Assembly: GCA_021772075.1 (NCBI GenBank)
Contig: JAETNQ010000022.1
Coordinates: 1-56,908 of the forward strand
DNA length: 56,908 nt
Direction: 5' to 3'
DNA from: Lachnospiraceae bacterium
GTDB taxonomy: Bacteria > Bacillota > Clostridia > Lachnospirales > Lachnospiraceae
Position numbers and translations under genes: made by a program. This document shows positions 1 to 56,908 of the stretch, piece by piece. The notes under the pieces were generated by a model that saw only the letters and a program-made list of their open reading frames with translations, ran no database searches and was not told where the DNA came from. The first letter of the stretch is position 1. Each line of letters starts with the position of its first letter.

Positions 1-163
1 AAGGTATGCAATAGGGACAAATCCTGAAAAACATCTGGAACTGATTATGAACCTGTAATTTTTCAAATAGATGTGGGGATTTAGTTATGATACACATTCA
101 TGCGTTTGTCGTGTTAAGAAATTGGGAATATATTGCTTTTCCGGGGCGAATATTGTATGATAA

Positions 164-296
164 CATTATATTATGTGTCACCAACCGCTAGGTTGATGAC
201 CTGCTTGCGCATCAGCGCAATTCATTATATCATGTGTCACCAACCGCCAGGTTGATGACTTGCTTGCGCATCAGCGCAATTCATTATATCATGTGT
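164..296. repeat. 59-bp tandem repeat with two hairpins per unit
   Basis: Two full 59-bp units (164-222 and 223-281) are nearly identical, and a third starts at 282 and decays after about 15 bases. Each unit contains two small inverted repeats: CAACC-GCTA/GCCA-GGTTG, and TTGCGC-ATCA-GCGCAA. The array ends about 80 bases before the secreted-protein gene that starts at 375, so it lies in or just upstream of that gene's leader. The function is unknown. Possible roles are protein-binding sites or a fragment of a dispersed palindromic repeat. Confidence 0.85.
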
Positions 297-374
297 TTCG
301 AATGTCAGAATGCTCATCCCCTGTTATATAGGCGGGTGCGGATTCTTATTTGCGGATGATGAAAGGATATGGAT

Positions 375-1553
375 ATGAAGAGGGATGTGCTGACCAAAAA
401 AAGTACATTTTCGAAAATGTATAAGGCTGTCAAATCATGCATAGCGGTTTGCCTTGTGGTTGGAATCGCTGCTGCTCCCTGGAACCGGATGGAAGCTCAT
501 GCGGTGGAAATTCTGGCGACGGTGAACGGAACCGTTTTATCAGGGACAAACAACGAATTGCTGAAGCTTTCCACGAGGGAAGGCTATATGGAAATCAAGC
601 TGGACAGCGAAACGGATATTACTGCCTGCAAAATACTTTTGCCGGATAAAAGGGTGAGCGTTGCCGTGACTTATGGTTCGGACGGATATCTGCATGCGGC
701 GAAGATTACCAGCGAGACGCAGGAAGCTTCGGTAACGCTGGATTCCTCGGCAACGGCTACCGTAACGGGGAAAATCGGGGATAAGACGACGGGCAATGTG
801 CTATATGTTTCCACGCAGCAGGGGGAAATGGAAATAAAACTGGACGCGACTACCGATGTCAGCGGATGTTCCCTTCTCGTAGTAGGGAAAAGCTATAATA
901 TTACATGTATGAGAGGCTCGGACGCATATGTGCATGCGGCGAGAATTTATGATATCGGGACAGCGGCTCCTACGACTCCTATCGGCACGCCGGCAGGGAA
1001 TGTGCCGGTGAATTCACAGACGATGAACGGAACTGCGGCTGTAACGCCCACAACGCCGGTATCGGGAATAACGCCGGCACCGGCCGCACCAGTGAATGTT
1101 TCCACAGTGACGGTGTCGGGGACGGCAGCGGAAAAAACAAAAGAAGGGCTTTTATACTTATCCACCAACGAGGGGGAAATGCAGCTCGTGATTGATAATA
1201 ATACGGATACCAGAAACGGCGTTGTGCTTACGCCGGGCAACAAGCTGACGGTTTCCTGTTACCGGGGTTCCGATGCCTACATGCATGCTGCCAGCATTGT
1301 GGGGATAAAAGACAGTACAGGAGCGGTAGAGATAGACCGGTCTTCGCCGGCTACCGTTACGGGGACGGTGGCGGACGGGTCGACACAGAATGTGCTTTTT
1401 TTATCCACCAGCGGAGGAACCATGGAGTTAAAATTGGATGCAGTAAACAGCATCAGCAACTGCAAAGCTTTTGTCAGAGGCAAAAAATTGACCGTGACCT
1501 GCGCGCGCGGTTCCGACGCTTATATGCATGCGCTGGATATCGTCGGTAATTGA
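375..1553 (+). CDS. Secreted protein with four ~65-residue repeats
   Basis: The function is not recognised. The ATG at 375 is preferred to the one at 369 because GAAAGGA (361-367) is 7 bases from 375 and only 1 from 369. The N-terminus is a signal peptide: a Lys-rich start, a hydrophobic stretch (AVCLVVGIAAA) and a likely cleavage after EAHA near residue 43. The mature part holds four homologous repeats of about 65 residues. They are arranged as two, then a Pro/Thr-rich linker (roughly residues 195-245), then two more. Each begins (A/V)TV(T/S/N)G, has L.LST..G.M.(I/L).(I/L)D in the middle and ends with (R)GSD(A/G)Y(M/V/L)HA. The repeats are predicted to be small beta-rich modules, so an extracellular or envelope-associated binding protein is plausible. 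A terminator follows at 1663. Confidence 0.85.
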   Translation: MKRDVLTKKSTFSKMYKAVKSCIAVCLVVGIAAAPWNRMEAHAVEILATVNGTVLSGTNNELLKLSTREGYMEIKLDSETDITACKILLPDKRVSVAVTYGSDGYLHAAKITSETQEASVTLDSSATATVTGKIGDKTTGNVLYVSTQQGEMEIKLDATTDVSGCSLLVVGKSYNITCMRGSDAYVHAARIYDIGTAAPTTPIGTPAGNVPVNSQTMNGTAAVTPTTPVSGITPAPAAPVNVSTVTVSGTAAEKTKEGLLYLSTNEGEMQLVIDNNTDTRNGVVLTPGNKLTVSCYRGSDAYMHAASIVGIKDSTGAVEIDRSSPATVTGTVADGSTQNVLFLSTSGGTMELKLDAVNSISNCKAFVRGKKLTVTCARGSDAYMHALDIVGN

Positions 1554-1662
1554 TTGATGGTAGCAGGGAGGATGGCTGGACAAGCTGGTGGTCAGGGTTG
1601 ACGGGGGGATGCGGCTGAATGACACAGTTTGAAACGGCTCATATTTTAGATGGGATTGAGAC

Positions 1663-1702
1663 AATCGGAAGGACAAAACGGCACAGTGTCTTTCCGATTT
1701 TT
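1663..1702 (+). terminator. Rho-independent terminator
   Basis: AATCGGAAGGAC (1663-1674) pairs with GTCTTTCCGATT (1688-1699) and is followed by T residues to 1702. It lies about 110 bases after the secreted-protein gene and would end that transcript before the ATPase operon. Confidence 0.7.
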
Positions 1703-1837
1703 CCTGTTCCACAAATTTGGAGACAGGGCAGAGTGCTGCGAATGAAGCGACAAATTCTGCAGAGAGAAGTTATCAGTACTGGTTACTGTTTATGATTAAT
1801 GATGTACAAAAAGGCGGGAACTGGGTATAATATGAAT

Positions 1838-1872
1838 TATAGTAAACGAAATTTTTAATGTCGTTAACTATA
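1838..1872. promoter_or_regulatory. Inverted repeat upstream of the ATPase/nuclease-like pair
   Basis: TATAGTAAACGA (1838-1849) and TCGTTAACTATA (1861-1872) form an inverted repeat with one mismatch, 33 bases before the ATPase start. A TATAAT-like -10 lies at 1826-1831 but has no good -35. The symmetry suggests an operator or a leader hairpin. The rest of 1703-1904 shows nothing recognisable. Confidence 0.5.
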
Positions 1873-1904
1873 GAAACGTAATAAAATGTGGATGGAGACA
1901 AACT

Positions 1905-3002
1905 ATGGCAATTAAAATGATAGAAATTTTGAATGTAATGGTGTTCAGACGTCATTTGAGAAAAAATAATGCTGATTTTAAAAATATAAAAGAAAGTGAC
2001 ACATTTAATGATGGATTCAAAATGGAATTTGGTGATGGAATAAATGTTCTACTTGGTGAAAACGGAGTTGGAAAGACAACTATCCTAAAAATGATTTATG
2101 CAGCAACGCAATGGTCAATCAGGCAGGCGGATCCGGGAAAAACAAAGAGCTTGGTACAATTTTTCTCTAACAGCCTGAAAGATAGTGATGCTTTAAAAAA
2201 TGCAGAGAATAAAGAAGATTATTGTTATTACAGAGTATCAGACGGTACGCACAGCTTTGAAGACAGTCTTTCTCATAAAGTTATACTTAATTACGATAAA
2301 TGGCTTGGGTTGAATATACAGTCCGTATTTATTCCTACGACAGAAATGCTATCCCATGCAAAGGGATTTCTGGCGATGAATCAGAAATATAATATGCCTT
2401 TTGATGGGACACAGGTAGATATTATTGTAAATGCTTCTTTGCCGGAAACACGGGAGGTCCCATCTGTTATGAGCGGCATTCTTGATAAAATCAGTGATGT
2501 AATTGATGGAACGGTTATTTTGGAGAATGATTCTTTTTATATGTTAAAAAAGGATGGCAGAAAAGTGGATTTTTCATTAGAGGCGGAGGGGTTGCGCAAA
2601 TTAGGTTTGCTTTGGAAACTGATACGAAATGGTCTCCTGGAGAAAGGGACAGTTCTTTTATGGGATGAGCCGGAAGCAAATCTGAATCCTGAATTGTATC
2701 CTCTTGTTGCAGAGATTTTGCTGGAATTACAGAGAAACGGAACCCAGATTTTTGTAGCGACACACAGTTACAATTTTGCAAAATATTTAGAAATACGACG
2801 CGCAAATAAGGAACAGGTGATGTTTCATAATTTGTACAAGAGCCGGAACTTGTTTTCAGATGAAATGCAAAAGATATTTCCAGGGATGGATGATAATAGC
2901 GAGACAATATATAGCCAGTCAGCATACAAGATGGATGAAATCAGGTTTAATCATATTATGATTGCAGATAATAAACTGCTTGATGAAATATATGAACTGT
3001 AA
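1905..3002 (+). CDS. ABC/OLD-type AAA ATPase (AAA_15/AAA_21-like)
   Basis: This 365-residue soluble ATPase is of the RecF/OLD/ABC type. It has a Walker A GENGVGKTT near residue 51, an ABC-signature-like SLEAEGLRKLG near residue 226, a Walker B VLLWDEPEANLNP near residue 248, and a switch histidine in THSYNF. The early FGDGINVLLGENG resembles standalone AAA_21 proteins. It has no membrane segments. Ten bases separate it from the next gene, which encodes a small PD-(D/E)XK-like protein. ATPase-plus-nuclease pairs of this kind are common in anti-phage systems such as Septu, but I cannot match this pair to a named one. The DNA is visibly more AT-rich than the flanks, consistent with transfer. The start is supported by TGGAGA 8 bases upstream. 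Confidence 0.85.
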   Translation: MAIKMIEILNVMVFRRHLRKNNADFKNIKESDTFNDGFKMEFGDGINVLLGENGVGKTTILKMIYAATQWSIRQADPGKTKSLVQFFSNSLKDSDALKNAENKEDYCYYRVSDGTHSFEDSLSHKVILNYDKWLGLNIQSVFIPTTEMLSHAKGFLAMNQKYNMPFDGTQVDIIVNASLPETREVPSVMSGILDKISDVIDGTVILENDSFYMLKKDGRKVDFSLEAEGLRKLGLLWKLIRNGLLEKGTVLLWDEPEANLNPELYPLVAEILLELQRNGTQIFVATHSYNFAKYLEIRRANKEQVMFHNLYKSRNLFSDEMQKIFPGMDDNSETIYSQSAYKMDEIRFNHIMIADNKLLDEIYEL

Positions 3003-3012
3003 GAGGATACCT

Positions 3013-3522
3013 ATGAAAGATATATTTATAGAGGAAAACGGTGCATACAGTATTGATTGCAGAGCGGCTGTATGGGCAACGGATAAGATGCATGAGGATT
3101 ATCATAACGCGGGGATACATATGAGTGATGTGGATTTTTTGATTGAAAATTCTACTCACATCCTTATGGTAGAGTATAAAAATGCATGTCTTGCAAATGC
3201 AGAGAATCCTGAAGCATTCCATCCAATGGCGGATAAGAAAATATTAGTTGCATCACGAAAATTTTATGATTCCCTGCATTATTTGAGATTATTAGATAAA
3301 AATAAACCAATTCAATACATCTATATTCTCGAATATCCCAATGGAGATACAACTGCCAGAAAGAGACTGCGAAACAGATTGAAAATGGAATTGCCTTTTG
3401 TTCTTCAGGATAATATAGGGGATGGTAAGAAGTTGATAGAGCATGTGGATGTTCTTTCCATAGCTGAATGGAATGCTGATAACAGTTACGGAAAGTATCC
3501 AATAAAGCAAGTATCAGAATAG
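3013..3522 (+). CDS. Small PD-(D/E)XK-like protein paired with the ATPase
   Basis: This 169-residue protein starts at ATG 3013, behind AAGAGGA. It contains SDVDFLIENSTHILMVEYKN near residues 38-57. This matches the D-(x)n-(D/E)-x-K arrangement of the PD-(D/E)XK nuclease core, with the aspartate in VDF and then EYK on the next strand. A helical segment and a basic stretch (TARKRLRNRLK) follow. Nuclease activity is inferred only from this motif. The close spacing after the ATPase gene suggests co-translation, with the ATPase gating this effector. It could instead be an inactive PD-(D/E)XK-fold adaptor. I recognise no named family. Confidence 0.7.
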   Translation: MKDIFIEENGAYSIDCRAAVWATDKMHEDYHNAGIHMSDVDFLIENSTHILMVEYKNACLANAENPEAFHPMADKKILVASRKFYDSLHYLRLLDKNKPIQYIYILEYPNGDTTARKRLRNRLKMELPFVLQDNIGDGKKLIEHVDVLSIAEWNADNSYGKYPIKQVSE

Positions 3523-3611
3523 AATAGTTTATTTAAGGAAAGCGGCGAGGTGCATTTAAGTGTGATGCTGTATGGCTAAGGCGTTAAATGTAAGAACAAA
3601 CAGGAACAATT

Positions 3612-5366
3612 ATGTTGCGTATGGGGCTGGTTATGATGAGAGTAATAGGCATTGGAAGACAGGATTTTGAAAAAATCAGAATAAGTAATAATTTTTATAT
3701 CGATAAAACTAATTTCATACGTGAATGGTGGGAATCTGATGATGATGTAACATTGCTCACTCGTCCGAGAAGATTTGGAAAGACCCTTAATATGAGTATG
3801 TTGGAGAAATTCTTTTCCGTTAATTATGCAAACAGAGGCGATTTATTTGAGGGACTTAACATATGGGAAGAGAAATCTGCGGACGGAGATTATGATTACA
3901 GAAAATTACAGGGAACATATCCGGTTATTTTTTTAAGTTTTGCGGATATTAAGGAAGCTACATTTGAAGAGGCGCGTAAAAAAATATGTAAGATTATCCA
4001 GATGGTATATAATAAATTTGATTTTCTGCTTCAGAGTGATGTACTGAACGGTAATGAGAAAGAAGATTTTCAGAGAATATCGGCGGATATGGAAGATTAT
4101 ATGGCATCTTTATCACTAAAAATGCTTACTGGCTACCTGTGCCGCTATTATGGAAAAAAGGTAATAATTCTTTTGGACGAATATGACACGCCCATGCAGG
4201 AGGCGTATGTGTATGGATACTGGGATAAAATGGTGGTTTTTATCAGAAGTATGTTTAATTCTACCTTTAAAACCAATCCCTGTTTGGAGCGCGCTTTTAT
4301 GACGGGGATTACAAGAATAAGTAAAGAATCTATTTTCTCCGATTTGAATAATCTTGAAGTGGTAACGGCTATTTCTGATAAGTATACGGATTGTTTCGGT
4401 TTTACAGAAAGTGAAGTGTTTGAGGCACTGGAAGAATATGGGCTGACAGAACAGAAGAAGCAGGTAAAAGGTTGGTACGATGGGTTTATTTTTGGAAAGA
4501 AAAAAGATATTTATAATCCCTGGTCTATTATCAATTTCCTTGATAAAAGGAAAGTAGGTGCTTATTGGGCAAACAGCAGTTCCAATAGTCTTGTAGGAAA
4601 ACTGCTGCAGGAAGGAAGTGTAAATGTCAAGGAAGACTTTGAAACTTTATTACAAGGAGGGACTATTTGTGCGGAGATAGACGAACAGATTGTATACAGT
4701 ATGCTGGACAATGATGAACAGGCCCTTTGGAGCCTTCTGCTGGCCAGCGGTTATCTGAAAGTAGTAAAATATGAGACATATACTTCGGAATTTGGAGAGT
4801 GGAGGCAGGATTACAGGCTGGGATTAACCAACTTTGAGGTGAAGACTATGTTTCGGAATATGATACGGAAATGGTTCGGCGGCGCGGCGTCCGGTTACAA
4901 TGATTTTGTGAAAGCCTTGCTGGTTCATGATATAAGGGCGATGAATACTTATATGAATAAAGTAGCGCTGAATATTTTCAGCTATTTTGACACGGGGAGG
5001 AATCCGTCCGGAGAAGAGCCGGAACGTTTTTATCATGGTTTTGTACTTGGCCTGATGGTAGAACTTGCCGACAGATATTTGATTACATCCAACAGGGAAA
5101 GCGGATTCGGAAGATATGATGTCATGTTGGAGCCGAGAAAGACAGAAAGCGGAGCGGTCATGAACGATGCTGTTATTATGGAGTTTAAGGTGCAGGAGGC
5201 AGCGGAAAAGGAACTTTCCGATACGGTAAAAGAGGCACTGCGGCAGATAGAAGAGAAAGACTATCAGGCAAATCTTGTGGCAAAGGGGATTCCGGAGGGA
5301 CGTATTCGTAAATATGGGTTTGCGTTCTGCGGGAAGAAGGTGCTGATTGGAAGCGTGGAAGATTAG
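3612..5366 (+). CDS. AAA-ATPase-like / PDDEXK_9 (DUF1703) protein
   Basis: This 584-residue protein has the architecture common in Lachnospiraceae and Bacteroidetes: an N-terminal AAA-ATPase-like domain (PF09820 type) and a C-terminal PD-(D/E)XK nuclease-like domain (PF08011/DUF1703 type). The N-terminus reads IGRQDFEKIRISNNFYIDKT, then a P-loop-like RPRRFGKTLNMSML near residues 52-66, and a Walker-B-like VIILLDEYDTPMQ near residue 195. At the C-terminus GRYDVMLEP and VIMEFKVQ supply the D...ExK core. The biological role of the family is unsettled; genomes often hold many copies and some are thought to be mobile or defence-related. ATG 3612 follows AGGAA by 5 bases. ATG 3636 (MRVIGIG) matches the usual family start and is an alternative. 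Confidence 0.85.
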   Translation: MLRMGLVMMRVIGIGRQDFEKIRISNNFYIDKTNFIREWWESDDDVTLLTRPRRFGKTLNMSMLEKFFSVNYANRGDLFEGLNIWEEKSADGDYDYRKLQGTYPVIFLSFADIKEATFEEARKKICKIIQMVYNKFDFLLQSDVLNGNEKEDFQRISADMEDYMASLSLKMLTGYLCRYYGKKVIILLDEYDTPMQEAYVYGYWDKMVVFIRSMFNSTFKTNPCLERAFMTGITRISKESIFSDLNNLEVVTAISDKYTDCFGFTESEVFEALEEYGLTEQKKQVKGWYDGFIFGKKKDIYNPWSIINFLDKRKVGAYWANSSSNSLVGKLLQEGSVNVKEDFETLLQGGTICAEIDEQIVYSMLDNDEQALWSLLLASGYLKVVKYETYTSEFGEWRQDYRLGLTNFEVKTMFRNMIRKWFGGAASGYNDFVKALLVHDIRAMNTYMNKVALNIFSYFDTGRNPSGEEPERFYHGFVLGLMVELADRYLITSNRESGFGRYDVMLEPRKTESGAVMNDAVIMEFKVQEAAEKELSDTVKEALRQIEEKDYQANLVAKGIPEGRIRKYGFAFCGKKVLIGSVED

Positions 5367-5651
5367 GAAAGTGAACCAGTGGATATTCCGATGCAGCGGA
5401 GCCGTCTGTCCGGACAAGCGTGAGCCACTGGTAAGTTTGTTTACAATTACATACAGTCAGATTCTTTCAGACCATATATTTCCCGCATGGAGATATCCTT
5501 TGATGGATCACGGGGATGATGTCTATCATGCAGGCATCGTGTACGATACGGTCAAAGACGGTTGCATTTCACCGGAGGGTGATGATATAATGGGGCAGAT
5601 GATGCTGGCTCTGCGTTTTGGAAATGCACAGAAAATTTGAACTGAATTTAA
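5367..5651 (+). other. Unassigned stretch with an open frame, possible gene remnant
   Basis: No functional gene can be supported here. One + frame stays open to a stop at 5640 and reads through YPLMDHGDDVYHAGIVYD and GDDIMGQMMLALRFGN, which looks protein-like. It has no convincing start or ribosome site and I do not recognise the family. Together with the truncated gene that follows, it may be debris from a deletion that joined two unrelated genes. Confidence 0.3.
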
Positions 5652-6269
5652 ATGATTTTTTACCATGAGTCAGTGGTGATTCCGCCGTACCGGAACCAAG
5701 GTTACAACTTTACGATTACGTCATCCACTGCTTATGACCAGAAATGGATGCGCGGAAGAAATATTTTTGATAATATTGATTATTTGGTAGATACTATTTT
5801 TGCAAATTACTTGTCACGCCCCGGCGTCCGCCAGCCGATTTTTACTTCTTACTGCGACGGAAACCGTGTGACCTGCAGCGGATTGAGCCAATGGGGTTCC
5901 AAATATCTTGGGGAAGAAGGGTACTCGGCGATAGAAATCATCCGCTACTATTTTGGAAACGACATGTATATTAATTCTGCGGAAAGCATTGCCGGAGTTC
6001 CGTCTTCCTGGCCGGGCTACAACCTGACGATAGGGTCCAGCGGGGATAAGGTGCGCCAGATGCAGCAGCAGTTGAACCGAATCGCCCAGAATTACCCGGC
6101 GATCCCGGTGATTGCGGCTGATGGAATCTATGGAAGCCGTACGGCAGATGCAGTGAGGACTTTCCAGAGAATATTCAACATGCCCCAGTCCGGCGTAGTG
6201 GATTATCCCACTTGGTACCAGATCTCCAACATATATGTAGGAGTCAGCCGGATAGCGGAACCAGCATGA
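5652..6269 (+). pseudogene. 5'-truncated peptidoglycan-binding protein (SpoIID-like plus PG_binding_1)
   Basis: The reading frame matches the C-terminal half of a clostridial secreted/spore-coat type family. First comes a conserved stretch resembling the end of its SpoIID-like part (GYNFTITSSTAYDQ, GRNIFDNIDYLVD, SYCDGNRVTCSGLSQWGSK). A typical PG_binding_1 repeat follows, from about residue 125 (LTIGSSGDKVRQMQQQLN...DGIYGSRTADAVRTFQ). Family members normally carry several hundred residues before this point. Here the similarity begins about 15 codons after an ATG that has no ribosome site, and unrelated sequence precedes it. I therefore call it a remnant of a 5' deletion, although a shortened protein could still be made. 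Confidence 0.6.
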
Positions 6270-6310
6270 AACCTGATAGAAACATGCATCTGAAAAGGAG
6301 GATGCCCAGA

Positions 6311-6661
6311 GTGGATAAAGCGCACAGATCAAAAAGAATTACGAAAAGACTCGGGAAACCGCTGGCGAAAATGCTGAAAGAAAAAGAGAAGACGATAAAA
6401 TTAAAAGAACATAACCAGCGGAAAACATTAAAGCAAAACGAAAAGGACCGGATCAAAATGCAGAAAGTCAAAGCAAAAATCCATCGAAAAGCCGTGAAAG
6501 CGCGAAAAAAGAACGTGGAGAAGAAACTGGACTGGCTGCTGACCGGCAGCTGTTTCCTCGTATGCCTTACAGCATCTTTGGTGGAGGCAAGGCGGGAAAA
6601 AAGGAAAAATAAAGGGAAGCAGCCAAAGACCCCGCCGCAAGCAGCGGGGTATCAAGCTTGA
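6311..6661 (+). CDS. Small, highly basic, single-TM protein of unknown function
   Basis: The protein has 116 residues and a GTG start 9 bases after AAAAGGAGG. The ATG at 6302 abuts the Shine-Dalgarno and is unlikely. Residues 1-75 are Lys/Arg-rich and probably helical (KEKEKTIKLKEHNQRK). One hydrophobic segment follows (WLLTGSCFLVCLTASLVEA, about residues 78-97) and then a basic tail. The last residues (PPQAAGYQA) are encoded by a dispersed hairpin repeat (6629-6765), so the original C-terminus may have been different. The function is not recognised. Confidence 0.55.
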   Translation: MDKAHRSKRITKRLGKPLAKMLKEKEKTIKLKEHNQRKTLKQNEKDRIKMQKVKAKIHRKAVKARKKNVEKKLDWLLTGSCFLVCLTASLVEARREKRKNKGKQPKTPPQAAGYQA

Positions 6662-6765
6662 AACGCCCCAAGGGGAATGCGTCCTACGGACACATTGGTA
6701 TTTGACCCTCGCGGCATTCGCCAAATATACGCGCAAGCGCGTCTGCTTGGCTCATTGCTTGCGGG
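6629..6765 (-). repeat. Dispersed hairpin element, copy A
   Basis: On the - strand this copy begins CCCGCAAGCAATGAGCCAAG, continues with TGCCGCGAGGGTCAAATACC and ends in an ACCCCGC...GCGGGGT hairpin. The same blocks occur in the same order on the + strand at 50233-50342. Copy A carries about 46 extra bases between the CAAATACC block and the terminal hairpin. It is non-coding, but the 3' end of the preceding gene reads into it. The subterminal hairpins are compatible with a non-autonomous IS200/IS605-like or REP-like element; this is inference. Confidence 0.75.
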
Positions 6766-6768
6766 AAT

Positions 6769-6818
6769 AAAAAAACGGTTCTGGCTGTGAGCGGGCGCTC
6801 AGGCCGGAACCGTTTTTT
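6769..6818. terminator. Bidirectional terminator between convergent genes
   Basis: AAAAAACGGTTC and its complement GAACCGTTTTTT form the outer stem, extended by GGC/GCC. A-rich and T-rich flanks make it work in both directions. It separates the + strand small gene from the - strand ABC operon. Confidence 0.85.
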
Positions 6819-6860
6819 CCTGGAATGAATTGATAAACAACGAAAGCTCCGCAATGCCCC

Positions 6861-7706
6861 TTAATCCAAATTCAATCGATTTTTCAGCATATGCTCCGTC
6901 AGGAAATACAACCCCGCGCAAACCGCCAGACAGAATCCGATGGCTATGAGCATAGAAAGCAGAACGGAATAGCTATTACTGTTATAATAGCTGATCCCAT
7001 AGGAAAAGAAAAAGGAGAAAAGACCGTTGCTATAGGATGGAATGCCTCTCAGGAAAGAGGTAATAATTTCAAAGACAACATATTCCCCGATATACCACAT
7101 AACAGCACCTGCCACTTTGTGGCGGCTAAAAAGCTGGCCGAGGGCGATGGCGGTATAAAGTTTTAAGATCGATAAGGCTGTGGACAATATCAAATAGATC
7201 AGTCCAAGGAAGGCAAACAGGAAAAAGCTGATTTTTGCTTCTTCCCTGAAAAAACGCAAAAATTCAGGAAAATCCTGCCAAAACTCATAAAAGATATTTA
7301 CATCCGAGTAGGAGAGCGAAGCGGTATATATAAGCGAAAATACGCTGATCGATACGGCAGCCCCCGTAATAAAGGACCAGATGACTCCGACAAAAAGCTT
7401 GGACAAAATGATCTGCCTTGCAGTGACGGGGAGAGTATTGGTAAGATAGCCCTCATCCGTATATATGTTTTTGTAAAAACGGGCGGTGATAGCAATTGTC
7501 ACCCCGATGGAACCGGCTGCAATGGCCAGAATATAGAAAAATACCGCAAGCCCCAGCATAATCTCTATCCCCCGGATATCCAGTTCCCAAAAAGGAGAGG
7601 CCAGGGAGATGATTCCGATAAAAGTCATAATGCCGAGAAAAACATTGATTGCTGTCGGTACTTTCCAGAAAGCTTTCCACTCATATTTGAATAATTTTTT
7701 TAACAT
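6861..7706 (-). CDS. ABC-2 type transporter permease
   Basis: This 281-residue integral membrane protein starts MLKKLFKYEWKAFWK, a typical ABC-2 permease N-terminus. About six hydrophobic segments follow, including VFLGIMTFIGIISLA, LAVFFYILAIAAGSIG and MLIAIGFCLAVCAGLYFL. The phrase YKNIYTDEGYLTNTLPVTARQIILSK is typical of the YtrC/D-like and bacitracin-type permeases linked to GntR/YtrA regulators. Its start overlaps the end of the ATPase gene by 7 bases and has AGGAGGG upstream, so the two are translationally coupled. The substrate is unknown. YtrA-type systems respond to cell-wall-active agents, and that is the likely setting. Confidence 0.88.
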   Translation of the reverse strand: MLKKLFKYEWKAFWKVPTAINVFLGIMTFIGIISLASPFWELDIRGIEIMLGLAVFFYILAIAAGSIGVTIAITARFYKNIYTDEGYLTNTLPVTARQIILSKLFVGVIWSFITGAAVSISVFSLIYTASLSYSDVNIFYEFWQDFPEFLRFFREEAKISFFLFAFLGLIYLILSTALSILKLYTAIALGQLFSRHKVAGAVMWYIGEYVVFEIITSFLRGIPSYSNGLFSFFFSYGISYYNSNSYSVLLSMLIAIGFCLAVCAGLYFLTEHMLKNRLNLD

Positions 7707-8398
7707 GCGAATACCCTCCTAAAATAAGCGTCTACGGACTGTCCGTATTCTTCCCTGATCCGGTCCACCGGCATGTGGGTGATTACCTGGCCGTTGCGGA
7801 TAAAGATCACCTCATCCAATATATTTTCGATATCGGAAATCAGATGGGTGGATAAGAGAATGCTGGCATTTTCGTCATAATTGGTAATGATTGTATTCAG
7901 AATATAATCCCTGGCAGCAGGATCGACTCCGGCGATCGGCTCATCCAGGATGAAAAGGTCTGCGTGCCTGCTCATGACAAGGATGAGCTGCACTTTTTCT
8001 TTCGTTCCTTTGGACAATGTTTTTAACTGTGCGGCGGGCTGGATATTTAAAGCGCCTAACATCGAAAAAGCTCTGTTTTTGTCGAAGTCAGCATAAAAAT
8101 CTTCAAAATAATCCACAAGATCGCATACTTTCATGCCGCTTTGAAGATAAGTCCGCTCCGGCAGATAGGCGATCCTTGCCTTTGTCTCCGGCCCCGGCGC
8201 CATGCCGTTGATTAAGATGCTGCCTGCAGTCGGGGTAAGAAGGCCGTTTATCATTTTGATCAGAGTAGTCTTGCCGCTGCCGTTAGGGCCGAGCAGCCCG
8301 ATGATTTTGCCTCTTGGTATGGTAAGATTCAAATTATTCACTGCCAGAGTATTGCCGTATACTTTTGTCAATCCCTGCATTACCGCTAATGCTTCCAT
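7700..8398 (-). CDS. ABC transporter ATP-binding protein (YtrB-like)
   Basis: This 232-residue nucleotide-binding subunit has Walker A GPNGSGKTT (residues 37-45), a signature-like LSKGTKEKVQL near residue 134, Walker B LFILDEPIAGVDP near residue 153, and H-loop STHLISDIE. KGTKEK instead of the usual SGGQ is common in this subfamily. It partners the downstream permease, and the complex sits at the cytoplasmic membrane. GGAGGGAG precedes the ATG. It is the second gene of the GntR-ATPase-permease operon. Confidence 0.92.
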   Translation of the reverse strand: MEALAVMQGLTKVYGNTLAVNNLNLTIPRGKIIGLLGPNGSGKTTLIKMINGLLTPTAGSILINGMAPGPETKARIAYLPERTYLQSGMKVCDLVDYFEDFYADFDKNRAFSMLGALNIQPAAQLKTLSKGTKEKVQLILVMSRHADLFILDEPIAGVDPAARDYILNTIITNYDENASILLSTHLISDIENILDEVIFIRNGQVITHMPVDRIREEYGQSVDAYFRRVFAC

Positions 8399-8454
8399 TT
8401 ATATTTCTCCCTCCATTCTTCTTTTTGGCCCGTTGGTCAGCCGGAACATGGCAG

Positions 8455-8835
8455 TCAGTGGCTGCTGACGGATTCTTCATTGACTGTTTTCTGAACGAGC
8501 AATAAAATATCTTCCGCCGAATATCCTAATTCTTTCATTGCGCGGAAAAAGTTTTTAATGTATTCATCGGCGAGATTAGCCTGTGTTTGTCGAATCAATT
8601 CCGTATCTTCCGTGACGATGCGCCCGCTGGTGCGCTGCGTGATGATCAAGGCGTTTCTTTCCAGTTCTGCGAGTGCCTTCTGCATTGTGTTCGGATTGAC
8701 ACTCGCTTCGGCGGCCAGTTCCCTGACGCTCGGAAGCCTGTCCCCCGCCTTGTATTTGCCCGAAGTGATCTGTATTTGTATGATTTCCACGAGCTGGGAG
8801 TAAATAGGCTTATCTGCGCTCAAATTCCATGCCAT
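8455..8835 (-). CDS. GntR-family (YtrA-type) transcriptional regulator
   Basis: This 126-residue repressor consists of a GntR winged helix (roughly residues 8-75, with GDRLPSVRELAAEASVNPNT) and a short YtrA-type C-terminal dimerisation tail. The start at MAWNLSADKP is chosen because AAGGAAGG lies 5 bases before it; a further upstream ATG has no ribosome site. As first gene of the ABC operon it is predicted to repress its own operon through the palindrome at 8871-8888. Confidence 0.92.
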   Translation of the reverse strand: MAWNLSADKPIYSQLVEIIQIQITSGKYKAGDRLPSVRELAAEASVNPNTMQKALAELERNALIITQRTSGRIVTEDTELIRQTQANLADEYIKNFFRAMKELGYSAEDILLLVQKTVNEESVSSH

Positions 8836-8870
8836 ATAATCCTTCCTTTCCATATGTATTTTGTACTACT

Positions 8871-8915
8871 GTATTATTTAATTAATACAATATAACATTG
8901 AAACGGATTTGTCAA
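8871..8915 (-). promoter_or_regulatory. Promoter and GntR operator of the ABC operon
   Basis: On the - strand, TTGACA (8910-8915) and TATTGT (8887-8892) are 17 bases apart. A perfect palindrome GTATTA-N6-TAATAC (8871-8888) overlaps the -10 and the expected start site. That is where a YtrA-type repressor would bind. Confidence 0.82.
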
Positions 8916-8930
8916 GAGGGAATTTCAAAC

Positions 8931-9309
8931 TGTCAGGGAAATCCATTTTTGCGGGCAGCGGGCAGGGCAGGGCGGGAAAAACAGGGCGGCGGCAGGAAGG
9001 CCGGGGGAGCAGATGGGGGATGGCTTCGCCGTTGCCTCACGCAGGGAAATAAGATTTTCTTAATATTCCGTTTAGAAAACAGCAATTTGATGACAAGGAT
9101 GTCATCAAAAGCCCGCCATGAGCCCGGATGGCGAATTGCGGGCGGTTGCGTCCGGCTGGCACAACGATGCCGGAATATTTAGAAAATCCATTTTCCGGAG
9201 CCGGCACGGCGAAGCCATCCCCCATCTGCTCCCCCGGCCTTCCTGCCGCCGCCCTTTTTCTTTCCCGCTGCCCTGCCCGCCGCCCGCAAAAATGGATTTC
9301 CCTGGCAAG
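8931..9309 (+). repeat. Large palindromic non-coding element, copy 1
   Basis: This is an imperfect inverted repeat of about 380 bases. The left arm begins TGTCAGGGAAATCCATTTTT and the right arm ends with its complement near 9307. The arms are G-rich on the left and C-rich on the right for about 100 bases. The centre holds an 8-bp stem TTGATGAC/GTCATCAA (9087-9108). One half also carries a conserved block with GGTTGCGTCCGGCTGGCAC. A homologous copy lies inverted at 34756-35104. Apparent reading frames inside are by-products of the GC-rich arms. It could be a MITE-like element or a large structured RNA. Confidence 0.85.
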
Positions 9310-9380
9310 TTGTCGCAGCAGTTGCAGAAAACGGTCTGTTGATGATATAATTCAATTATATATGGAAAGGGAAACAGAAT

Positions 9381-12300
9381 ATGGAAAAGACGGATGTTTT
9401 GGAGTTTTCTGACATATCTTTAGAGCTTTCCTTGAAGCAGGGGGAGACGGCGGAAGGCTCGTTTACTATTTATGCCCCCGGGGATGTGCCGGCGGAGGGG
9501 TGGATTGCTTCATCGCAGATGCAGATGGAGTGTCTGGCAGAGGAATTTATAGGGACAAAGGAAACGATCCCTTATCGTTTCAGCGCGAAGGGGATGGAGC
9601 CGGGAGATGTATTGGAAGGCGCGTTTTTCATTATTACGAATTATGGGGAATATGAGCTTCCCTATCGTGTTACGGTGGAAAAAGATGAAATAGAGTCCAG
9701 CATGGGAACTATTAAAAATATGTTTCATTTTACCAATCTGGCAAAAGAAAATTGGGAGGAAGCAGTAAAGATTTTTTATTCCCCCCGCTTTCAGACTATT
9801 TTTTCCGGCGGACTGGATAAGCAGTACTACAGCGCGTATAAGGGGCTGTCTGCGGTCTATGGGAACGAGCGGAATATGGAAGAATTTCTTTTGGAGATCA
9901 ATAAAAAGCAAAAGGTAGAGTTTATTCCGGAAAAAACGGAGATATTGATCGAAGATCCGCAAGAAGTGTCCAGGCATGAAATCGGGATTACAAGAAACGG
10001 CTGGGGTTATACTTCCCTGGAGCTGGAGGCGGAAGGGGATTTTTTGAGGGTGGAAAAGGAGAGGGTATCGGAATATGATTTCCTTGGCAATATATTCCAT
10101 CTGGTTTTCTATGTGGACAGCGGGATGCTCCATGCCGGGCGCAATTTTGGCGGCATTCGTATTTCCGATCCGCATGTGGATATAACGATTCCGGTAACAG
10201 TTGTCTGCCATGCGGGGGAACGGCGTTTTTATGGCGTGCGCAGGGAGAAAAAAAAGCTTCTGATGCAGATGGTCGATTATTACTGCTCTTTCCGGGGAAA
10301 AAAGATCAGCAGCAGGATCTGGATGGGGGAGACGGAGAAACTGGTGGACAGGCTTTCTGCGCTGGATGGCAGGGACATCCAGACGAAATTGTTCCGTGTA
10401 CAGCTTTTTATTACCCAGGAGCGGATCCAGGAGGCAAAATGGGAGATGGAGCGCATCAAGGCGGCGATCGATAAGGAAGAATGCCGGCCGGAGGTCTGGT
10501 GCTACTATCTTTACCTGACAACCTTATATGCGGAGGAAGATTCGTATGTGGATGAGATTGCGGAAAGAATATCCTGGATATATAAAACGAACAGGGATAA
10601 TTGGAGGATCGGGTGGCTGATGCTGCATCTGGCGGAGGAGTATACGAAAAGCCCGTCCAGACGCTGGATATTTTTGGAGGAACAGTTTCAGGGAGGATGT
10701 ACCAGCCCGGTGCTGTATATTGAGGCATGGCGGCTTTTGGAGATGAATCCGGCCCTGCTGATGAAAATGGAGGGCTTTGAGATACAAGTGTTGAATTTTG
10801 CGGCCAAAAAAGGTTTTCTGACAAGGGATATCATTGTACAGATACGCTACCAAGTGCAGAAGATGAAAACCTATTCGGATAGGGCTTTTTATATTCTGAA
10901 GGAATATTATGGGAAATTTCCGGATAACGAGACGCTTCAGGCGATCTGCACGCTGCTGATTAAAGGGAACCGGACGGACAGCGCCAGTTTTTCCTGGTAC
11001 AGCATGGGCGTGGAGCAGGAGCTTCGCATCACCAGGCTGTATGAGTATTATATGATGGCTTTGCCTGCGGATTTTCAAGGGGAGATCCCTAAGATGGTGC
11101 TGATGTATTTCGCTTACCAGAGCCAGCTTGATTACAGGAAAAATGCTTTTTTGTACGCTTATATATACAGACGGAGGAAGGAGCATCCGGAGTATTATAT
11201 TAAATTCTGCGCACAGATTGAAAATTTTGTGCTTTATCAGCTCCAAAAGGGCAGGATTAACCGGGATCTGGCCTATTTATACAAGAATACGCTGACGGCA
11301 AACCTGATGAATGAAGAGAGGGCGGAGCAGTTGACGACGCTGCTTTTTACCCATATCGTGCGGACGGAAAATAAGAAGATCCGGCAGGCGGTGGTGAGTT
11401 ATGCGCTGAGCAGCAGGGAATACCATTATCCCTTCAGCGACGGCTGCGCGGCAGTGCCGCTGTACGGGGAGGATTATAAGATCCTGCTGGAGGACGGAGA
11501 CGGGAACCGGTATACGGCCAGCATGCCGATCCAAACGGAGAGGATGATGGGGCCGGGGAAGCTTTTGCGGATGGCGGCGCCTTTCGTAAGATCCCATGCG
11601 GGGCTGGATATTTATATGTGCGAAAGCAACCGGTCTTTGGCGGAGGTGAAGGAGGAAAATGTATTGCAGTTCCGCCGGATATCGGAATCTCCCTATATCG
11701 AGAAGGAAAGAAAAAGCGAAATATGCCTGAAGCTGATCCATTACTATTATGAGAAGGATTCCCTGATGGATCTGGAAGATTACCTGAAAGCGCTGGAGCC
11801 GGAAGGGATGAAGCGCAGGGAGAGGAGCGAGGCCGTACGGTTTATGGTGGTCTGCGGGTTGTACGAGAAAGCTTTTGAGTGGGTAAAGAGCTTCGGCATG
11901 CAGGGCATGGATGCGAAGACAGTGATGAGGATGTGCAGCCGCCTGATTTCCCGCAACGGGTTTATTGAAGACCGGGATATGACGGCGATGGCTTATTACG
12001 CTTTCCAGAAAGGAAAGTATGACGGGAATCTGCTTTCTTATCTGGTATATTTTTATAAAGGAATGCTTTGGCAGCTGAAAAAAATCTGGAAGTCGGCATC
12101 TGCCTTTGAAGTGGATACTTATGCGGTCTGCGAGAGGATGCTCATACAAATGCTGTTTTCCGGCGCTTTTATCGGGGAAAGGGACGAGGTGTTCAGGACC
12201 TATGTGTCCGGCGGGGCAAAGCCGGAGGTAGAAACGGCTTTTCTGGCCAGGTGTTCTTATGATTATTTCGTGGAGGATAAAGCGATAGATCCCTTCTTCT

Positions 12301-12932
12301 TTACGGATGCGGTGCGGGTGTATGAGAGGGGGGAAAAATTGCACAAGGTGTGCAAGATGGCTTTTCTGAAATATTTTGCGGCGAACAAGAAGGAGATTAC
12401 TCCGAAAATACGGATGGCGGCGGGGCTGTTTTTGTCCGATCTGGCGGAAGCCGGCATTTACTTTGCTTTTTTCAAGGAATATGTGAAAGAACTGCCGGGG
12501 ATGGAACGGTTTGCGGATAAAACGGTGGTTGAGTACCGGGCAAAGCCGGGAAGCCGGGTGGTGATCCATTATAAAATAGAACGGGGCAATTATACGGAAA
12601 ACGAGTACAGGCAGGAAGAAATGAAGGATATGTATGGCGGTATTTATGCGAAGTCGTTTATCCTATTTTTCGGCGAGCAGCTTCATTACTATATTATGGA
12701 AGAACTGGACGGGGAAAAAAGGTTCAGCGAAAGCGCTTCCGTGAGTGGCAAAGACAGCTTCCAAGGAGAAGGCCGCTTCGGGCTGTTGAATGAGATGATA
12801 GCGGCAGGGGCTTTGCAGGATTATGAGTCGCAGAGCCGTCTGCTGGAGAATTATTATAAGAAGGAGTATATCGTTTCCCGGATATTCCGGCTGAGGATGG
12901 AGGAACCGGGCGGAGACGGGAAGAAAGCGTAA
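9381..12932 (+). CDS. DUF5717 family protein (large cytoplasmic protein)
   Basis: This 1183-residue protein is the first of a four-gene cluster. The N-terminal ~100 residues are beta-rich and Ig-like (LEFSDISLELSLKQGETAEGSFTIYAPG; later YGEYELPYRVTVEK), and a second such region lies near residues 185-280. The rest is mostly helical and TPR-like (repeated YYEKD, LYAEED, YEKAFEWVKSFG patterns). It has no signal peptide or membrane segment. I recognise it as the DUF5717 family found mainly in Lachnospiraceae; no function is established. The start has GGAAAGGGA 10 bases upstream. Conserved linkage to the DUF5716 gene 10 bases downstream suggests a shared complex. Confidence 0.85.
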   Translation: MEKTDVLEFSDISLELSLKQGETAEGSFTIYAPGDVPAEGWIASSQMQMECLAEEFIGTKETIPYRFSAKGMEPGDVLEGAFFIITNYGEYELPYRVTVEKDEIESSMGTIKNMFHFTNLAKENWEEAVKIFYSPRFQTIFSGGLDKQYYSAYKGLSAVYGNERNMEEFLLEINKKQKVEFIPEKTEILIEDPQEVSRHEIGITRNGWGYTSLELEAEGDFLRVEKERVSEYDFLGNIFHLVFYVDSGMLHAGRNFGGIRISDPHVDITIPVTVVCHAGERRFYGVRREKKKLLMQMVDYYCSFRGKKISSRIWMGETEKLVDRLSALDGRDIQTKLFRVQLFITQERIQEAKWEMERIKAAIDKEECRPEVWCYYLYLTTLYAEEDSYVDEIAERISWIYKTNRDNWRIGWLMLHLAEEYTKSPSRRWIFLEEQFQGGCTSPVLYIEAWRLLEMNPALLMKMEGFEIQVLNFAAKKGFLTRDIIVQIRYQVQKMKTYSDRAFYILKEYYGKFPDNETLQAICTLLIKGNRTDSASFSWYSMGVEQELRITRLYEYYMMALPADFQGEIPKMVLMYFAYQSQLDYRKNAFLYAYIYRRRKEHPEYYIKFCAQIENFVLYQLQKGRINRDLAYLYKNTLTANLMNEERAEQLTTLLFTHIVRTENKKIRQAVVSYALSSREYHYPFSDGCAAVPLYGEDYKILLEDGDGNRYTASMPIQTERMMGPGKLLRMAAPFVRSHAGLDIYMCESNRSLAEVKEENVLQFRRISESPYIEKERKSEICLKLIHYYYEKDSLMDLEDYLKALEPEGMKRRERSEAVRFMVVCGLYEKAFEWVKSFGMQGMDAKTVMRMCSRLISRNGFIEDRDMTAMAYYAFQKGKYDGNLLSYLVYFYKGMLWQLKKIWKSASAFEVDTYAVCERMLIQMLFSGAFIGERDEVFRTYVSGGAKPEVETAFLARCSYDYFVEDKAIDPFFFTDAVRVYERGEKLHKVCKMAFLKYFAANKKEITPKIRMAAGLFLSDLAEAGIYFAFFKEYVKELPGMERFADKTVVEYRAKPGSRVVIHYKIERGNYTENEYRQEEMKDMYGGIYAKSFILFFGEQLHYYIMEELDGEKRFSESASVSGKDSFQGEGRFGLLNEMIAAGALQDYESQSRLLENYYKKEYIVSRIFRLRMEEPGGDGKKA

Positions 12933-12942
12933 GGGTGGAGGA

Positions 12943-14262
12943 ATGCGTTTGGAAAGAAAAGACGGAGCCGGAAAAAAGAATAAGGGCCGCATCGTCATAG
13001 GATATAACTTGGGTGATGATTATGCCCAGATCAGCTATTACTTTCTGCAAAAGGAAGGAGACGTGGAGACTCTTGCGGTGGTGACGGGCACGGAGCAGTA
13101 CAACATTCCGGCGGTTTTATGCCGGAAAAAGGAAGTGAAACAGTGGCTGTTCGGCAGGGAGGCCGTCAAGTTTGCCGAGGAAGGGGAATGCTTTCTGATC
13201 AAGAACCTGGTAAGCCTGGCGAGAAGCGGGGGATGGGTGGAGGCGGGGGATGAAAAATTCGATCCCGTGGCGCTTCTTACTCTTTTTATCAGGCGGAGCC
13301 TTTCGCTTCTTACGCTGATCGCGCCTCCCGATTATCTGGAAGGGGTAATGTTCACCGTGGATCATCTGGACGGGCGGATGATTGAAATTTTATCGCAGGC
13401 AGGAGCCAATCTCCGGTTGAAGACGGATCAGATTTATTTCCAGAGCCATGTGGAAAGCTATTATTATTACATGATGCACCAGCCGAAGGAGCTTTGGATG
13501 CAGGATGTCCTGCTATGTGATTACGATAACAAAAGGCTTAAAATCTATAGATTTGGCGTAAATAACAGGACGACGCCGAAGGTGGTCCTGATCGATATTG
13601 ATGAATGCGAAGGGATGGAGCGGGGAGTAAACCCTGCAGGGGATGAAGAATCGGAGGCGATAGAAAAGGGAAGGCTGGACGAAGTTTTTCTGGAAATTGT
13701 AAGAGACAGATGCGGCGTTTCTCCGGTTTCCTGCGTATATCTGATCGGGGATGGTTATAAGGACGGATGGGCATCGGAATCCCTCCGCTATCTTTGCAGG
13801 GGCAGGAGGGTGTTCCAAGGGAATAACCTTTACAGCAAAGGAGCCTGCTATGGAATAAGGGAAAAGCTTGGGATCGAACCGGTCGGGGAAGAATACGTGT
13901 TTCTCGGATTGGATAAACTGAAAGCCAATATCGGCATGCAGGTACTCCGCCGGGGGCAGGAGTCTTATTTTGCCCTGATGGATGCGGGGGTGAACTGGTT
14001 TGAGACGAAAAAGGAGTTTCATGTGATTTTGGAAGAAGGGGATGTATTGTCATTGCTGCTGACTCCTTTGGACGGAAAGGAGCCGAGAGAGGTCGATATT
14101 GTCTTAGAGGGGCTGGAGAAACGCCCCCGGTGGACGACAAGGCTGGAAGTCAGGACGGAAATGCTCTCGGAAAAGGAGTTGAGCATCCGGGTGAAAGATC
14201 TTGGATTCGGCAGTTTTTTTCCGGCTTCCGGCGGGGAATGGAATAAAGTGTTAGAAGTATAA
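12943..14262 (+). CDS. DUF5716 family, Hsp70/actin-fold-like protein
   Basis: This 439-residue protein looks like a divergent member of the Hsp70/actin ATPase fold. Near residue 16, RIVIGYNLGDDYAQIS parallels the phosphate-1 loop of Hsp70 (IGIDLGTT...), with Asn where the catalytic Asp normally sits. Near residues 265-300, VYLIGDGYKDGW, a short helix and then GRRVFQGNNLYSKGACYG parallel the adenosine motif and the AVAYGAA helix. The C-terminal ~100 residues are probably beta-rich. Whether it binds ATP is unknown. ATG 12943 lies almost on the GGAGG; TTG 12949, 7 bases after it, may be the true start. It probably works with its cluster partners. Confidence 0.75.
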   Translation: MRLERKDGAGKKNKGRIVIGYNLGDDYAQISYYFLQKEGDVETLAVVTGTEQYNIPAVLCRKKEVKQWLFGREAVKFAEEGECFLIKNLVSLARSGGWVEAGDEKFDPVALLTLFIRRSLSLLTLIAPPDYLEGVMFTVDHLDGRMIEILSQAGANLRLKTDQIYFQSHVESYYYYMMHQPKELWMQDVLLCDYDNKRLKIYRFGVNNRTTPKVVLIDIDECEGMERGVNPAGDEESEAIEKGRLDEVFLEIVRDRCGVSPVSCVYLIGDGYKDGWASESLRYLCRGRRVFQGNNLYSKGACYGIREKLGIEPVGEEYVFLGLDKLKANIGMQVLRRGQESYFALMDAGVNWFETKKEFHVILEEGDVLSLLLTPLDGKEPREVDIVLEGLEKRPRWTTRLEVRTEMLSEKELSIRVKDLGFGSFFPASGGEWNKVLEV

Positions 14263-14318
14263 GCGGCCTGAGACATCCGAAAAAGGAAAAAGGGAGAGAA
14301 CCGGGAAGGAGGAGAATA

Positions 14319-15152
14319 TTGGGCAGAGTATTGCTTTGTCTTGGCGAATATGCCGGGAAACCTTATTTTGTGGAGCGGGCATATGCGGACGTTTATTCGG
14401 TGGAAGAATTGTGTTATTGCCTGATCAAAAATGCATATCTTGTGGATGAGGAAATCATGGATGAAGGGCTGCCGGACTGGCTGGAGCGGGAATGCGGGCT
14501 GAAGAGCCTGGCGGAAAAACTCCGGAAGATGAAGGAGGCCGGGGGAACTCCCGGCGAGTATGCCGGCATGATTTTGGATTATGTGGGGTACGGCGGCAGG
14601 GAGGAAATGGAGAAGGCAAAAGAAGAGATGAATAAAGGAACCGGTTTGAACCTCTATGAAAAAAGAAAGGCGAGGGCGGACCATCTGGCGGAAAATCGGA
14701 AACTAGCTTCCGCCTTAAGGATTTACGAGGGGCTGATAGAGGAACTTCCGGAGGAGGAAAAGGAACTGAGGGCCAGAGTATATTATAACAGGGGCGTCGT
14801 ATATGCAGGGCTGTTCCGGTTCCGGGATGCGGCAGAGAGTTTCCGCCTGTCTTATGAACACATGGAAAGGGAAGATGCCTATATCGGTTATCTCGCGGCC
14901 TGCCGTATGTATATGGAGGAAGCGGAGTACCTGAATTTGACGGCGCTGGGCGGACAGGGGCATAAACTGGCGCTGAAAGTGGAAAAACTCATGGAAGAGG
15001 CATTGGGGGAATTTGAGGGGACGCAGGAAAACAGGATGCTTTTTACCTTAAATGTATGCAGGGAGGAGGAAAATGCCGTTTCTTATGAGGAAGAAGCGCG
15101 CAAGATTGCTGACGGACTGAAAGAACAATACCGGAATATGGTAACGGAATGA
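14319..15152 (+). CDS. TPR-like cytoplasmic protein of the DUF5717/5716 cluster
   Basis: This 277-residue protein has a TTG start 6 bases after AAGGAGG. The N-terminal 110 residues form a conserved-looking module (RVLLCLGEYAGKPYFVERAYADVYSVEELCYCL in segments). The second half contains TPR-like helices (ASALRIYEGLIEEL, ARVYYNRGVVYAGLFRFRDA). It has no membrane segment. Its end overlaps the region leading into the next gene, consistent with an operon. It is probably a scaffold; no named function is recognised. Confidence 0.8.
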   Translation: MGRVLLCLGEYAGKPYFVERAYADVYSVEELCYCLIKNAYLVDEEIMDEGLPDWLERECGLKSLAEKLRKMKEAGGTPGEYAGMILDYVGYGGREEMEKAKEEMNKGTGLNLYEKRKARADHLAENRKLASALRIYEGLIEELPEEEKELRARVYYNRGVVYAGLFRFRDAAESFRLSYEHMEREDAYIGYLAACRMYMEEAEYLNLTALGGQGHKLALKVEKLMEEALGEFEGTQENRMLFTLNVCREEENAVSYEEEARKIADGLKEQYRNMVTE

Positions 15153-15160
15153 GGAGGAGT

Positions 15161-16339
15161 ATGAAATTATTCAAGGATATGAAGTGGTGGAAGAAAATTT
15201 TCCGTCCCAGACAGGGATGGGATATCGAGGAAGCCGGGTTTGAAGAGGACGGCTGGGAGAAAATCGAAAACGACAGAAAAGAATGGAATATTCATGACAG
15301 GGAGCAGAGGAGCGAATATATCAAGGACAGCATGGACCGGATACGGGAAGCGCAGGAAGAACTGAAAAACCTGAATTTTGAATATGGAAAGGTGACATCC
15401 TATCTGAAGGATATGGAAGAGATCGAGGCTCTGCCGGAAGAGGAGAGAAGAGAGCTGAATGCCAGCGCGGAAAAAATCCAGGAGCTGGAAAACCGGAGAG
15501 GGGTTTATCTGGAAAAGAAAAACCGGATGAGCGATGAAAAATACCATCAAATGGAGCGGATGGAAGAAGAGGCCGAGGCTGGCTGCAAGAAGCTGTCGGA
15601 AACGGAGGATTACCAGAACCTGATACGGAAGGATATGGCGAGGCTGGACGGGGAGAAGCACGCCTATTTGTACCGCAAGGATGAATTGAAGGGGATGATT
15701 GCGGATGCAAAAGGAATGGCGGTGATCTGCTCGGCAGCTTTGGTCGTATGCTACGTGGTGCTGTTTACGCTGCGGTATGCTTTGCAGATGGACACCCAGC
15801 TGGGATTTCTGCTGGTCACGGGTCTGGCCGCCCTCGTAATCGTGATTGTTTTCCTGAAGTATACGGATTCGGTAAAAGAATTGAAGCGGGTGGAAAAAGG
15901 GATCAACCGGATCATTATGCTGCACAACCGGGTGAAGATACGCTATGTGAATAATACAAACCTTCTGGACTACCTTTACATGAAATACCAGGTAAAGTCT
16001 GCGAAAGAATTCCAGAGCCTGTGGGAGAAGTATAAGGTGGAAAAAGAGGAGCGGAGGCGTTACCGGGAAGCGGAATTGGAACTGGATGAATGCCAGAGGG
16101 AACTTTTGAACATATTGAAATGTTACCAGGTCAAGGATCCGGCCATCTGGCTGCATCAGACCGCGGCTCTTTTGGATAACAAGGAAATGGTGGAGATCCG
16201 CCATGGGCTGATTATCCGCAGACAATCGCTCAGAAAAAGGATCGATTACAACAGGGAGATGATTATTGAAAAAACGAAAGGGGAGATGAAGGAACTGGCG
16301 CATAGCTATCCGCAATATGCGGATGAGATTTCCCTGTGA
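15161..16339 (+). CDS. Coiled-coil membrane protein of the DUF5717/5716 cluster
   Basis: This 392-residue protein starts at MKLFKDMKWW, with GAGGAGG 4 bases upstream; an ATG 12 bases earlier overlaps the previous stop and is less likely. Residues ~45-185 are a long charged coiled coil. Two adjacent hydrophobic segments follow (AVICSAALVVCYVVLFTL and LGFLLVTGLAALVIVIVFL, about residues 187-238) with a short loop, then a second coiled coil to the end. Both coiled-coil ends should lie on the same side of the membrane, presumably cytoplasmic, so it may anchor the soluble cluster proteins. Confidence 0.85.
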   Translation: MKLFKDMKWWKKIFRPRQGWDIEEAGFEEDGWEKIENDRKEWNIHDREQRSEYIKDSMDRIREAQEELKNLNFEYGKVTSYLKDMEEIEALPEEERRELNASAEKIQELENRRGVYLEKKNRMSDEKYHQMERMEEEAEAGCKKLSETEDYQNLIRKDMARLDGEKHAYLYRKDELKGMIADAKGMAVICSAALVVCYVVLFTLRYALQMDTQLGFLLVTGLAALVIVIVFLKYTDSVKELKRVEKGINRIIMLHNRVKIRYVNNTNLLDYLYMKYQVKSAKEFQSLWEKYKVEKEERRRYREAELELDECQRELLNILKCYQVKDPAIWLHQTAALLDNKEMVEIRHGLIIRRQSLRKRIDYNREMIIEKTKGEMKELAHSYPQYADEISL

Positions 16340-16347
16340 CAAAATGA

Positions 16348-16376
16348 TTGCATATAATAACGGAATGGAGTATAAT
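16348..16376 (+). promoter_or_regulatory. Sigma-A type promoter of the DUF1266 lipoprotein gene
   Basis: TTGCAT (16348-16353) and TATAAT (16371-16376) are separated by exactly 17 bases. The lipoprotein ATG lies 60 bases downstream of the -10. Confidence 0.75.
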
Positions 16377-16435
16377 CTTTATCGGTATCATTTTAGGGGA
16401 CAATCAGAAAATCAGAAAAAGTGAGGAAGAGAGTA

Positions 16436-17641
16436 ATGAAAACAGCAAGAAAAGCATTGGCTTGGCTGGCCGCTGTCCTTCTTATGGCGGCGTTGGCGGG
16501 CTGCGGAACGAAAGAGGCGGAGAAGCCTACGAAGGAATTTGCATCTTCGGACGGTGTTGTGAGCGTTATGCTGGCGGAGGATTGGAAGACGGAAGACGCG
16601 GGAGTGGACGGCTGGATCGGGGCGGTCAGCAAGGACGAAAGCGACGGACTTATTGTTGCCCAGTTCGTAAAGGGCGTGGATGCGGTCGGCTTATCGGATA
16701 TAAAGGATGCTTTTGAAGATACATACAGCGCTTCTGAGATAAAAGCAGAGGACGGAAGCGGCCTGGTGCCGGGCTGGGAGAATACAGAGGCTTATAGCTG
16801 CAAGATGAGCGTAGAGGGAACCAGCGGGAATGGATATTTTGTATACGGGGAAACAGATTACGCTTATTATGCAATATTATACGTATCGGAGAAGATGAAC
16901 GACGATAAGATAGCCTATGTACGCAACATATGCGGCAGTTTTAAGGAAAATGCGCCGGAGGTGGAGAACAATTCTGCCGTGGAAACGACGGATACTATCC
17001 GCTGGATCAATGGAACCTATGCGGTTCTGACGGCGATTAACGGATGGGATTATAACATGTTCGGCGGCATGCCGGCGAATGACGATTCTATGGCGTTAGT
17101 GCAGTCCATGCTTTCCGAATGGTGGGATGTGACGGACAAGGCGTCGGCGGATGAGACAATCGAATGGCTGATCGGCGAAGGCCACCGCATGGATTTTGCC
17201 GAGATGATGGATATGCTGGCGGAGGATGGCTTCAGCGAGATACCGGAAGCGGAAAGAGCCGATTACCTGCTCAACAATTATACGAATATGACGGATGAGA
17301 TTGCCCAGCAGTATGCGGCATTTTACGCTGGTTATGATGAAAAGGGAATCGATGTTATATCCGCGTGGGATTACAGCCGTGCGGTGTCTGTCATCGCAAA
17401 CTGCTATATTGCCGGATATTATACGGAGACGGAAGCTTTGGACAAAGCTTTGGAAGTAGCGAGCGTGATCCAAACTGCTTATGGTTCCTGGGATGCGTTT
17501 ATCGACAGTTACATGGTAGGATATGAATATTGGGCAGAGGAAAGCAGCGATGAAAGAAGGGCGGTTTATGAAGAACTGAAAGCAGCGCCTGACAGCCCTT
17601 ACCAGTTGGATTGGAATATAGAATTGCAGAAAAGCTGGTAA
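16436..17641 (+). CDS. Lipoprotein with C-terminal DUF1266 domain
   Basis: This 401-residue protein has a type II signal peptide with lipobox LAGC (Cys ~23), so it is predicted to be anchored on the outer face of the membrane. Residues ~33-165 form a beta-rich domain (VVSVMLAEDWKTED, GYFVYGETDYAYYAILYVSE). Residues ~190-395 match DUF1266: EWWDVTDKASADETIEWL, HRMDFAEMMDML, and AWDYSRAVSVIANCYIAGY, then GSWDAFIDSYMVGYEYW. DUF1266 has no settled function. ATG 16436 is used because GAGGAAGAG precedes it; an upstream GTG would spoil the signal peptide. It has its own promoter. Confidence 0.88.
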   Translation: MKTARKALAWLAAVLLMAALAGCGTKEAEKPTKEFASSDGVVSVMLAEDWKTEDAGVDGWIGAVSKDESDGLIVAQFVKGVDAVGLSDIKDAFEDTYSASEIKAEDGSGLVPGWENTEAYSCKMSVEGTSGNGYFVYGETDYAYYAILYVSEKMNDDKIAYVRNICGSFKENAPEVENNSAVETTDTIRWINGTYAVLTAINGWDYNMFGGMPANDDSMALVQSMLSEWWDVTDKASADETIEWLIGEGHRMDFAEMMDMLAEDGFSEIPEAERADYLLNNYTNMTDEIAQQYAAFYAGYDEKGIDVISAWDYSRAVSVIANCYIAGYYTETEALDKALEVASVIQTAYGSWDAFIDSYMVGYEYWAEESSDERRAVYEELKAAPDSPYQLDWNIELQKSW

Positions 17642-17662
17642 AAGCGGTACACATTTTATAGT

Positions 17663-17698
17663 CTCCAATATACTATCTTATAAGATAGCATATTGGAG
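17663..17698. promoter_or_regulatory. 36-bp near-perfect palindrome at a ferritin-like gene start
   Basis: CTCCAATAT-A-CTATCTTA (17663-17680) is followed with no loop by TAAGATAG-C-ATATTGGAG (17681-17698), with a single mismatch. The second arm contains the only Shine-Dalgarno-like GGAG and abuts the ATG at 17699. It could be a repressor operator or an mRNA hairpin that hides the ribosome site. It is not a clear terminator, because no T-run follows. Confidence 0.7.
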
Positions 17699-18256
17699 AT
17701 GATTTATTTGGAAGAAAAAAGAAATCCGTTGATCAATACATGCAATTTTGCGGGAATAAGGCCGGCCATGGCAGATCTCCCCTATCCGCCGGTCCAGGTC
17801 AGGGAAAAAAACCAGGGTTATGCCGATCTGCTCGGCGTGGATTACTGCGGAGCAGTGTCGGAGCTTTCGGCGATTACCCAGTATATTAATAATGAAAACA
17901 GAATATCCGGGGAAAACTGTTCTGTCGCGAAGACGATTTTGGGAATCGCCATGGCGGAAATGATGCATCTGCAGAAACTGGGCGAGCTGATCGTCCTGCT
18001 TGGAGGCAATGTGGATTTTACGGCAAAGAGCCGCAATGGAAGGCGGGCCATGTGGACGCCGGAATATCTGGTTCTACAGGAACGGATGGAGAAAATGCTT
18101 CTCACAGGCATAGAGTCGGAAAAGGAAGCGATCCGGCAATATGAAATGCATATGAAAGTGATAAAGGATGACTGCGTCAATGCGGTACTGGAGAGGATCG
18201 TCAAAGACGAGGAGTATCATATCATGCTGCTCCAGATGATTTTGCAGGAACTGTAA
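17699..18256 (+). CDS. Ferritin-like (CotJC/rubrerythrin-type) diiron protein
   Basis: This 185-residue helical protein shows a diiron carboxylate pattern: E near GAVSELSAI, EMMHLQKLGE (ExxH), E in ESEKEAIRQYEMH, and EEYHIMLL (ExxH). This is the four-helix arrangement of ferritin-like proteins of the spore-coat CotJC/manganese-catalase group. Its N-terminus (YLEEKRNPLINTCNF) is like Lachnospiraceae members. A role in metal handling or peroxide protection is likely by family. ATG 17699 is chosen by family length. The SD lies inside a long hairpin, so TTG 17708 is a mechanical alternative. Confidence 0.8.
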   Translation: MIYLEEKRNPLINTCNFAGIRPAMADLPYPPVQVREKNQGYADLLGVDYCGAVSELSAITQYINNENRISGENCSVAKTILGIAMAEMMHLQKLGELIVLLGGNVDFTAKSRNGRRAMWTPEYLVLQERMEKMLLTGIESEKEAIRQYEMHMKVIKDDCVNAVLERIVKDEEYHIMLLQMILQEL

Positions 18257-18276
18257 AGAGGAACTATGAACTATAG

Positions 18277-18671
18277 AGGCTGGACAGGGCGGCGGCCGGC
18301 GGAGTGAAGGAACTGGCCGTACAGCCGGCGCACCTTCCGGAAGGCCATGATTACAGGGAACTGGAAAAATATTAAAAAAGCATCAAAGGAACTTTATCCG
18401 GGCAGCGGTTGGGAAACCGCTGCTTTCTTCGGATAAAGATTTGGATGCGGTAATCAGAGCCATGGCAGAAAGAACAGAAGGTTTTGCCGGCAGGGAAATG
18501 GCGGGCGGCGGAAGAAATTCATGGAAATCGGTTCTGGAAAACAGAGGCCATGAGGTCAGGTGCGTGATGGAGGGATTGGGGCAGATTCCGGAGATCAGGA
18601 ATATTTATGCAGACCATGTAAGGGCGGAGCTGCAAAAGTTGTGGAAGAAGGAGGACGAGAATGATGTATAA
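18277..18671 (+). pseudogene. cbiK: Decayed sirohydrochlorin cobaltochelatase (cbiK) remnant
   Basis: Three pieces of CbiK can be read in two frames. Frame one (18277-18375) gives GGVKELAVQPAHLPEGHDY and then a stop at 18373. Frame two (from about 18399) gives VGKPLLSSDKDLDAVIRAM. This joins directly to MAGGGRNSWKSVLENRGHEV and GLGQIPEIRNIYADH, which is the CbiK C-terminus. The central third, holding the metal-binding and catalytic histidine segments, is missing. A frameshift, a stop and an internal deletion together make this a dead gene. The last bases overlap the start of the permease gene, so it once preceded that gene in an operon. Confidence 0.75.
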
Positions 18672-19431
18672 ATTATTGATTTGCTTCATTGCCGGCATAG
18701 GAGCCGGGCTTGGGACGGGTTTTGCGGGCATGAGCGCTGCGGCGGTGATCAGCCCGATGCTGATCACGTTTTTGGATCTTCCCGCTTATGAAGCGGTGGG
18801 GATCGCCTTGGCCAGCGATGTGCTGGCGAGCGCGGTCAGCGCTTATACTTATGGAAAAAATAAGAATCTGGATATCCGGAACGGACTGGTGATGATGGCG
18901 GCCGTATTGCTGTTTACGCTGGTGGGAAGCTGGACGGCGAGCCTTGTACCGAATACGGCGATGGGAAGTTTTTCTATGTTTATGACATTGCTGCTGGGCA
19001 TCAAGTTTATTGTGAAACCGGTAATGACGACGAAGGAATCGATGGGAGCATCCAACGTCAGGAAAAGGATTGCCCAATCGGCGGCGAGCGGCATGGCAGT
19101 CGGATTTATCTGCGGATTTGTCGGCGCCGGCGGAGGAATGATGATGCTTCTTCTGCTTACCAGCGTACTGGGATATGAACTGAAAACCGCAGTAGGGACG
19201 AGTGTATTTATTATGGCTTTTACCGCTTTTACAGGAGCGGCCAGCCATTTTGCCATAGGAGGGATGCCGGATATGCTTTGTCTGGCATTCTGCGTGCTGT
19301 CCACGCTTCTGTGGGCGAGGATAGCGGCAAAATTCGCCAATAAAGCGAGCGCGGCAACTCTTAACCGCGCTACGGGAGTCGTGCTTGTTATTCTTGGAAG
19401 CGCTATTTTGGCGGTAAATTATTTAAGCTGA
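18661..19431 (+). CDS. TauE/SafE family membrane permease
   Basis: This 256-residue protein has eight or so hydrophobic segments in two similar halves. Each half opens with the family hallmark: FIAGIGAGLGTGFAGMSAA at the N-terminus and GFICGFVGAGGGMMML in the middle. These are the TauE/SafE repeats. Family members export or import sulfur-containing organic anions such as sulfite or sulfoacetate; the substrate here is unknown. It starts inside the end of the cbiK remnant. AAGGAGG (18647-18653) is well placed for the ATG at 18661, and the second ATG at 18664 is also possible. Confidence 0.9.
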   Translation: MMYKLLICFIAGIGAGLGTGFAGMSAAAVISPMLITFLDLPAYEAVGIALASDVLASAVSAYTYGKNKNLDIRNGLVMMAAVLLFTLVGSWTASLVPNTAMGSFSMFMTLLLGIKFIVKPVMTTKESMGASNVRKRIAQSAASGMAVGFICGFVGAGGGMMMLLLLTSVLGYELKTAVGTSVFIMAFTAFTGAASHFAIGGMPDMLCLAFCVLSTLLWARIAAKFANKASAATLNRATGVVLVILGSAILAVNYLS

Positions 19432-19529
19432 TGCCGATGTCTGGTTCCGAAAGGGGGGCGCGGGAAGACTCTCTTATCGTGGATAGAATATGAATTTCAA
19501 AAGAAATGTTGATAAATATGAAAAGAAAA

Positions 19530-19558
19530 TTGATAAACTTTGTCAGTTGAGTTATAAT
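19530..19558 (+). promoter_or_regulatory. Sigma-A type promoter of the diguanylate cyclase gene
   Basis: TTGATA (19530-19535) and TATAAT (19553-19558) are 17 bases apart, about 55 bases before the ATG at 19612. Confidence 0.75.
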
Positions 19559-19611
19559 AGTCGTTGAATATCGATAAGGAGCCAAGGAGCAAAGCATTCG
19601 GAGGTCGGGGA

Positions 19612-20697
19612 ATGATTCAGAGATTTATCGCAATGATATTTAAGGATGTGGAAAATGAGAATGAAACCAAAAAGGTATCAGTGATTTTGCGCCTGAATGC
19701 CCTGATTATGTGCGTTTATTTTTTGTGTCTGCTGGGGATATTCCTTGCAGTGGGGGAAAGAACCCCCTTAATAATGTTTTTGATGTGCTTTAGTATATAT
19801 GGATTAGCATTTTATACTACATATTTGAACGATACGAAGCTGGCTGTCTATTTTTCGGTGCTGTTTACCGCTATATGGATTTTCATTTTTATCCGGCAGT
19901 TTGGATGGGATTGCGGGATACAGCATTTTATATTCGTTCTTATTGTGCTTGGTTTTACCATCAGTTACCGTAAACTGCGATGGAAAATTTCGATGAGCGC
20001 CGCAGCCTGTGTGTTCCGCCTTGTCCTGTATGCCTATACCAGGCAGAATGGGTCGAGGTATACATTGGGGAATGAGGTAAGCGTTATTTACCAGATTGTT
20101 AACACAATATTCGTATTTGCCGGCATTACAGGGATTTTGGCGGTGTTTACAAAGGATTCCATGGAAATGGAGCGGAAACTTGTCCAGTATAACGAGAGGC
20201 TGCACAGGCTGGCTTCCCTGGATCCGCTGACAGGTTTGCTGAACAGGAGGAGCATGAGGGAATTCCTGGAAAAAAATATACGGATGTATCAGAGCGGCCA
20301 TGTTGAGAGCATGGCTCTTGCCATAGGGGATATCGATTTTTTTAAAAAGATCAACGATACCTATGGGCATGAATGCGGCGACCTGGTGCTGAAACAGTTA
20401 TCCGCCCTTTTTCAGGAACATATAGGAAGCAAAGGAACGATAAGCCGTTGGGGCGGGGAGGAATTTCTTTTCGCATTTCACCATATGAATGGTGATGAGG
20501 CTTTGATGCTGCTGAACGAATTGAACAGGAAGCTGAAAAAGATGGAGATACCTTATGGAGAACATGTGGTAAAGGTAACGATGACATTCGGGCTGAGCGA
20601 ATTTGATTTTGTGCGGGGCATCGATTATTCCGTGAATGATGTGGATAAGAAGCTGTATCAGGGAAAAGAAGCGGGGAGAGACAGAACAATTTACTGA
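19612..20697 (+). CDS. Membrane-bound diguanylate cyclase (GGDEF)
   Basis: This 361-residue protein is predicted to make cyclic di-GMP from two GTP. About six hydrophobic segments fill residues 20-185 and probably form a sensor. A GGDEF domain follows: DPLTGLLNRR, GDIDFFKKINDTYGHECGD and the active-site RWGGEEF near residue 280. The GGEEF motif is intact, so activity is expected. The RxxD inhibitory site usually found five residues before it is absent. ATG 19612 follows GGAGG by 7 bases. The output could bear on motility, given the flagellin and chemoreceptor genes in the window. Confidence 0.93.
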   Translation: MIQRFIAMIFKDVENENETKKVSVILRLNALIMCVYFLCLLGIFLAVGERTPLIMFLMCFSIYGLAFYTTYLNDTKLAVYFSVLFTAIWIFIFIRQFGWDCGIQHFIFVLIVLGFTISYRKLRWKISMSAAACVFRLVLYAYTRQNGSRYTLGNEVSVIYQIVNTIFVFAGITGILAVFTKDSMEMERKLVQYNERLHRLASLDPLTGLLNRRSMREFLEKNIRMYQSGHVESMALAIGDIDFFKKINDTYGHECGDLVLKQLSALFQEHIGSKGTISRWGGEEFLFAFHHMNGDEALMLLNELNRKLKKMEIPYGEHVVKVTMTFGLSEFDFVRGIDYSVNDVDKKLYQGKEAGRDRTIY

Positions 20698-20713
20698 GAC
20701 AAGGGGGGAGGAT

Positions 20714-21697
20714 ATGCTGTTTCGGTGTAAAAACTGCGGGGGAAATACGGTATATAGCCCGGAGAAAGGGAAGATGTACTGCCCCCATTGCGATGGGATC
20801 GACAGCGGAGAAATCGAGGGCGCCGGCATAAGGGCGGAATGCGTCAACTGCGGCGCGCCTTTGGAAATAAAAGAATACAACTCTACCTGCAAATGTGAAT
20901 ATTGCGGGAGTTATATCATATTGGATGAAAGGGTGGAAGGGGAATATAGGCCTCGCATGGTGCTGCCCTTTCAGATTGGAATGAAACGCGCGGTAGAACT
21001 TCTGAAGGAGGAGTTCAAAAGCCGCGTTTTTACGCCTGGAACTTTTTTGGCAGAGTCCACGCTGGAAGAAATGAAAGGGATGTATGTTCCCTTTTGGCTG
21101 TATGATTATAAGGCCGATATTAATTACATAGGAAAGGGAACAAAAGTCAGGGTGTGGACCGGAGGGGATACCGAATATACGGAGACTTCTTATTACCGTG
21201 TGGCCCGGAATATGGGGATTGATTTTAGAAAGGTGCCTGTGGATGCTTCCATAGCGATGCCGGATGACGTCATGGATCTGATGGAGCCTTTTGATTATAA
21301 TGCGTCGAAGGAATTCCAGGCAGAATATATGTCGGGTTTTTATGGGGAAATTTATAACGAAGGAGCAGACAGTCTGGAGGAAAGGGCAAAGCGGAAAGCG
21401 GAAAACGATGCGGATGTTTTACTGAAAGATACATTGGGCGGTTATACTTCCCTCATACCCGAGCGTAAGGATATCTGTTTAAGCCGGAAGGAAGCCAATT
21501 ATGCCCTTCTTCCCGTATGGCGTTATATCTATAAGTACCAGGAAAAGGATTATCCCTTTTATGTGAATGGGCAGACCGGCAAGATCATCGGTTCTACTCC
21601 GGTGTCGCGGAAGAAGGTGCTGGCATACGGCGGCACGGTATTCGCGGCCGTATGGATGGCGTTGTCTTTTCTGATCGGCATCATGGAGATATTATAA
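20714..21697 (+). CDS. Double zinc-ribbon protein with C-terminal membrane anchor
   Basis: This 327-residue protein begins with two zinc ribbons, CKNC...CPHC (residues ~5-25) and CVNC...CEYC (~42-65). A long soluble domain follows, with conserved FQIGMKRAVELLKEEFKSR and MKGMYVPFWLYDY motifs. The last ~25 residues are hydrophobic (VFAAVWMALSFLIGIMEIL), which suggests a C-tail membrane anchor. This is the layout of the TFIIB-type zinc-ribbon proteins annotated as unknown in Clostridia. ATG 20714 has GGGGGGAGG before it. The next gene (TPM domain) is 43 bases away, so the two may act together in envelope quality control. Confidence 0.85.
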   Translation: MLFRCKNCGGNTVYSPEKGKMYCPHCDGIDSGEIEGAGIRAECVNCGAPLEIKEYNSTCKCEYCGSYIILDERVEGEYRPRMVLPFQIGMKRAVELLKEEFKSRVFTPGTFLAESTLEEMKGMYVPFWLYDYKADINYIGKGTKVRVWTGGDTEYTETSYYRVARNMGIDFRKVPVDASIAMPDDVMDLMEPFDYNASKEFQAEYMSGFYGEIYNEGADSLEERAKRKAENDADVLLKDTLGGYTSLIPERKDICLSRKEANYALLPVWRYIYKYQEKDYPFYVNGQTGKIIGSTPVSRKKVLAYGGTVFAAVWMALSFLIGIMEIL

Positions 21698-21740
21698 GGA
21701 TGGTGATAAAGAGGAATCAGGGGCGGTATGGAGGAGAGGA

Positions 21741-22604
21741 ATGAGACAGTATGTTCGTTATTTTCGGTGGATATTTATAGTAACGGGAATCTTGGCTGTT
21801 GTCTATGCAGGATTGCATCTTCTGCATAGCCTGCGGACATTTCCGGAGCGGACAAATGAAGAATGCCTGACGCGGCAGAGAGTCTTTGACTATGGGGATA
21901 TACTTTCGGAAGCGGAGGAAGAAAAGCTGGCAGATCTGATCGCGAAGCGGGAAAGGCAGACGGGCTGCGATATTGTTCTCGTCACGCTGAATGAATCTTT
22001 AAAGGAATATGCCAGAAAAAAGGAACCCTATGTGCCGTATGAAGAATTCGTCCGTGTTTATGCGGAGGATTTTTATGATTCCAACGCTTTTGGATATGAC
22101 CGCCCGATCGGGGACGGAGTTCTTCTTGTGGACAACTGGTATAGGGAAGAGGACGGAAGGGTATATACTTGGCTGAGTACGGTCGGCAGGGCGGAGGAAA
22201 AGTATACGGCTGCCCACATCGACCATTTGCTGGATAATGTATACCGTTATGTGGAGCGGGATCCTTATCGGGCATACAAGACTTATATCAACGATTTTTA
22301 CCATGACATGGCGGGGGGAGGAACCTTTACGTTTTATCTGCCCTATTGGCTTCCGTTGGCGGTAGCGGCTTTATCCATGCTTATTTTTGTTGTTATTCAC
22401 TGGAGCTATAAAAAGGGGAGCAAAACGGTGGTTCCTACTGCTTATGTGGATGGAAGCCCTCAAATGTACAAGAGGGAGGACGTGTTTATCAATAAAATCG
22501 TTACCAAAAGGCATATCCAGAGAAGCAGCGGCGGCAGCGGGGGAAGCGGCGGCGGAGGAGGAAGCCATGGCGGGCATCATGGGGGCGGCGGGCATAGCCG
22601 GTAA
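21741..22604 (+). CDS. TPM-domain membrane protein with Gly/His-rich tail
   Basis: This 287-residue protein has an N-terminal membrane segment (residues ~9-27), then an extracytoplasmic TPM domain (VFDYGDILSEAEEEKLADLI, RQTGCDIVLVTL, GDGVLLVDNW, to ~190). A second hydrophobic segment follows (LPLAVAALSMLIFVVIHWSY, ~205-224). A cytoplasmic tail ends in a low-complexity stretch of Gly, Ser and His. TPM domains include Psb32/MOLO-1-like proteins; enzymatic function is unproven. The His-rich tail could bind metal. GGAGGAGAGG precedes the ATG. Confidence 0.9.
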   Translation: MRQYVRYFRWIFIVTGILAVVYAGLHLLHSLRTFPERTNEECLTRQRVFDYGDILSEAEEEKLADLIAKRERQTGCDIVLVTLNESLKEYARKKEPYVPYEEFVRVYAEDFYDSNAFGYDRPIGDGVLLVDNWYREEDGRVYTWLSTVGRAEEKYTAAHIDHLLDNVYRYVERDPYRAYKTYINDFYHDMAGGGTFTFYLPYWLPLAVAALSMLIFVVIHWSYKKGSKTVVPTAYVDGSPQMYKREDVFINKIVTKRHIQRSSGGSGGSGGGGGSHGGHHGGGGHSR

Positions 22605-22685
22605 AAATGGCAGCGCGTTTTTGCCATAGGACATTGGAACTGCTTCTGTATGGCCAATAGATAAAAAAATAAAAATTTATGCTGA

Positions 22686-22740
22686 TAAAGAAACAAATCC
22701 CCCAAGCGTGCGGCAGCACCATAGAGGGATTCGTTTGTCT
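22686..22740 (-). terminator. Likely terminator of the secreted-protein gene
   Basis: On the - strand GACAAACGAATCCC pairs with GGGATTTGTTTC, with one mismatch in the stem, and is followed by a T-rich tract. It lies just beyond the stop at 22771 of the - strand gene. Confidence 0.5.
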
Positions 22741-22770
22741 TTATTGCCCGTCAATGGAAATGTCAATTAC

Positions 22771-24276
22771 TTATTCCATTAGCGCCATGATTCCAAATCT
22801 ATCGGTTTCAATAGTAACAGTTGTGGGATCGTTGTCCAAATCTTGGAGCAGATGAAGCGTTCCATCTTCGCCAAGCATGCCGATCGTATACGTTTTGCCT
22901 GGATTCCGGTATTGCTCAGGCAGACCTATTATAATGCGGATGGGGGTTAAGGTTCGATTGATTTTATCCACCTTTCCTTCTTTATTAATTGCATACATAT
23001 CCATCTGGATAACCGTATGGACTTTTTTTCCGCTTTGTGCGGCTGTCTCTTCCAAAGCCTTTTTTGCGTCCGTATTCTGTCCATTGCATACGTAGAATCT
23101 GATGTTTGTATTTTCGCCGGCATTGTCAATGCCGGATGCAGTTTCCACCTGCTCTTTCGGAGTCAGGACAGCGATGCCGGAAACATTGTCAGCCTTATAA
23201 ACCCCTCCTATGGTGGAGATTTGTTTTTCTCCATTGGAGGACGTGACCTCATTGGCCGGACGTGCCTCGGCGGGAGGCTGTTGGGAATTGCTGTTTTCCG
23301 TTGTAGGGGAAGAAGCGGCATCGCTTTCTGAAGTATCGCTGTTCGGATTGCCGCCGATTTTTACCGTTTTGGTTAAAATTTCGGGTTGGAATTCCCCGCC
23401 ATAAACAGAGAAAATTTCATTGGTTGCTTTGTCTTTTACATAGTAAGCCCATCGTTCGCAGATCATGCGGATCGTAAGTTCTTCCGCTTTTTCTTCTTCG
23501 TCCACTATCAGGTAGCGGACGTTGAGGTAATCGCCTCTGTCTTCGATCTGCGTTTTGGAACAGGTATTTCCCGATACGGTGCAGGCGGTAAGCCCCGGCG
23601 TTATCGGGTGTTCGGCATCGGCGCACAGTTCGTACTTCTCTTTATCATAGACCGCATCGAATTTCATATAAACGGCTGCCGTCCATCCGGGAGGCAAATG
23701 GTCTGCGGTGACGATCGACCGCTGAAATCCAAAATCATCTATTTCATCTTTTACCTTCACCGTCAGCAATCTGATTTCGTTTTGGTCATCTCCTGTGACC
23801 CGGAAAATTTCCCCGGTTTCTTTGTTTTTCAGATAATATCCCCAGAAACCGATGTTGCACGATACGGTTAATTCTTCTGCCGTTTCATCCGCGCCTACCT
23901 GAAGCTGGAAAGATTCGAAAAAGCCGCTGGAACCATTGCTGGGGTTGTGCAGAATATCATTTAAAATCAGTTTGGTATCTGGGCTTGTATTGCCCGTCAA
24001 TGTGAAATTCGTTGCAAGCACCGTATAGACGTGATGCTCATCGTTAACGTATTCATATTTTTCCCGGTCATAAACCATATCCGATACGGCAAGAATAGTT
24101 GTCGTTTTTCCTTTTGTTACTGCATTCTGGTTATTTTCTGTTGCCAGAAACCGGTATAATTTTGCACCGACTTCTGTGCCGGCTATTTGCTGCTCTGCAG
24201 CATGAGCAGTCAGACTCATTCCTAGTAACATTGTTGTTACCAGTAAAAAGGCTATTTTCCTTTTCATTTTTTTCAT
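22771..24276 (-). CDS. Secreted protein with two homologous domains, unknown function
   Basis: This 501-residue protein has a classic signal peptide (MKKMKRKIAFLLVTTMLLGM then AHAAE). Residues ~65-180 and ~200-310 are two related domains: MVYDREKYEYVNDEHHVY...GYYLKNKETGEIFRVTG and AVYDKEKYELCADAEHPI...AYYVKDKATNEIFSVYG. A Ser/Pro/Thr linker (~315-350) leads to a C-terminal beta-rich domain ending in DRFGIMALME. There is no sortase motif. ATG 24276 has CGAGGT 8 bases upstream. It is transcribed divergently from an XRE regulator, and three TATTGCAATA palindromes lie between the genes, so repression by that regulator is likely. Confidence 0.85.
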   Translation of the reverse strand: MKKMKRKIAFLLVTTMLLGMSLTAHAAEQQIAGTEVGAKLYRFLATENNQNAVTKGKTTTILAVSDMVYDREKYEYVNDEHHVYTVLATNFTLTGNTSPDTKLILNDILHNPSNGSSGFFESFQLQVGADETAEELTVSCNIGFWGYYLKNKETGEIFRVTGDDQNEIRLLTVKVKDEIDDFGFQRSIVTADHLPPGWTAAVYMKFDAVYDKEKYELCADAEHPITPGLTACTVSGNTCSKTQIEDRGDYLNVRYLIVDEEEKAEELTIRMICERWAYYVKDKATNEIFSVYGGEFQPEILTKTVKIGGNPNSDTSESDAASSPTTENSNSQQPPAEARPANEVTSSNGEKQISTIGGVYKADNVSGIAVLTPKEQVETASGIDNAGENTNIRFYVCNGQNTDAKKALEETAAQSGKKVHTVIQMDMYAINKEGKVDKINRTLTPIRIIIGLPEQYRNPGKTYTIGMLGEDGTLHLLQDLDNDPTTVTIETDRFGIMALME

Positions 24277-24318
24277 TGTTAAATACCTCGTTCATCTGCT
24301 TTTTATTTATAAACTTCG

Positions 24319-24434
24319 TATTGCAATATTTTAAACTTTTATAGCTCCTCCTTTCTTGATTTTCAAGTAACTGAACTGTGCAAAAATTGTCCAATTAATA
24401 TTGTATTGCAATATAAAAGTATTATATTGCAATA
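24319..24434. promoter_or_regulatory. Array of TATTGCAATA palindromic operators
   Basis: The 10-bp palindrome TATTGCAATA occurs exactly at 24319-24328, 24404-24413 and 24425-24434. Half or degenerate copies lie near 24485-24492 and 24500-24510. All fall in the divergent spacer between the secreted-protein gene (-) and the XRE gene (+). This is the expected pattern for the binding site of the adjacent XRE regulator. Confidence 0.75.
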
Positions 24435-24578
24435 CAAAAAGTATGTCAATAATGCATTTGTGTACGCTTGATGTATGCAAAACTCTTGCAATAAAATACT
24501 ATATTGCTGTTAAGTATTATAATGCAAGATACTCCACGTTACAATAGATATAACTTTATGAAGGACAGGAGTGGATAT

Positions 24579-24923
24579 ATGCTGGATTATTCTTCGATAG
24601 GGAAAAGAATTAAACGTTTGAGGCTGCAAAAACATATGACGCAGGAAGCCCTAAGTGAAAAAATAGATATTTCTGCCAAACATCTTTCCAATATAGAAAA
24701 CAATAATGCCCATCCGTCGATCGAAACGCTAGTTGACATTGCCAATATTCTGGAATGCAGTTTGGACTATCTTGTTTTGGAAAATATAGTGGAAACACAG
24801 GAAACGAATTATAATCAGGAATTTATCAATATTATGAAGTCTTGCACAAGCCATGAAAAACGTGTATTAATTGAGATTTTATATGCCGTGAGAAAGATTT
24901 TGAAAGAGAACCCCGGGGTGTAA
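24579..24923 (+). CDS. XRE-family transcriptional regulator
   Basis: This 114-residue protein has an N-terminal HTH_3 domain (residues ~6-62: IGKRIKRLRLQKHMTQEALSEK, LSNIENNNAHPSIETL) and a short C-terminal helical tail. ATG 24579 is chosen because CAGGAG lies 8 bases upstream; earlier in-frame ATGs have no ribosome site. It is divergent from the secreted two-domain protein and probably controls it and itself through the TATTGCAATA boxes. Confidence 0.9.
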   Translation: MLDYSSIGKRIKRLRLQKHMTQEALSEKIDISAKHLSNIENNNAHPSIETLVDIANILECSLDYLVLENIVETQETNYNQEFINIMKSCTSHEKRVLIEILYAVRKILKENPGV

Positions 24924-24946
24924 ATCATGGAGGCTCTGCCGAAAAA

Positions 24947-24975
24947 GCCATAAAAGCGCCGGGCGGTTTTATGGC
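24947..24975 (+). terminator. Terminator of the XRE gene
   Basis: GCCATAAAA (24947-24955) pairs with TTTTATGGC (24967-24975) around a GC-rich loop, 24 bases after the stop codon. The T-run is weak, so confidence is moderate. Confidence 0.5.
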
Positions 24976-24978
24976 AGC

Positions 24979-25010
24979 AAAAAGCCCTCCACATGAGAGG
25001 GTATGGAGGG
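24979..25010 (-). terminator. rpsT terminator
   Basis: On the - strand CCCTCCA (25010-25004) pairs with TGGAGGG (24991-24985) and is followed by CTTTTTG. It lies about 50 bases after the rpsT stop codon. Confidence 0.75.
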
Positions 25011-25059
25011 TTTCGTTACAATTTGTTTATATTTCCAGAATCGAAAGACCGGTTCCAAG

Positions 25060-25323
25060 TTAAGCCATCTTGTTTACAGCCTGAGCAAGACGGGATATTT
25101 TCCTGGAAGCGGTATTCTTATGGAATACGCCTTTCGTAACCGCTTTGTCGATCGTTGAAGTAGCAGCCAGCAAAGCAGCGCTTGCAGCAGCTTTATCGTT
25201 TGCTTCGATTGCAACCCTTACTTTTTTGACAGCTGTTTTCACGCCGGATTTGATCGACTTATTTCTTGCAGCCTTTGTTCTGTTTACTAAAATTCTTTTT
25301 TTCGCAGATTTGATGTTAGCCAA
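25060..25323 (-). CDS. rpsT: 30S ribosomal protein S20
   Basis: This 87-residue protein is a component of the small ribosomal subunit that binds 16S rRNA. The sequence ANIKSAKKRILVNRTKAARN and ending RKISRLAQAVNKMA are diagnostic. The first residue comes from a TTG codon (25321-25323), 8 bases after AGGAGG. No ATG is available, and the next upstream GTG sits on the Shine-Dalgarno. Escherichia coli rpsT also starts with UUG, which matters for its autoregulation, so the weak start is probably functional. A sigma-A promoter lies at 25416-25444. The neighbouring gpr and spoIIP follow the common Firmicutes order. Confidence 0.97.
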   Translation of the reverse strand: MANIKSAKKRILVNRTKAARNKSIKSGVKTAVKKVRVAIEANDKAAASAALLAATSTIDKAVTKGVFHKNTASRKISRLAQAVNKMA

Positions 25324-25415
25324 GACCCACACCTCCTATTGTGATTACTATCAGTTTTACGGGAATGTTCCATTAAATGCGGACACGGACGTTTTAATGC
25401 AAACATACGTATAAT

Positions 25416-25444
25416 ATTGTAGAGTAAGACTTTCGGTATGTCAA
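25416..25444 (-). promoter_or_regulatory. rpsT promoter
   Basis: On the - strand TTGACA (25439-25444) and TACAAT (25416-25421) are separated by 17 bases. The start site would leave a leader of roughly 85 bases before the TTG start. Confidence 0.85.
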
Positions 25445-25551
25445 TACATATTTTGTTTATTTTTGCAAAAAATATGGCTATTAAAAGTTTTTGGGGCAAT
25501 CGATTTTTGGCCTGCATAGATTAAACAAAGAAAAGGTTTGGGAGCGGACAG

Positions 25552-26418
25552 ATGAGTTGTTTTCAGGTAAGGACGGATCTGGCACTGGAGGCCCGGGAGA
25601 GCATCAAAGAATCAGAAGACGGCATCCGGGGAGTCAGGGTGGAAGAGACCTATGACGAGAAAAGTGAAATCAAAGTGACCAAAGTGGTAATCGAGTCAAA
25701 AAACGGCGCGAAGGCCATGGGGAAACCGATGGGGATTTATGTGACTCTGGAAGCGCCGGGCATGGCGGAGCCGGAAGAAAATTATCATCAGGAAATATCT
25801 TCGGAACTGGCAAAGCAGTTAAAGGATATTATACCGGATGCGGAAAAGGAACAGTCTATATTGATCGTAGGTCTGGGGAACCGGGATGTGACAGCGGATG
25901 CCCTGGGGCCGAACGTGGCGGATAACCTGTTTATTACCCGCCATGTGGTAAAAGAATACGGAAAGGCAGCATACAGCAAATCCCGCATGCATATGGTGAG
26001 CAGCATTGTACCGGGGGTGATGGCCAAGACCGGGATGGAGAGCGCGGAGATCATAAAAGGAGTGGTGGAGCAGACAAAACCGGACGTTGTGATCGTTATC
26101 GATGCCTTGGCGGCCAGATCCACAAAGCGCCTGAACCGCACGATACAGATTACTAATACGGGAATCCATCCCGGTTCCGGGGTGGGAAACCATAGAAACG
26201 CCCTGACTAAGGACAGCCTGGGGGCGCCTGTAATCGCTATCGGCGTTCCTACCGTAGTGGATGCGGCCACTATCGTCAACGATGCGCTGGCTGACAAAGC
26301 GCCTTCCAATCTGGCTGAGCTGAATAATATGTATGTGACGAGCAAGGATGTGGATTATCAGGTGAAGCAGATCAGCCATATTATATGCGATGCGATTAAT
26401 GAGGCATTGGAATTATAA
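25552..26418 (+). CDS. gpr: Germination protease GPR
   Basis: This 288-residue aspartic-type endopeptidase degrades small acid-soluble spore proteins during germination. The N-terminal FQVRTDLALEAR is the conserved motif around the propeptide cleavage region. IVGLGNRDVTADALGP, VPGVMAKTGMES, VIVIDALAARS, TDTGIHPGSGVGN-like (ITNTGIHPGSGVGNHR) and GVPTVVDAATI are characteristic. The length is somewhat below that of the Bacillus protein. It is divergent from rpsT and followed 60 bases later by spoIIP. It is normally expressed in the forespore, but I could not identify a sigma-G promoter with confidence. Confidence 0.97.
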   Translation: MSCFQVRTDLALEARESIKESEDGIRGVRVEETYDEKSEIKVTKVVIESKNGAKAMGKPMGIYVTLEAPGMAEPEENYHQEISSELAKQLKDIIPDAEKEQSILIVGLGNRDVTADALGPNVADNLFITRHVVKEYGKAAYSKSRMHMVSSIVPGVMAKTGMESAEIIKGVVEQTKPDVVIVIDALAARSTKRLNRTIQITNTGIHPGSGVGNHRNALTKDSLGAPVIAIGVPTVVDAATIVNDALADKAPSNLAELNNMYVTSKDVDYQVKQISHIICDAINEALEL

Positions 26419-26478
26419 CCTTTTTTCCGGCATATAATTACCTGGTACAGTTTATGTACAGGCAAAGAGGTGGCGCGG

Positions 26479-27882
26479 TTGTATTTCGGGAATAAAGAGA
26501 ATAGGAAAAAAATAAAGCAAAAAATATTAAACGGCTGTATAGGAACCCTGATAGGGACGGCGGTTCTCTGCACGTTGTTTTCGACGTTTTCTTCTAAAGA
26601 GGATGGGGAAGAGAGCGGTTTCTGGGGGAAAGCGGCCGTTTGGCTGCAGAGGCAGATGAATCGGACATATCTGCCTGTTTTTGCTTTTGTGGAAGAGGAG
26701 ACAGGCATACACGGGGATCCCTGGGAGCTGCTGGAAGGGCTGCTGCTGGAGGGCGCGCCTCTGTACAGATACAGCGAGGAACAGGAAGGATTCCGGGTCA
26801 GCATAGAAGACGAGGATACTTATGATCTGCTGATCCGCGAGGAAGGAACGGATGAGGACCGGAAAGGAGTGGAAGACGGCTCGCTGGAATACGATGATGA
26901 TGCGCTTCATATCGACGGGGATCTGGAAAGGGCCATGATGGAGGAAAATAATTCCTACAACGAAAACATACAGGAAGAGGAAACGCCTGAGGAGGAACCG
27001 GAGGAGGTGAAGGAGTTCCGGAAGGCTTTAAATAAAAGTTATACATATGATTGGAATGGGTTGAAGGAGTACGAGGACATCGTCTCCGCTTTTTATGCCA
27101 TTGACAGTACTACTTCCATCACGGATGAACAGTTGAATCTGGAAAACCTGCTGGGAAAGGATATGTCTTTGAAGGGGAGCGCGGAAGAGCCGCAAATACT
27201 CATCTATCATACCCATTCCCAGGAAGGATTTGTGGATTCGGTGGCCGGGGACGCGTCTACCACGATTGTAGGGGCCGGCGACAGGCTGGCACAGATCCTG
27301 GCACAAGAATACGGATTCAATGTGCTGCATCATAAAGGGGAGTACGATGTGGAGGCAAGGGATTATGCCTATTCCAATTCGCTCCCGGCGATCGAACAGA
27401 TACTTGCAGAAAATCCTTCCATTGAGGTAGTGATCGATCTGCACCGGGATGCGGTGGCGGAGGGGAGGAAGCTGGCGGTGAATCTGCAGGGAAGGCCTAC
27501 GGCGCAGTTTATGTTCTTTAACGGACTGAGCAGAACAAGGAAAAACGGGGATATTTCTTATCTGGAGAACCCCTATGCGGACGATAACCTGGCTTTTTCT
27601 TTCCAGGCCCAGATCGCCTGTAATGAATATTATCCCGGCCTTGCCAGGAGGATTTACCTAAAGGCATACCGCTATAACATGCATTTGCGGGAAAAATGCA
27701 TGCTGATCGAACTGGGCGCGCAGACCAATACGGTAGAGGAAATCATGAACGCCTGTGATCCGCTGGCGCATGTGCTGGCAAAGGTGCTTTACGGAGAAAC
27801 GGGTGCGCAGGCCAGGGAAGCTGCGGGGGTGGAGTTGGAAAGCGGGGAAACCGACATGAAAGGGGAAAATAATTCGCATTGA
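26479..27882 (+). CDS. spoIIP: Stage II sporulation protein P (peptidoglycan hydrolase)
   Basis: This 467-residue protein has an N-terminal membrane anchor (GTLIGTAVLCTLFSTF, ~residues 20-36), a long acidic linker (~80-180) and the SpoIIP catalytic domain with ILIYHTHSQEGF, VVIDLHRDAV and CMLIELGAQTNT. It cleaves septal peptidoglycan during engulfment, together with SpoIID and SpoIIM. The start is taken as TTG 26479, 8 bases after AAAGAGG, because the upstream GTG at 26470 overlaps the Shine-Dalgarno. Its terminator (27909-27953) coincides with a recombination site, so its 3' end depends on the orientation of the adjacent invertible segment. Confidence 0.95.
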   Translation: MYFGNKENRKKIKQKILNGCIGTLIGTAVLCTLFSTFSSKEDGEESGFWGKAAVWLQRQMNRTYLPVFAFVEEETGIHGDPWELLEGLLLEGAPLYRYSEEQEGFRVSIEDEDTYDLLIREEGTDEDRKGVEDGSLEYDDDALHIDGDLERAMMEENNSYNENIQEEETPEEEPEEVKEFRKALNKSYTYDWNGLKEYEDIVSAFYAIDSTTSITDEQLNLENLLGKDMSLKGSAEEPQILIYHTHSQEGFVDSVAGDASTTIVGAGDRLAQILAQEYGFNVLHHKGEYDVEARDYAYSNSLPAIEQILAENPSIEVVIDLHRDAVAEGRKLAVNLQGRPTAQFMFFNGLSRTRKNGDISYLENPYADDNLAFSFQAQIACNEYYPGLARRIYLKAYRYNMHLREKCMLIELGAQTNTVEEIMNACDPLAHVLAKVLYGETGAQAREAAGVELESGETDMKGENNSH

Positions 27883-27908
27883 TTTTGCTGGAAATATGGA
27901 ATAATAAT

Positions 27909-27953
27909 AAAAAGAAATGCAACATTCTGTATGGAAATGTTGCATTTCTTTTT
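27909..27953. terminator. spoIIP terminator that contains the left recombination site
   Basis: AAAAAGAAATGCAACATT (27909-27926) and AATGTTGCATTTCTTTTT (27936-27953) form a perfect 18-bp stem with a 9-base loop. A-runs and T-runs flank it, so it can terminate in both directions. Only the inner part (27917-27944) is shared with the inverted copy at 28709-28736. Half of this terminator therefore lies inside the invertible segment and would be lost on inversion. Confidence 0.85.
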
Positions 27954-27962
27954 ACATATTAT

Positions 27963-27989
27963 GTATCGGAGATTATGGCAAATACTTTA
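27963..27989 (-). promoter_or_regulatory. Sigma-28 (SigD/FliA)-like promoter inside the invertible segment
   Basis: The - strand reads TAAAGTAT, 11 bases, TCCGATAC. This matches the flagellar sigma-28 consensus TAAAGTTT-N11-GCCGATAA at 13 of 16 positions with exact spacing. In the present orientation it points left into the spoIIP terminator, 10 bases away, so it should be silent. Confidence 0.7.
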
Positions 27990-28039
27990 TAGCAAAAACA
28001 AAAAAATTTAAAAATTCAATTCAAAATCAAGAGTCCTTT

Positions 28040-28624
28040 TTAAATATTAATATTCAAAAATACTTCATCCCTGTCATCTTGTTCAATACACAAATACTTC
28101 TTGGTAATCTGATATGAGGAATGGTTATAAATGTTCATTAACATAGCTGGCGGCACACCTTCTTTCCATGCAAAGTAACCAAAGGTCTTGCGGAGGGAAT
28201 GGCAGCTGACAGGCTCTTCCAGATGAGCGGCAGAAGCCGCTTCTCTTATGATACGGTATGCCTGATAGCGGCTGAGGGGCATTTGGGGATTTTGGGAACT
28301 GTTGAAAATATAGTCATCGGGAAGCCTGGGGCAGCGGCTTTTACTGTTTAGCAATATGGACAGGCTGTTTTTTACCGAGGAATTCATGGCGATAATGCTT
28401 TGCTTGCCGGTTTTCTGTTCGGTAATACGGATATGCTTAAAAAAGCATCGGGAAGAAAAGTCATAGACATTTTTCCACTGCAGGGACAGCAGATCACTGA
28501 TGCGCAGGGCGGTATTCAAGCCTGTTACGATTAAAGAATAGTTTCTGAAGTTCTGTTTGGCAAGGTAATAGTTCTTGAAATTTTCCAGTGCAGTTTTGTC
28601 TTTGATTGGCTGTGTTGTACTCAT
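28040..28624 (-). CDS. FimB/RecV-type tyrosine recombinase (DNA invertase)
   Basis: This 194-residue protein is about the size of FimB/FimE and shorter than phage integrases. The catalytic set is complete: Arg41 (ALRISDLL), Lys71 or Lys74 (KTGK), His142 and Arg145 (HSLRKTFG), His168 (YNHSS) and the nucleophile Tyr177 (KKYL). ATG 28624 has AAAGGAG 6 bases upstream, and an upstream in-frame extension is not needed. The gene lies wholly inside the 28-bp inverted repeats, so it is the likely enzyme acting on them. In the current orientation it is transcribed away from csrA-fliC. After inversion it would be co-directional with spoIIP, whose terminator would be broken. Confidence 0.9.
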   Translation of the reverse strand: MSTTQPIKDKTALENFKNYYLAKQNFRNYSLIVTGLNTALRISDLLSLQWKNVYDFSSRCFFKHIRITEQKTGKQSIIAMNSSVKNSLSILLNSKSRCPRLPDDYIFNSSQNPQMPLSRYQAYRIIREAASAAHLEEPVSCHSLRKTFGYFAWKEGVPPAMLMNIYNHSSYQITKKYLCIEQDDRDEVFLNINI

Positions 28625-28708
28625 AACGTCTCCTTTTTGTTTTATAGTGCTGTATTGCGTAAAATATTTTGATGATATTTCATATTTTATGGAATATGCA
28701 ATGAATGT

Positions 28709-28736
28709 TGCAACATTTCCATACAGAATGTTGCAT
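28709..28736. repeat. Right recombination site (inverted copy of 27917-27944)
   Basis: This is a perfect reverse complement of the left site over 28 bases. Flanking bases differ from the left copy (CGGCAGC on the outside), so it is not a terminator. On its inner side it extends into a 14-bp palindrome AATGTTGCAACATT (28704-28717), possibly an extra recombinase arm site. Confidence 0.9.
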
Positions 28737-28830
28737 CGGCAGCAACGGTGGTGCCGGGGGCATGGCTGTTGCCGCAGGCATGGCGGCACATAACGGATGG
28801 CGTGTTATGGAGAAACAAGGAGGTTTTAAT

Positions 28831-29079
28831 ATGTTGCGGTTAACAGTAAGTACGGAAGAATATCTGATGATTGGTGATGATGTAAGAATTGTATTTTTAG
28901 GCGGCAGCCACAATCACCTGAAGATTATGATTGATGCACCAAAGGAAGTAGATGTGATCAGGAGCAGGGTCATTGAAAATAAAATCAAAGATCCGGAACT
29001 GAAAGCAAAGCTCCCTAAATATTATGCAGAACCGGATCGGCAGGAAAAATTCCGCAAATCCCAAAAGATCTGTAAGTAA
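28831..29079 (+). CDS. csrA: Carbon storage regulator CsrA
   Basis: This 82-residue RNA-binding protein has the family outline MLRLTVSTEEYLMIGDDVRI at the start, a beta core (GSHNHLKIMIDAPKEVDVIR) and the RSRVIENKI region. In Firmicutes CsrA binds GGA motifs in the flagellin leader and blocks its translation, and FliW relieves this; no fliW is in the window. The C-terminus is about 10 residues longer than usual and basic. AAGGAGG lies 7 bases before the ATG. There is no convincing promoter between the right recombination site and the gene, so expression may depend on the switch. fliC follows 203 bases later. Confidence 0.93.
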   Translation: MLRLTVSTEEYLMIGDDVRIVFLGGSHNHLKIMIDAPKEVDVIRSRVIENKIKDPELKAKLPKYYAEPDRQEKFRKSQKICK

Positions 29080-29282
29080 TAGAGTTAATAGCCGGAGTTT
29101 TCTAGAGACCTCGGATATTAGGTGCATTTTCCGGCAGGCATCTGCCATGGGAAAGGCGCAGATAGAACAACTGAATAAGGAAAGATGGCAGATAAACGGA
29201 TTTATCTGCAAGACAATCCGGCAGGAAAAAATCATAAGAAATGCTTTTCATCAATGCCGGTAAGCACAAGGAGGTAATTAGT
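29080..29282 (+). promoter_or_regulatory. fliC leader with CsrA-type hairpin
   Basis: This 203-base leader has a perfect 9-bp hairpin GCAGATAAA-CGGA-TTTATCTGC (29188-29209) with GGA in its loop. A second GGA lies in the Shine-Dalgarno AAGGAGG before fliC. In Bacillus subtilis hag, CsrA binds just such a pair, an upstream hairpin site and the Shine-Dalgarno site. A smaller hairpin GGCAG-GCAT-CTGCC is at 29133-29146. No separate sigma-28 promoter is seen here. Confidence 0.6.
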
Positions 29283-30644
29283 ATGGTAGTACAACACAAT
29301 CTTACAGCGATGAACGCAAACAGAATGTTAAACATCACGGTAAACACACAGGCAAAACAGACAGAAAGACTTTCTTCCGGTTATCGAATCAACCGTGCGG
29401 CAGATGATGCGGCAGGCCTTTCCATCTCTGAAAAAATGAGAAAACAGATCAGAGGTCTGTCCCAGGCTTCTACAAATGCGCAGGACGGCATCAGCATGGT
29501 ACAGACAGCGGAAGGTGCTTTGACAGAAGTACACGATATGCTGCAGAGAATGAATGAATTGGCTGTAAAATCCGCAAACGGAACCAATAGTACGGAAGAA
29601 AGATCTTATATCCAGCAGGAAATTGACCAGTTGATCACAGAGATTGATCGTGTGTCGGAAACGACAAAGTTTAATGACCGTTATTTGCTGAAAGGGGAGG
29701 GTACAAGGACAATCGAGGTAGATGTTCCGGCAGTAGACGCAGTGGATGTGAAAGCTACTTATGTTGCGGGAAAAGGCGAATCCAGCATTGGATTACAGAC
29801 CGGCAAGGATTTGAATGCCGTATTTCTGAAAGGAAGCACAACCGCGCTGACAGCCGCAGATATTCCCAAGTATTTTGAAATTAATGCTGACGGAGACATT
29901 GTGATAAAAGATGGCGTGGAATTATTCAGTGTAGCAGCAAATGGCACCAACGAATACGGCGCGCAGCTAGACGATAAGAAAGTGGCAGATGCGGATATAC
30001 AGGCTCTGCTCCAGGTAAACACAAGCAAAGTATCAACGGCGGATGATGGTACCGCTTTGGTTGACGAAGAAGATTTAGCTGATTTATTCAATACGGACGG
30101 TTCTTTGAAAGCTCCTATTTATGCAATGAAGGCAGATGGAACCTGGGCAGAAATCGGTGCGGAACAGGTGGGAAAATTTATCAATGTCACTCCTGGCAAA
30201 GTCGCAGTAGCAGCCGGTACAGAGGAGAAAGAGGTTGCAGGGATTTTTGAACTGAATCTCCATGTAGGCGCGGAGAGTGCGGCAGCAAATAAAATTTCTG
30301 TCAGCATTGAAGCGATGAATGCAGAAAACATCGGCGTCAAGGATTTGAAGGTTAATACTGAAGATGCGGCAACAGCAGCGATTGATCAGTTGAATTTCTC
30401 GATTCGCAAGGTATCCGAACAAAGAGCGGCTCTCGGCGCAATACAGAACCGCTTGGAGCATACAATCAACAACCTGGATAATGTAGTTGAGAATACAACA
30501 GCGGCAGAATCACGCATCCGTGATACCGATATGGCAAAAGCGATGGTTACGTATTCGAATAATCAGGTTCTTGCCCAGGCGGGACAGGCTATGCTTGCGC
30601 AGGCTAACCAGGTAAATCAGGGCGTATTGTCCCTGCTCCAGTAA
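29283..30644 (+). CDS. fliC: Flagellin
   Basis: This 453-residue filament subunit has conserved D0/D1 ends: [17 protein letters not shown], then [20 protein letters not shown] near residue 38, [15 protein letters not shown] near 90, and a C-terminal [18 protein letters not shown]. The D1 segment corresponds to the part of bacterial flagellins that TLR5 recognises. The central domain (~residues 145-360) is variable and hydrophilic. Export needs no signal peptide. ATG 29283 follows AAGGAGG by 8 bases. The gene appears controlled at two levels: a phase-variable promoter upstream of csrA, and CsrA binding in the leader. Confidence 0.97.
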
Positions 30645-30686
30645 GGTTCCTGCTTCGGTTACAGGTAACAGCGGATTTCATATCAG

Positions 30687-30737
30687 ACATCCCGATAAGG
30701 CTGGCTTATATTTGCCGGCCTTATTGGGATGTTTTTA
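30687..30737 (+). terminator. fliC terminator
   Basis: CATCCCGATAAGGCTGGC pairs with GCCGGCCTTATTGGGATG and is followed by TTTTT (30732-30736). It is long and strong, and it isolates flagellin transcription from lepA. Confidence 0.92.
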
Positions 30738-30874
30738 TGCCAAACGGGCGGATAGTCGTGGGAACCGGCGGTGAAAAGACAATGGACAATAACCGCAGAT
30801 ATATGATATACTTACTCCGGTTAGAAGGAACCGCCTATAGCAGCCGGAAGGGCGGGATATTACGGAGGAAACAA

Positions 30875-32689
30875 ATGTCGGGTATAGATCAGAGTAAAAT
30901 AAGGAATTTTTGCATTGTGGCGCATATCGACCACGGAAAATCCACGCTGGCGGACCGTATTATAGAAAAAACGGGACTTTTGACGAGCAGGGAGATGCAG
31001 TCCCAAGTGCTGGATAATATGGATCTGGAAAGGGAAAGGGGCATTACGATCAAGGCTCAGACCGTCCGCATCATTTACCGGGCAAACGATGGGGAAGAGT
31101 ATATTTTTAACCTGATCGATACGCCGGGGCATGTGGATTTTAACTATGAAGTAAGCAGAAGCCTTGCGGCCTGCGACGGGGCGATCCTTGTGGTGGACGC
31201 TGCCCAGGGAATCGAGGCCCAGACTCTTGCCAACGTATATCTGGCGCTGGATCATGATCTGGATGTATTTCCGGTGATCAATAAGATTGATCTGCCCAGC
31301 GCCCAGCCCCAGTGGGTAAAGGATGAGATTGAGGACGTGATCGGGCTGGAGGCGCAGGATGCGCCGATGATTTCCGCAAAGAACGGGATCGGCATCGAAG
31401 AGGTATTGGAAGCGATAGTAAAGAAGATCCCGGCTCCTTCGGGCAGCCCGGAGAACCCTTTACAGGCTTTGATTTTTGATTCCCTGTATGATTCCTACAA
31501 AGGGGTCATCGTATTCTGCCGCATCAAGGAAGGAAGGGTGAAAAAGGGAACCCAGATCCTGATGATGGCCACGGGGGCAAAGGCGGAAGTCGTGGAAGTG
31601 GGCTATTTTGGGCCGGGGCAGTTTATTCCCTGCGAGGAACTGTCCGCCGGCATGGTAGGATATATTACGGCTTCCATTAAAAATGTCAGGGATACGGCGG
31701 TGGGCGATACGGTGACGGATGCCGCCCATCCCTGCGCGGAGCCGCTGCCCGGTTATAAAAAAGTAAATTCCATGGTATTCTGCGGCATGTATCCGGCAGA
31801 CGGGGCGAAATACCCGGATCTGCGGGATGCTTTGGAAAAGCTTCAGCTGAACGATGCGGCTCTGCAATATGAGCCGGAGACATCGGTGGCCCTTGGGTTC
31901 GGCTTCCGCTGCGGCTTTCTTGGCTTGCTCCATCTGGAAATTATCCAGGAAAGGCTGGAGCGGGAATATAATCTGGATCTGGTGACGACAGCGCCGGGGG
32001 TTATTTACCGGGTGTATAAAAATAACGGGGAAATGATTGAACTGACGAATCCGACGAATCTGCCGGATCCGTCGGAAATCGCCTATATGGAAGAACCGGT
32101 GGTCAACGCGGAAGTCATGGTGACGACGGAGTTCATAGGGCCGATCATGGAATTGTGCCAGGAGCGGAGAGGGCGCTATCTGGGCATGGAATATATGGAG
32201 GAAACCAGGGCGCTGCTGAAATATGAACTGCCGCTGAATGAAATTATTTATGATTTCTTCGATGCCTTGAAATCCCGTTCCAGGGGATATGCATCTTTCG
32301 ATTATGACTTGAAAGGATATGAGGAATCGAAGCTGGTGAAGCTGGATATTCTGATTAACCGGGAGGAAGTGGACGCTCTTTCGTTTATCGTGCATGCGGA
32401 CAGCGCTTATGAGAGAGGAAGGAAGATGTGCGAGAAGCTGAAGGACGAGATCCCGAGGCATCTGTTCGAGATCCCGATCCAGGCTGCAGTGGGCGGAAAG
32501 ATTATTGCCAGGGAGACGGTAAAAGCGATGCGCAAGGATGTGCTGGCGAAGTGCTACGGCGGCGATATTACCCGGAAGAAGAAACTGCTGGAGAAGCAGA
32601 AAGAAGGAAAGAAGAGAATGCGCCAGATAGGAAACGTGGAGATTCCGCAGAAGGCGTTTATGAGCGTCCTGAAATTGGACGATAAATAG
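30875..32689 (+). CDS. lepA: Elongation factor 4 (LepA) GTPase
   Basis: This 604-residue translational GTPase back-translocates or remodels ribosomes and affects 30S biogenesis. It carries [15 protein letters not shown] (G1), [10 protein letters not shown] (G2), DTPGHVDF (G3) and NKIDLPSA (G4), and the LepA-specific C-terminal region with [26 protein letters not shown] seen in segments. ATG 30875 has ACGGAGG 7 bases upstream; an open extension upstream lacks a ribosome site. In most Firmicutes it directly follows spoIIP; here the recombinase-csrA-fliC cassette separates them. hemW follows 18 bases later. Confidence 0.97.
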
Positions 32690-32707
32690 ACGGGGGATGT
32701 TCATTTC

Positions 32708-33889
32708 GTGAAGAAGATCGGGATCTATATTCATGTGCCTTTTTGCGTACGGAAATGTTTTTACTGTGATTTCCTTTCTTTTCCGGCGGGGGAAGAAGCG
32801 CGGGAGCGGTATATAAACGGACTGCTGCGCGAGATCAGGAAGGAATCGGTTCGGTATAAAGAATATGAAGCGGACAGCGTTTTTATCGGAGGAGGGACGC
32901 CTACGGTTTTGTCCGGGGAGCAGATAAGAAGGCTGATGGACGGACTGAAGGACGGGTTTTCCTTTGGAAGGGAGCCGGAAGTCACCATAGAGGCGAATCC
33001 GGGGACGGTGGATATCGGGAAACTGGAAAGCTGCAGGGAGGCGGGGATTAACCGGATCAGCATCGGCGCGCAGTCCTTGAGCGACAAGGAACTGGCTCTG
33101 CTGGGAAGGGTGCATTCCACGGAAGATTTTCTGGAGGCATATGGCTTGGCGAGGAAAGCTGGATTCCGGAATATCAATGTGGATATGATGGCAGCATTGC
33201 CGGGGCAGAGGACGGAGGGTTATCTGGACGGGCTGAAAAGGGTCATAGATCTGGAGCCGGAGCATATTTCGGCATATAGTCTGATCGTGGAGGAAGGAAC
33301 CCCTTTTCATGACTGGTATGGGGAGGAAGGAAAACGGAGGAAAGGGATTCCTGCGCATTTCCCCTCGCAACTTCCTTCGCATCTTCCTTCGGAAGAGGAA
33401 GAACGGGAGATGTACGAGAAGACTGGCGAGGTTCTGGAAGCCGGAGGATATGATAGATATGAAATATCGAATTATGCAAAGCCGGGATACGAGTGCAGGC
33501 ATAATATCGGGTATTGGCAACGCCATGATTATGCAGGGTTTGGACTGGGAGCCGCATCCATGGTCGACAATGTGCGGTGGAAGAACAGCGCGGATATGGA
33601 AAAATATCTCCGCTGCATAGAGGATGGGTTTGGAGACGCCAAGGAAGAGCAATGCGTTTTAAGCATAAAGGAGCAGATGGAGGAGTTTATGTTTCTTGGA
33701 CTGCGGATGACGGAAGGGGTCGGAAAAGACGATTTTTACAGCGCTTTTGGCAGGAGTCTGGAGGACGTATATGGAGAGGTGATCGGGAAGCTGTGCGGGC
33801 AGGGCCTTTTAACGGATGGGGACAGGGTAAGGCTGACTCCTTATGGAAGGGATATCAGTAATTATGTGATGGCGGAGTTTTTGTGGTAA
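32708..33889 (+). CDS. hemW: Radical SAM heme chaperone HemW
   Basis: This 393-residue radical SAM protein has the [4Fe-4S] motif C13-x3-C17-x2-C20 (HVPFCVRKCFYCDF). FIGGGTPTVL, EANPGTV, NRISIGAQSL and the C-terminal HemN-type region (GLRMTEGV, LTPYGRDISNYVMAEFL) complete the family pattern. HemW delivers heme to membrane enzymes; it lacks the extra features of coproporphyrinogen dehydrogenase HemN. The start is GTG 32708 with GGGGGATG upstream. It is a short distance after lepA, the usual Firmicutes order. A basic low-complexity insert (HFPSQLPSHLPS) sits near residue 217. Confidence 0.94.
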   Translation: MKKIGIYIHVPFCVRKCFYCDFLSFPAGEEARERYINGLLREIRKESVRYKEYEADSVFIGGGTPTVLSGEQIRRLMDGLKDGFSFGREPEVTIEANPGTVDIGKLESCREAGINRISIGAQSLSDKELALLGRVHSTEDFLEAYGLARKAGFRNINVDMMAALPGQRTEGYLDGLKRVIDLEPEHISAYSLIVEEGTPFHDWYGEEGKRRKGIPAHFPSQLPSHLPSEEEEREMYEKTGEVLEAGGYDRYEISNYAKPGYECRHNIGYWQRHDYAGFGLGAASMVDNVRWKNSADMEKYLRCIEDGFGDAKEEQCVLSIKEQMEEFMFLGLRMTEGVGKDDFYSAFGRSLEDVYGEVIGKLCGQGLLTDGDRVRLTPYGRDISNYVMAEFLW

Positions 33890-33919
33890 CAGAGGCTGTA
33901 AGGAATGTGAGGGTGGAAA

Positions 33920-34720
33920 ATGCGGATTACGATGCTGGGAACAGGACATGCTATGGTGTCGGAATGTTATAATACCTGTTTTTTGCTGACGGAAAATGAT
34001 CGGAATTTCCTTGTGGACGGAGGCGGCGGGAATACGATTTTGCGCCAGTTGAAATATGCGGGTTATCGATGCTCGGATATCAGCGATATTTTTGTCACAC
34101 ACAAGCATATCGATCATTTATTGGGAGTCATCTGGGTGATCCGCACGATCTGCCAGAGTATTGCGCAAGGAATAACAGCAATGGAAGTGAATGTCTATGC
34201 CCATGAGGAACTCATAGGCCTGATCGGGGATCTGTTAGAGAAACTATTGTGGAGAGAACAATGGAAGAAAGCGGGCGGCCATATTCATTTCATTGCTGTC
34301 GAAGATGGAGGAATCCGGAATATTCTCGGCAGGAATACGACATTTTTTGATATAGGGTCGGTAAAAGAAAAGCAGTTCGGCTTCTGCATGGAGCTGGATA
34401 GCGGGAAAAAACTGACTTGCTGCGGCGATGAATCCTTCCATCCATGCGCGGGCGCATATGTGGAAAACAGCGAATGGCTGATGCATGAGGCTTATTGCCT
34501 GTATTCCCAGGCGGATCTATTTTCTCCTTATGAAAAGCACCATTCGACGGTGAAGGAGGCATGTGAAACGGCGGAAAGGTTCGGGGTAAAGAATCTGATT
34601 CTTTACCATACGGAGGACAGGAACTTGAAGGAGAGAAAAAAATTGTACGGGGAGGAAGGAAGCCGGTATTTTCATGGGAAGCTGTATATTCCTGACGATC
34701 TGGAAGTGATTTCTATATAA
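33920..34720 (+). CDS. MBL-fold metallohydrolase (RNase Z-like)
   Basis: This 266-residue beta-lactamase-fold hydrolase has the metal motif H61-x-H63-x-D65-H66 (THKHIDHLLG). Further ligands are likely in HEAYCL and EKHHSTVKEAC. The N-terminal MRITMLGTGHAMVSECYNT is typical of the RNase Z/Lactamase_B_2 group. Two metal ions are expected, but the substrate is unknown. It is 30 bases after hemW with GAGGGTGG before the ATG and may share its transcript. A large palindromic element follows it. Confidence 0.88.
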   Translation: MRITMLGTGHAMVSECYNTCFLLTENDRNFLVDGGGGNTILRQLKYAGYRCSDISDIFVTHKHIDHLLGVIWVIRTICQSIAQGITAMEVNVYAHEELIGLIGDLLEKLLWREQWKKAGGHIHFIAVEDGGIRNILGRNTTFFDIGSVKEKQFGFCMELDSGKKLTCCGDESFHPCAGAYVENSEWLMHEAYCLYSQADLFSPYEKHHSTVKEACETAERFGVKNLILYHTEDRNLKERKKLYGEEGSRYFHGKLYIPDDLEVISI

Positions 34721-34755
34721 GAAGACTGTAGATATCATAGCGGCAGATATACGTC

Positions 34756-35104
34756 GGTTTGCGGGCTGCGGGCATGGCAGGGCGGGAAAGAAGAAGGGCG
34801 GCAGCAGGAAGGCGCAGGGGAGCAGAGGGGGAATGCTTCGCCGTGCCGACTCCGAGAAATAGATTTTCTAAATATTCCGGTGTCGTTGTGCCAGCCGGAC
34901 GCAACCGTCCGCGATTCGCCATCCAGGCTCATTGCGGACTTTTGGTGACATCCGTGTCACCAAATTGCTGCCTGTCGGACGGAATATTAAGAAAATCTTA
35001 TTTCCCTGCGTAAGGCAACGGCGAAGCATTCCCCCTCTGCTCCCCTGCGCCTTCCTGCTGCCGCCTTTCTTCTTTCCCGCCCTGCCATGCCCGCAGCCCG
35101 CAAA
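34756..35104 (-). repeat. Large palindromic non-coding element, copy 2
   Basis: This copy is homologous to 8931-9309 but inverted. The arms (TTTGCGGGCTGCGGGCATGG and its complement) flank about 350 bases. The centre is a perfect 10-bp hairpin TTTGGTGACA-TCCG-TGTCACCAAA (34941-34964). Copy 1 has a different stem at the same place, so the base pairing is conserved more than the bases. The block GTGCCAGCCGGACGCAACC is shared with copy 1 (as its complement). It sits between a metallohydrolase gene and the cysE promoter. Confidence 0.85.
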
Positions 35105-35148
35105 AATTAATTTCTGTGGGCATAGCCGCAGACATAGGAAAATTATGG

Positions 35149-35177
35149 TTGACAAAACAGGCTATATTGCATATTCT
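35149..35177 (+). promoter_or_regulatory. Promoter of the T-box/cysE operon
   Basis: A perfect TTGACA (35149-35154), a 17-base spacer and TATTCT (35172-35177) end about 28 bases before T-box stem I. Confidence 0.85.
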
Positions 35178-35204
35178 GTGATTAACAGGAAATAAAACGG
35201 AAAA

Positions 35205-35476
35205 AGCTGTGAGCAGAAAGAGTACGCGGCCGGAAAATAACAGAGAGGGACTGCCGCCGGTTGAGAGCGGTTCTGATTGGAAGGCGGCGGAAGTGCGTCT
35301 GTGAGCTGATGCGGGGAAGGTTGGAATATTTTTTCTGGTATCCGCATACGGGGAGGGCACGTTACGCCTTATGAGGGAAGGATGGGAATCACATCCTTAA
35401 TAAGAGTGGAACCGCGGAGCTGCTTCGTCTCTTGATTTTAACGAATGTTGAAATGGAGGCGGAGTTTTTTGTATGC
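35205..35476 (+). promoter_or_regulatory. T-box leader, cysteine-specific (TGC specifier)
   Basis: Stem I is closed by AGCT/AGCT and CAGA/TCTG with GTGAG/TGAG bulges and an AGTA S-turn motif. The opposite strand of its specifier loop contains TGC at 35294-35296, a cysteine codon. The T-box sequence AGAGTGGAACCGCGG (35403-35417) pairs uncharged tRNA ends. The competing terminator is CTTCGTCTCT (35423-35432) with GGAGGCGGAG (35455-35464), then TTTTTT. Uncharged tRNA-Cys should allow transcription of cysE and cysS. Confidence 0.92.
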
Positions 35477-35521
35477 GTTATGGCGCAGATGATGGAAAAA
35501 GTAAAAATGGAGGCATAAATA

Positions 35522-36190
35522 ATGGGAGTAATCCAAAGGCTGAAGGAGGAAATTGCCGTGATCAGGCAGAGAGATCCTGCGATCCATACGGCAATGGAAG
35601 TATTTTTGTATCCCAGTTTTAAAGTAATGCTGCATTACAGGCTGGCCCATAAGTTATATCTGAAGAAACATTATTTTCTGGCGAGGTGGATATCGCAGAG
35701 GGGGGTACGCAAGACAGGGATCGAGATCCATCCGGGAGCGGTCATAGGAAAGGGATTTTTTATCGACCACGGAAACGGGGTAATTATCGGCGAGACGACA
35801 ATCATTGGAGATAACGTGACGCTGTATCAGGGAGTTACTTTGGGAGGAACGGGAAAAGAACATGGGAAACGCCATCCTACGGTGGGAAATAACGTGATGA
35901 TAAGCGCCGGGGCAAAAGTGTTAGGATCTTTTAAAATCGGGGATAATTCCAAAATAGGGGCAGGAAGCGTAGTGCTGGAAGAGGTGCCGCCCGGCTCTAC
36001 GGTAGTGGGCGTGCCCGGGAGAGTAGTAAAGAGGAAGAAGAAGAATTTCCCCCAGGAAGAAATGGACCATATCAATCTGCCGGATCCGGTCAAGGAGGAT
36101 ATCGCCAATCTCCGGAAGGCGAACAGCGAACTGACGAACCGGCTGCTGGATCTGGAAAGGGAGATACGGAAAATGAAGATTGAAAATTGA
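35522..36190 (+). CDS. cysE: Serine O-acetyltransferase
   Basis: This 222-residue protein acetylates L-serine with acetyl-CoA, the first step of cysteine synthesis. It has a helical N-terminus (AVIRQRDPAIHTAMEVFLYP) and a left-handed beta helix of hexapeptide repeats (IEIHPGAVIGKGFFIDHG, VIIGETTIIGDNVTLYQGVTLGGTG). The catalytic His is in FIDHGNG and acetyl-CoA contacts are in KRHPTVGNNV. A C-terminal coiled coil follows (RKANSELTNRLLDLERE), longer than in the short EpsC forms. It is controlled by the cysteine T-box upstream and is followed 45 bases later by cysS. Confidence 0.96.
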   Translation: MGVIQRLKEEIAVIRQRDPAIHTAMEVFLYPSFKVMLHYRLAHKLYLKKHYFLARWISQRGVRKTGIEIHPGAVIGKGFFIDHGNGVIIGETTIIGDNVTLYQGVTLGGTGKEHGKRHPTVGNNVMISAGAKVLGSFKIGDNSKIGAGSVVLEEVPPGSTVVGVPGRVVKRKKKNFPQEEMDHINLPDPVKEDIANLRKANSELTNRLLDLEREIRKMKIEN

Positions 36191-36234
36191 AAATTTTCAA
36201 TATGGGATAAAAAGGAAGGAGCGGTTTAAGCAGG

Positions 36235-37647
36235 ATGAAGATTTATAATACGTTGTCGAAGAAAAAAGAGGAATTTGTGCCAATCGAAGAGGGAAAGGTG
36301 AGGATGTATGTCTGCGGGCCTACCGTTTATAATCTGATCCATATCGGGAATGCCAGGCCGATGATCGTATTCGATACGGTAAGGCGGTATATGGAGCATA
36401 AGGGCCTGGAAGTAAATTATGTATCCAATTTTACGGATGTGGATGACAAAATTATCAAGAAAGCGGTGGAAGAGGGCGTAGATGCCGCAGTGATTTCAAA
36501 GCGCTATATCGAAGAATGCAAGAAGGATATGGAGGCGATGAATGTAAAGCCGGCCACGGTGCATCCCCTTGCGACGGAGGAGATCGGCGGGATGCTGGAT
36601 ATGATCGGGGAACTGGTCGAAAAGGGATATGCCTATAAGGCGGAAGACGGAACGGTTTATTTCAGGACGCGCAATTTTAAAGAATATGGAAAATTATCAC
36701 ACAAAAACCTGGACGATCTGCAGGGCGGAAACCGTTCCCTCCTGGTGTCGGGGGAAGGGCAGAAAGAGGACGGGCTGGATTTCGTGCTATGGAAGCCGAA
36801 GAAAGAAGGCGAGCCATACTGGGAGTCGCCTTGGTGCGACGGGCGCCCCGGGTGGCACATCGAGTGTTCCGTGATGAGCAAACGGTATTTGGGGGATGAG
36901 ATCGATATTCATGCAGGAGGGGAAGACTTGGTGTTCCCTCACCATGAAAACGAGATCGCGCAGTCAGAAGCCGCGAACGGCAAGACTTTTGCCCGGTATT
37001 GGATGCACAACGCCTTTTTAAATATCGACAATAGGAAGATGTCGAAATCGGCAGGGAATTTCTTTACCGTGCGGGATATCAGCGAAAAGTACGATCTGCA
37101 GGTTTTAAGATTTTTTATGCTTTCCGCCCATTATAGGAGTCCGCTCAATTTCAGCGCTGAGCTGATGGAGGCGGCGAAGAACGGGTATGAAAGGATCGTA
37201 ACCAGCGTAGGCAATCTGAATTACCTGATAGGGAATGCGGCGGAAGGCGAAATGAGCGGAGAGGAAGAAAGGCTTTTGGCGGAGGCAGGGAGCCTGGAAG
37301 CAAAATTCGACGAAGCCATGGATGATGATTTTAATACGGCGGATGCGATCGCAGCGATTTTTGAACTGGTGAAATTTGCGAATACCCATGGAAGCGACAA
37401 GAGCAGCGCCGCCTTTTTAACTGCCTTAAAAGAGAAAATCGTGGAGCTGTCGGATATTTGCGGCCTGTTGGTGGAAAAGAAGGAAGAGGGGCTGCTGGAC
37501 GGGGAAATCGAAGGGCTGATCGAGGAACGCCAGGCGGCGCGCAAAGCGAAAAACTTTGCCAGGGCGGATGAAATCCGCAAAGAACTGTTGGAGAAAGGGA
37601 TTATTCTGGAGGATACCCGCGAAGGTGTGAAATGGAAGAGAGCTTGA
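36235..37647 (+). CDS. cysS: Cysteinyl-tRNA synthetase
   Basis: This 470-residue class I synthetase charges tRNA-Cys. It has the HIGH-type motif HIGNARP near residue 37, KMSKS near residue 266, and zinc ligands in YVCGPTVYN, WHIECSVM and HHENEIAQ. The length is normal for the family. As second gene of the T-box operon, its expression rises when tRNA-Cys is uncharged, which fits a TGC specifier. Its 3' end overlaps the next gene by 16 bases. Confidence 0.98.
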   Translation: MKIYNTLSKKKEEFVPIEEGKVRMYVCGPTVYNLIHIGNARPMIVFDTVRRYMEHKGLEVNYVSNFTDVDDKIIKKAVEEGVDAAVISKRYIEECKKDMEAMNVKPATVHPLATEEIGGMLDMIGELVEKGYAYKAEDGTVYFRTRNFKEYGKLSHKNLDDLQGGNRSLLVSGEGQKEDGLDFVLWKPKKEGEPYWESPWCDGRPGWHIECSVMSKRYLGDEIDIHAGGEDLVFPHHENEIAQSEAANGKTFARYWMHNAFLNIDNRKMSKSAGNFFTVRDISEKYDLQVLRFFMLSAHYRSPLNFSAELMEAAKNGYERIVTSVGNLNYLIGNAAEGEMSGEEERLLAEAGSLEAKFDEAMDDDFNTADAIAAIFELVKFANTHGSDKSSAAFLTALKEKIVELSDICGLLVEKKEEGLLDGEIEGLIEERQAARKAKNFARADEIRKELLEKGIILEDTREGVKWKRA

Positions 37648-38072
37648 GCCTGTTAAGGCAACTGAAAAAGGAATTTGGCTGTAAAGAGGTGGATATCCGG
37701 ACATATTCGCCTTTGGCGCTGGCGTATATAGGAGACAGCATTTACGATGTGATCATCCGCACCGTAGTGCTGGAACGGGGAAACCAGAGCGTAAAGAAAC
37801 TGCATAGGACGGCGGTCCGGTATGTCAATGCGGGGACGCAGGCGAGGATGGCGGAAGCTCTCCAGGAGATGATGACGGAAGAAGAGGAGGATGTCTACCG
37901 GAGGGGAAGGAACACCAAATCCAATTCCACAGCCAAAAACGCTTCTGTGACGGATTACCGGAAGGCGACGGGGCTGGAAGCTTTGCTGGGATATCTTTAT
38001 TTGCAGGACCGGACGGACCGGGCGGTAGAGCTGGTAAAGCTGGGTCTCGGGCATTTGGGGCTGGAAATATGA
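37632..38072 (+). CDS. mrnC: Mini-ribonuclease III
   Basis: This 146-residue RNase III-like nuclease lacks the double-stranded RNA binding domain, as expected for MrnC, which matures 23S rRNA ends. Motifs are PLALAYIGDSIYDVIIR (with catalytic Asp), KSNSTAKNASVTDYRKATGLEALLGYLYL in segments, and the conserved Glu in GLEALLG. It overlaps cysS by 16 bases, a standard Firmicutes arrangement, and needs no separate promoter. Confidence 0.95.
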   Translation: MEESLSLLRQLKKEFGCKEVDIRTYSPLALAYIGDSIYDVIIRTVVLERGNQSVKKLHRTAVRYVNAGTQARMAEALQEMMTEEEEDVYRRGRNTKSNSTAKNASVTDYRKATGLEALLGYLYLQDRTDRAVELVKLGLGHLGLEI

Positions 38073-38205
38073 ATATTTGCTTAAGAATATTTTAAAATTT
38101 GGAAAATGTGTGGATGTTTGGACAGATACGGTTATATAATGGTAAAAAAGAATACTATGGCATTCTTTGATACGGGTCCAATCAGGAAAGGAACAGGATA
38201 AGGGA

Positions 38206-38964
38206 ATGAGATACGAGGAATTTACGATCGAGGGAAGGCATGCGGTAATCGAGGCATTTCGTTCGGGAAAAACGATAGACAAGCTGTTTATTCTGGACGG
38301 ATGCAAGGATGGTCCGATCGATACGATCAAAAGAGAAGCAAAAAAACATGATTGCATTGTTCGGTTTGTGACAAAGGAACGCCTGAACCAGATGTCGGAA
38401 ACGGGAAAACATCAGGGCGTGATTGCTTATGCCGCTGCTTATGAGTATGCCGGAGTGGAAGATATCCTCCGCCTGGCAGAGGAAAAGGGGGAGCCTCCTT
38501 TTGTTTTTCTTCTGGATAATATAGAAGATCCCCATAATCTGGGGGCGATCATCCGGACGGCGAATCTGGCAGGAGCCCATGGCGTGGTCATTCCCAAGAA
38601 CAGGGCGGCAGGATTAACGGCTTCGGTGGCCAGGGCATCCGCAGGAGCATTGAATTATACGCCGGTGGCAAAAGTGACGAATCTGGTGAAGACTATCGAG
38701 GATCTGAAAAAGCGGGGACTGTGGTTCGTATGCGCGGATATGGGCGGTACGCCTATGTACCGGCTGGATTTGAAAGGGCCGATAGGCATGGTAATTGGCA
38801 GCGAAGGAGAGGGCGTAGGACGAATGGTGAAGAAAGCATGTGATTTTTCAGCTGCTATTCCCATGAAAGGAGATATCGATTCCCTGAATGCGTCGGTGGC
38901 GGCCGGAGTGCTGGCTTATGAGATCGTGCGGCAAAGGAGCGGGAGTGCCGGGGTCAGCGAGTAA
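38206..38964 (+). CDS. rlmB: 23S rRNA (guanosine-2'-O-)-methyltransferase RlmB
   Basis: This 252-residue SpoU-class methyltransferase has an N-terminal substrate-binding domain (EGRHAVIEAFRSGKTIDKL) and a SPOUT knot. Motif 1 is NIEDPHNLGAIIRTANLAG, motif 2 is MVIGSEGEGVGR and motif 3 is SLNASVAAGVLAYE. It methylates the ribose of a conserved guanosine in 23S rRNA. ATG 38206 is chosen because the family begins with (M)..EGR.AV.EA; a longer upstream frame has no support. About 130 bases separate it from mrnC, including a weak AAAGAAT/ATTCTTT hairpin. Confidence 0.95.
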   Translation: MRYEEFTIEGRHAVIEAFRSGKTIDKLFILDGCKDGPIDTIKREAKKHDCIVRFVTKERLNQMSETGKHQGVIAYAAAYEYAGVEDILRLAEEKGEPPFVFLLDNIEDPHNLGAIIRTANLAGAHGVVIPKNRAAGLTASVARASAGALNYTPVAKVTNLVKTIEDLKKRGLWFVCADMGGTPMYRLDLKGPIGMVIGSEGEGVGRMVKKACDFSAAIPMKGDIDSLNASVAAGVLAYEIVRQRSGSAGVSE

Positions 38965-38989
38965 GGGGTAAAACGGGAGTAAATAATTT

Positions 38990-40900
38990 ATGAAAAAAGA
39001 TATTCATTTGGTGCAAAAGATATTGCTTCTTATGATCGGTATATTATCCATTATGCTTATGGCGGTACTGATACTGAAAGTCCATGAGATCCGCCAGGAA
39101 GAACTGCAAAAGGAGGAATGGGAGGTAAGGCACGTGGAAGTTCAGGCGGAAGTGGACGATGTCCGCATGAAGATCCAGGAACTGTCGGAGGACAGCGAAG
39201 CCTTGCAGGAATTTCTGGAGGAAAGCCTGAAAATGGATGAAGAGGAAATAGAAATCGTGCAGGAGCCGGAAGAATGGCAGGAGCCGGAGGAGAATGCCCC
39301 TGCAGGAACAGAATGGGATGGAATGACGCAGAGCGGGGATGCGATTTTGATTGATATCCCGGAAGAGGCGCTGCCCCAGCCGCCGGCAGGGCAGACCGAT
39401 ACGGTATCCGATAATAGCAATGCGCCATTGCCGGAGGAAGAGACGGTGTCCGGGAACGGCGATGCGCTTTTGCCGGAGGAAGAGACGGTGTCCGGGAACG
39501 GCGATGCGCTTTTACCGGAGGAAGAGACGGTGTCCGGAAACGGCGATGCGCTTTTGCCGGAGGAAGAAACCGTATCCGGAAATCAGAGCATACAGGAAAC
39601 AGAGGAGGAGAGCATATCGGGCAACGCAGTCAGCAGTCCGGCCCAGGATCCTTATGCCACCATATCCGGCAATGCCGTCGTGGACGGAAAAGTAATTCCG
39701 TTTCGGTATGACGAAGCGGAACTGACGCTGGAGGCCAGACGAAATATTCGTTCTTCTTATGCGGAAACGGAACAAGTAAATGGGGAGGACAGATACATCA
39801 TCAGCAACAACTCTTATGATTTTTCGGATAAAAAGATTGCCTGCCTGGGCGATAGCATTACGGAAGGAAGCAATCTGGACAAGATGGAGAACTATAAGCA
39901 GTATTCCTATCCCTCTGTTTTAAAGAATATCCTAAACGCGGAAGAAGTTTATAATTTAGGGATCGGCGGTTCTTCTTATGGGCGGTATTGGGATAAGCCT
40001 TTTGTGGAAAGATACCAGGAAATACCGGCAGATACGGATATTATTCTGGTAATGGGCGGAACCAATGACGGTTTTGCAGCATCGGAGAAGGAACTTGGCA
40101 GCCTGGCGGAAAAGAAGCCAAAGACTTTTTACGGCGATGTGGACGAACTGATGAGAGGGCTGAGGAAGAATTATCCGGAGGCAAAGATTATTTTTGCCAC
40201 GCCTTTGCCCAATGTACTCCACGATTATTTGAGAAAGCAAAGGGATTATCTGCTGCCCCAGGCTGCGTTTGCCAAGGCCGTAAAAGAATTGGCGGCCCAG
40301 TACGATATCGATGTGATTGACCTGTACAATTCCAACTTGCTGGATACTCATGACGCGCAGGTGATTTCCACATATATGCCCGACGGCGTACATGGGAATC
40401 CGGCGGGGTACCGGGTATTGGCAGAACATATGGCGAGCCAGCTAATACAAATCATGGAAAAGGATGCCTTGGAAAATCCTACGGTCAGCGGAAACAGCGT
40501 GGAAGAAGAGGGAACCGCTGGGGAGGAAAGCGTCAGCGGAAACAGTTCGGATCTCCAGATGGCGGAAGAGCCGGAGTCTGTCAGCGGCAATGGGGCGGAT
40601 ATCCCCCATATGCAGGACGGCAAATGGATCGACGAAGAAATCATGTCCGAGGAGGAACGGGCGCAGGAAGCCCGGGAAGCCGAAGAAAACAGTGAAAGGG
40701 CGGCTCAGGAGGCGGTGGTAGTGGAACCTGCGGCAGAAAGCAGCAGCCCGGCGGCGGACGGACAAGGAAACTCTCCGGCAGAAGGGCCTGGAGCCTCTCC
40801 GGCAAAAGAACACGGAGCCTCTCCGGCAGAAGGACCGGAGAGGGAAGAGGTGCCGATGATCGATTATGAATACGGCGGGGAAGCCATTGTGATTCAGTAA
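38990..40900 (+). CDS. Membrane-anchored SGNH/GDSL hydrolase with SGN repeats
   Basis: This 636-residue protein has an N-terminal membrane anchor (ILLLMIGILSIMLMAVLIL), a coiled coil (~30-75), an acidic repeat region and an SGNH hydrolase domain at ~280-480. Its catalytic blocks are ACLGDSITEG (Ser), NLGIGGSSYG, VMGGTNDGF and DGVHGNPAGY (Asp/His). A Glu/Ala/Pro-rich tail of ~150 residues follows. Short VSGN or ISGN motifs recur about ten times on both sides of the enzyme domain, including a 15-residue tandem repeat at 39427-39590. By family it is an extracellular esterase, perhaps acting on acetylated cell-wall glycans. It lies between rlmB and sigH, which are usually adjacent. Confidence 0.88.
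   Translation: MKKDIHLVQKILLLMIGILSIMLMAVLILKVHEIRQEELQKEEWEVRHVEVQAEVDDVRMKIQELSEDSEALQEFLEESLKMDEEEIEIVQEPEEWQEPEENAPAGTEWDGMTQSGDAILIDIPEEALPQPPAGQTDTVSDNSNAPLPEEETVSGNGDALLPEEETVSGNGDALLPEEETVSGNGDALLPEEETVSGNQSIQETEEESISGNAVSSPAQDPYATISGNAVVDGKVIPFRYDEAELTLEARRNIRSSYAETEQVNGEDRYIISNNSYDFSDKKIACLGDSITEGSNLDKMENYKQYSYPSVLKNILNAEEVYNLGIGGSSYGRYWDKPFVERYQEIPADTDIILVMGGTNDGFAASEKELGSLAEKKPKTFYGDVDELMRGLRKNYPEAKIIFATPLPNVLHDYLRKQRDYLLPQAAFAKAVKELAAQYDIDVIDLYNSNLLDTHDAQVISTYMPDGVHGNPAGYRVLAEHMASQLIQIMEKDALENPTVSGNSVEEEGTAGEESVSGNSSDLQMAEEPESVSGNGADIPHMQDGKWIDEEIMSEEERAQEAREAEENSERAAQEAVVVEPAAESSSPAADGQGNSPAEGPGASPAKEHGASPAEGPEREEVPMIDYEYGGEAIVIQ
39427..39590 (+). repeat. 45-bp in-frame tandem repeat
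   Basis: Units of 45 bases starting at 39427, 39472, 39517 and 39562 encode LPEEETVSGNGDAL, with the last unit diverging. The first three are almost identical at DNA level. This suggests recent expansion or contraction by slippage, so copy number may vary between strains. Confidence 0.9.
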
Positions 40901-40920
40901 AAAGCGGAGGAAGGAAGCGG

Positions 40921-41538
40921 ATGCAGGATTTTTACGGGCAATGCAGCGATGAGGAGCTGATACTGCGCCTCCGGGACGGAGAAGAAAATATTACCGATTA
41001 TATTATGAATAAGTATAAGAACCTGGTAAAGAGCAAAGCGAAATCCATGTATATCCTGGGCGCGGACGGCGACGACCTGATCCAGGAAGGAATGATAGGA
41101 CTTTTTAAAGCGGTCAGGGATTATGACAGCGGACGGGATGCCAGTTTTTTTACTTTTGCCGATCTGTGCATTTCCAGGCAAATGTATACAGCAGTACAGG
41201 CATCCAGGCGGCAGAAGCACGCGCCGTTGAACTCCTATATTTCCCTGTACAGCCATGTGGCTTCGGAAAGGGGGCAGGAGGAAGAGGGCGAGCTGGTGAA
41301 TATCCTCGCCGCAAGAGCGGAACTCAGCCCGGAGGAGATGGTGATCGACAGGGAAAATGTAAAGAGCCTTGAGCGGACGATCGAAAAGGAACTGAGTACA
41401 TTCGAGAAAGAGGTTTTGGATCTGCACCTGACAGGAATGGGTTATGTGCAGATTGCAAAAGTATTGGGGAAAGATGAAAAATCCGCAGACAACGCACTGC
41501 AAAGGATCAAAGGAAAACTAAAAAAAGCGATCGGATAG
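40921..41538 (+). CDS. sigH: RNA polymerase sigma factor, SigH/Spo0H type
   Basis: This 205-residue sigma-70 family factor has region 2 (NKYKNLVKSKAKSMYILGADGDDLIQEGMIGLFKAVRDYD in segments, with DLIQEGMIGL) and region 4 (STFEKEVLDLHLTGMGYVQIAKVLGK). This is the Spo0H pattern that starts sporulation in Firmicutes. It lies downstream of cysS-mrnC-rlmB as in Bacillus and Clostridium, which supports the assignment. GGAGGAAG is 4-10 bases before the ATG. A terminator follows at 41561. Confidence 0.9.
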   Translation: MQDFYGQCSDEELILRLRDGEENITDYIMNKYKNLVKSKAKSMYILGADGDDLIQEGMIGLFKAVRDYDSGRDASFFTFADLCISRQMYTAVQASRRQKHAPLNSYISLYSHVASERGQEEEGELVNILAARAELSPEEMVIDRENVKSLERTIEKELSTFEKEVLDLHLTGMGYVQIAKVLGKDEKSADNALQRIKGKLKKAIG

Positions 41539-41560
41539 AAACGGTGCAGCCACTATACGG

Positions 41561-41595
41561 CCCGGGCGGAGAAAGGTCTGTCCGGGTTAATTTTA
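41561..41595 (+). terminator. sigH terminator
   Basis: CCCGGGCGGA pairs, with G-U wobbles, with TCTGTCCGGG and is followed by TTAATTTT. It lies 23 bases after the sigH stop. Confidence 0.7.
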
Positions 41596-41627
41596 TGCTA
41601 AGTTTATATTTTTTTTAGATAGGTTTC

Positions 41628-41682
41628 TTGACTTGTGCAGGAAGAATGACTATAATTTAGGCGATACCGACCGACTGGTCGG
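41628..41682 (+). promoter_or_regulatory. Promoter and TetR operator of the RND exporter operon
   Basis: TTGACT (41628-41633), a 17-base spacer and TATAAT (41651-41656) form a strong promoter. A perfect palindrome CCGACC-GACT-GGTCGG (41667-41682) covers the expected start site. The operon's last gene is a TetR repressor, so this is its likely operator. Confidence 0.9.
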
Positions 41683-41744
41683 ACAGTAAAATTCAAGAAG
41701 ATCATAAAGTAAGCATTTGCAGCTTATGGAAAGGCCAGGTTTTT

Positions 41745-44700
41745 ATGATTTCAAAATTCAGCGTAAAAAAACCCTATACCGTATTGGTAGGAGTGATTAT
41801 GGCGATCGTTCTGGGAGTCGTTTCCTTTACGAAGATGACGACGGATCTGCTGCCCGATATCAGCCTGCCTTACGTAATTGTTATGACGACTTATATCGGC
41901 GCGAGTCCTGAAACGGTGGAAATGGTGGTGACAAAGCCGGTAGAATCTTCGATGGCCACGGTAAGCAATATCGAGAGCATCAGTTCCGTGTCCAGCGAGA
42001 ATTATTCTATGGTTATTCTGGAATTTGCCCAAAGCACGGATATGAATTCCGCCTCCCTGGAAATCAGGGAGAACCTGGACCAGATCAAAAGCTTTTGGGA
42101 TGATTCCGTAGGGAACCCCATTATTATGAAACTGAATCCCGACATGATGCCTATTATGGTCGCCGCAGTCGGGCAGGAAGGGGCTGACAACGTCCAGATC
42201 AGCGACCTGGCCAAGAATACTATCGTGCCTGAACTGGAAAGCATCGAGGGCGTCGCTTCTGCGAGCGCGACGGGGCTTTTGGAAGAAAGCGTGAATGTCA
42301 TTATCCGCCAGGACAAGATAGATACTATTAATCGACAGGTTTTCGGATACATAGACAGCGAGATGGAGGAAAAAGAACAGGAGATCGAGGATGCCCGGAA
42401 GGAGATGGAAGACGGCAGGAAAGAGATCGAGGACAGCAGGGCGGATTTGGTGGAAGCCAAGAATGAATTGGAGGATTCCCGACAGGAGATCGAAGAGAAT
42501 AAAGCGGATCTGGAAAAAGGGAAACAGGAACTGGAGGACGGTAAAAGGGAGCTGGAGGAGAAAAAAGAAGAAGCGGTGAACAAGCTGGCGGAGGCAGAAG
42601 CCGAACTGCTGACGGCGAAAGCGGATCTGGAAGCGGCAAAAATGAATATTACTTCCCAGATCACCTTGCTGGATGAACTGGAGAACAAATTAGAGGAAGC
42701 GTTAAAAGATTTCGGCGGAGCAGACGGGCTGAGCCGGATCGACGAGCAGATTGCCGAAAAAGACGCGCAGATCGCGGAGGCGGACGGAGAGATCGCCCGG
42801 ATACAGGAAGAGGCTGACCGGATCGACGGGGAGATCGGAACTTATAATGCGGTGATCGAATATGCGGGAAATTATTCGGACCAGACCGTAGGATATGTGC
42901 AGGATTGTTTGAAAAATACTCCGCCTTCTTCCGGGACGGCGGATGAAATAGACGGCGTATTGAATGAATATCCTGACGATATGTCCGTGGGCGAACTGAT
43001 CAGCAGCCTGGAAGAACGCAAGGCGGCAAAGGAAGAAGAAAAGGCAGAATTGGAGGCTGGAATACCTCCGCTGGAGGAAAGGAAAGCGCAGCTGGCTGAG
43101 GAGAAGCTGGAGCTGGAGCTGCAGAAAAAGCAGATAGAGATTATTAAAGAAGAGATTCAGTCCCAGCTTCAGCAGGCAGGCATCGATATTACGAATTTCA
43201 ATTTTAATTTTGATGAAATAAAAGCAAAAATAAGGGAGCCGCTCGGGATGATCGAAGAAAACCTGGAGAAAGTGAATGCAGGTTTAAAAGAGCTGTACAA
43301 AGGAAATCTGAAAGCGGCGACGGAACTGGCCAATGCCCAGTCAAAGATCGACCTTGGCGAGTTCCAGATGGACTTGGCGGAAACGCAGCTGGAAGCAGGA
43401 GAGAAGCAGATCGAGACCGGCCAGGAGCAGATCGATGACGGGTTCGAGCAGCTGAAGGATGCCCTGGAGCAGCTAAAGGAAGGGGAAGAACAGCTGGAAG
43501 ACGGGGCGAAGCAGCTGGAAGATGCGAGAGAGGATGCTTATGCCAGCGCGGATATGAACGATATCCTTACGGTAGATACGGTGAAAGCCCTGCTTGCGGC
43601 GCAGAATTTTTCCATGCCGGGCGGTTATGTGACGGAGGAAGGCATCGATTATCTGGTCCGCGTGGGGGATAAGACACAGGATATTGAGGAACTGGCGGCG
43701 ATGCCGATCATGAACCCGGATATGGAAGGGGTGGGCGTGATCACTCTTGCCGATGTGGCCGATGTGTTTATGACGGATAATTCCGAGGAAATCTACACCA
43801 ATATCAACGGAAGCCCGGGCGTCCTTCTTACGATACAGAAGCAGACAGGGTATTCCACGGGCGATGTCTCCGATAAATTAAAGGACAGATTCGAAAAGAT
43901 GATATCGGAGGATGAAAGCCTGTCCATCATTATCCTTATGGACCAGGGCATTTATATCGATATGGTCGTGGATTCCGTGATCAGTAACGTGCTTTTCGGC
44001 GCAGTACTTGCGATCCTGATATTAATTCTGTTTTTAAAGGATCTGCGTCCGACGCTGGTCATTGCTTTTTCGATTCCCGTCAGCCTGGTGACGGCGGTGG
44101 TATGTATGTATTTCAGCGGGATCACGCTGAATATCATTTCCCTTTCCGGGCTGGCTCTCGGCGTAGGCATGCTGGTGGATAATTCGATCGTCGTCATTGA
44201 AAATATATACCGTATGCGGAGTGAGGGAAAGGGCATGAGGGAGGCTTCCATAGAGGGAGCGAAGGAAGTGGCGGGAGCGATTATGGCATCCACCCTGACG
44301 ACCGTCTGCGTATTCCTGCCTATTGTTTTTACGGAAGGTATTACGAGGCAGCTTTTTGTGGATATGGGGCTGACCATTGCCTATTCCCTGCTGGCCAGCC
44401 TGATTATAGCGCTGACCGTAGTTCCGGCCATGTCTTCCAAGATGCTGACAAAAACGAAGGAACAAAAAGAGGATAAATTCTTTACGAAGGTGATTGACGT
44501 ATACGGGAAGGTGCTGGGGATTTCGCTGAAGTGGAAACCGGTCGTTCTGATCGGCGTCCTTTTGCTTCTGTTAGTCAGCGCGGCTGCCGCTATGTCCAAA
44601 GGGACGGCGTTTATGCCCGATATGGAAAGCACGCAGATGACGGTCAGCGTGACGATGCCGGACGGAACGCCTCTGGAAGAGACTGCAAGAACAACGGATG

Positions 44701-46046
44701 ATATCATAGAAAGGATCAGAACCCTGGAGGATGTGGAAGATGTGGGAGCCATGGCAAGTACATCAAGCCTTGCTCTTCTGACCGGGGGAGGAAACAGCGC
44801 GAAAAATGCGACAGAAATCTACGTCACATTAAGAGAAGACAAGGAACTGACGGGGGACGAGCTGGCGAAAAAAATCGAAGAGATGACGGCGGATATCGAA
44901 GATGCGGAACTGGTGATCAATACTTCTTCGATGGATATGAGCGCTCTGGGAGGCAGCGGAATATCCATTCAGGTGCGGGGGCGGGAGATCGATACCCTGC
45001 AAATGATTGCGGCCGATATCGCCCAGATCGTCCGGGATACGGAAGGAACGACAGAGGTGTCGGACGGGATGGAGGATTCTACCGAGGAACTGCGCATCAT
45101 TATTGACAGGGACAAAGCTATCGAGCATGGGCTGACTGTGGCGCAGATTTTCCAGCAGATATCGGCAAAGCTGGCGGATGCTTCCAGCGCGACTACGCTG
45201 GAAACGGAAATAAGGGATTATGATGTCTATGTAAAAAATGCAAACGATATCGCTTTGACCAGGGATACGATTAAGAGGATTAAAATCGATGTGACAAAAA
45301 AAGATGGCACGAAAGAGAAGATAACCCTCGCCGATATTGCAGATTTTGAAACGAAACAGTCGCCGAATGCGGTGAACCGCGCGGATCAGAACCGTTACAT
45401 AGGAGTAAGCGCCGCCATTGCGGACGGATATAATGTAGGACTGGTATCCCAGGAACTGCAGAAGAAGCTGGACGCTTATGAAATGCCGGAAGGGTATACC
45501 TTGGTGATGAGCGGGGAAAATGAGATGATTACCGATGCGATGGAACAGGTATCTTTGATGCTGGTTCTCGCATTGCTGTTTATGTATTTGATTATGGTAG
45601 CCCAGTTCCAGTCGCTGCTTTCGCCTTTTATCATTATGTTTACCGTGCCGCTGGCATTTACAGGAGGATTTTTCGGGCTTTATCTGAGCGGAAGCGAAGT
45701 AAGCGTGATTGCTTTGATCGGTTTCGTTATGCTGTCCGGCATTATCGTGAATAACGGTATCGTATTGGTGGATTATATCAATCAGTTAAGAGAAGCGGGA
45801 ATGGAGAAGAAAGAGGCGATTATAGAGGCGGGGCGTACGAGGCTGCGCCCGGTGCTCATGACGGCATTGACGACGATACTCGCTCTGTCCACCATGGTAT
45901 TCGGCCATGATATGGGTTCCGAAATGGGAAGGCCCATGGCCGTTGTTACGATCGGGGGGCTGGTATACGGCACTTTGCTGACATTGGTCGTAGTTCCTTG
46001 TATTTATGATATCTTTATGCGGGAGAAAAAGGAGAAAGAAAAATGA
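41745..46046 (+). CDS. RND-superfamily exporter with large coiled-coil insertion
   Basis: This 1433-residue proton-driven transporter is about 400 residues longer than AcrB-type pumps. It has TM1 at ~10-30 and a first extracytoplasmic domain (AcrB-like SSVSSENYSMVILEF). A TM block near 745-900 includes GVGMLVDNSIVVIENI, with the two TM4 aspartate positions as D and N. A second extracytoplasmic domain and a C-terminal TM block from ~1265 follow. Residues ~205-605 of the first extracytoplasmic domain are replaced or extended by long charged coiled coils: ~205-320, ~330-480 and ~540-605. This organism is predicted to lack an outer membrane, so the coils may span the cell wall or replace the adaptor protein. 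The substrate is unknown; the TetR gene suggests induction by a toxic compound. Confidence 0.92.
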   Translation: MISKFSVKKPYTVLVGVIMAIVLGVVSFTKMTTDLLPDISLPYVIVMTTYIGASPETVEMVVTKPVESSMATVSNIESISSVSSENYSMVILEFAQSTDMNSASLEIRENLDQIKSFWDDSVGNPIIMKLNPDMMPIMVAAVGQEGADNVQISDLAKNTIVPELESIEGVASASATGLLEESVNVIIRQDKIDTINRQVFGYIDSEMEEKEQEIEDARKEMEDGRKEIEDSRADLVEAKNELEDSRQEIEENKADLEKGKQELEDGKRELEEKKEEAVNKLAEAEAELLTAKADLEAAKMNITSQITLLDELENKLEEALKDFGGADGLSRIDEQIAEKDAQIAEADGEIARIQEEADRIDGEIGTYNAVIEYAGNYSDQTVGYVQDCLKNTPPSSGTADEIDGVLNEYPDDMSVGELISSLEERKAAKEEEKAELEAGIPPLEERKAQLAEEKLELELQKKQIEIIKEEIQSQLQQAGIDITNFNFNFDEIKAKIREPLGMIEENLEKVNAGLKELYKGNLKAATELANAQSKIDLGEFQMDLAETQLEAGEKQIETGQEQIDDGFEQLKDALEQLKEGEEQLEDGAKQLEDAREDAYASADMNDILTVDTVKALLAAQNFSMPGGYVTEEGIDYLVRVGDKTQDIEELAAMPIMNPDMEGVGVITLADVADVFMTDNSEEIYTNINGSPGVLLTIQKQTGYSTGDVSDKLKDRFEKMISEDESLSIIILMDQGIYIDMVVDSVISNVLFGAVLAILILILFLKDLRPTLVIAFSIPVSLVTAVVCMYFSGITLNIISLSGLALGVGMLVDNSIVVIENIYRMRSEGKGMREASIEGAKEVAGAIMASTLTTVCVFLPIVFTEGITRQLFVDMGLTIAYSLLASLIIALTVVPAMSSKMLTKTKEQKEDKFFTKVIDVYGKVLGISLKWKPVVLIGVLLLLLVSAAAAMSKGTAFMPDMESTQMTVSVTMPDGTPLEETARTTDDIIERIRTLEDVEDVGAMASTSSLALLTGGGNSAKNATEIYVTLREDKELTGDELAKKIEEMTADIEDAELVINTSSMDMSALGGSGISIQVRGREIDTLQMIAADIAQIVRDTEGTTEVSDGMEDSTEELRIIIDRDKAIEHGLTVAQIFQQISAKLADASSATTLETEIRDYDVYVKNANDIALTRDTIKRIKIDVTKKDGTKEKITLADIADFETKQSPNAVNRADQNRYIGVSAAIADGYNVGLVSQELQKKLDAYEMPEGYTLVMSGENEMITDAMEQVSLMLVLALLFMYLIMVAQFQSLLSPFIIMFTVPLAFTGGFFGLYLSGSEVSVIALIGFVMLSGIIVNNGIVLVDYINQLREAGMEKKEAIIEAGRTRLRPVLMTALTTILALSTMVFGHDMGSEMGRPMAVVTIGGLVYGTLLTLVVVPCIYDIFMREKKEKEK

Positions 46047-46651
46047 AGGAGAAAACATTGTCTCCGAAAGTAAAGGCATTGTATGAAGCAGTGGAGGAGC
46101 TGATTTTTGAAAATATTGACGTGAAAGAGATCAAAGTTTCGGATATTACGGAACGGGCCGGAATAGGAAAGGGAACGGCCTATGAATACTTCAGGAATAA
46201 GGAAGAGATCATAAGCAGCGCCCTGCTGTACCATATTGACCTGATTTGCCGCCAGATGGTGGAAAAGGCAGAAGAATTGAGAGATTTTGAAAAAACTTTA
46301 CAATTTATTCTATGCAGCATAGATGCGGAAATCAGGAAACGGGATTGTTTTATCCAGTTCGTCCATCTGCTCTCGGATAACGGGCCGATAGGAAAAGCGC
46401 TGCAGAATAAGATCAGGGAAAAGAACCAGGAAGTCTGCATGCCGAGGGATGTGATCGTGCGTATGATAGAGATGGGAGTCAGGAGAGGCGAAATCAACAA
46501 GGAGCTGCCTTTCAGTTATATCAGCATGGAAATTGCTTCCAGCGTATTGACGTATATTATTTATATTTTGAACGAAGAGGAGAAAGACAGCTGCAGCAAA
46601 GAGCAGATGCATCGGTTGATTTGCAGCGGTATATTAAAAACATTACAGTAA
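46043..46651 (+). CDS. TetR/AcrR-family transcriptional repressor
   Basis: This 202-residue regulator has an N-terminal helix-turn-helix (VKEIKVSDITERAGIGKGTAYEYFRNKEEI in segments, residues ~25-60) and a helical ligand-binding domain. Its ATG overlaps the stop of the exporter gene (ATGA), so translation is coupled. It probably represses the operon from the CCGACC-N4-GGTCGG palindrome upstream and responds to an exporter substrate. Confidence 0.94.
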   Translation: MKEKTLSPKVKALYEAVEELIFENIDVKEIKVSDITERAGIGKGTAYEYFRNKEEIISSALLYHIDLICRQMVEKAEELRDFEKTLQFILCSIDAEIRKRDCFIQFVHLLSDNGPIGKALQNKIREKNQEVCMPRDVIVRMIEMGVRRGEINKELPFSYISMEIASSVLTYIIYILNEEEKDSCSKEQMHRLICSGILKTLQ

Positions 46652-46660
46652 AAAAGGGGA

Positions 46661-46696
46661 AAAGAGGGCATACACGGAATATGTCCTCTTTTTTTA
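46661..46696 (+). terminator. Terminator of the exporter-tetR operon
   Basis: AAAGAGGGCATA pairs with TATGTCCTCTTT (one mismatch) and is followed by a run of seven Ts. Confidence 0.9.
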
Positions 46697-46989
46697 TATT
46701 GAAAATTTTTTTCATCTATCTATTTGCTGTTATTGCCTGAAATGCAGTTGTATAATTTGGTAAAAAGTGTTATGCTTACAAAAAAATATCATCATAAGAA
46801 ATTAAAATTCAAAGATATTTATGATGGGGTATTAGAACCTTGACATGAGAATATAGTGTTGTCGTAAGCTGCTCAAAAAAGATGCAAGGATATGCATATA
46901 TAATAGATGATAGTGTTTTACGCTATTGGTGGCGGAAGACTTAGAATTGCATTAGAAGGGTACAAAGCAAAGAGGAGAGAGGAGAAATT
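46697..46989 (+). other. AT-rich region upstream of the chemoreceptor gene
   Basis: I see no gene here. TTGACA (46840-46845) lacks a partner -10 at a good distance, and TATAAT (46899-46904) lacks a good -35. No sigma-28 consensus or cyclic di-GMP riboswitch core could be found. It presumably holds the chemoreceptor promoter. Confidence 0.5.
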
Positions 46990-48678
46990 ATGTTAGATAA
47001 AATTAAAGAAATGAAAGTCGGGGAAAAACTGAAATTTTGTTTTACTTTAGTGGTTATCATAGCAAGTATTTCAGGGGTCGTAGGAATGGGAATGTTATTG
47101 CGCAGTGATATCGCATACAGCAATGCTTTAGTTACCAACGGTTTTTCGCAGGGAGAGATAGGAATATTCAGCACATATCTGAATAAGGAGCCTTCGATTG
47201 TCAGGGAAATGATATTGGTTCATGACGAGGCGGAGATGAAGGAATCGGATGCAGAATTAATCCAGATACAGGAATTGACGAATGCGGCGCTGGAAACGCT
47301 GGTGAAGAATTGCAATACGCCGGAGGAAATAGAATACATTAATGTTATTAAAGAAACGCTGCCTGTGTACAGGGATGTCTTTGACCAGGTGAAAGAATAT
47401 GCATTGAACAACCAGGATGAAGAAGCTTATGATTTATTGATGGCGGAAGGAAAACCTACGTTGAAGAAGCTGACCAATGCGGTGGAAGGCTTGATCGACC
47501 TGAATGTGGAGATGGGTTATGAAGTATCCAATAACCTGACGATTCAGAGTTACATATTGATAGGTGTTATGGCTGTTATTATTGCGGTCGCAGTGTTTAT
47601 TTCCATGCGTTTCGCAGCTTTTGTGGCGAAGCTTTTTTCGGAGCCTATCGCCAAGGTAAGGGATGCGTCTGCAGAGCTTGCCAAAGGTAATCTCAATATC
47701 GAGATCGAGAAGATGTATCCGGATGAGATCGGCGAGATGACCGAATCCTTCCAGGAAGCTGCTAAAATGCTTAAGCTTTATATTCAGGAATTAACCAGAG
47801 GGCTGGGCGAGGTTGCCGGCGGGAATTTTGATATTTATACAGAGGTGGACTTTAAAGGTGATTTTAAGGCGTTAGAGGAATCATTGGAAAAAATCGTAGG
47901 TTCTTTGAGCCATGCGCTGAGGCAGATTAATGAAGCATCCGAACAGGTGGCGCTGGGCGCGACCCAGATGGCGGAAAGCGCACAGGCGCTGGCGGAAGGA
48001 GCTACGGACCAGGCAGGATCGGTAGAGGAGCTGACGGCGACGATCCAGAATATTACGGAAAACGTGGTGGATACTTCGGAGAAGGCGAACAAATCTTATG
48101 TCAGCGCGCAGGAATTCGAGCAGGAGGCGGAGCGGAGCAACGAAGACATCATGGAATTGAACCATGCGATGGAGCGTATTAACAATACGTCTAAAGAAAT
48201 CGCGAATATCATCGCGGCGATCGAGGATATTGCTTCCCAGACGAACCTGCTGTCATTGAATGCTTCTATTGAGGCGGCAAGAGCAGGAGAGGCGGGCAAA
48301 GGCTTTGCCGTGGTGGCGGACCAGATCGGAAAACTGGCGGCGGACAGCGCGACTTCGGCTATCAATACGAAGAAGCTGATTGAGAATTCCATTCGTGAGA
48401 TCGAGCATGGAAATGAAATTACGACGAAGACGACTGCGGCGATCGAATCCGTCATCGGAGGCATCAAAATGCTGGCCGTATCGACGAAAGAGATCAGCGA
48501 TCTGTCCGTTGCACAGGCGGATGCCATGAAACAGTTAGAACTCGGCATAGAACAGATTGCAGAAGTGGTTCAGAACAATTCGGCGGCGGCCGAAGAAACT
48601 TCGGCGACAAGCGAAGAGCTTTCCGCGCAGTCGGTGAGCCTGGAAGATTTGGTTGGGCAGTTCAAGCTGCACGCTTAA
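46990..48678 (+). CDS. Methyl-accepting chemotaxis protein
   Basis: This 562-residue receptor has TM1 ([21 protein letters not shown], in parts, ~15-38), a four-helix-bundle sensor domain (~40-185), TM2 ([19 protein letters not shown]), a HAMP domain ([20 protein letters not shown]) and a cytoplasmic signalling domain. The hairpin tip [20 protein letters not shown] is canonical and would contact CheA and CheW. The ligand is unknown. It has the GAGAGGAG ribosome site. It fits the motile lifestyle implied by the flagellin gene. Confidence 0.96.
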
Positions 48679-48714
48679 AAGAGGCCGGGATTTCTTTGGA
48701 TCATTTCTATTGGG

Positions 48715-48741
48715 GAGTTGGCCGCCAGGCCAACTCTTTTT
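48715..48741 (+). terminator. Chemoreceptor gene terminator
   Basis: GAGTTGGCC-GCCA-GGCCAACTC is a perfect 9-bp stem followed by TTTTT. Confidence 0.95.
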
Positions 48742-48766
48742 GCCAACTCTTTTTTCACTTTATACA

Positions 48767-48796
48767 TTGACAAAGCAAATTCATGTGTGATACAAT
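48767..48796 (+). promoter_or_regulatory. tRNA-Thr promoter
   Basis: TTGACA (48767-48772), an 18-base spacer and TACAAT (48791-48796) precede the tRNA by 56 bases. The leader between them can fold (CGGT...GAACCG). Confidence 0.75.
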
Positions 48797-48852
48797 AGCT
48801 TTCGGTAGTTCGGTGGCGCATAAGCGAAGCGCTTTGGCAGAACCGGACATAA

Positions 48853-48925
48853 GCTGCTATAGCACAGTCGGTAGTGCGCAACATTGGTAGTGTTGAGGTC
48901 ACCAGTTCGATTCTGGTTAGCAGCT
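48853..48925 (+). tRNA. tRNA-Thr (anticodon GGU)
   Basis: A complete cloverleaf can be drawn. The acceptor stem is GCTGCTA/TAGCAGC, the D stem GCAC/GTGC, and the anticodon stem CAACA/TGTTG with loop TTGGTAG (anticodon GGT, codons ACC and ACU). The variable region is followed by T stem ACCAG/CTGGT with loop TTCGATT. The CCA end is not encoded. The last 40 bases are repeated at 50706-50747. Confidence 0.93.
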
Positions 48926-48927
48926 TT
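48886..48927 (+). repeat. Island boundary repeat, left copy (tRNA 3' end)
   Basis: These 42 bases, from the anticodon loop to just past the tRNA end, recur exactly at 50706-50747. A weaker match (GAAAATAA-GGCTTTTC) continues beyond both copies. Direct repeats of a tRNA 3' end are the mark of integration at a tRNA gene. The extended similarity could instead mean a local duplication. Confidence 0.8.
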
Positions 48928-49322
48928 TGAATGGTTGAAAATAAAGGCTTTTCAAGGAAATTACTCTTTGAAATGTCTTTATTTTTGTCTTACTATTCGA
49001 ACCAATGATTCTTTTCTATTTTTTATCTGTTTTGAGGTGGGAATTTCGTGGTTTTGGGAAGAAATCATGCTATTACCATACTATTTACTAAGGGAGTGTG
49101 GACCGGACCATTAAATTTTAACGGGATTCGTGGAGAGATACTTGGTAGTCCAACAATTTTTTAATCACAAATTTATTGTTTTCCCAGTATTGGTTTGTTA
49201 TAATTTAGTTAATATAGTATAAACTTATGAAGTAACAGAAAGTATATTTTGTGTCGTGTGAGTATTTCCATATCACTCTTAACGTATATGAAATACGGAT
49301 ATAGTTGAAAGGATGTGTTTTT
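48928..49322 (+). other. Non-coding start of the tRNA-adjacent island
   Basis: This is AT-rich DNA with no gene I can support. It presumably contains the promoter of the antitoxin/PIN pair. No integrase gene is present here. Confidence 0.5.
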
Positions 49323-49553
49323 ATGGCGTATGATACGTTAGTCAGAGAAGCGAAAGACCTTCCAGAAGATATGATAGAACAGGTAATTGATTTTATGAGA
49401 TTTTTGAAATATGCATCAAAAAAAGAGCAGACAGAGCATTCTATAAGTAATAATATTACATTTCGCAGAACGGTAAATCCGTTAGCGGATGAATTTATTT
49501 CCATGGCAGAGGATTTTGACGAAACACCAGAATGTTTTAAGGAGTATATATAA
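49323..49553 (+). CDS. Antitoxin of a PIN-domain TA pair (DUF2281-like)
   Basis: This 76-residue protein has an N-terminal helical part typical of small DUF2281-type antitoxins (YDTLVREAKDLPEDMIEQVIDFMRFL in segments) and an acidic C-terminus that would embrace the toxin (ADEFISMAEDFDETPE). ATG 49323 follows GAAAGGA by 9 bases. Its stop overlaps the toxin start by one base (TAATG). It lies in the small island next to tRNA-Thr. Confidence 0.82.
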   Translation: MAYDTLVREAKDLPEDMIEQVIDFMRFLKYASKKEQTEHSISNNITFRRTVNPLADEFISMAEDFDETPECFKEYI

Positions 49554-49933
49554 TGTATCTATTGGACACCAATGCCCTCTTGTACTTTTTATATGATAGC
49601 GAAAAACTTTCAAAAAGAGCATCAGACATAATTTACCGTAATGATGAAAAAATCAGTGTAAGTATTGTTTCTATGTGGGAAATTGCGATTAAGTCAAGCA
49701 TTGGGAAATTGGAAATTAAAAGCTCAATTTCTAAGATTGCGGAAACTTGCGAAAACGAACAATTTGAAATTCTTCCCATAAAACCGTTTCATCTGGACGA
49801 AATCAGGCGACTTCCTGCGATTCATGGAGACCCATTTGACCGACTGATTATTTCACAGGCTATTTCGGAAAACTTGGTGATTATTACAAAGGACGGAACA
49901 ATACCGATGTATAATGTCAAGGTTTTATGGTAA
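49553..49933 (+). CDS. PIN-domain ribonuclease toxin (VapC-like)
   Basis: This 126-residue PIN nuclease has the expected acidic residues Asp5 (LLDTNALL), Glu43 (SMWEIAIK), Asp93/Asp96 (HGDPFDRLI) and Asp114 (ITKDGT). The SMWEIAIK and HGDPFDRLI phrases belong to the subgroup usually paired with DUF2281-like antitoxins. By family it cleaves RNA, often tRNA, when free of antitoxin. Translation is coupled to the antitoxin by the one-base overlap. Confidence 0.92.
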   Translation: MYLLDTNALLYFLYDSEKLSKRASDIIYRNDEKISVSIVSMWEIAIKSSIGKLEIKSSISKIAETCENEQFEILPIKPFHLDEIRRLPAIHGDPFDRLIISQAISENLVIITKDGTIPMYNVKVLW

Positions 49934-50010
49934 CGGGAATAATACGAATCAGCCATTTATATTAATAAATTTGGAACGAAAGAGAAAGCGGAAAATATCA
50001 TAAGTTTCTA

Positions 50011-50280
50011 TTGGCGGTAAAGAGCATGGATGTGCGTGAAAATTTTAAAGAATGGTGTAATAAAGTTATCGGTGGTGAAACGCTTATTGTGTTGAGACCT
50101 AAAAATGAAAATGTAGTAATTGTATCTGAAAAAGAATATAACGAACTGGCAAAAGCAAAAAGGAATGAGGAATATCTAAAAAAATTAGACCGTAGCTTTG
50201 CCCAGTTGGAACAAGGTGAAGCAAAATTTATTCCCGCGAGCAACGAGCCAAGTGGCTGCTTAAAGTCAACCTTTGGTTGA
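50011..50280 (+). CDS. YefM/Phd-family antitoxin with altered C-terminus
   Basis: This protein of up to 89 residues starts at TTG 50011 (LAVKSMDVRENFKEW, matching the family start) or ATG 50026. The Phd/YefM DNA-binding fold is intact through ENVVIVSEKEYNELAKAKRNEEYLKKLDRS. From about residue 76 the sequence is supplied by an inserted hairpin repeat (IPASNEPSGCLKSTFG), replacing the natural toxin-binding end. The partner YoeB gene downstream is broken. It may still bind its operator but probably neutralises nothing. Confidence 0.75.
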   Translation: MAVKSMDVRENFKEWCNKVIGGETLIVLRPKNENVVIVSEKEYNELAKAKRNEEYLKKLDRSFAQLEQGEAKFIPASNEPSGCLKSTFG

Positions 50281-50342
50281 CTTGGACATATTGGCGACTG
50301 CCGCGAGGGTCAAATACCCCGTTGCTTGCAGCGGGGTATTTG
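50233..50342 (+). repeat. Dispersed hairpin element, copy B
   Basis: This copy runs from CCCGCGAGCAACGAGCCAAG through a GTCAACC/GGTTGAC hairpin and TGCCGCGAGGGTCAAATACC to a strong AAATACCCCG...CGGGGTATTT hairpin. It matches copy A (6629-6765, opposite strand). It lies between the antitoxin body and the toxin remnant and has rewritten the antitoxin's 3' end. Confidence 0.8.
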
Positions 50343-50344
50343 AT

Positions 50345-50522
50345 TCACTGATTGAAGATAATACGAAGAAATGGAACAATGCAAGGCATTGGAAAGCCGG
50401 AGCCACTGAAACATCGTCCCGGATATTCCAGACGGATTGATGAAAAGAATCGCTTGGTGTACGATATTGACGAATTGCAGAATATTAAAATCATATCATG
50501 CAGAGGACATTATGATGATTGA
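50345..50522 (+). pseudogene. yoeB: YoeB/Txe-type toxin remnant
   Basis: From 50379 the frame gives GIGKPEPLKHRPGYSRRID, then EKNRLVYDI and IKIISCRGHYDD before a stop. This is the catalytic C-terminal half of a YoeB mRNA interferase. The upstream half is missing. A preceding piece (LIEDN) is in another frame, so the gene is truncated and frameshifted. It lies after the YefM-like antitoxin, as in intact yefM-yoeB operons, and the hairpin repeat sits at the break. Confidence 0.8.
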
Positions 50523-50600
50523 GGCGGAACATCTCTAAATATCAAATTGACTTGTTGTTGGCTTTTTGTTAGAATCTTGTTAGTAAAGTTACAGCGAACA

Positions 50601-50753
50601 ATGAAAAAGCACGAAGAGCTGTTAAAAGAACTCCGCAAAAATACAGCGTTTCATGCAAAATCAAGTAAAGCTATGATAACACAGATAAAGCGTTATGGCT
50701 TCTTGGGTAGTGTTGAGGTCACCAGTTCGATTCTGGTTAGCAGCTTTACCTAA
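50601..50753 (+). CDS. Possible short protein ending in the boundary repeat
   Basis: A 50-residue frame starts MKKHEELLKELRKNTAFHAK and ends in residues encoded by the tRNA-derived repeat (GSVEVTSSILVSSF). It is basic and helical-looking, with no clear ribosome site. It is probably the remnant of a larger gene cut at the island edge. Confidence 0.3.
   Translation: MKKHEELLKELRKNTAFHAKSSKAMITQIKRYGFLGSVEVTSSILVSSFT
50706..50747 (+). repeat. Island boundary repeat, right copy
   Basis: This is an exact 42-base copy of 48886-48927. The 5' half of the tRNA is absent here, so it is not a functional tRNA gene. It marks the right edge of the ~1.8-kb island. Confidence 0.85.
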
Positions 50754-50869
50754 AGAAAATAAGGGCTTTTCGAGGTATGTGGCTTCGGAAAGCTTTTATT
50801 ATATTTTCGAAAGCGGAGATTTTGCCTGGCAGCGAAAAAGAGTGGAAATCAAAGGGAGAAAAGGGTACA

Positions 50870-51916
50870 ATGGCAAAAGGGAAAAGGAAGGCGCGGAATT
50901 GTTCCATAGATATTTTTCGGTATGTATGCGCGATTCTGGCAGTAGGCATCCATACGCATCCCTTGGCAGATTTCAGCTATGAAGCTGGTTATATATTCGG
51001 AAATATTGTTCCCAGGATAGCAGTGCCTTTCTTTTTGGCAGCGGCGGGATATTTTTATATTCAAAAACTGGAAAGAGGGGAAAAACCGTTTTTCCCATAT
51101 GTAAAAAGACTGTTGATTCCCTATTTCATATGGAGTGTGGTTTATAATATCGTGATTATGGCAAGAGAACATCCGGATATTCCCCATTTTTTGGCCGGCT
51201 GTTTATACAGGTTTCTGGTGACAGGGACTTATGAGCATTTTTGGTTCTTTCCGGCGCTGTTGTTTGCTGTTTGTTTTACTACGCTACTGTTTAAAATAGG
51301 TAGAAAAGGCCTGTTGGTTCCTTTCAGCATTTTACTGTATATCATTGGCTGTTTGGGGTGTTCCTATTATAAACTGGCGGTGGAACTGCCCGGGCTTGGC
51401 AGTTTATTCGTATCATCCCGGTTTGTCCTGATAAGACGTGTGCTGCTTATGGGAGTTCCCTTTTTTGTAAGCGGTTATCTGGTATATAAAATAGAAAAAC
51501 GGGTGGAAAAACTAACGGGGAAGAACGGGTTGTATCTGGTTGTAGGCGTAGTGGCTGCAGTATGGCTGGCAGAAATATATATGGTGCGTAAGTTTGGATG
51601 GGAGGACAATATTATTCTCACCTTTGGGCTTTATCCGCTGGTGGTAATGGTAATGCTTGTTTTGCTTAGGAATCCGATGCCGGCTTATAAAGATTTTTCC
51701 AGTAAATGTGCAAAGTTGTCGGAGTTTACTTATTATTCGCATCCGCTTGTTATGGATGCTTTGTCTTTTCTATGGCTTCGGCTGATGCATAAGGAAATTG
51801 CGGCAACACTTTTGTTTTTGCTGACGGTTGTGGTAACGGCGGCGATTGGGCTTTTAATATATACTTTATTTTATGAACGGAGAGAATTCATATGGAAGAG
51901 AAAAAAGAACGCTTGA
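50870..51916 (+). CDS. Acyltransferase 3 family membrane protein
   Basis: This 348-residue polytopic protein has about ten hydrophobic segments. It opens with the family phrase SIDIFRYVCAILAVGIHTHPL, with the conserved His of the R-x10-H type motif. VPFFLAAAGYFYIQKL and HFWFFPALLFAVC follow. Family members O-acylate surface sugars or peptidoglycan; the acceptor here is unknown. ATG 50870 follows AGGGAGAAAAGGG. The C-terminus overlaps the next gene by 25 bases. Confidence 0.9.
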   Translation: MAKGKRKARNCSIDIFRYVCAILAVGIHTHPLADFSYEAGYIFGNIVPRIAVPFFLAAAGYFYIQKLERGEKPFFPYVKRLLIPYFIWSVVYNIVIMAREHPDIPHFLAGCLYRFLVTGTYEHFWFFPALLFAVCFTTLLFKIGRKGLLVPFSILLYIIGCLGCSYYKLAVELPGLGSLFVSSRFVLIRRVLLMGVPFFVSGYLVYKIEKRVEKLTGKNGLYLVVGVVAAVWLAEIYMVRKFGWEDNIILTFGLYPLVVMVMLVLLRNPMPAYKDFSSKCAKLSEFTYYSHPLVMDALSFLWLRLMHKEIAATLLFLLTVVVTAAIGLLIYTLFYERREFIWKRKKNA

Positions 51917-52599
51917 ATAAATATCTGGCCGCCTGCGGCATCTGCTCCAGAAGGGAAGCGGACCGGCTGATCGAGGCGGGAAAAGTGACGGTAGATGGAG
52001 AAACCGCTGCGATGGGGATGCTGGTAAACGGACAGGAGAAGATTACCGTTAATAAAAAACCTGTTTTGGGAAAGAATGAAAAAGTAGTGCTTGCCTATTA
52101 TAAGCCGGTCGGCGTGACCTGCACGGAGAAAGACAGGCATGCGGAGCGGAAAATATGCGATGAGCTGGATTATCCGGTCAGACTGACCTATGCCGGCCGG
52201 CTGGATAAGGATTCGGAAGGCCTTTTGATTATGACGAACGACGGAGATTTGATCGAGCGGATGATGCGTGGGGCAAACTGCCATGAAAAGGAGTACCAGG
52301 TAAGGGTCGATAAGGTGGTGACAGATTCCTTTTTGCAGGGTATGGCATCGGGGGTATATCTGGAGGATCTGGATGTGACGACCCGGAAGTGCAGAGTCAG
52401 ACGGACAGGGAGATATTCTTTCAGCATGGTGCTGACGCAGGGGCTGAACAGGCAGGTGCGCCGGATGACAGAAAGCTTTGGCTACAGAGTCAGGGCATTG
52501 AAACGGACCAGGGTGCTGAACGTTACTTTGGGGGATTTGGAGCCTGGCCAGTACCGCATACTGGAGGGTGATGAGCTGAGGGGGCTTTATGAAGGGTGA
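51892..52599 (+). CDS. Pseudouridine synthase, RsuA/RluB/RluF family
   Basis: This 235-residue enzyme has an N-terminal S4 RNA-binding domain (ERLNKYLAACGICSRREADR) and a catalytic domain with the diagnostic GRLDKDSEGLLIMTNDGD, where Asp105 is the nucleophile. It isomerises uridine in rRNA (or tRNA for some members). NRQVRRMTESFGYRVRAL is the conserved second motif. Similarity to RluF-type members is suggested but the target site cannot be told from sequence. It overlaps both neighbours, so it is in an operon with the acyltransferase and ligA. Confidence 0.93.
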   Translation: MEEKKERLNKYLAACGICSRREADRLIEAGKVTVDGETAAMGMLVNGQEKITVNKKPVLGKNEKVVLAYYKPVGVTCTEKDRHAERKICDELDYPVRLTYAGRLDKDSEGLLIMTNDGDLIERMMRGANCHEKEYQVRVDKVVTDSFLQGMASGVYLEDLDVTTRKCRVRRTGRYSFSMVLTQGLNRQVRRMTESFGYRVRALKRTRVLNVTLGDLEPGQYRILEGDELRGLYEG

Positions 52600-54586
52600 A
52601 AATTGTCAACAGGATAAAAAAGCAGAACGGATCAGGGAACTGACACAGCTTTTGAATAAAGCTTCTTCGGCATATTATGCGGAAGACAGGGAGCTGATGA
52701 GCAATTACGAGTATGACAGGCTCTACGATGAACTGGAGGCTTTGGAAAAGGAAACAGGGATCGTTCTGTCCAACAGCCCTACGCGCCATGTGGGTTATGA
52801 AGCGGTAGATGAGCTTCCGAAGGAACGCCATGAACGGCCGATGCTTTCGCTTGGAAAGACGAAGAGCAGGGAAGAACTGGCGGAGTGGCTCGGAGAGCAG
52901 AAAGCGCTGCTGTCTTGGAAATTGGACGGCCTCACTATAGTGCTGACTTACCGGGATGGAAAAATGGAAAAGGCGGTCACAAGGGGAAACGGGGAAGTCG
53001 GGGAAGTCGTGACGAATAATGCAAAAGTATTCCAGAATCTTCCGGTTTCGATTTCTTATGCCGGGGAACTGGTTCTCCGGGGCGAGGCGGTCATTACTTA
53101 TTCGGATTTTGAAGAGATTAACAGGCGGATCGAGGATATCGATGCGAAATATAAAAATCCCAGGAATCTTTGCAGCGGGTCGGTCAGACAGCTGAATAAC
53201 GAGGTGACGGCGGGGAGGAACGTGAAATTTTTTGCTTTTTCTCTGGTGAAAGCGGAAGGCGCGGACTTCCATAATTCCAGGGAAGAGCAGTTCCTCTTTT
53301 TACAGAGGCTGGGATTTGAGACGGTGGAATACCGGATGGTGGACAGCGGCAGCGTCGGGGAGGCCGTGGGAGAATTTGAAAAGAAAATAGAAAGCTATGA
53401 TGTGCCGTCGGACGGCCTTGTATTAGTTTATGATGATATTGCTTATGGACAGTCGCTGGGGGCGACGGCTAAGTTTCCAAGGGATTCTATTGCTTTTAAA
53501 TGGGCGGATGAGGTGAAGGAAACAGTGCTGAAAGAGATCGAATGGAGTCCAAGCCGGACGGGGCTGATCAACCCGATAGCCGTTTTTGAGCCGGTGGAGC
53601 TGGAGGGGACGACGGTCAGCCGCGCTTCCGTGCATAATATCAGCATTTTGAAAAATCTGAAACTGGGAATCGGAGACCGGATCACAGTATATAAAGCGAA
53701 TATGATCATCCCCCAGATTGCGGAAAACTTAACGGGAAGCGATACGGCGGAAATACCGGAAAGATGCCCGGTATGCCATGGCAGAACGAAGATAAGCCGG
53801 ATAAACGACGTCCAGTCATTATACTGCACCAACGAGGAATGCGAGGCGAAGAAAATCAAATCTTTTACTCTTTTTGTGAGCAGGGACGCGATGAACATCG
53901 AAGGACTGTCGGAGGCGACGCTGGAGAAGTTTATCGGGAAAGGTTATATCCATGAGTTTGCCGATGTTTTTCATCTGGATCGTTTTCAAGAGGAAATTGT
54001 GGAGATGGAAGGTTTTGGGGAGAAATCTTACCAAAATCTGATAAACAGCGTGGAAGCGGCGAGAAAGACGACGCTTGCCAGACTTATTTTCAGTTTGGGA
54101 ATTGCCAATATCGGTTTGGCCAACGCCAAGATGATCTGCAGGCATTATCATGACGACTGGGAGGAAATGCTGTCGGCGGATGTAGAGGACCTGAGCGGAA
54201 TAGACGGGGTCGGCGAAGTGATTGCCACCGGATTCTATGAATATTTCCAGAAAAAGGAAAACAGGAGACGGTGGGAGAATCTGCTGAAAGAAGTGGAAAT
54301 TGAGAAAGAAGAGATCGATGAAAGCGCGCAGACCCTGTCGGGCATGGCATTTGTCGTGACGGGAAGCCTGAAACATTATGAAAGCAGGAAAGAGTTAAAG
54401 GAAGAGATTGAGAAAAGGGGCGGGAAGGTAACGGGGAGCGTAACTTCGAAAACGGTCTGCCTGATCAACAACGACAATACTTCCTCTTCGTCCAAAAATA
54501 AAAAAGCAAAGGAACTGCAGATACCGGTTCTTACGGAAGAGGAATTCATAGAGCAATATTTGGGAGGGCAAAGCGATGCCGATTAA
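52589..54586 (+). CDS. ligA: NAD-dependent DNA ligase
   Basis: This 665-residue enzyme joins nicks using NAD+. It has the Ia domain (YYAEDRELMSNYEYDRLYDEL in parts), adenylation Lys111 in KLDGL, the OB fold, a Cys4 zinc finger (CPVCHGR...CTNEEC), helix-hairpin-helix repeats (~480-570) and a C-terminal BRCT domain (MAFVVTGSLKHYESRKEL). The length is standard. It overlaps the pseudouridine synthase gene by 11 bases and metA by 11 bases. Some adenylation-domain stretches are divergent (VTRGNGEVGEVVTNN), so it could be a second ligase copy. No other ligase is visible to compare. Confidence 0.95.
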   Translation: MKGENCQQDKKAERIRELTQLLNKASSAYYAEDRELMSNYEYDRLYDELEALEKETGIVLSNSPTRHVGYEAVDELPKERHERPMLSLGKTKSREELAEWLGEQKALLSWKLDGLTIVLTYRDGKMEKAVTRGNGEVGEVVTNNAKVFQNLPVSISYAGELVLRGEAVITYSDFEEINRRIEDIDAKYKNPRNLCSGSVRQLNNEVTAGRNVKFFAFSLVKAEGADFHNSREEQFLFLQRLGFETVEYRMVDSGSVGEAVGEFEKKIESYDVPSDGLVLVYDDIAYGQSLGATAKFPRDSIAFKWADEVKETVLKEIEWSPSRTGLINPIAVFEPVELEGTTVSRASVHNISILKNLKLGIGDRITVYKANMIIPQIAENLTGSDTAEIPERCPVCHGRTKISRINDVQSLYCTNEECEAKKIKSFTLFVSRDAMNIEGLSEATLEKFIGKGYIHEFADVFHLDRFQEEIVEMEGFGEKSYQNLINSVEAARKTTLARLIFSLGIANIGLANAKMICRHYHDDWEEMLSADVEDLSGIDGVGEVIATGFYEYFQKKENRRRWENLLKEVEIEKEEIDESAQTLSGMAFVVTGSLKHYESRKELKEEIEKRGGKVTGSVTSKTVCLINNDNTSSSSKNKKAKELQIPVLTEEEFIEQYLGGQSDAD

Positions 54587-55484
54587 AACACAGAACAGTC
54601 TTCCGGCCAAGGGGATACTGGAAAATGAGAACATCTTCGTTATGGATGAAAACAGGGCGATCCATCAGGATATCCGCCCGCTGCGGATATGCATTTTAAA
54701 CCTGATGCCGGTGAAACAGGATACGGAACTGCAGATTTTAAGAGCCTTATCCAATACGCCGCTACAGGTGGATGTTACATTTATGAAGATGAACAGCCAT
54801 CGTTCCATGAATACTTCGATGAACCACTTGAATCAGTTTTACCATACTTTTGATGAACTGAAAGAAAACAGATACGACGGCCTGATGATCACCGGCGCGC
54901 CGGTGGAGCAGATCCCTTTCCAGGAAGTGGACTATTGGGATGAATTGTGTGAAATTATGGAATGGTCCAAAAAGAAAGTGACTTCTACCTTGCATATCTG
55001 CTGGGGGGCCCAGGCGGGGCTTTACTATCATTTCGGCCTGGACAAGGTTCTTTTGCCCCATAAGCTGTTCGGCATTTATGAGCATAAAGTGATGAACCGG
55101 AAAATTCCTTTGGTCAGAGGGTTCGACGATTATTTCCTGATCCCCCACAGCCGCCATACGGCCGTTCCTGCGGAAGCTATCCATGGATGCAAGGAATTGC
55201 TCGTGCTGGCGGAATCGGAGGAGGCGGGGGTACTCCTTTGCATGGCAGGAGAGGGAAGGCAGATCTTTGTGATGGGGCATCCCGAGTACGACCGCATGAC
55301 TTTACATAATGAATATCTGCGGGATAAAGAAAAGGGGCTGCCCATCGATATACCGAAGAATTATTATCCGAATGATGATCCCTCGGAACGGCCGAAGCTG
55401 CAATGGCGTTCCCACAGCAATAATTTGTATACCAACTGGCTGAATTATTATGTGTACCAGATTACGGATTATGTGCTGGGGTAG
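54576..55484 (+). CDS. metA: Homoserine O-acyltransferase MetA (predicted acetyltransferase)
   Basis: This 302-residue enzyme activates homoserine for methionine synthesis. Catalytic residues are in place: Cys142 (HICWGAQ), His235 and Glu237 (MGHPEYD). Residue 111 is Glu (GAPVEQIPF). In characterised MetA proteins Glu111 selects acetyl-CoA and Gly111 succinyl-CoA, so this is probably homoserine O-acetyltransferase despite the usual succinyltransferase label. It overlaps ligA by 11 bases and precedes a PatB/MalY-type lyase, giving a small sulfur amino acid unit. Confidence 0.95.
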   Translation: MPIKTQNSLPAKGILENENIFVMDENRAIHQDIRPLRICILNLMPVKQDTELQILRALSNTPLQVDVTFMKMNSHRSMNTSMNHLNQFYHTFDELKENRYDGLMITGAPVEQIPFQEVDYWDELCEIMEWSKKKVTSTLHICWGAQAGLYYHFGLDKVLLPHKLFGIYEHKVMNRKIPLVRGFDDYFLIPHSRHTAVPAEAIHGCKELLVLAESEEAGVLLCMAGEGRQIFVMGHPEYDRMTLHNEYLRDKEKGLPIDIPKNYYPNDDPSERPKLQWRSHSNNLYTNWLNYYVYQITDYVLG

Positions 55485-55520
55485 GCGGGATATAAGATAG
55501 ACATGGAGATGGGAAAAATT

Positions 55521-56711
55521 ATGGCTGAGAAAAATCTTGATTTTGACAAGGTAATAGACAGAAGAAATACGAAATCCATAAAGTACGACTGGATCACAAA
55601 AAAGGGGATGGCGGAGGATACGCTGCCTTTATGGGTGGCGGATATGGATTTCCAGGTATCTTCTTATATACAAGAGGCGCTGGCGAGGCAGACGGCGCAT
55701 GGGATTTTCGGGTACAGCGATGTACAGGAGGAGTATTTTGAGATTGTAAAAGGATGGATGGAAAGAAGGCATGGCTGGAAGGTTTCCGAAGACTGGCTGG
55801 TAAAGACGCCGGGCGTGGTCTTCGCCCTGTCGTTGGCGGTAAAAGCTTTTACGAAGCCGGGGGACAGCGTGCTGATCCAGCAGCCGGTCTATTATCCTTT
55901 CCGGAATGTGGTGGACGTAAACGAAAGAAAGACGGTCAGCAACGACCTCGTATACGAAAACGGCCGGTACCGGATCGATTTTGAAGATTTTGAGGCGAAA
56001 ATCATAAAAGAAAACATAAAACTGTTTATTCTCTGCAGTCCCCATAATCCGGTAGGACGGGTATGGACGCCGGAGGAGTTGGAAAAGCTTGGGGATATTT
56101 GTTATAAGCACCATGTGATCGTAGTGAGCGATGAGATTCATGCAGACTTTGCTTTTGGGAGGAAGCACAGCGTATTTGCGGATTTGAAGAAAGAATACGG
56201 GGAGATTGCCGTTACTTGTACCGCGCCCAGCAAGACTTTTAATCTGGCGGGTCTGCAGTTGTCCAATATATTTATCAGCAATCCAAAGATGCGGAAAGCA
56301 TTTTGCAGGCAAAAGGATGTATCGGGATATGACGAAGTGAACGTGATGGGGCTTGTGGCCTGCGAGGCGGCCTATAAGGACGGCGGTGAGTGGTATGAAG
56401 CCATGGGCGGGTATGTCAAAGCCAATCTGGAGTTTATAAAAGAATATGTGGAAAAAAATATACCCGGGGTCACCATGGCGGAGCATGAAGGAACATATTT
56501 GGCCTGGCTGGATTTCAGGGAATTGGGATTGCCGGCAGAGGATTTGGAGGAAATGATCGTCCATAAAGCAAGGCTCTGGCTGGATGACGGAAGAATGTTC
56601 GGAAGAGGAGGGGAAGGCTTCCAGAGAGTGAATGCCGCATGCCCGAGAAAGATTTTGGAAGAAGCCCTCCGCAGGATAAAGCGCGCGGCGGAGGAAGCAA
56701 GGAAAGCATAG
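55521..56711 (+). CDS. PatB/MalY-type PLP-dependent C-S lyase
   Basis: This 396-residue fold-type I enzyme binds PLP through Lys238 (SKTFNLAGLQ). Other motifs are LPLWVADMDF, FGYSDVQEEYFE, SPHNPVGRVW and SDEIHADF. MalY/PatB members cleave cystathionine (beta-lyase) or cysteine. Next to metA, cystathionine beta-lyase is the likely role. ATG 55521 is preferred because GGAGATGGG lies before it; two ATGs 12 and 18 bases upstream lack ribosome sites. Confidence 0.92.
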   Translation: MAEKNLDFDKVIDRRNTKSIKYDWITKKGMAEDTLPLWVADMDFQVSSYIQEALARQTAHGIFGYSDVQEEYFEIVKGWMERRHGWKVSEDWLVKTPGVVFALSLAVKAFTKPGDSVLIQQPVYYPFRNVVDVNERKTVSNDLVYENGRYRIDFEDFEAKIIKENIKLFILCSPHNPVGRVWTPEELEKLGDICYKHHVIVVSDEIHADFAFGRKHSVFADLKKEYGEIAVTCTAPSKTFNLAGLQLSNIFISNPKMRKAFCRQKDVSGYDEVNVMGLVACEAAYKDGGEWYEAMGGYVKANLEFIKEYVEKNIPGVTMAEHEGTYLAWLDFRELGLPAEDLEEMIVHKARLWLDDGRMFGRGGEGFQRVNAACPRKILEEALRRIKRAAEEARKA

Positions 56712-56823
56712 ATGGAGATTGCTGAAGACTGAACTGTTACAAAAAGCAGGGAGAATATGCCAAAAAGTGTTGCATATCAAGGGCGGGTGTATTATCCCGT
56801 TTTCAACACTTAAAATAGCTAAT

Positions 56824-56864
56824 AAAGCCGGAATCCCTCGTAAAATAAGGAGATTCCGGCTTTT
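56824..56864 (+). terminator. Terminator of the ligA-metA-lyase operon
   Basis: AAAGCCGGAATCCC pairs with GGAGATTCCGGCTTTT (one bulge) and ends in T residues. The rest of 56712-56908 shows nothing recognisable. Confidence 0.85.
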
Positions 56865-56908
56865 GATATTCTTAAAAATGTTGTATATTTCGGCTACTTT
56901 AAAAATTT

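Follow-up and report, generated by a model that had tools for sequence, protein, structure and literature searches.

The window analysed here (56,908 nucleotides, positions 1 to 56,908 of contig JAETNQ010000022.1 of a Lachnospiraceae draft genome) very probably carries an invertible promoter cassette that encodes its own recombinase and serves an alternative flagellin. In the proposed mechanism, a tyrosine recombinase would recombine two inverted sites and thereby flip the 0.8-kb segment between them, which contains its own gene and a sigma-28 promoter. In the OFF orientation the promoter would face the distal site, whose flank completes a terminator, and csrA-fliC would go unread; in the ON orientation the inverted promoter would pass the csrA-proximal site, which has no T tract, and read csrA and then fliC (Table 1).

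Table 1 Features of the flagellin switch cassette, in window coordinates
Feature	Position	Strand	Basis or remark
Whole cassette, approximate insertion between spoIIP and lepA	27840..30773	.	Alignment with nearest genus-mate
Intrinsic-terminator-like palindrome around distal site	27908..27954	-	Terminator scan, fold, family comparison
Distal (left) recombination site, 28 bp	27917..27944	+	Repeat search and score
Sigma-28 promoter TAAAGTAT-N11-TCCGATAC	27963..27989	-	Points left, away from csrA-fliC
Tyrosine recombinase, 194 aa, inside segment (type A layout)	28040..28624 (stop included)	-	PF00589, motifs
csrA-proximal (right) recombination site, 28 bp, inverted copy	28709..28736	-	Repeat search and score; no T tract beyond, on csrA side
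csrA-like gene, switch type (V6, R44), 82 aa	28831..29079	+	PF02599, residue comparison
fliC, alternative flagellin, 453 aa	29283..30644	+	PF00669 and PF00700

Components of the window cassette

A sequence-only reading of the window had described a perfect inverted repeat with an asymmetric 9-nt centre, a 194-residue tyrosine recombinase with its catalytic residues between the copies, a sigma-28 promoter beside the left copy pointing left, and csrA and fliC just outside the right copy; all of these were recovered here, the repeat to the nucleotide. Each 28-bp site (ATGCAACATT-CTGTATGGA-AATGTTGCA) consists of two arms around the centre. The repeat score is 28; 740 dinucleotide shuffles, made from the flanking sequences of 37 family members linked to csrA/fliC, reached 16 at best. 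No further copy of the site pattern was found in the 3.48-Mb draft genome with up to three mismatches allowed, and the segment of about 0.8 kb that holds the recombinase gene and the promoter is present there in a single orientation (OFF).

The recombinase matches the Phage_integrase catalytic domain PF00589 (E=1.2e-23), which sets it apart from the serine recombinases of Hin and other DNA invertase systems. Its residues R41, K71, H142, R145, H168 and Y177, which we take to be the catalytic set R-K-H-R-H-Y, all lie within the expected motifs, and the aligned stretches of a comparison with XerA (5hxy) include R41, H142, R145, H168 and Y177. Scores were below the NCBIfam cut-offs for the FimB/FimE subfamilies (PRK09871, 35.4 versus 222 bits; PRK09870, 33.7 versus 221). 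This enzyme is presumably the catalyst of segment inversion. The window has what we call the type A layout, in which the promoter lies past the recombinase 3' end and runs in the same direction as the gene; in type B the promoter lies at the recombinase 5' end and runs in the opposite direction.

Both genes beyond the right repeat exceed the Pfam cut-offs, with the window CsrA scoring 63 bits against PF02599 (cut-off 27) and the flagellin carrying both its N- and C-terminal domains (PF00669 and PF00700). The CsrA equivalog cut-offs were missed (36.3 versus 70.1 for TIGR00202, and 43.4 versus 73 bits for NF002469).

The promoter is the sole exact match to its pattern in the window; with up to three mismatches, three matches were obtained compared with 1.8 in shuffled sequence. 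A flagellin gene on contig C95, situated approximately 4 kb from the genome's ordinary csrA, is preceded by TAAAGTAT-N11-TCCGATAT, and the two promoters differ solely in the last base of the -10 element and in the spacer. The genome also encodes a FliA/SigD sigma factor scoring above its model cut-off, so that the promoter can be assigned to sigma-28 by its match to the host's own flagellin promoter together with the presence of the sigma factor. In silico inversion places it at 28664-28690, reading into csrA with 134 nt between the assumed start and the ATG, which reproduces the coordinates predicted in the sequence-only reading.

That reading had also noted that csrA-fliC has no obvious promoter of its own and had called the orientation OFF. 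Consistent with both points, scans of the plus strand returned no sigma-70-like site at 28737-28830 or 29080-29282, and no second sigma-28 site (at least 12/16) was found within 700 nt of the recombinase. Since the one promoter faces away, into the terminator-like distal site, csrA-fliC would be without an evident promoter and OFF as shown, in agreement with the relatives described below. A search with Rfam at gathering score found no RNA leader at the switch. Sigma-70-like sites are not in excess in the window (4 versus a mean of 4.8 in shuffles), and one that lies within the segment could, as the segment is now oriented, drive the recombinase. It is quite improbable that the orientation shown is not silent, with an unrecognised promoter feeding csrA-fliC and the flip altering its level or timing. 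Promoter scans of this kind are weak, as the shuffle mean indicates, and a type B recombinase gene reads toward csrA when OFF, which makes read-through possible; however, the scans were empty ahead of both csrA and fliC, and the recombinase gene of the window reads away from csrA.

When read from the promoter as now oriented, the distal site forms a hairpin of 21 pairs (-24 kcal/mol) with a T-rich 3' side, whereas the csrA-proximal site read after inversion forms a stem of 11 pairs with no T tract. The terminator, T-excess and -10 comparisons were made on 53 of the 55 oriented recombinase cassettes, the other two having failed the flank-length limit. The distal hairpin was the more stable one in 51 of the 53, the richest 8-nt T window was higher on the distal side in 48, equal in five and never lower, and the total T count in 24 nt was higher in 51, equal in one and lower in one. 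Wilcoxon p values for these comparisons were between 1e-10 and 2e-9 and serve only as a guide because the loci are related by descent. The T excess at the distal flank is strand-specific and more than AT-richness, with averages per 24 nt of 12.8 T and 4.6 A distally compared with 5.6 T and 7.9 A on the csrA side. From this asymmetry in hairpin and T content it appears that the fixed flanks, rather than the segment, decide whether the promoter is capped. We infer that the csrA-distal site doubles as an intrinsic terminator capping the OFF promoter, a role of the left repeat that is new relative to the sequence-only reading.

The distal hairpin also bears on whether the promoter, as shown, serves a gene on the distal side, so that the segment alternates between two neighbours. 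Two loci, L241 (recombinase segment 4961-5536) and L245 (4380-4949), have the segment between flagellin genes, with csrA found at neither; they could alternate two flagellins. In 17 of 53 OFF loci the promoter and the nearest ORF on the distal side run the same way, but the ORF is opposite in 28, with seven further contig ends and one locus without an ORF, and the distal gene in the window is spoIIP, which is convergent. Together with the terminator-like hairpin, this makes such a role very improbable for the window.

Family-wide distribution and inversion among relatives

The species-genome scan identified 13 loci with a recombinase relative (53–73% identity of the best segment), with csrA and/or fliC beside the recombinase in 11. 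Of 397 genomes in a family-wide draw, 30, that of the window among them, gave a recombinase match at E≤1e-30, which is the nearest thing to a frequency; sampling was otherwise uneven, with one search centred on the L010 genome and another on peptide patterns. After 16 duplicate loci were dropped, and further duplicates in later rounds, a total of 110 distinct recombinases were examined. Family matches outside this sample comprise nine at E=1.5e-46 or weaker (G423, G487, G516, G528, G534, G547 and three in G549) and one at G421:C108, and of the weak genus-search matches only those in G012 and G015 were taken further. The strict catalytic-motif expression fits 86 of the 110 recombinases, and three (L015, L159 and L248) have an internal stop.

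Neighbours called by tblastn with the window proteins place 70 of the 110 recombinases within 1.5 kb of csrA and/or a flagellin gene (csrA 67, fliC 65, both 62). Flanking inverted repeats score at least 12 in 62 of these 70 loci and at least 14 in 61, and 57 combine repeats with an outward sigma-28 site between repeat and recombinase, the spacer being 11 in 53 of the 57. For the first 37 csrA/fliC-linked loci, repeats scoring at least 14 were present in 31 compared with 0.4% of dinucleotide-shuffled flanks, and an outward sigma-28 site of at least 13/16 with a spacer of 11 in 25 compared with 0.27% of shuffles. Repeats without a sigma-28 site were found in five of the 70 (L015, L227, L228, L246, L247). 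The eight without repeats are L014, L138, L139, L151, L188, L213, L214 and L238, of which the first five each show, by eye, one site-like sequence on the csrA/fliC side and may for this reason be decayed switches.

The remaining 40 recombinases have no csrA/fliC neighbour. A sigma-28 site was present in only two of 27 recombinases of this kind (L148 and L164), both by a contig end. Three other loci, L044 (7637-8206), L153 (4668-5243) and L156 (recombinase 5044-5619, locus reversed), carry the same recombinase family with inverted repeats and lack a strong sigma-28 site; by eye, their neighbours resemble glycosyltransferase or polysaccharide genes. A single clade of flagellin-linked recombinases was not supported, the fewest label changes on the tree being 18 for type A, two for type B, 14 for recombinases without csrA/fliC and 11 for csrA/fliC-linked recombinases lacking repeats or promoter.

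Orientation could be assigned at 55 recombinase loci with one target side, 53 of them OFF and two ON. Seven csrA-fliC cassettes in genomes G414 and G421 have no adjoining family recombinase, and six of these are OFF and one is ON, giving 59 OFF among 62 oriented cassettes. The recombinase-free cassettes, L277–L281 among them, each contain a 193–200-bp element that has sites of this kind together with a sigma-28 site scoring 14/16, and since they have no recombinase of their own all seven would need a trans-acting enzyme. One of them, L281 (OFF), has an extra, weaker 12/16 sigma-28 site facing csrA at a distance of 333 nt.

Each ON cassette could be compared with an OFF relative. Within genome G414, once one of the two is inverted, L278 (ON) and L277 (OFF) agree at 126 of 138 inner positions; uninverted, they match across just 11 nt. 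L239 (OFF) and L240 (ON) are 76% identical over approximately 300 nt on the csrA side and 73% identical over approximately 760 nt of segment, in mutually inverted orientation; their recombinases (L219, L222) belong to one well-supported clade of seven. Their outer half-sites stay with the flanks (AACTT on the csrA side in both, AACAT or AACAC distally), which indicates that the exchange falls mid-site. Lastly, the segments of L010 (ON, type B) and L008 (OFF) are 78% identical over 776 nt and their csrA flanks 80% over 181 nt, in inverted order. The csrA of L010 (region 2400-6000) is shortened and no flagellin was found behind it, which leaves two ON loci out of three with a flagellin; the genes that follow, at the place of the flagellin in relatives, are licD- and ispD-like by motif, presumably polysaccharide genes. 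On these three alignments, true inversion has occurred among the relatives. The claim of an invertible segment is thus borne out by the same architecture in many genomes, by both orientations in relatives and by outer half-sites that are fixed to the flanks.

The segment presumably still flips in the window strain. Counting against this, the draft genome contains a single orientation, and the excess of OFF cassettes could mean that many switches are locked. The window switch could accordingly be a relic, once invertible in the lineage and now fixed OFF with csrA-fliC silent, as broken recombinases and lost repeats in some relatives might suggest. We consider this unlikely, given that the window has perfect repeats and that its recombinase, catalytic motifs, csrA, fliC and promoter are all intact. 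In a cassette that does invert, the ON orientation may be uncommon, or disfavoured by selection, in the populations sampled.

The type A recombinase start lies a median of 56 nt from its repeat (45 loci), a gap that is often too short to fit a complete promoter. We searched the nearest 45 nt outside each site of type A loci for -10 elements and found an inward TATAAT-like element (at least 5/6) outside the distal site at 36 of 43 loci, 11 of them perfect, compared with seven of 43 and none perfect on the csrA side. The same AT-rich distal flank read outward contains such an element in 27 of 43, two perfect. A -35/-10 pair of at least 9/12 was found at 18 of 43 loci inward from the distal flank, compared with five outward and four inward from the csrA side. 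With the short gap between gene and repeat, these inward elements raise the idea that recombinase expression might peak in the ON orientation.

Five csrA/fliC-linked contigs end no more than 250 nt from the outer repeat edge; the closest two, those of L141 and L157, stop 16 and 10 nt past the distal repeat, and mixed-orientation reads might cause such ends. Contig ends were rejected as a sign of mixed orientations, the signal from only five loci being too weak.

A divergent CsrA and an inserted cassette

A total of 40 CsrA matches in 14 genomes fall into 14 high-scoring (E≤1.5e-23) and 26 low-scoring (6e-19 to 4e-13) matches. By coordinates, 19 of the 26 low-scoring matches adjoin a family recombinase, and the other seven belong to the recombinase-free cassettes. 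Residues R6 and R44 of CsrA matter for RNA binding. In switch-type CsrA, R44 is kept in 68 of 69 proteins and R6 is replaced by V, I, L or M in all 69, while R6 is present in all six canonical proteins recovered. The comparison was made by position count with no alignment, and the R6 contrast is one of 69 against six proteins because the regular expression recovered canonical CsrA at only six of 15 loci (L076–L090). Judged by these residues and scores, the switch-linked CsrA is a divergent paralogue, a point beyond the sequence-only reading. It probably adjusts the translation of a flagellin, either that of its own operon or another; it may be self-tuning, or may silence other flagellins as FljA does in Salmonella.

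When the window is aligned with its closest genus-mate, the insertion begins in the final codons of spoIIP and extends as far as the lepA promoter. Ten of 15 genus-mates have lepA directly after spoIIP; among the other five, contigs end at this point in G006 and G014, and G004, G012 and G013 have neither lepA nor a switch gene within approximately 1.5 kb, so that the cassette is absent from spoIIP in all 15 as far as the contigs reach. Similar units recur, with three cassettes within 19.5 kb in G468 and five switch-type csrA-fliC cassettes, one ON, in G414. The unit is an insertion repeated across the family, which had not been recognised in the earlier reading.

An inserted cassette, together with recombinase relatives at 35–53% identity in phage and plasmid records, often annotated as integrases, might indicate that the repeats serve a small mobile element for its integration or excision, and do not serve inversion. 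This is exceedingly improbable: site-specific recombination at inverted sites inverts the intervening DNA and does not excise it, inversion is seen among relatives, and the insertion is wider than the repeats. Two of the recombinase relatives, MT837916.1 4838-5419 and MT837633.1 19-561 (51.0 and 52.7% identity), are located on unannotated contigs filed as gut phages. The csrA-side site pattern, which would fit either orientation, gave no matches in viral contigs.

A broader proposal, which we put forward tentatively, is that Lachnospiraceae re-invented the flagellin exchange of Salmonella with modular cassettes, several per genome and few or only one ON at a time. Each ON operon would then supply an alternative flagellin and a dedicated CsrA that, like FljA, silences translation of the main or other flagellins, and in type A the recombinase would be transcribed chiefly in ON, from a promoter lying outside the distal site, such that ON erases itself. 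A self-erasing ON state would explain the excess of OFF cassettes.

Relation to known switches

Promoter inversion by a site-specific recombinase is a known kind of switch. In logic the nearest system is hin-fljBA of Salmonella, whose fljB promoter is sigma-28 dependent; by host group it is the flg switch flipped by RecV in Clostridioides difficile, a member of the class Clostridia. The cassette is an analogue of the former, not a member. As far as the available parts of PMC9368917 and PMC11868660 describe hin-fljBA, the likeness extends to a recombinase gene and promoter inside the inverted segment, an adjoining operon of a second flagellin and a flagellin regulator, and transcription of that operon in one orientation with silence in the other (here predicted from sequence). 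Hin is a serine recombinase in the same part of PMC11868660, whereas that of the window is a tyrosine recombinase. Further differences are the regulator, which is CsrA-like and placed before the flagellin gene, the presence of several cassettes per genome, some recombinase-free, and the distal site that doubles as a putative terminator.

The C. difficile flg (Cdi4) switch, according to the portion of PMC5386303 available, shares with the window a tyrosine recombinase (RecV), inverted repeats, flagellar genes and a gut host. In the same portion, Cdi4 measures 154 bp with 21-bp repeats, close in size to the 193–200-bp recombinase-free elements L277–L281; it has a riboswitch on one side and the first ORF of the early flgB operon on the other, and governs the flagellum as a whole. 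The cwpV switch is a further target of RecV (PMC5386303). In the window, by comparison, a late sigma-28 promoter of one alternative flagellin would be flipped, and the recombinase gene lies inside the segment. In the fim switch of E. coli, FimB and FimE, tyrosine recombinases of approximately 200 aa, invert the promoter of a surface structure. The likeness is a small tyrosine recombinase inverting such a promoter; in fim two recombinases outside the element control fimbriae, whereas in the window one inside it would control flagellin.

In the CsrA-FliW-hag system of Bacillus, CsrA controls flagellin translation. This control appears among the titles cited within PMC3720852, a study of Eubacterium and Roseburia flagellin genes which, in the part available, discusses csrA and sigma-28 promoters and in which the words recombinase, phase and integrase give no match. 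The window differs from the Bacillus arrangement in having an extra, divergent CsrA inside the switched operon, with the ordinary csrA on C95. No Firmicutes flagellin switch was found in the available part of a 2025 phase-variation review (PMC11868660), where the word Firmicutes is absent. The earlier reading knew of no described flagellin switch with this gene order, and searches of the open-licence literature, outside which most subscription papers lie, found no description of the arrangement. Invertible promoters have been catalogued genome-wide, and loci of this type may be listed there.

Lachnospiraceae flagellins are major targets of gut immunity. If the proposed switch is correct, it represents a family-wide DNA switch for spare flagellins, by which one genome stands for several antigenic states and assemblies, nearly all OFF (59/62), hide the others. 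It would also solve the Salmonella problem a second time and independently, using sites that act both as crossover points and as terminators.

Elsewhere in the window, a second perfect inverted repeat of 38 bp (34758-34795 and 35067-35104) surrounds a TwoAYGGAY RNA (34847-35013, minus strand), and Rfam matches include another TwoAYGGAY RNA (9037-9203), a T-box leader (35200-35435) and a tRNA (48853-48925), all three on the plus strand.
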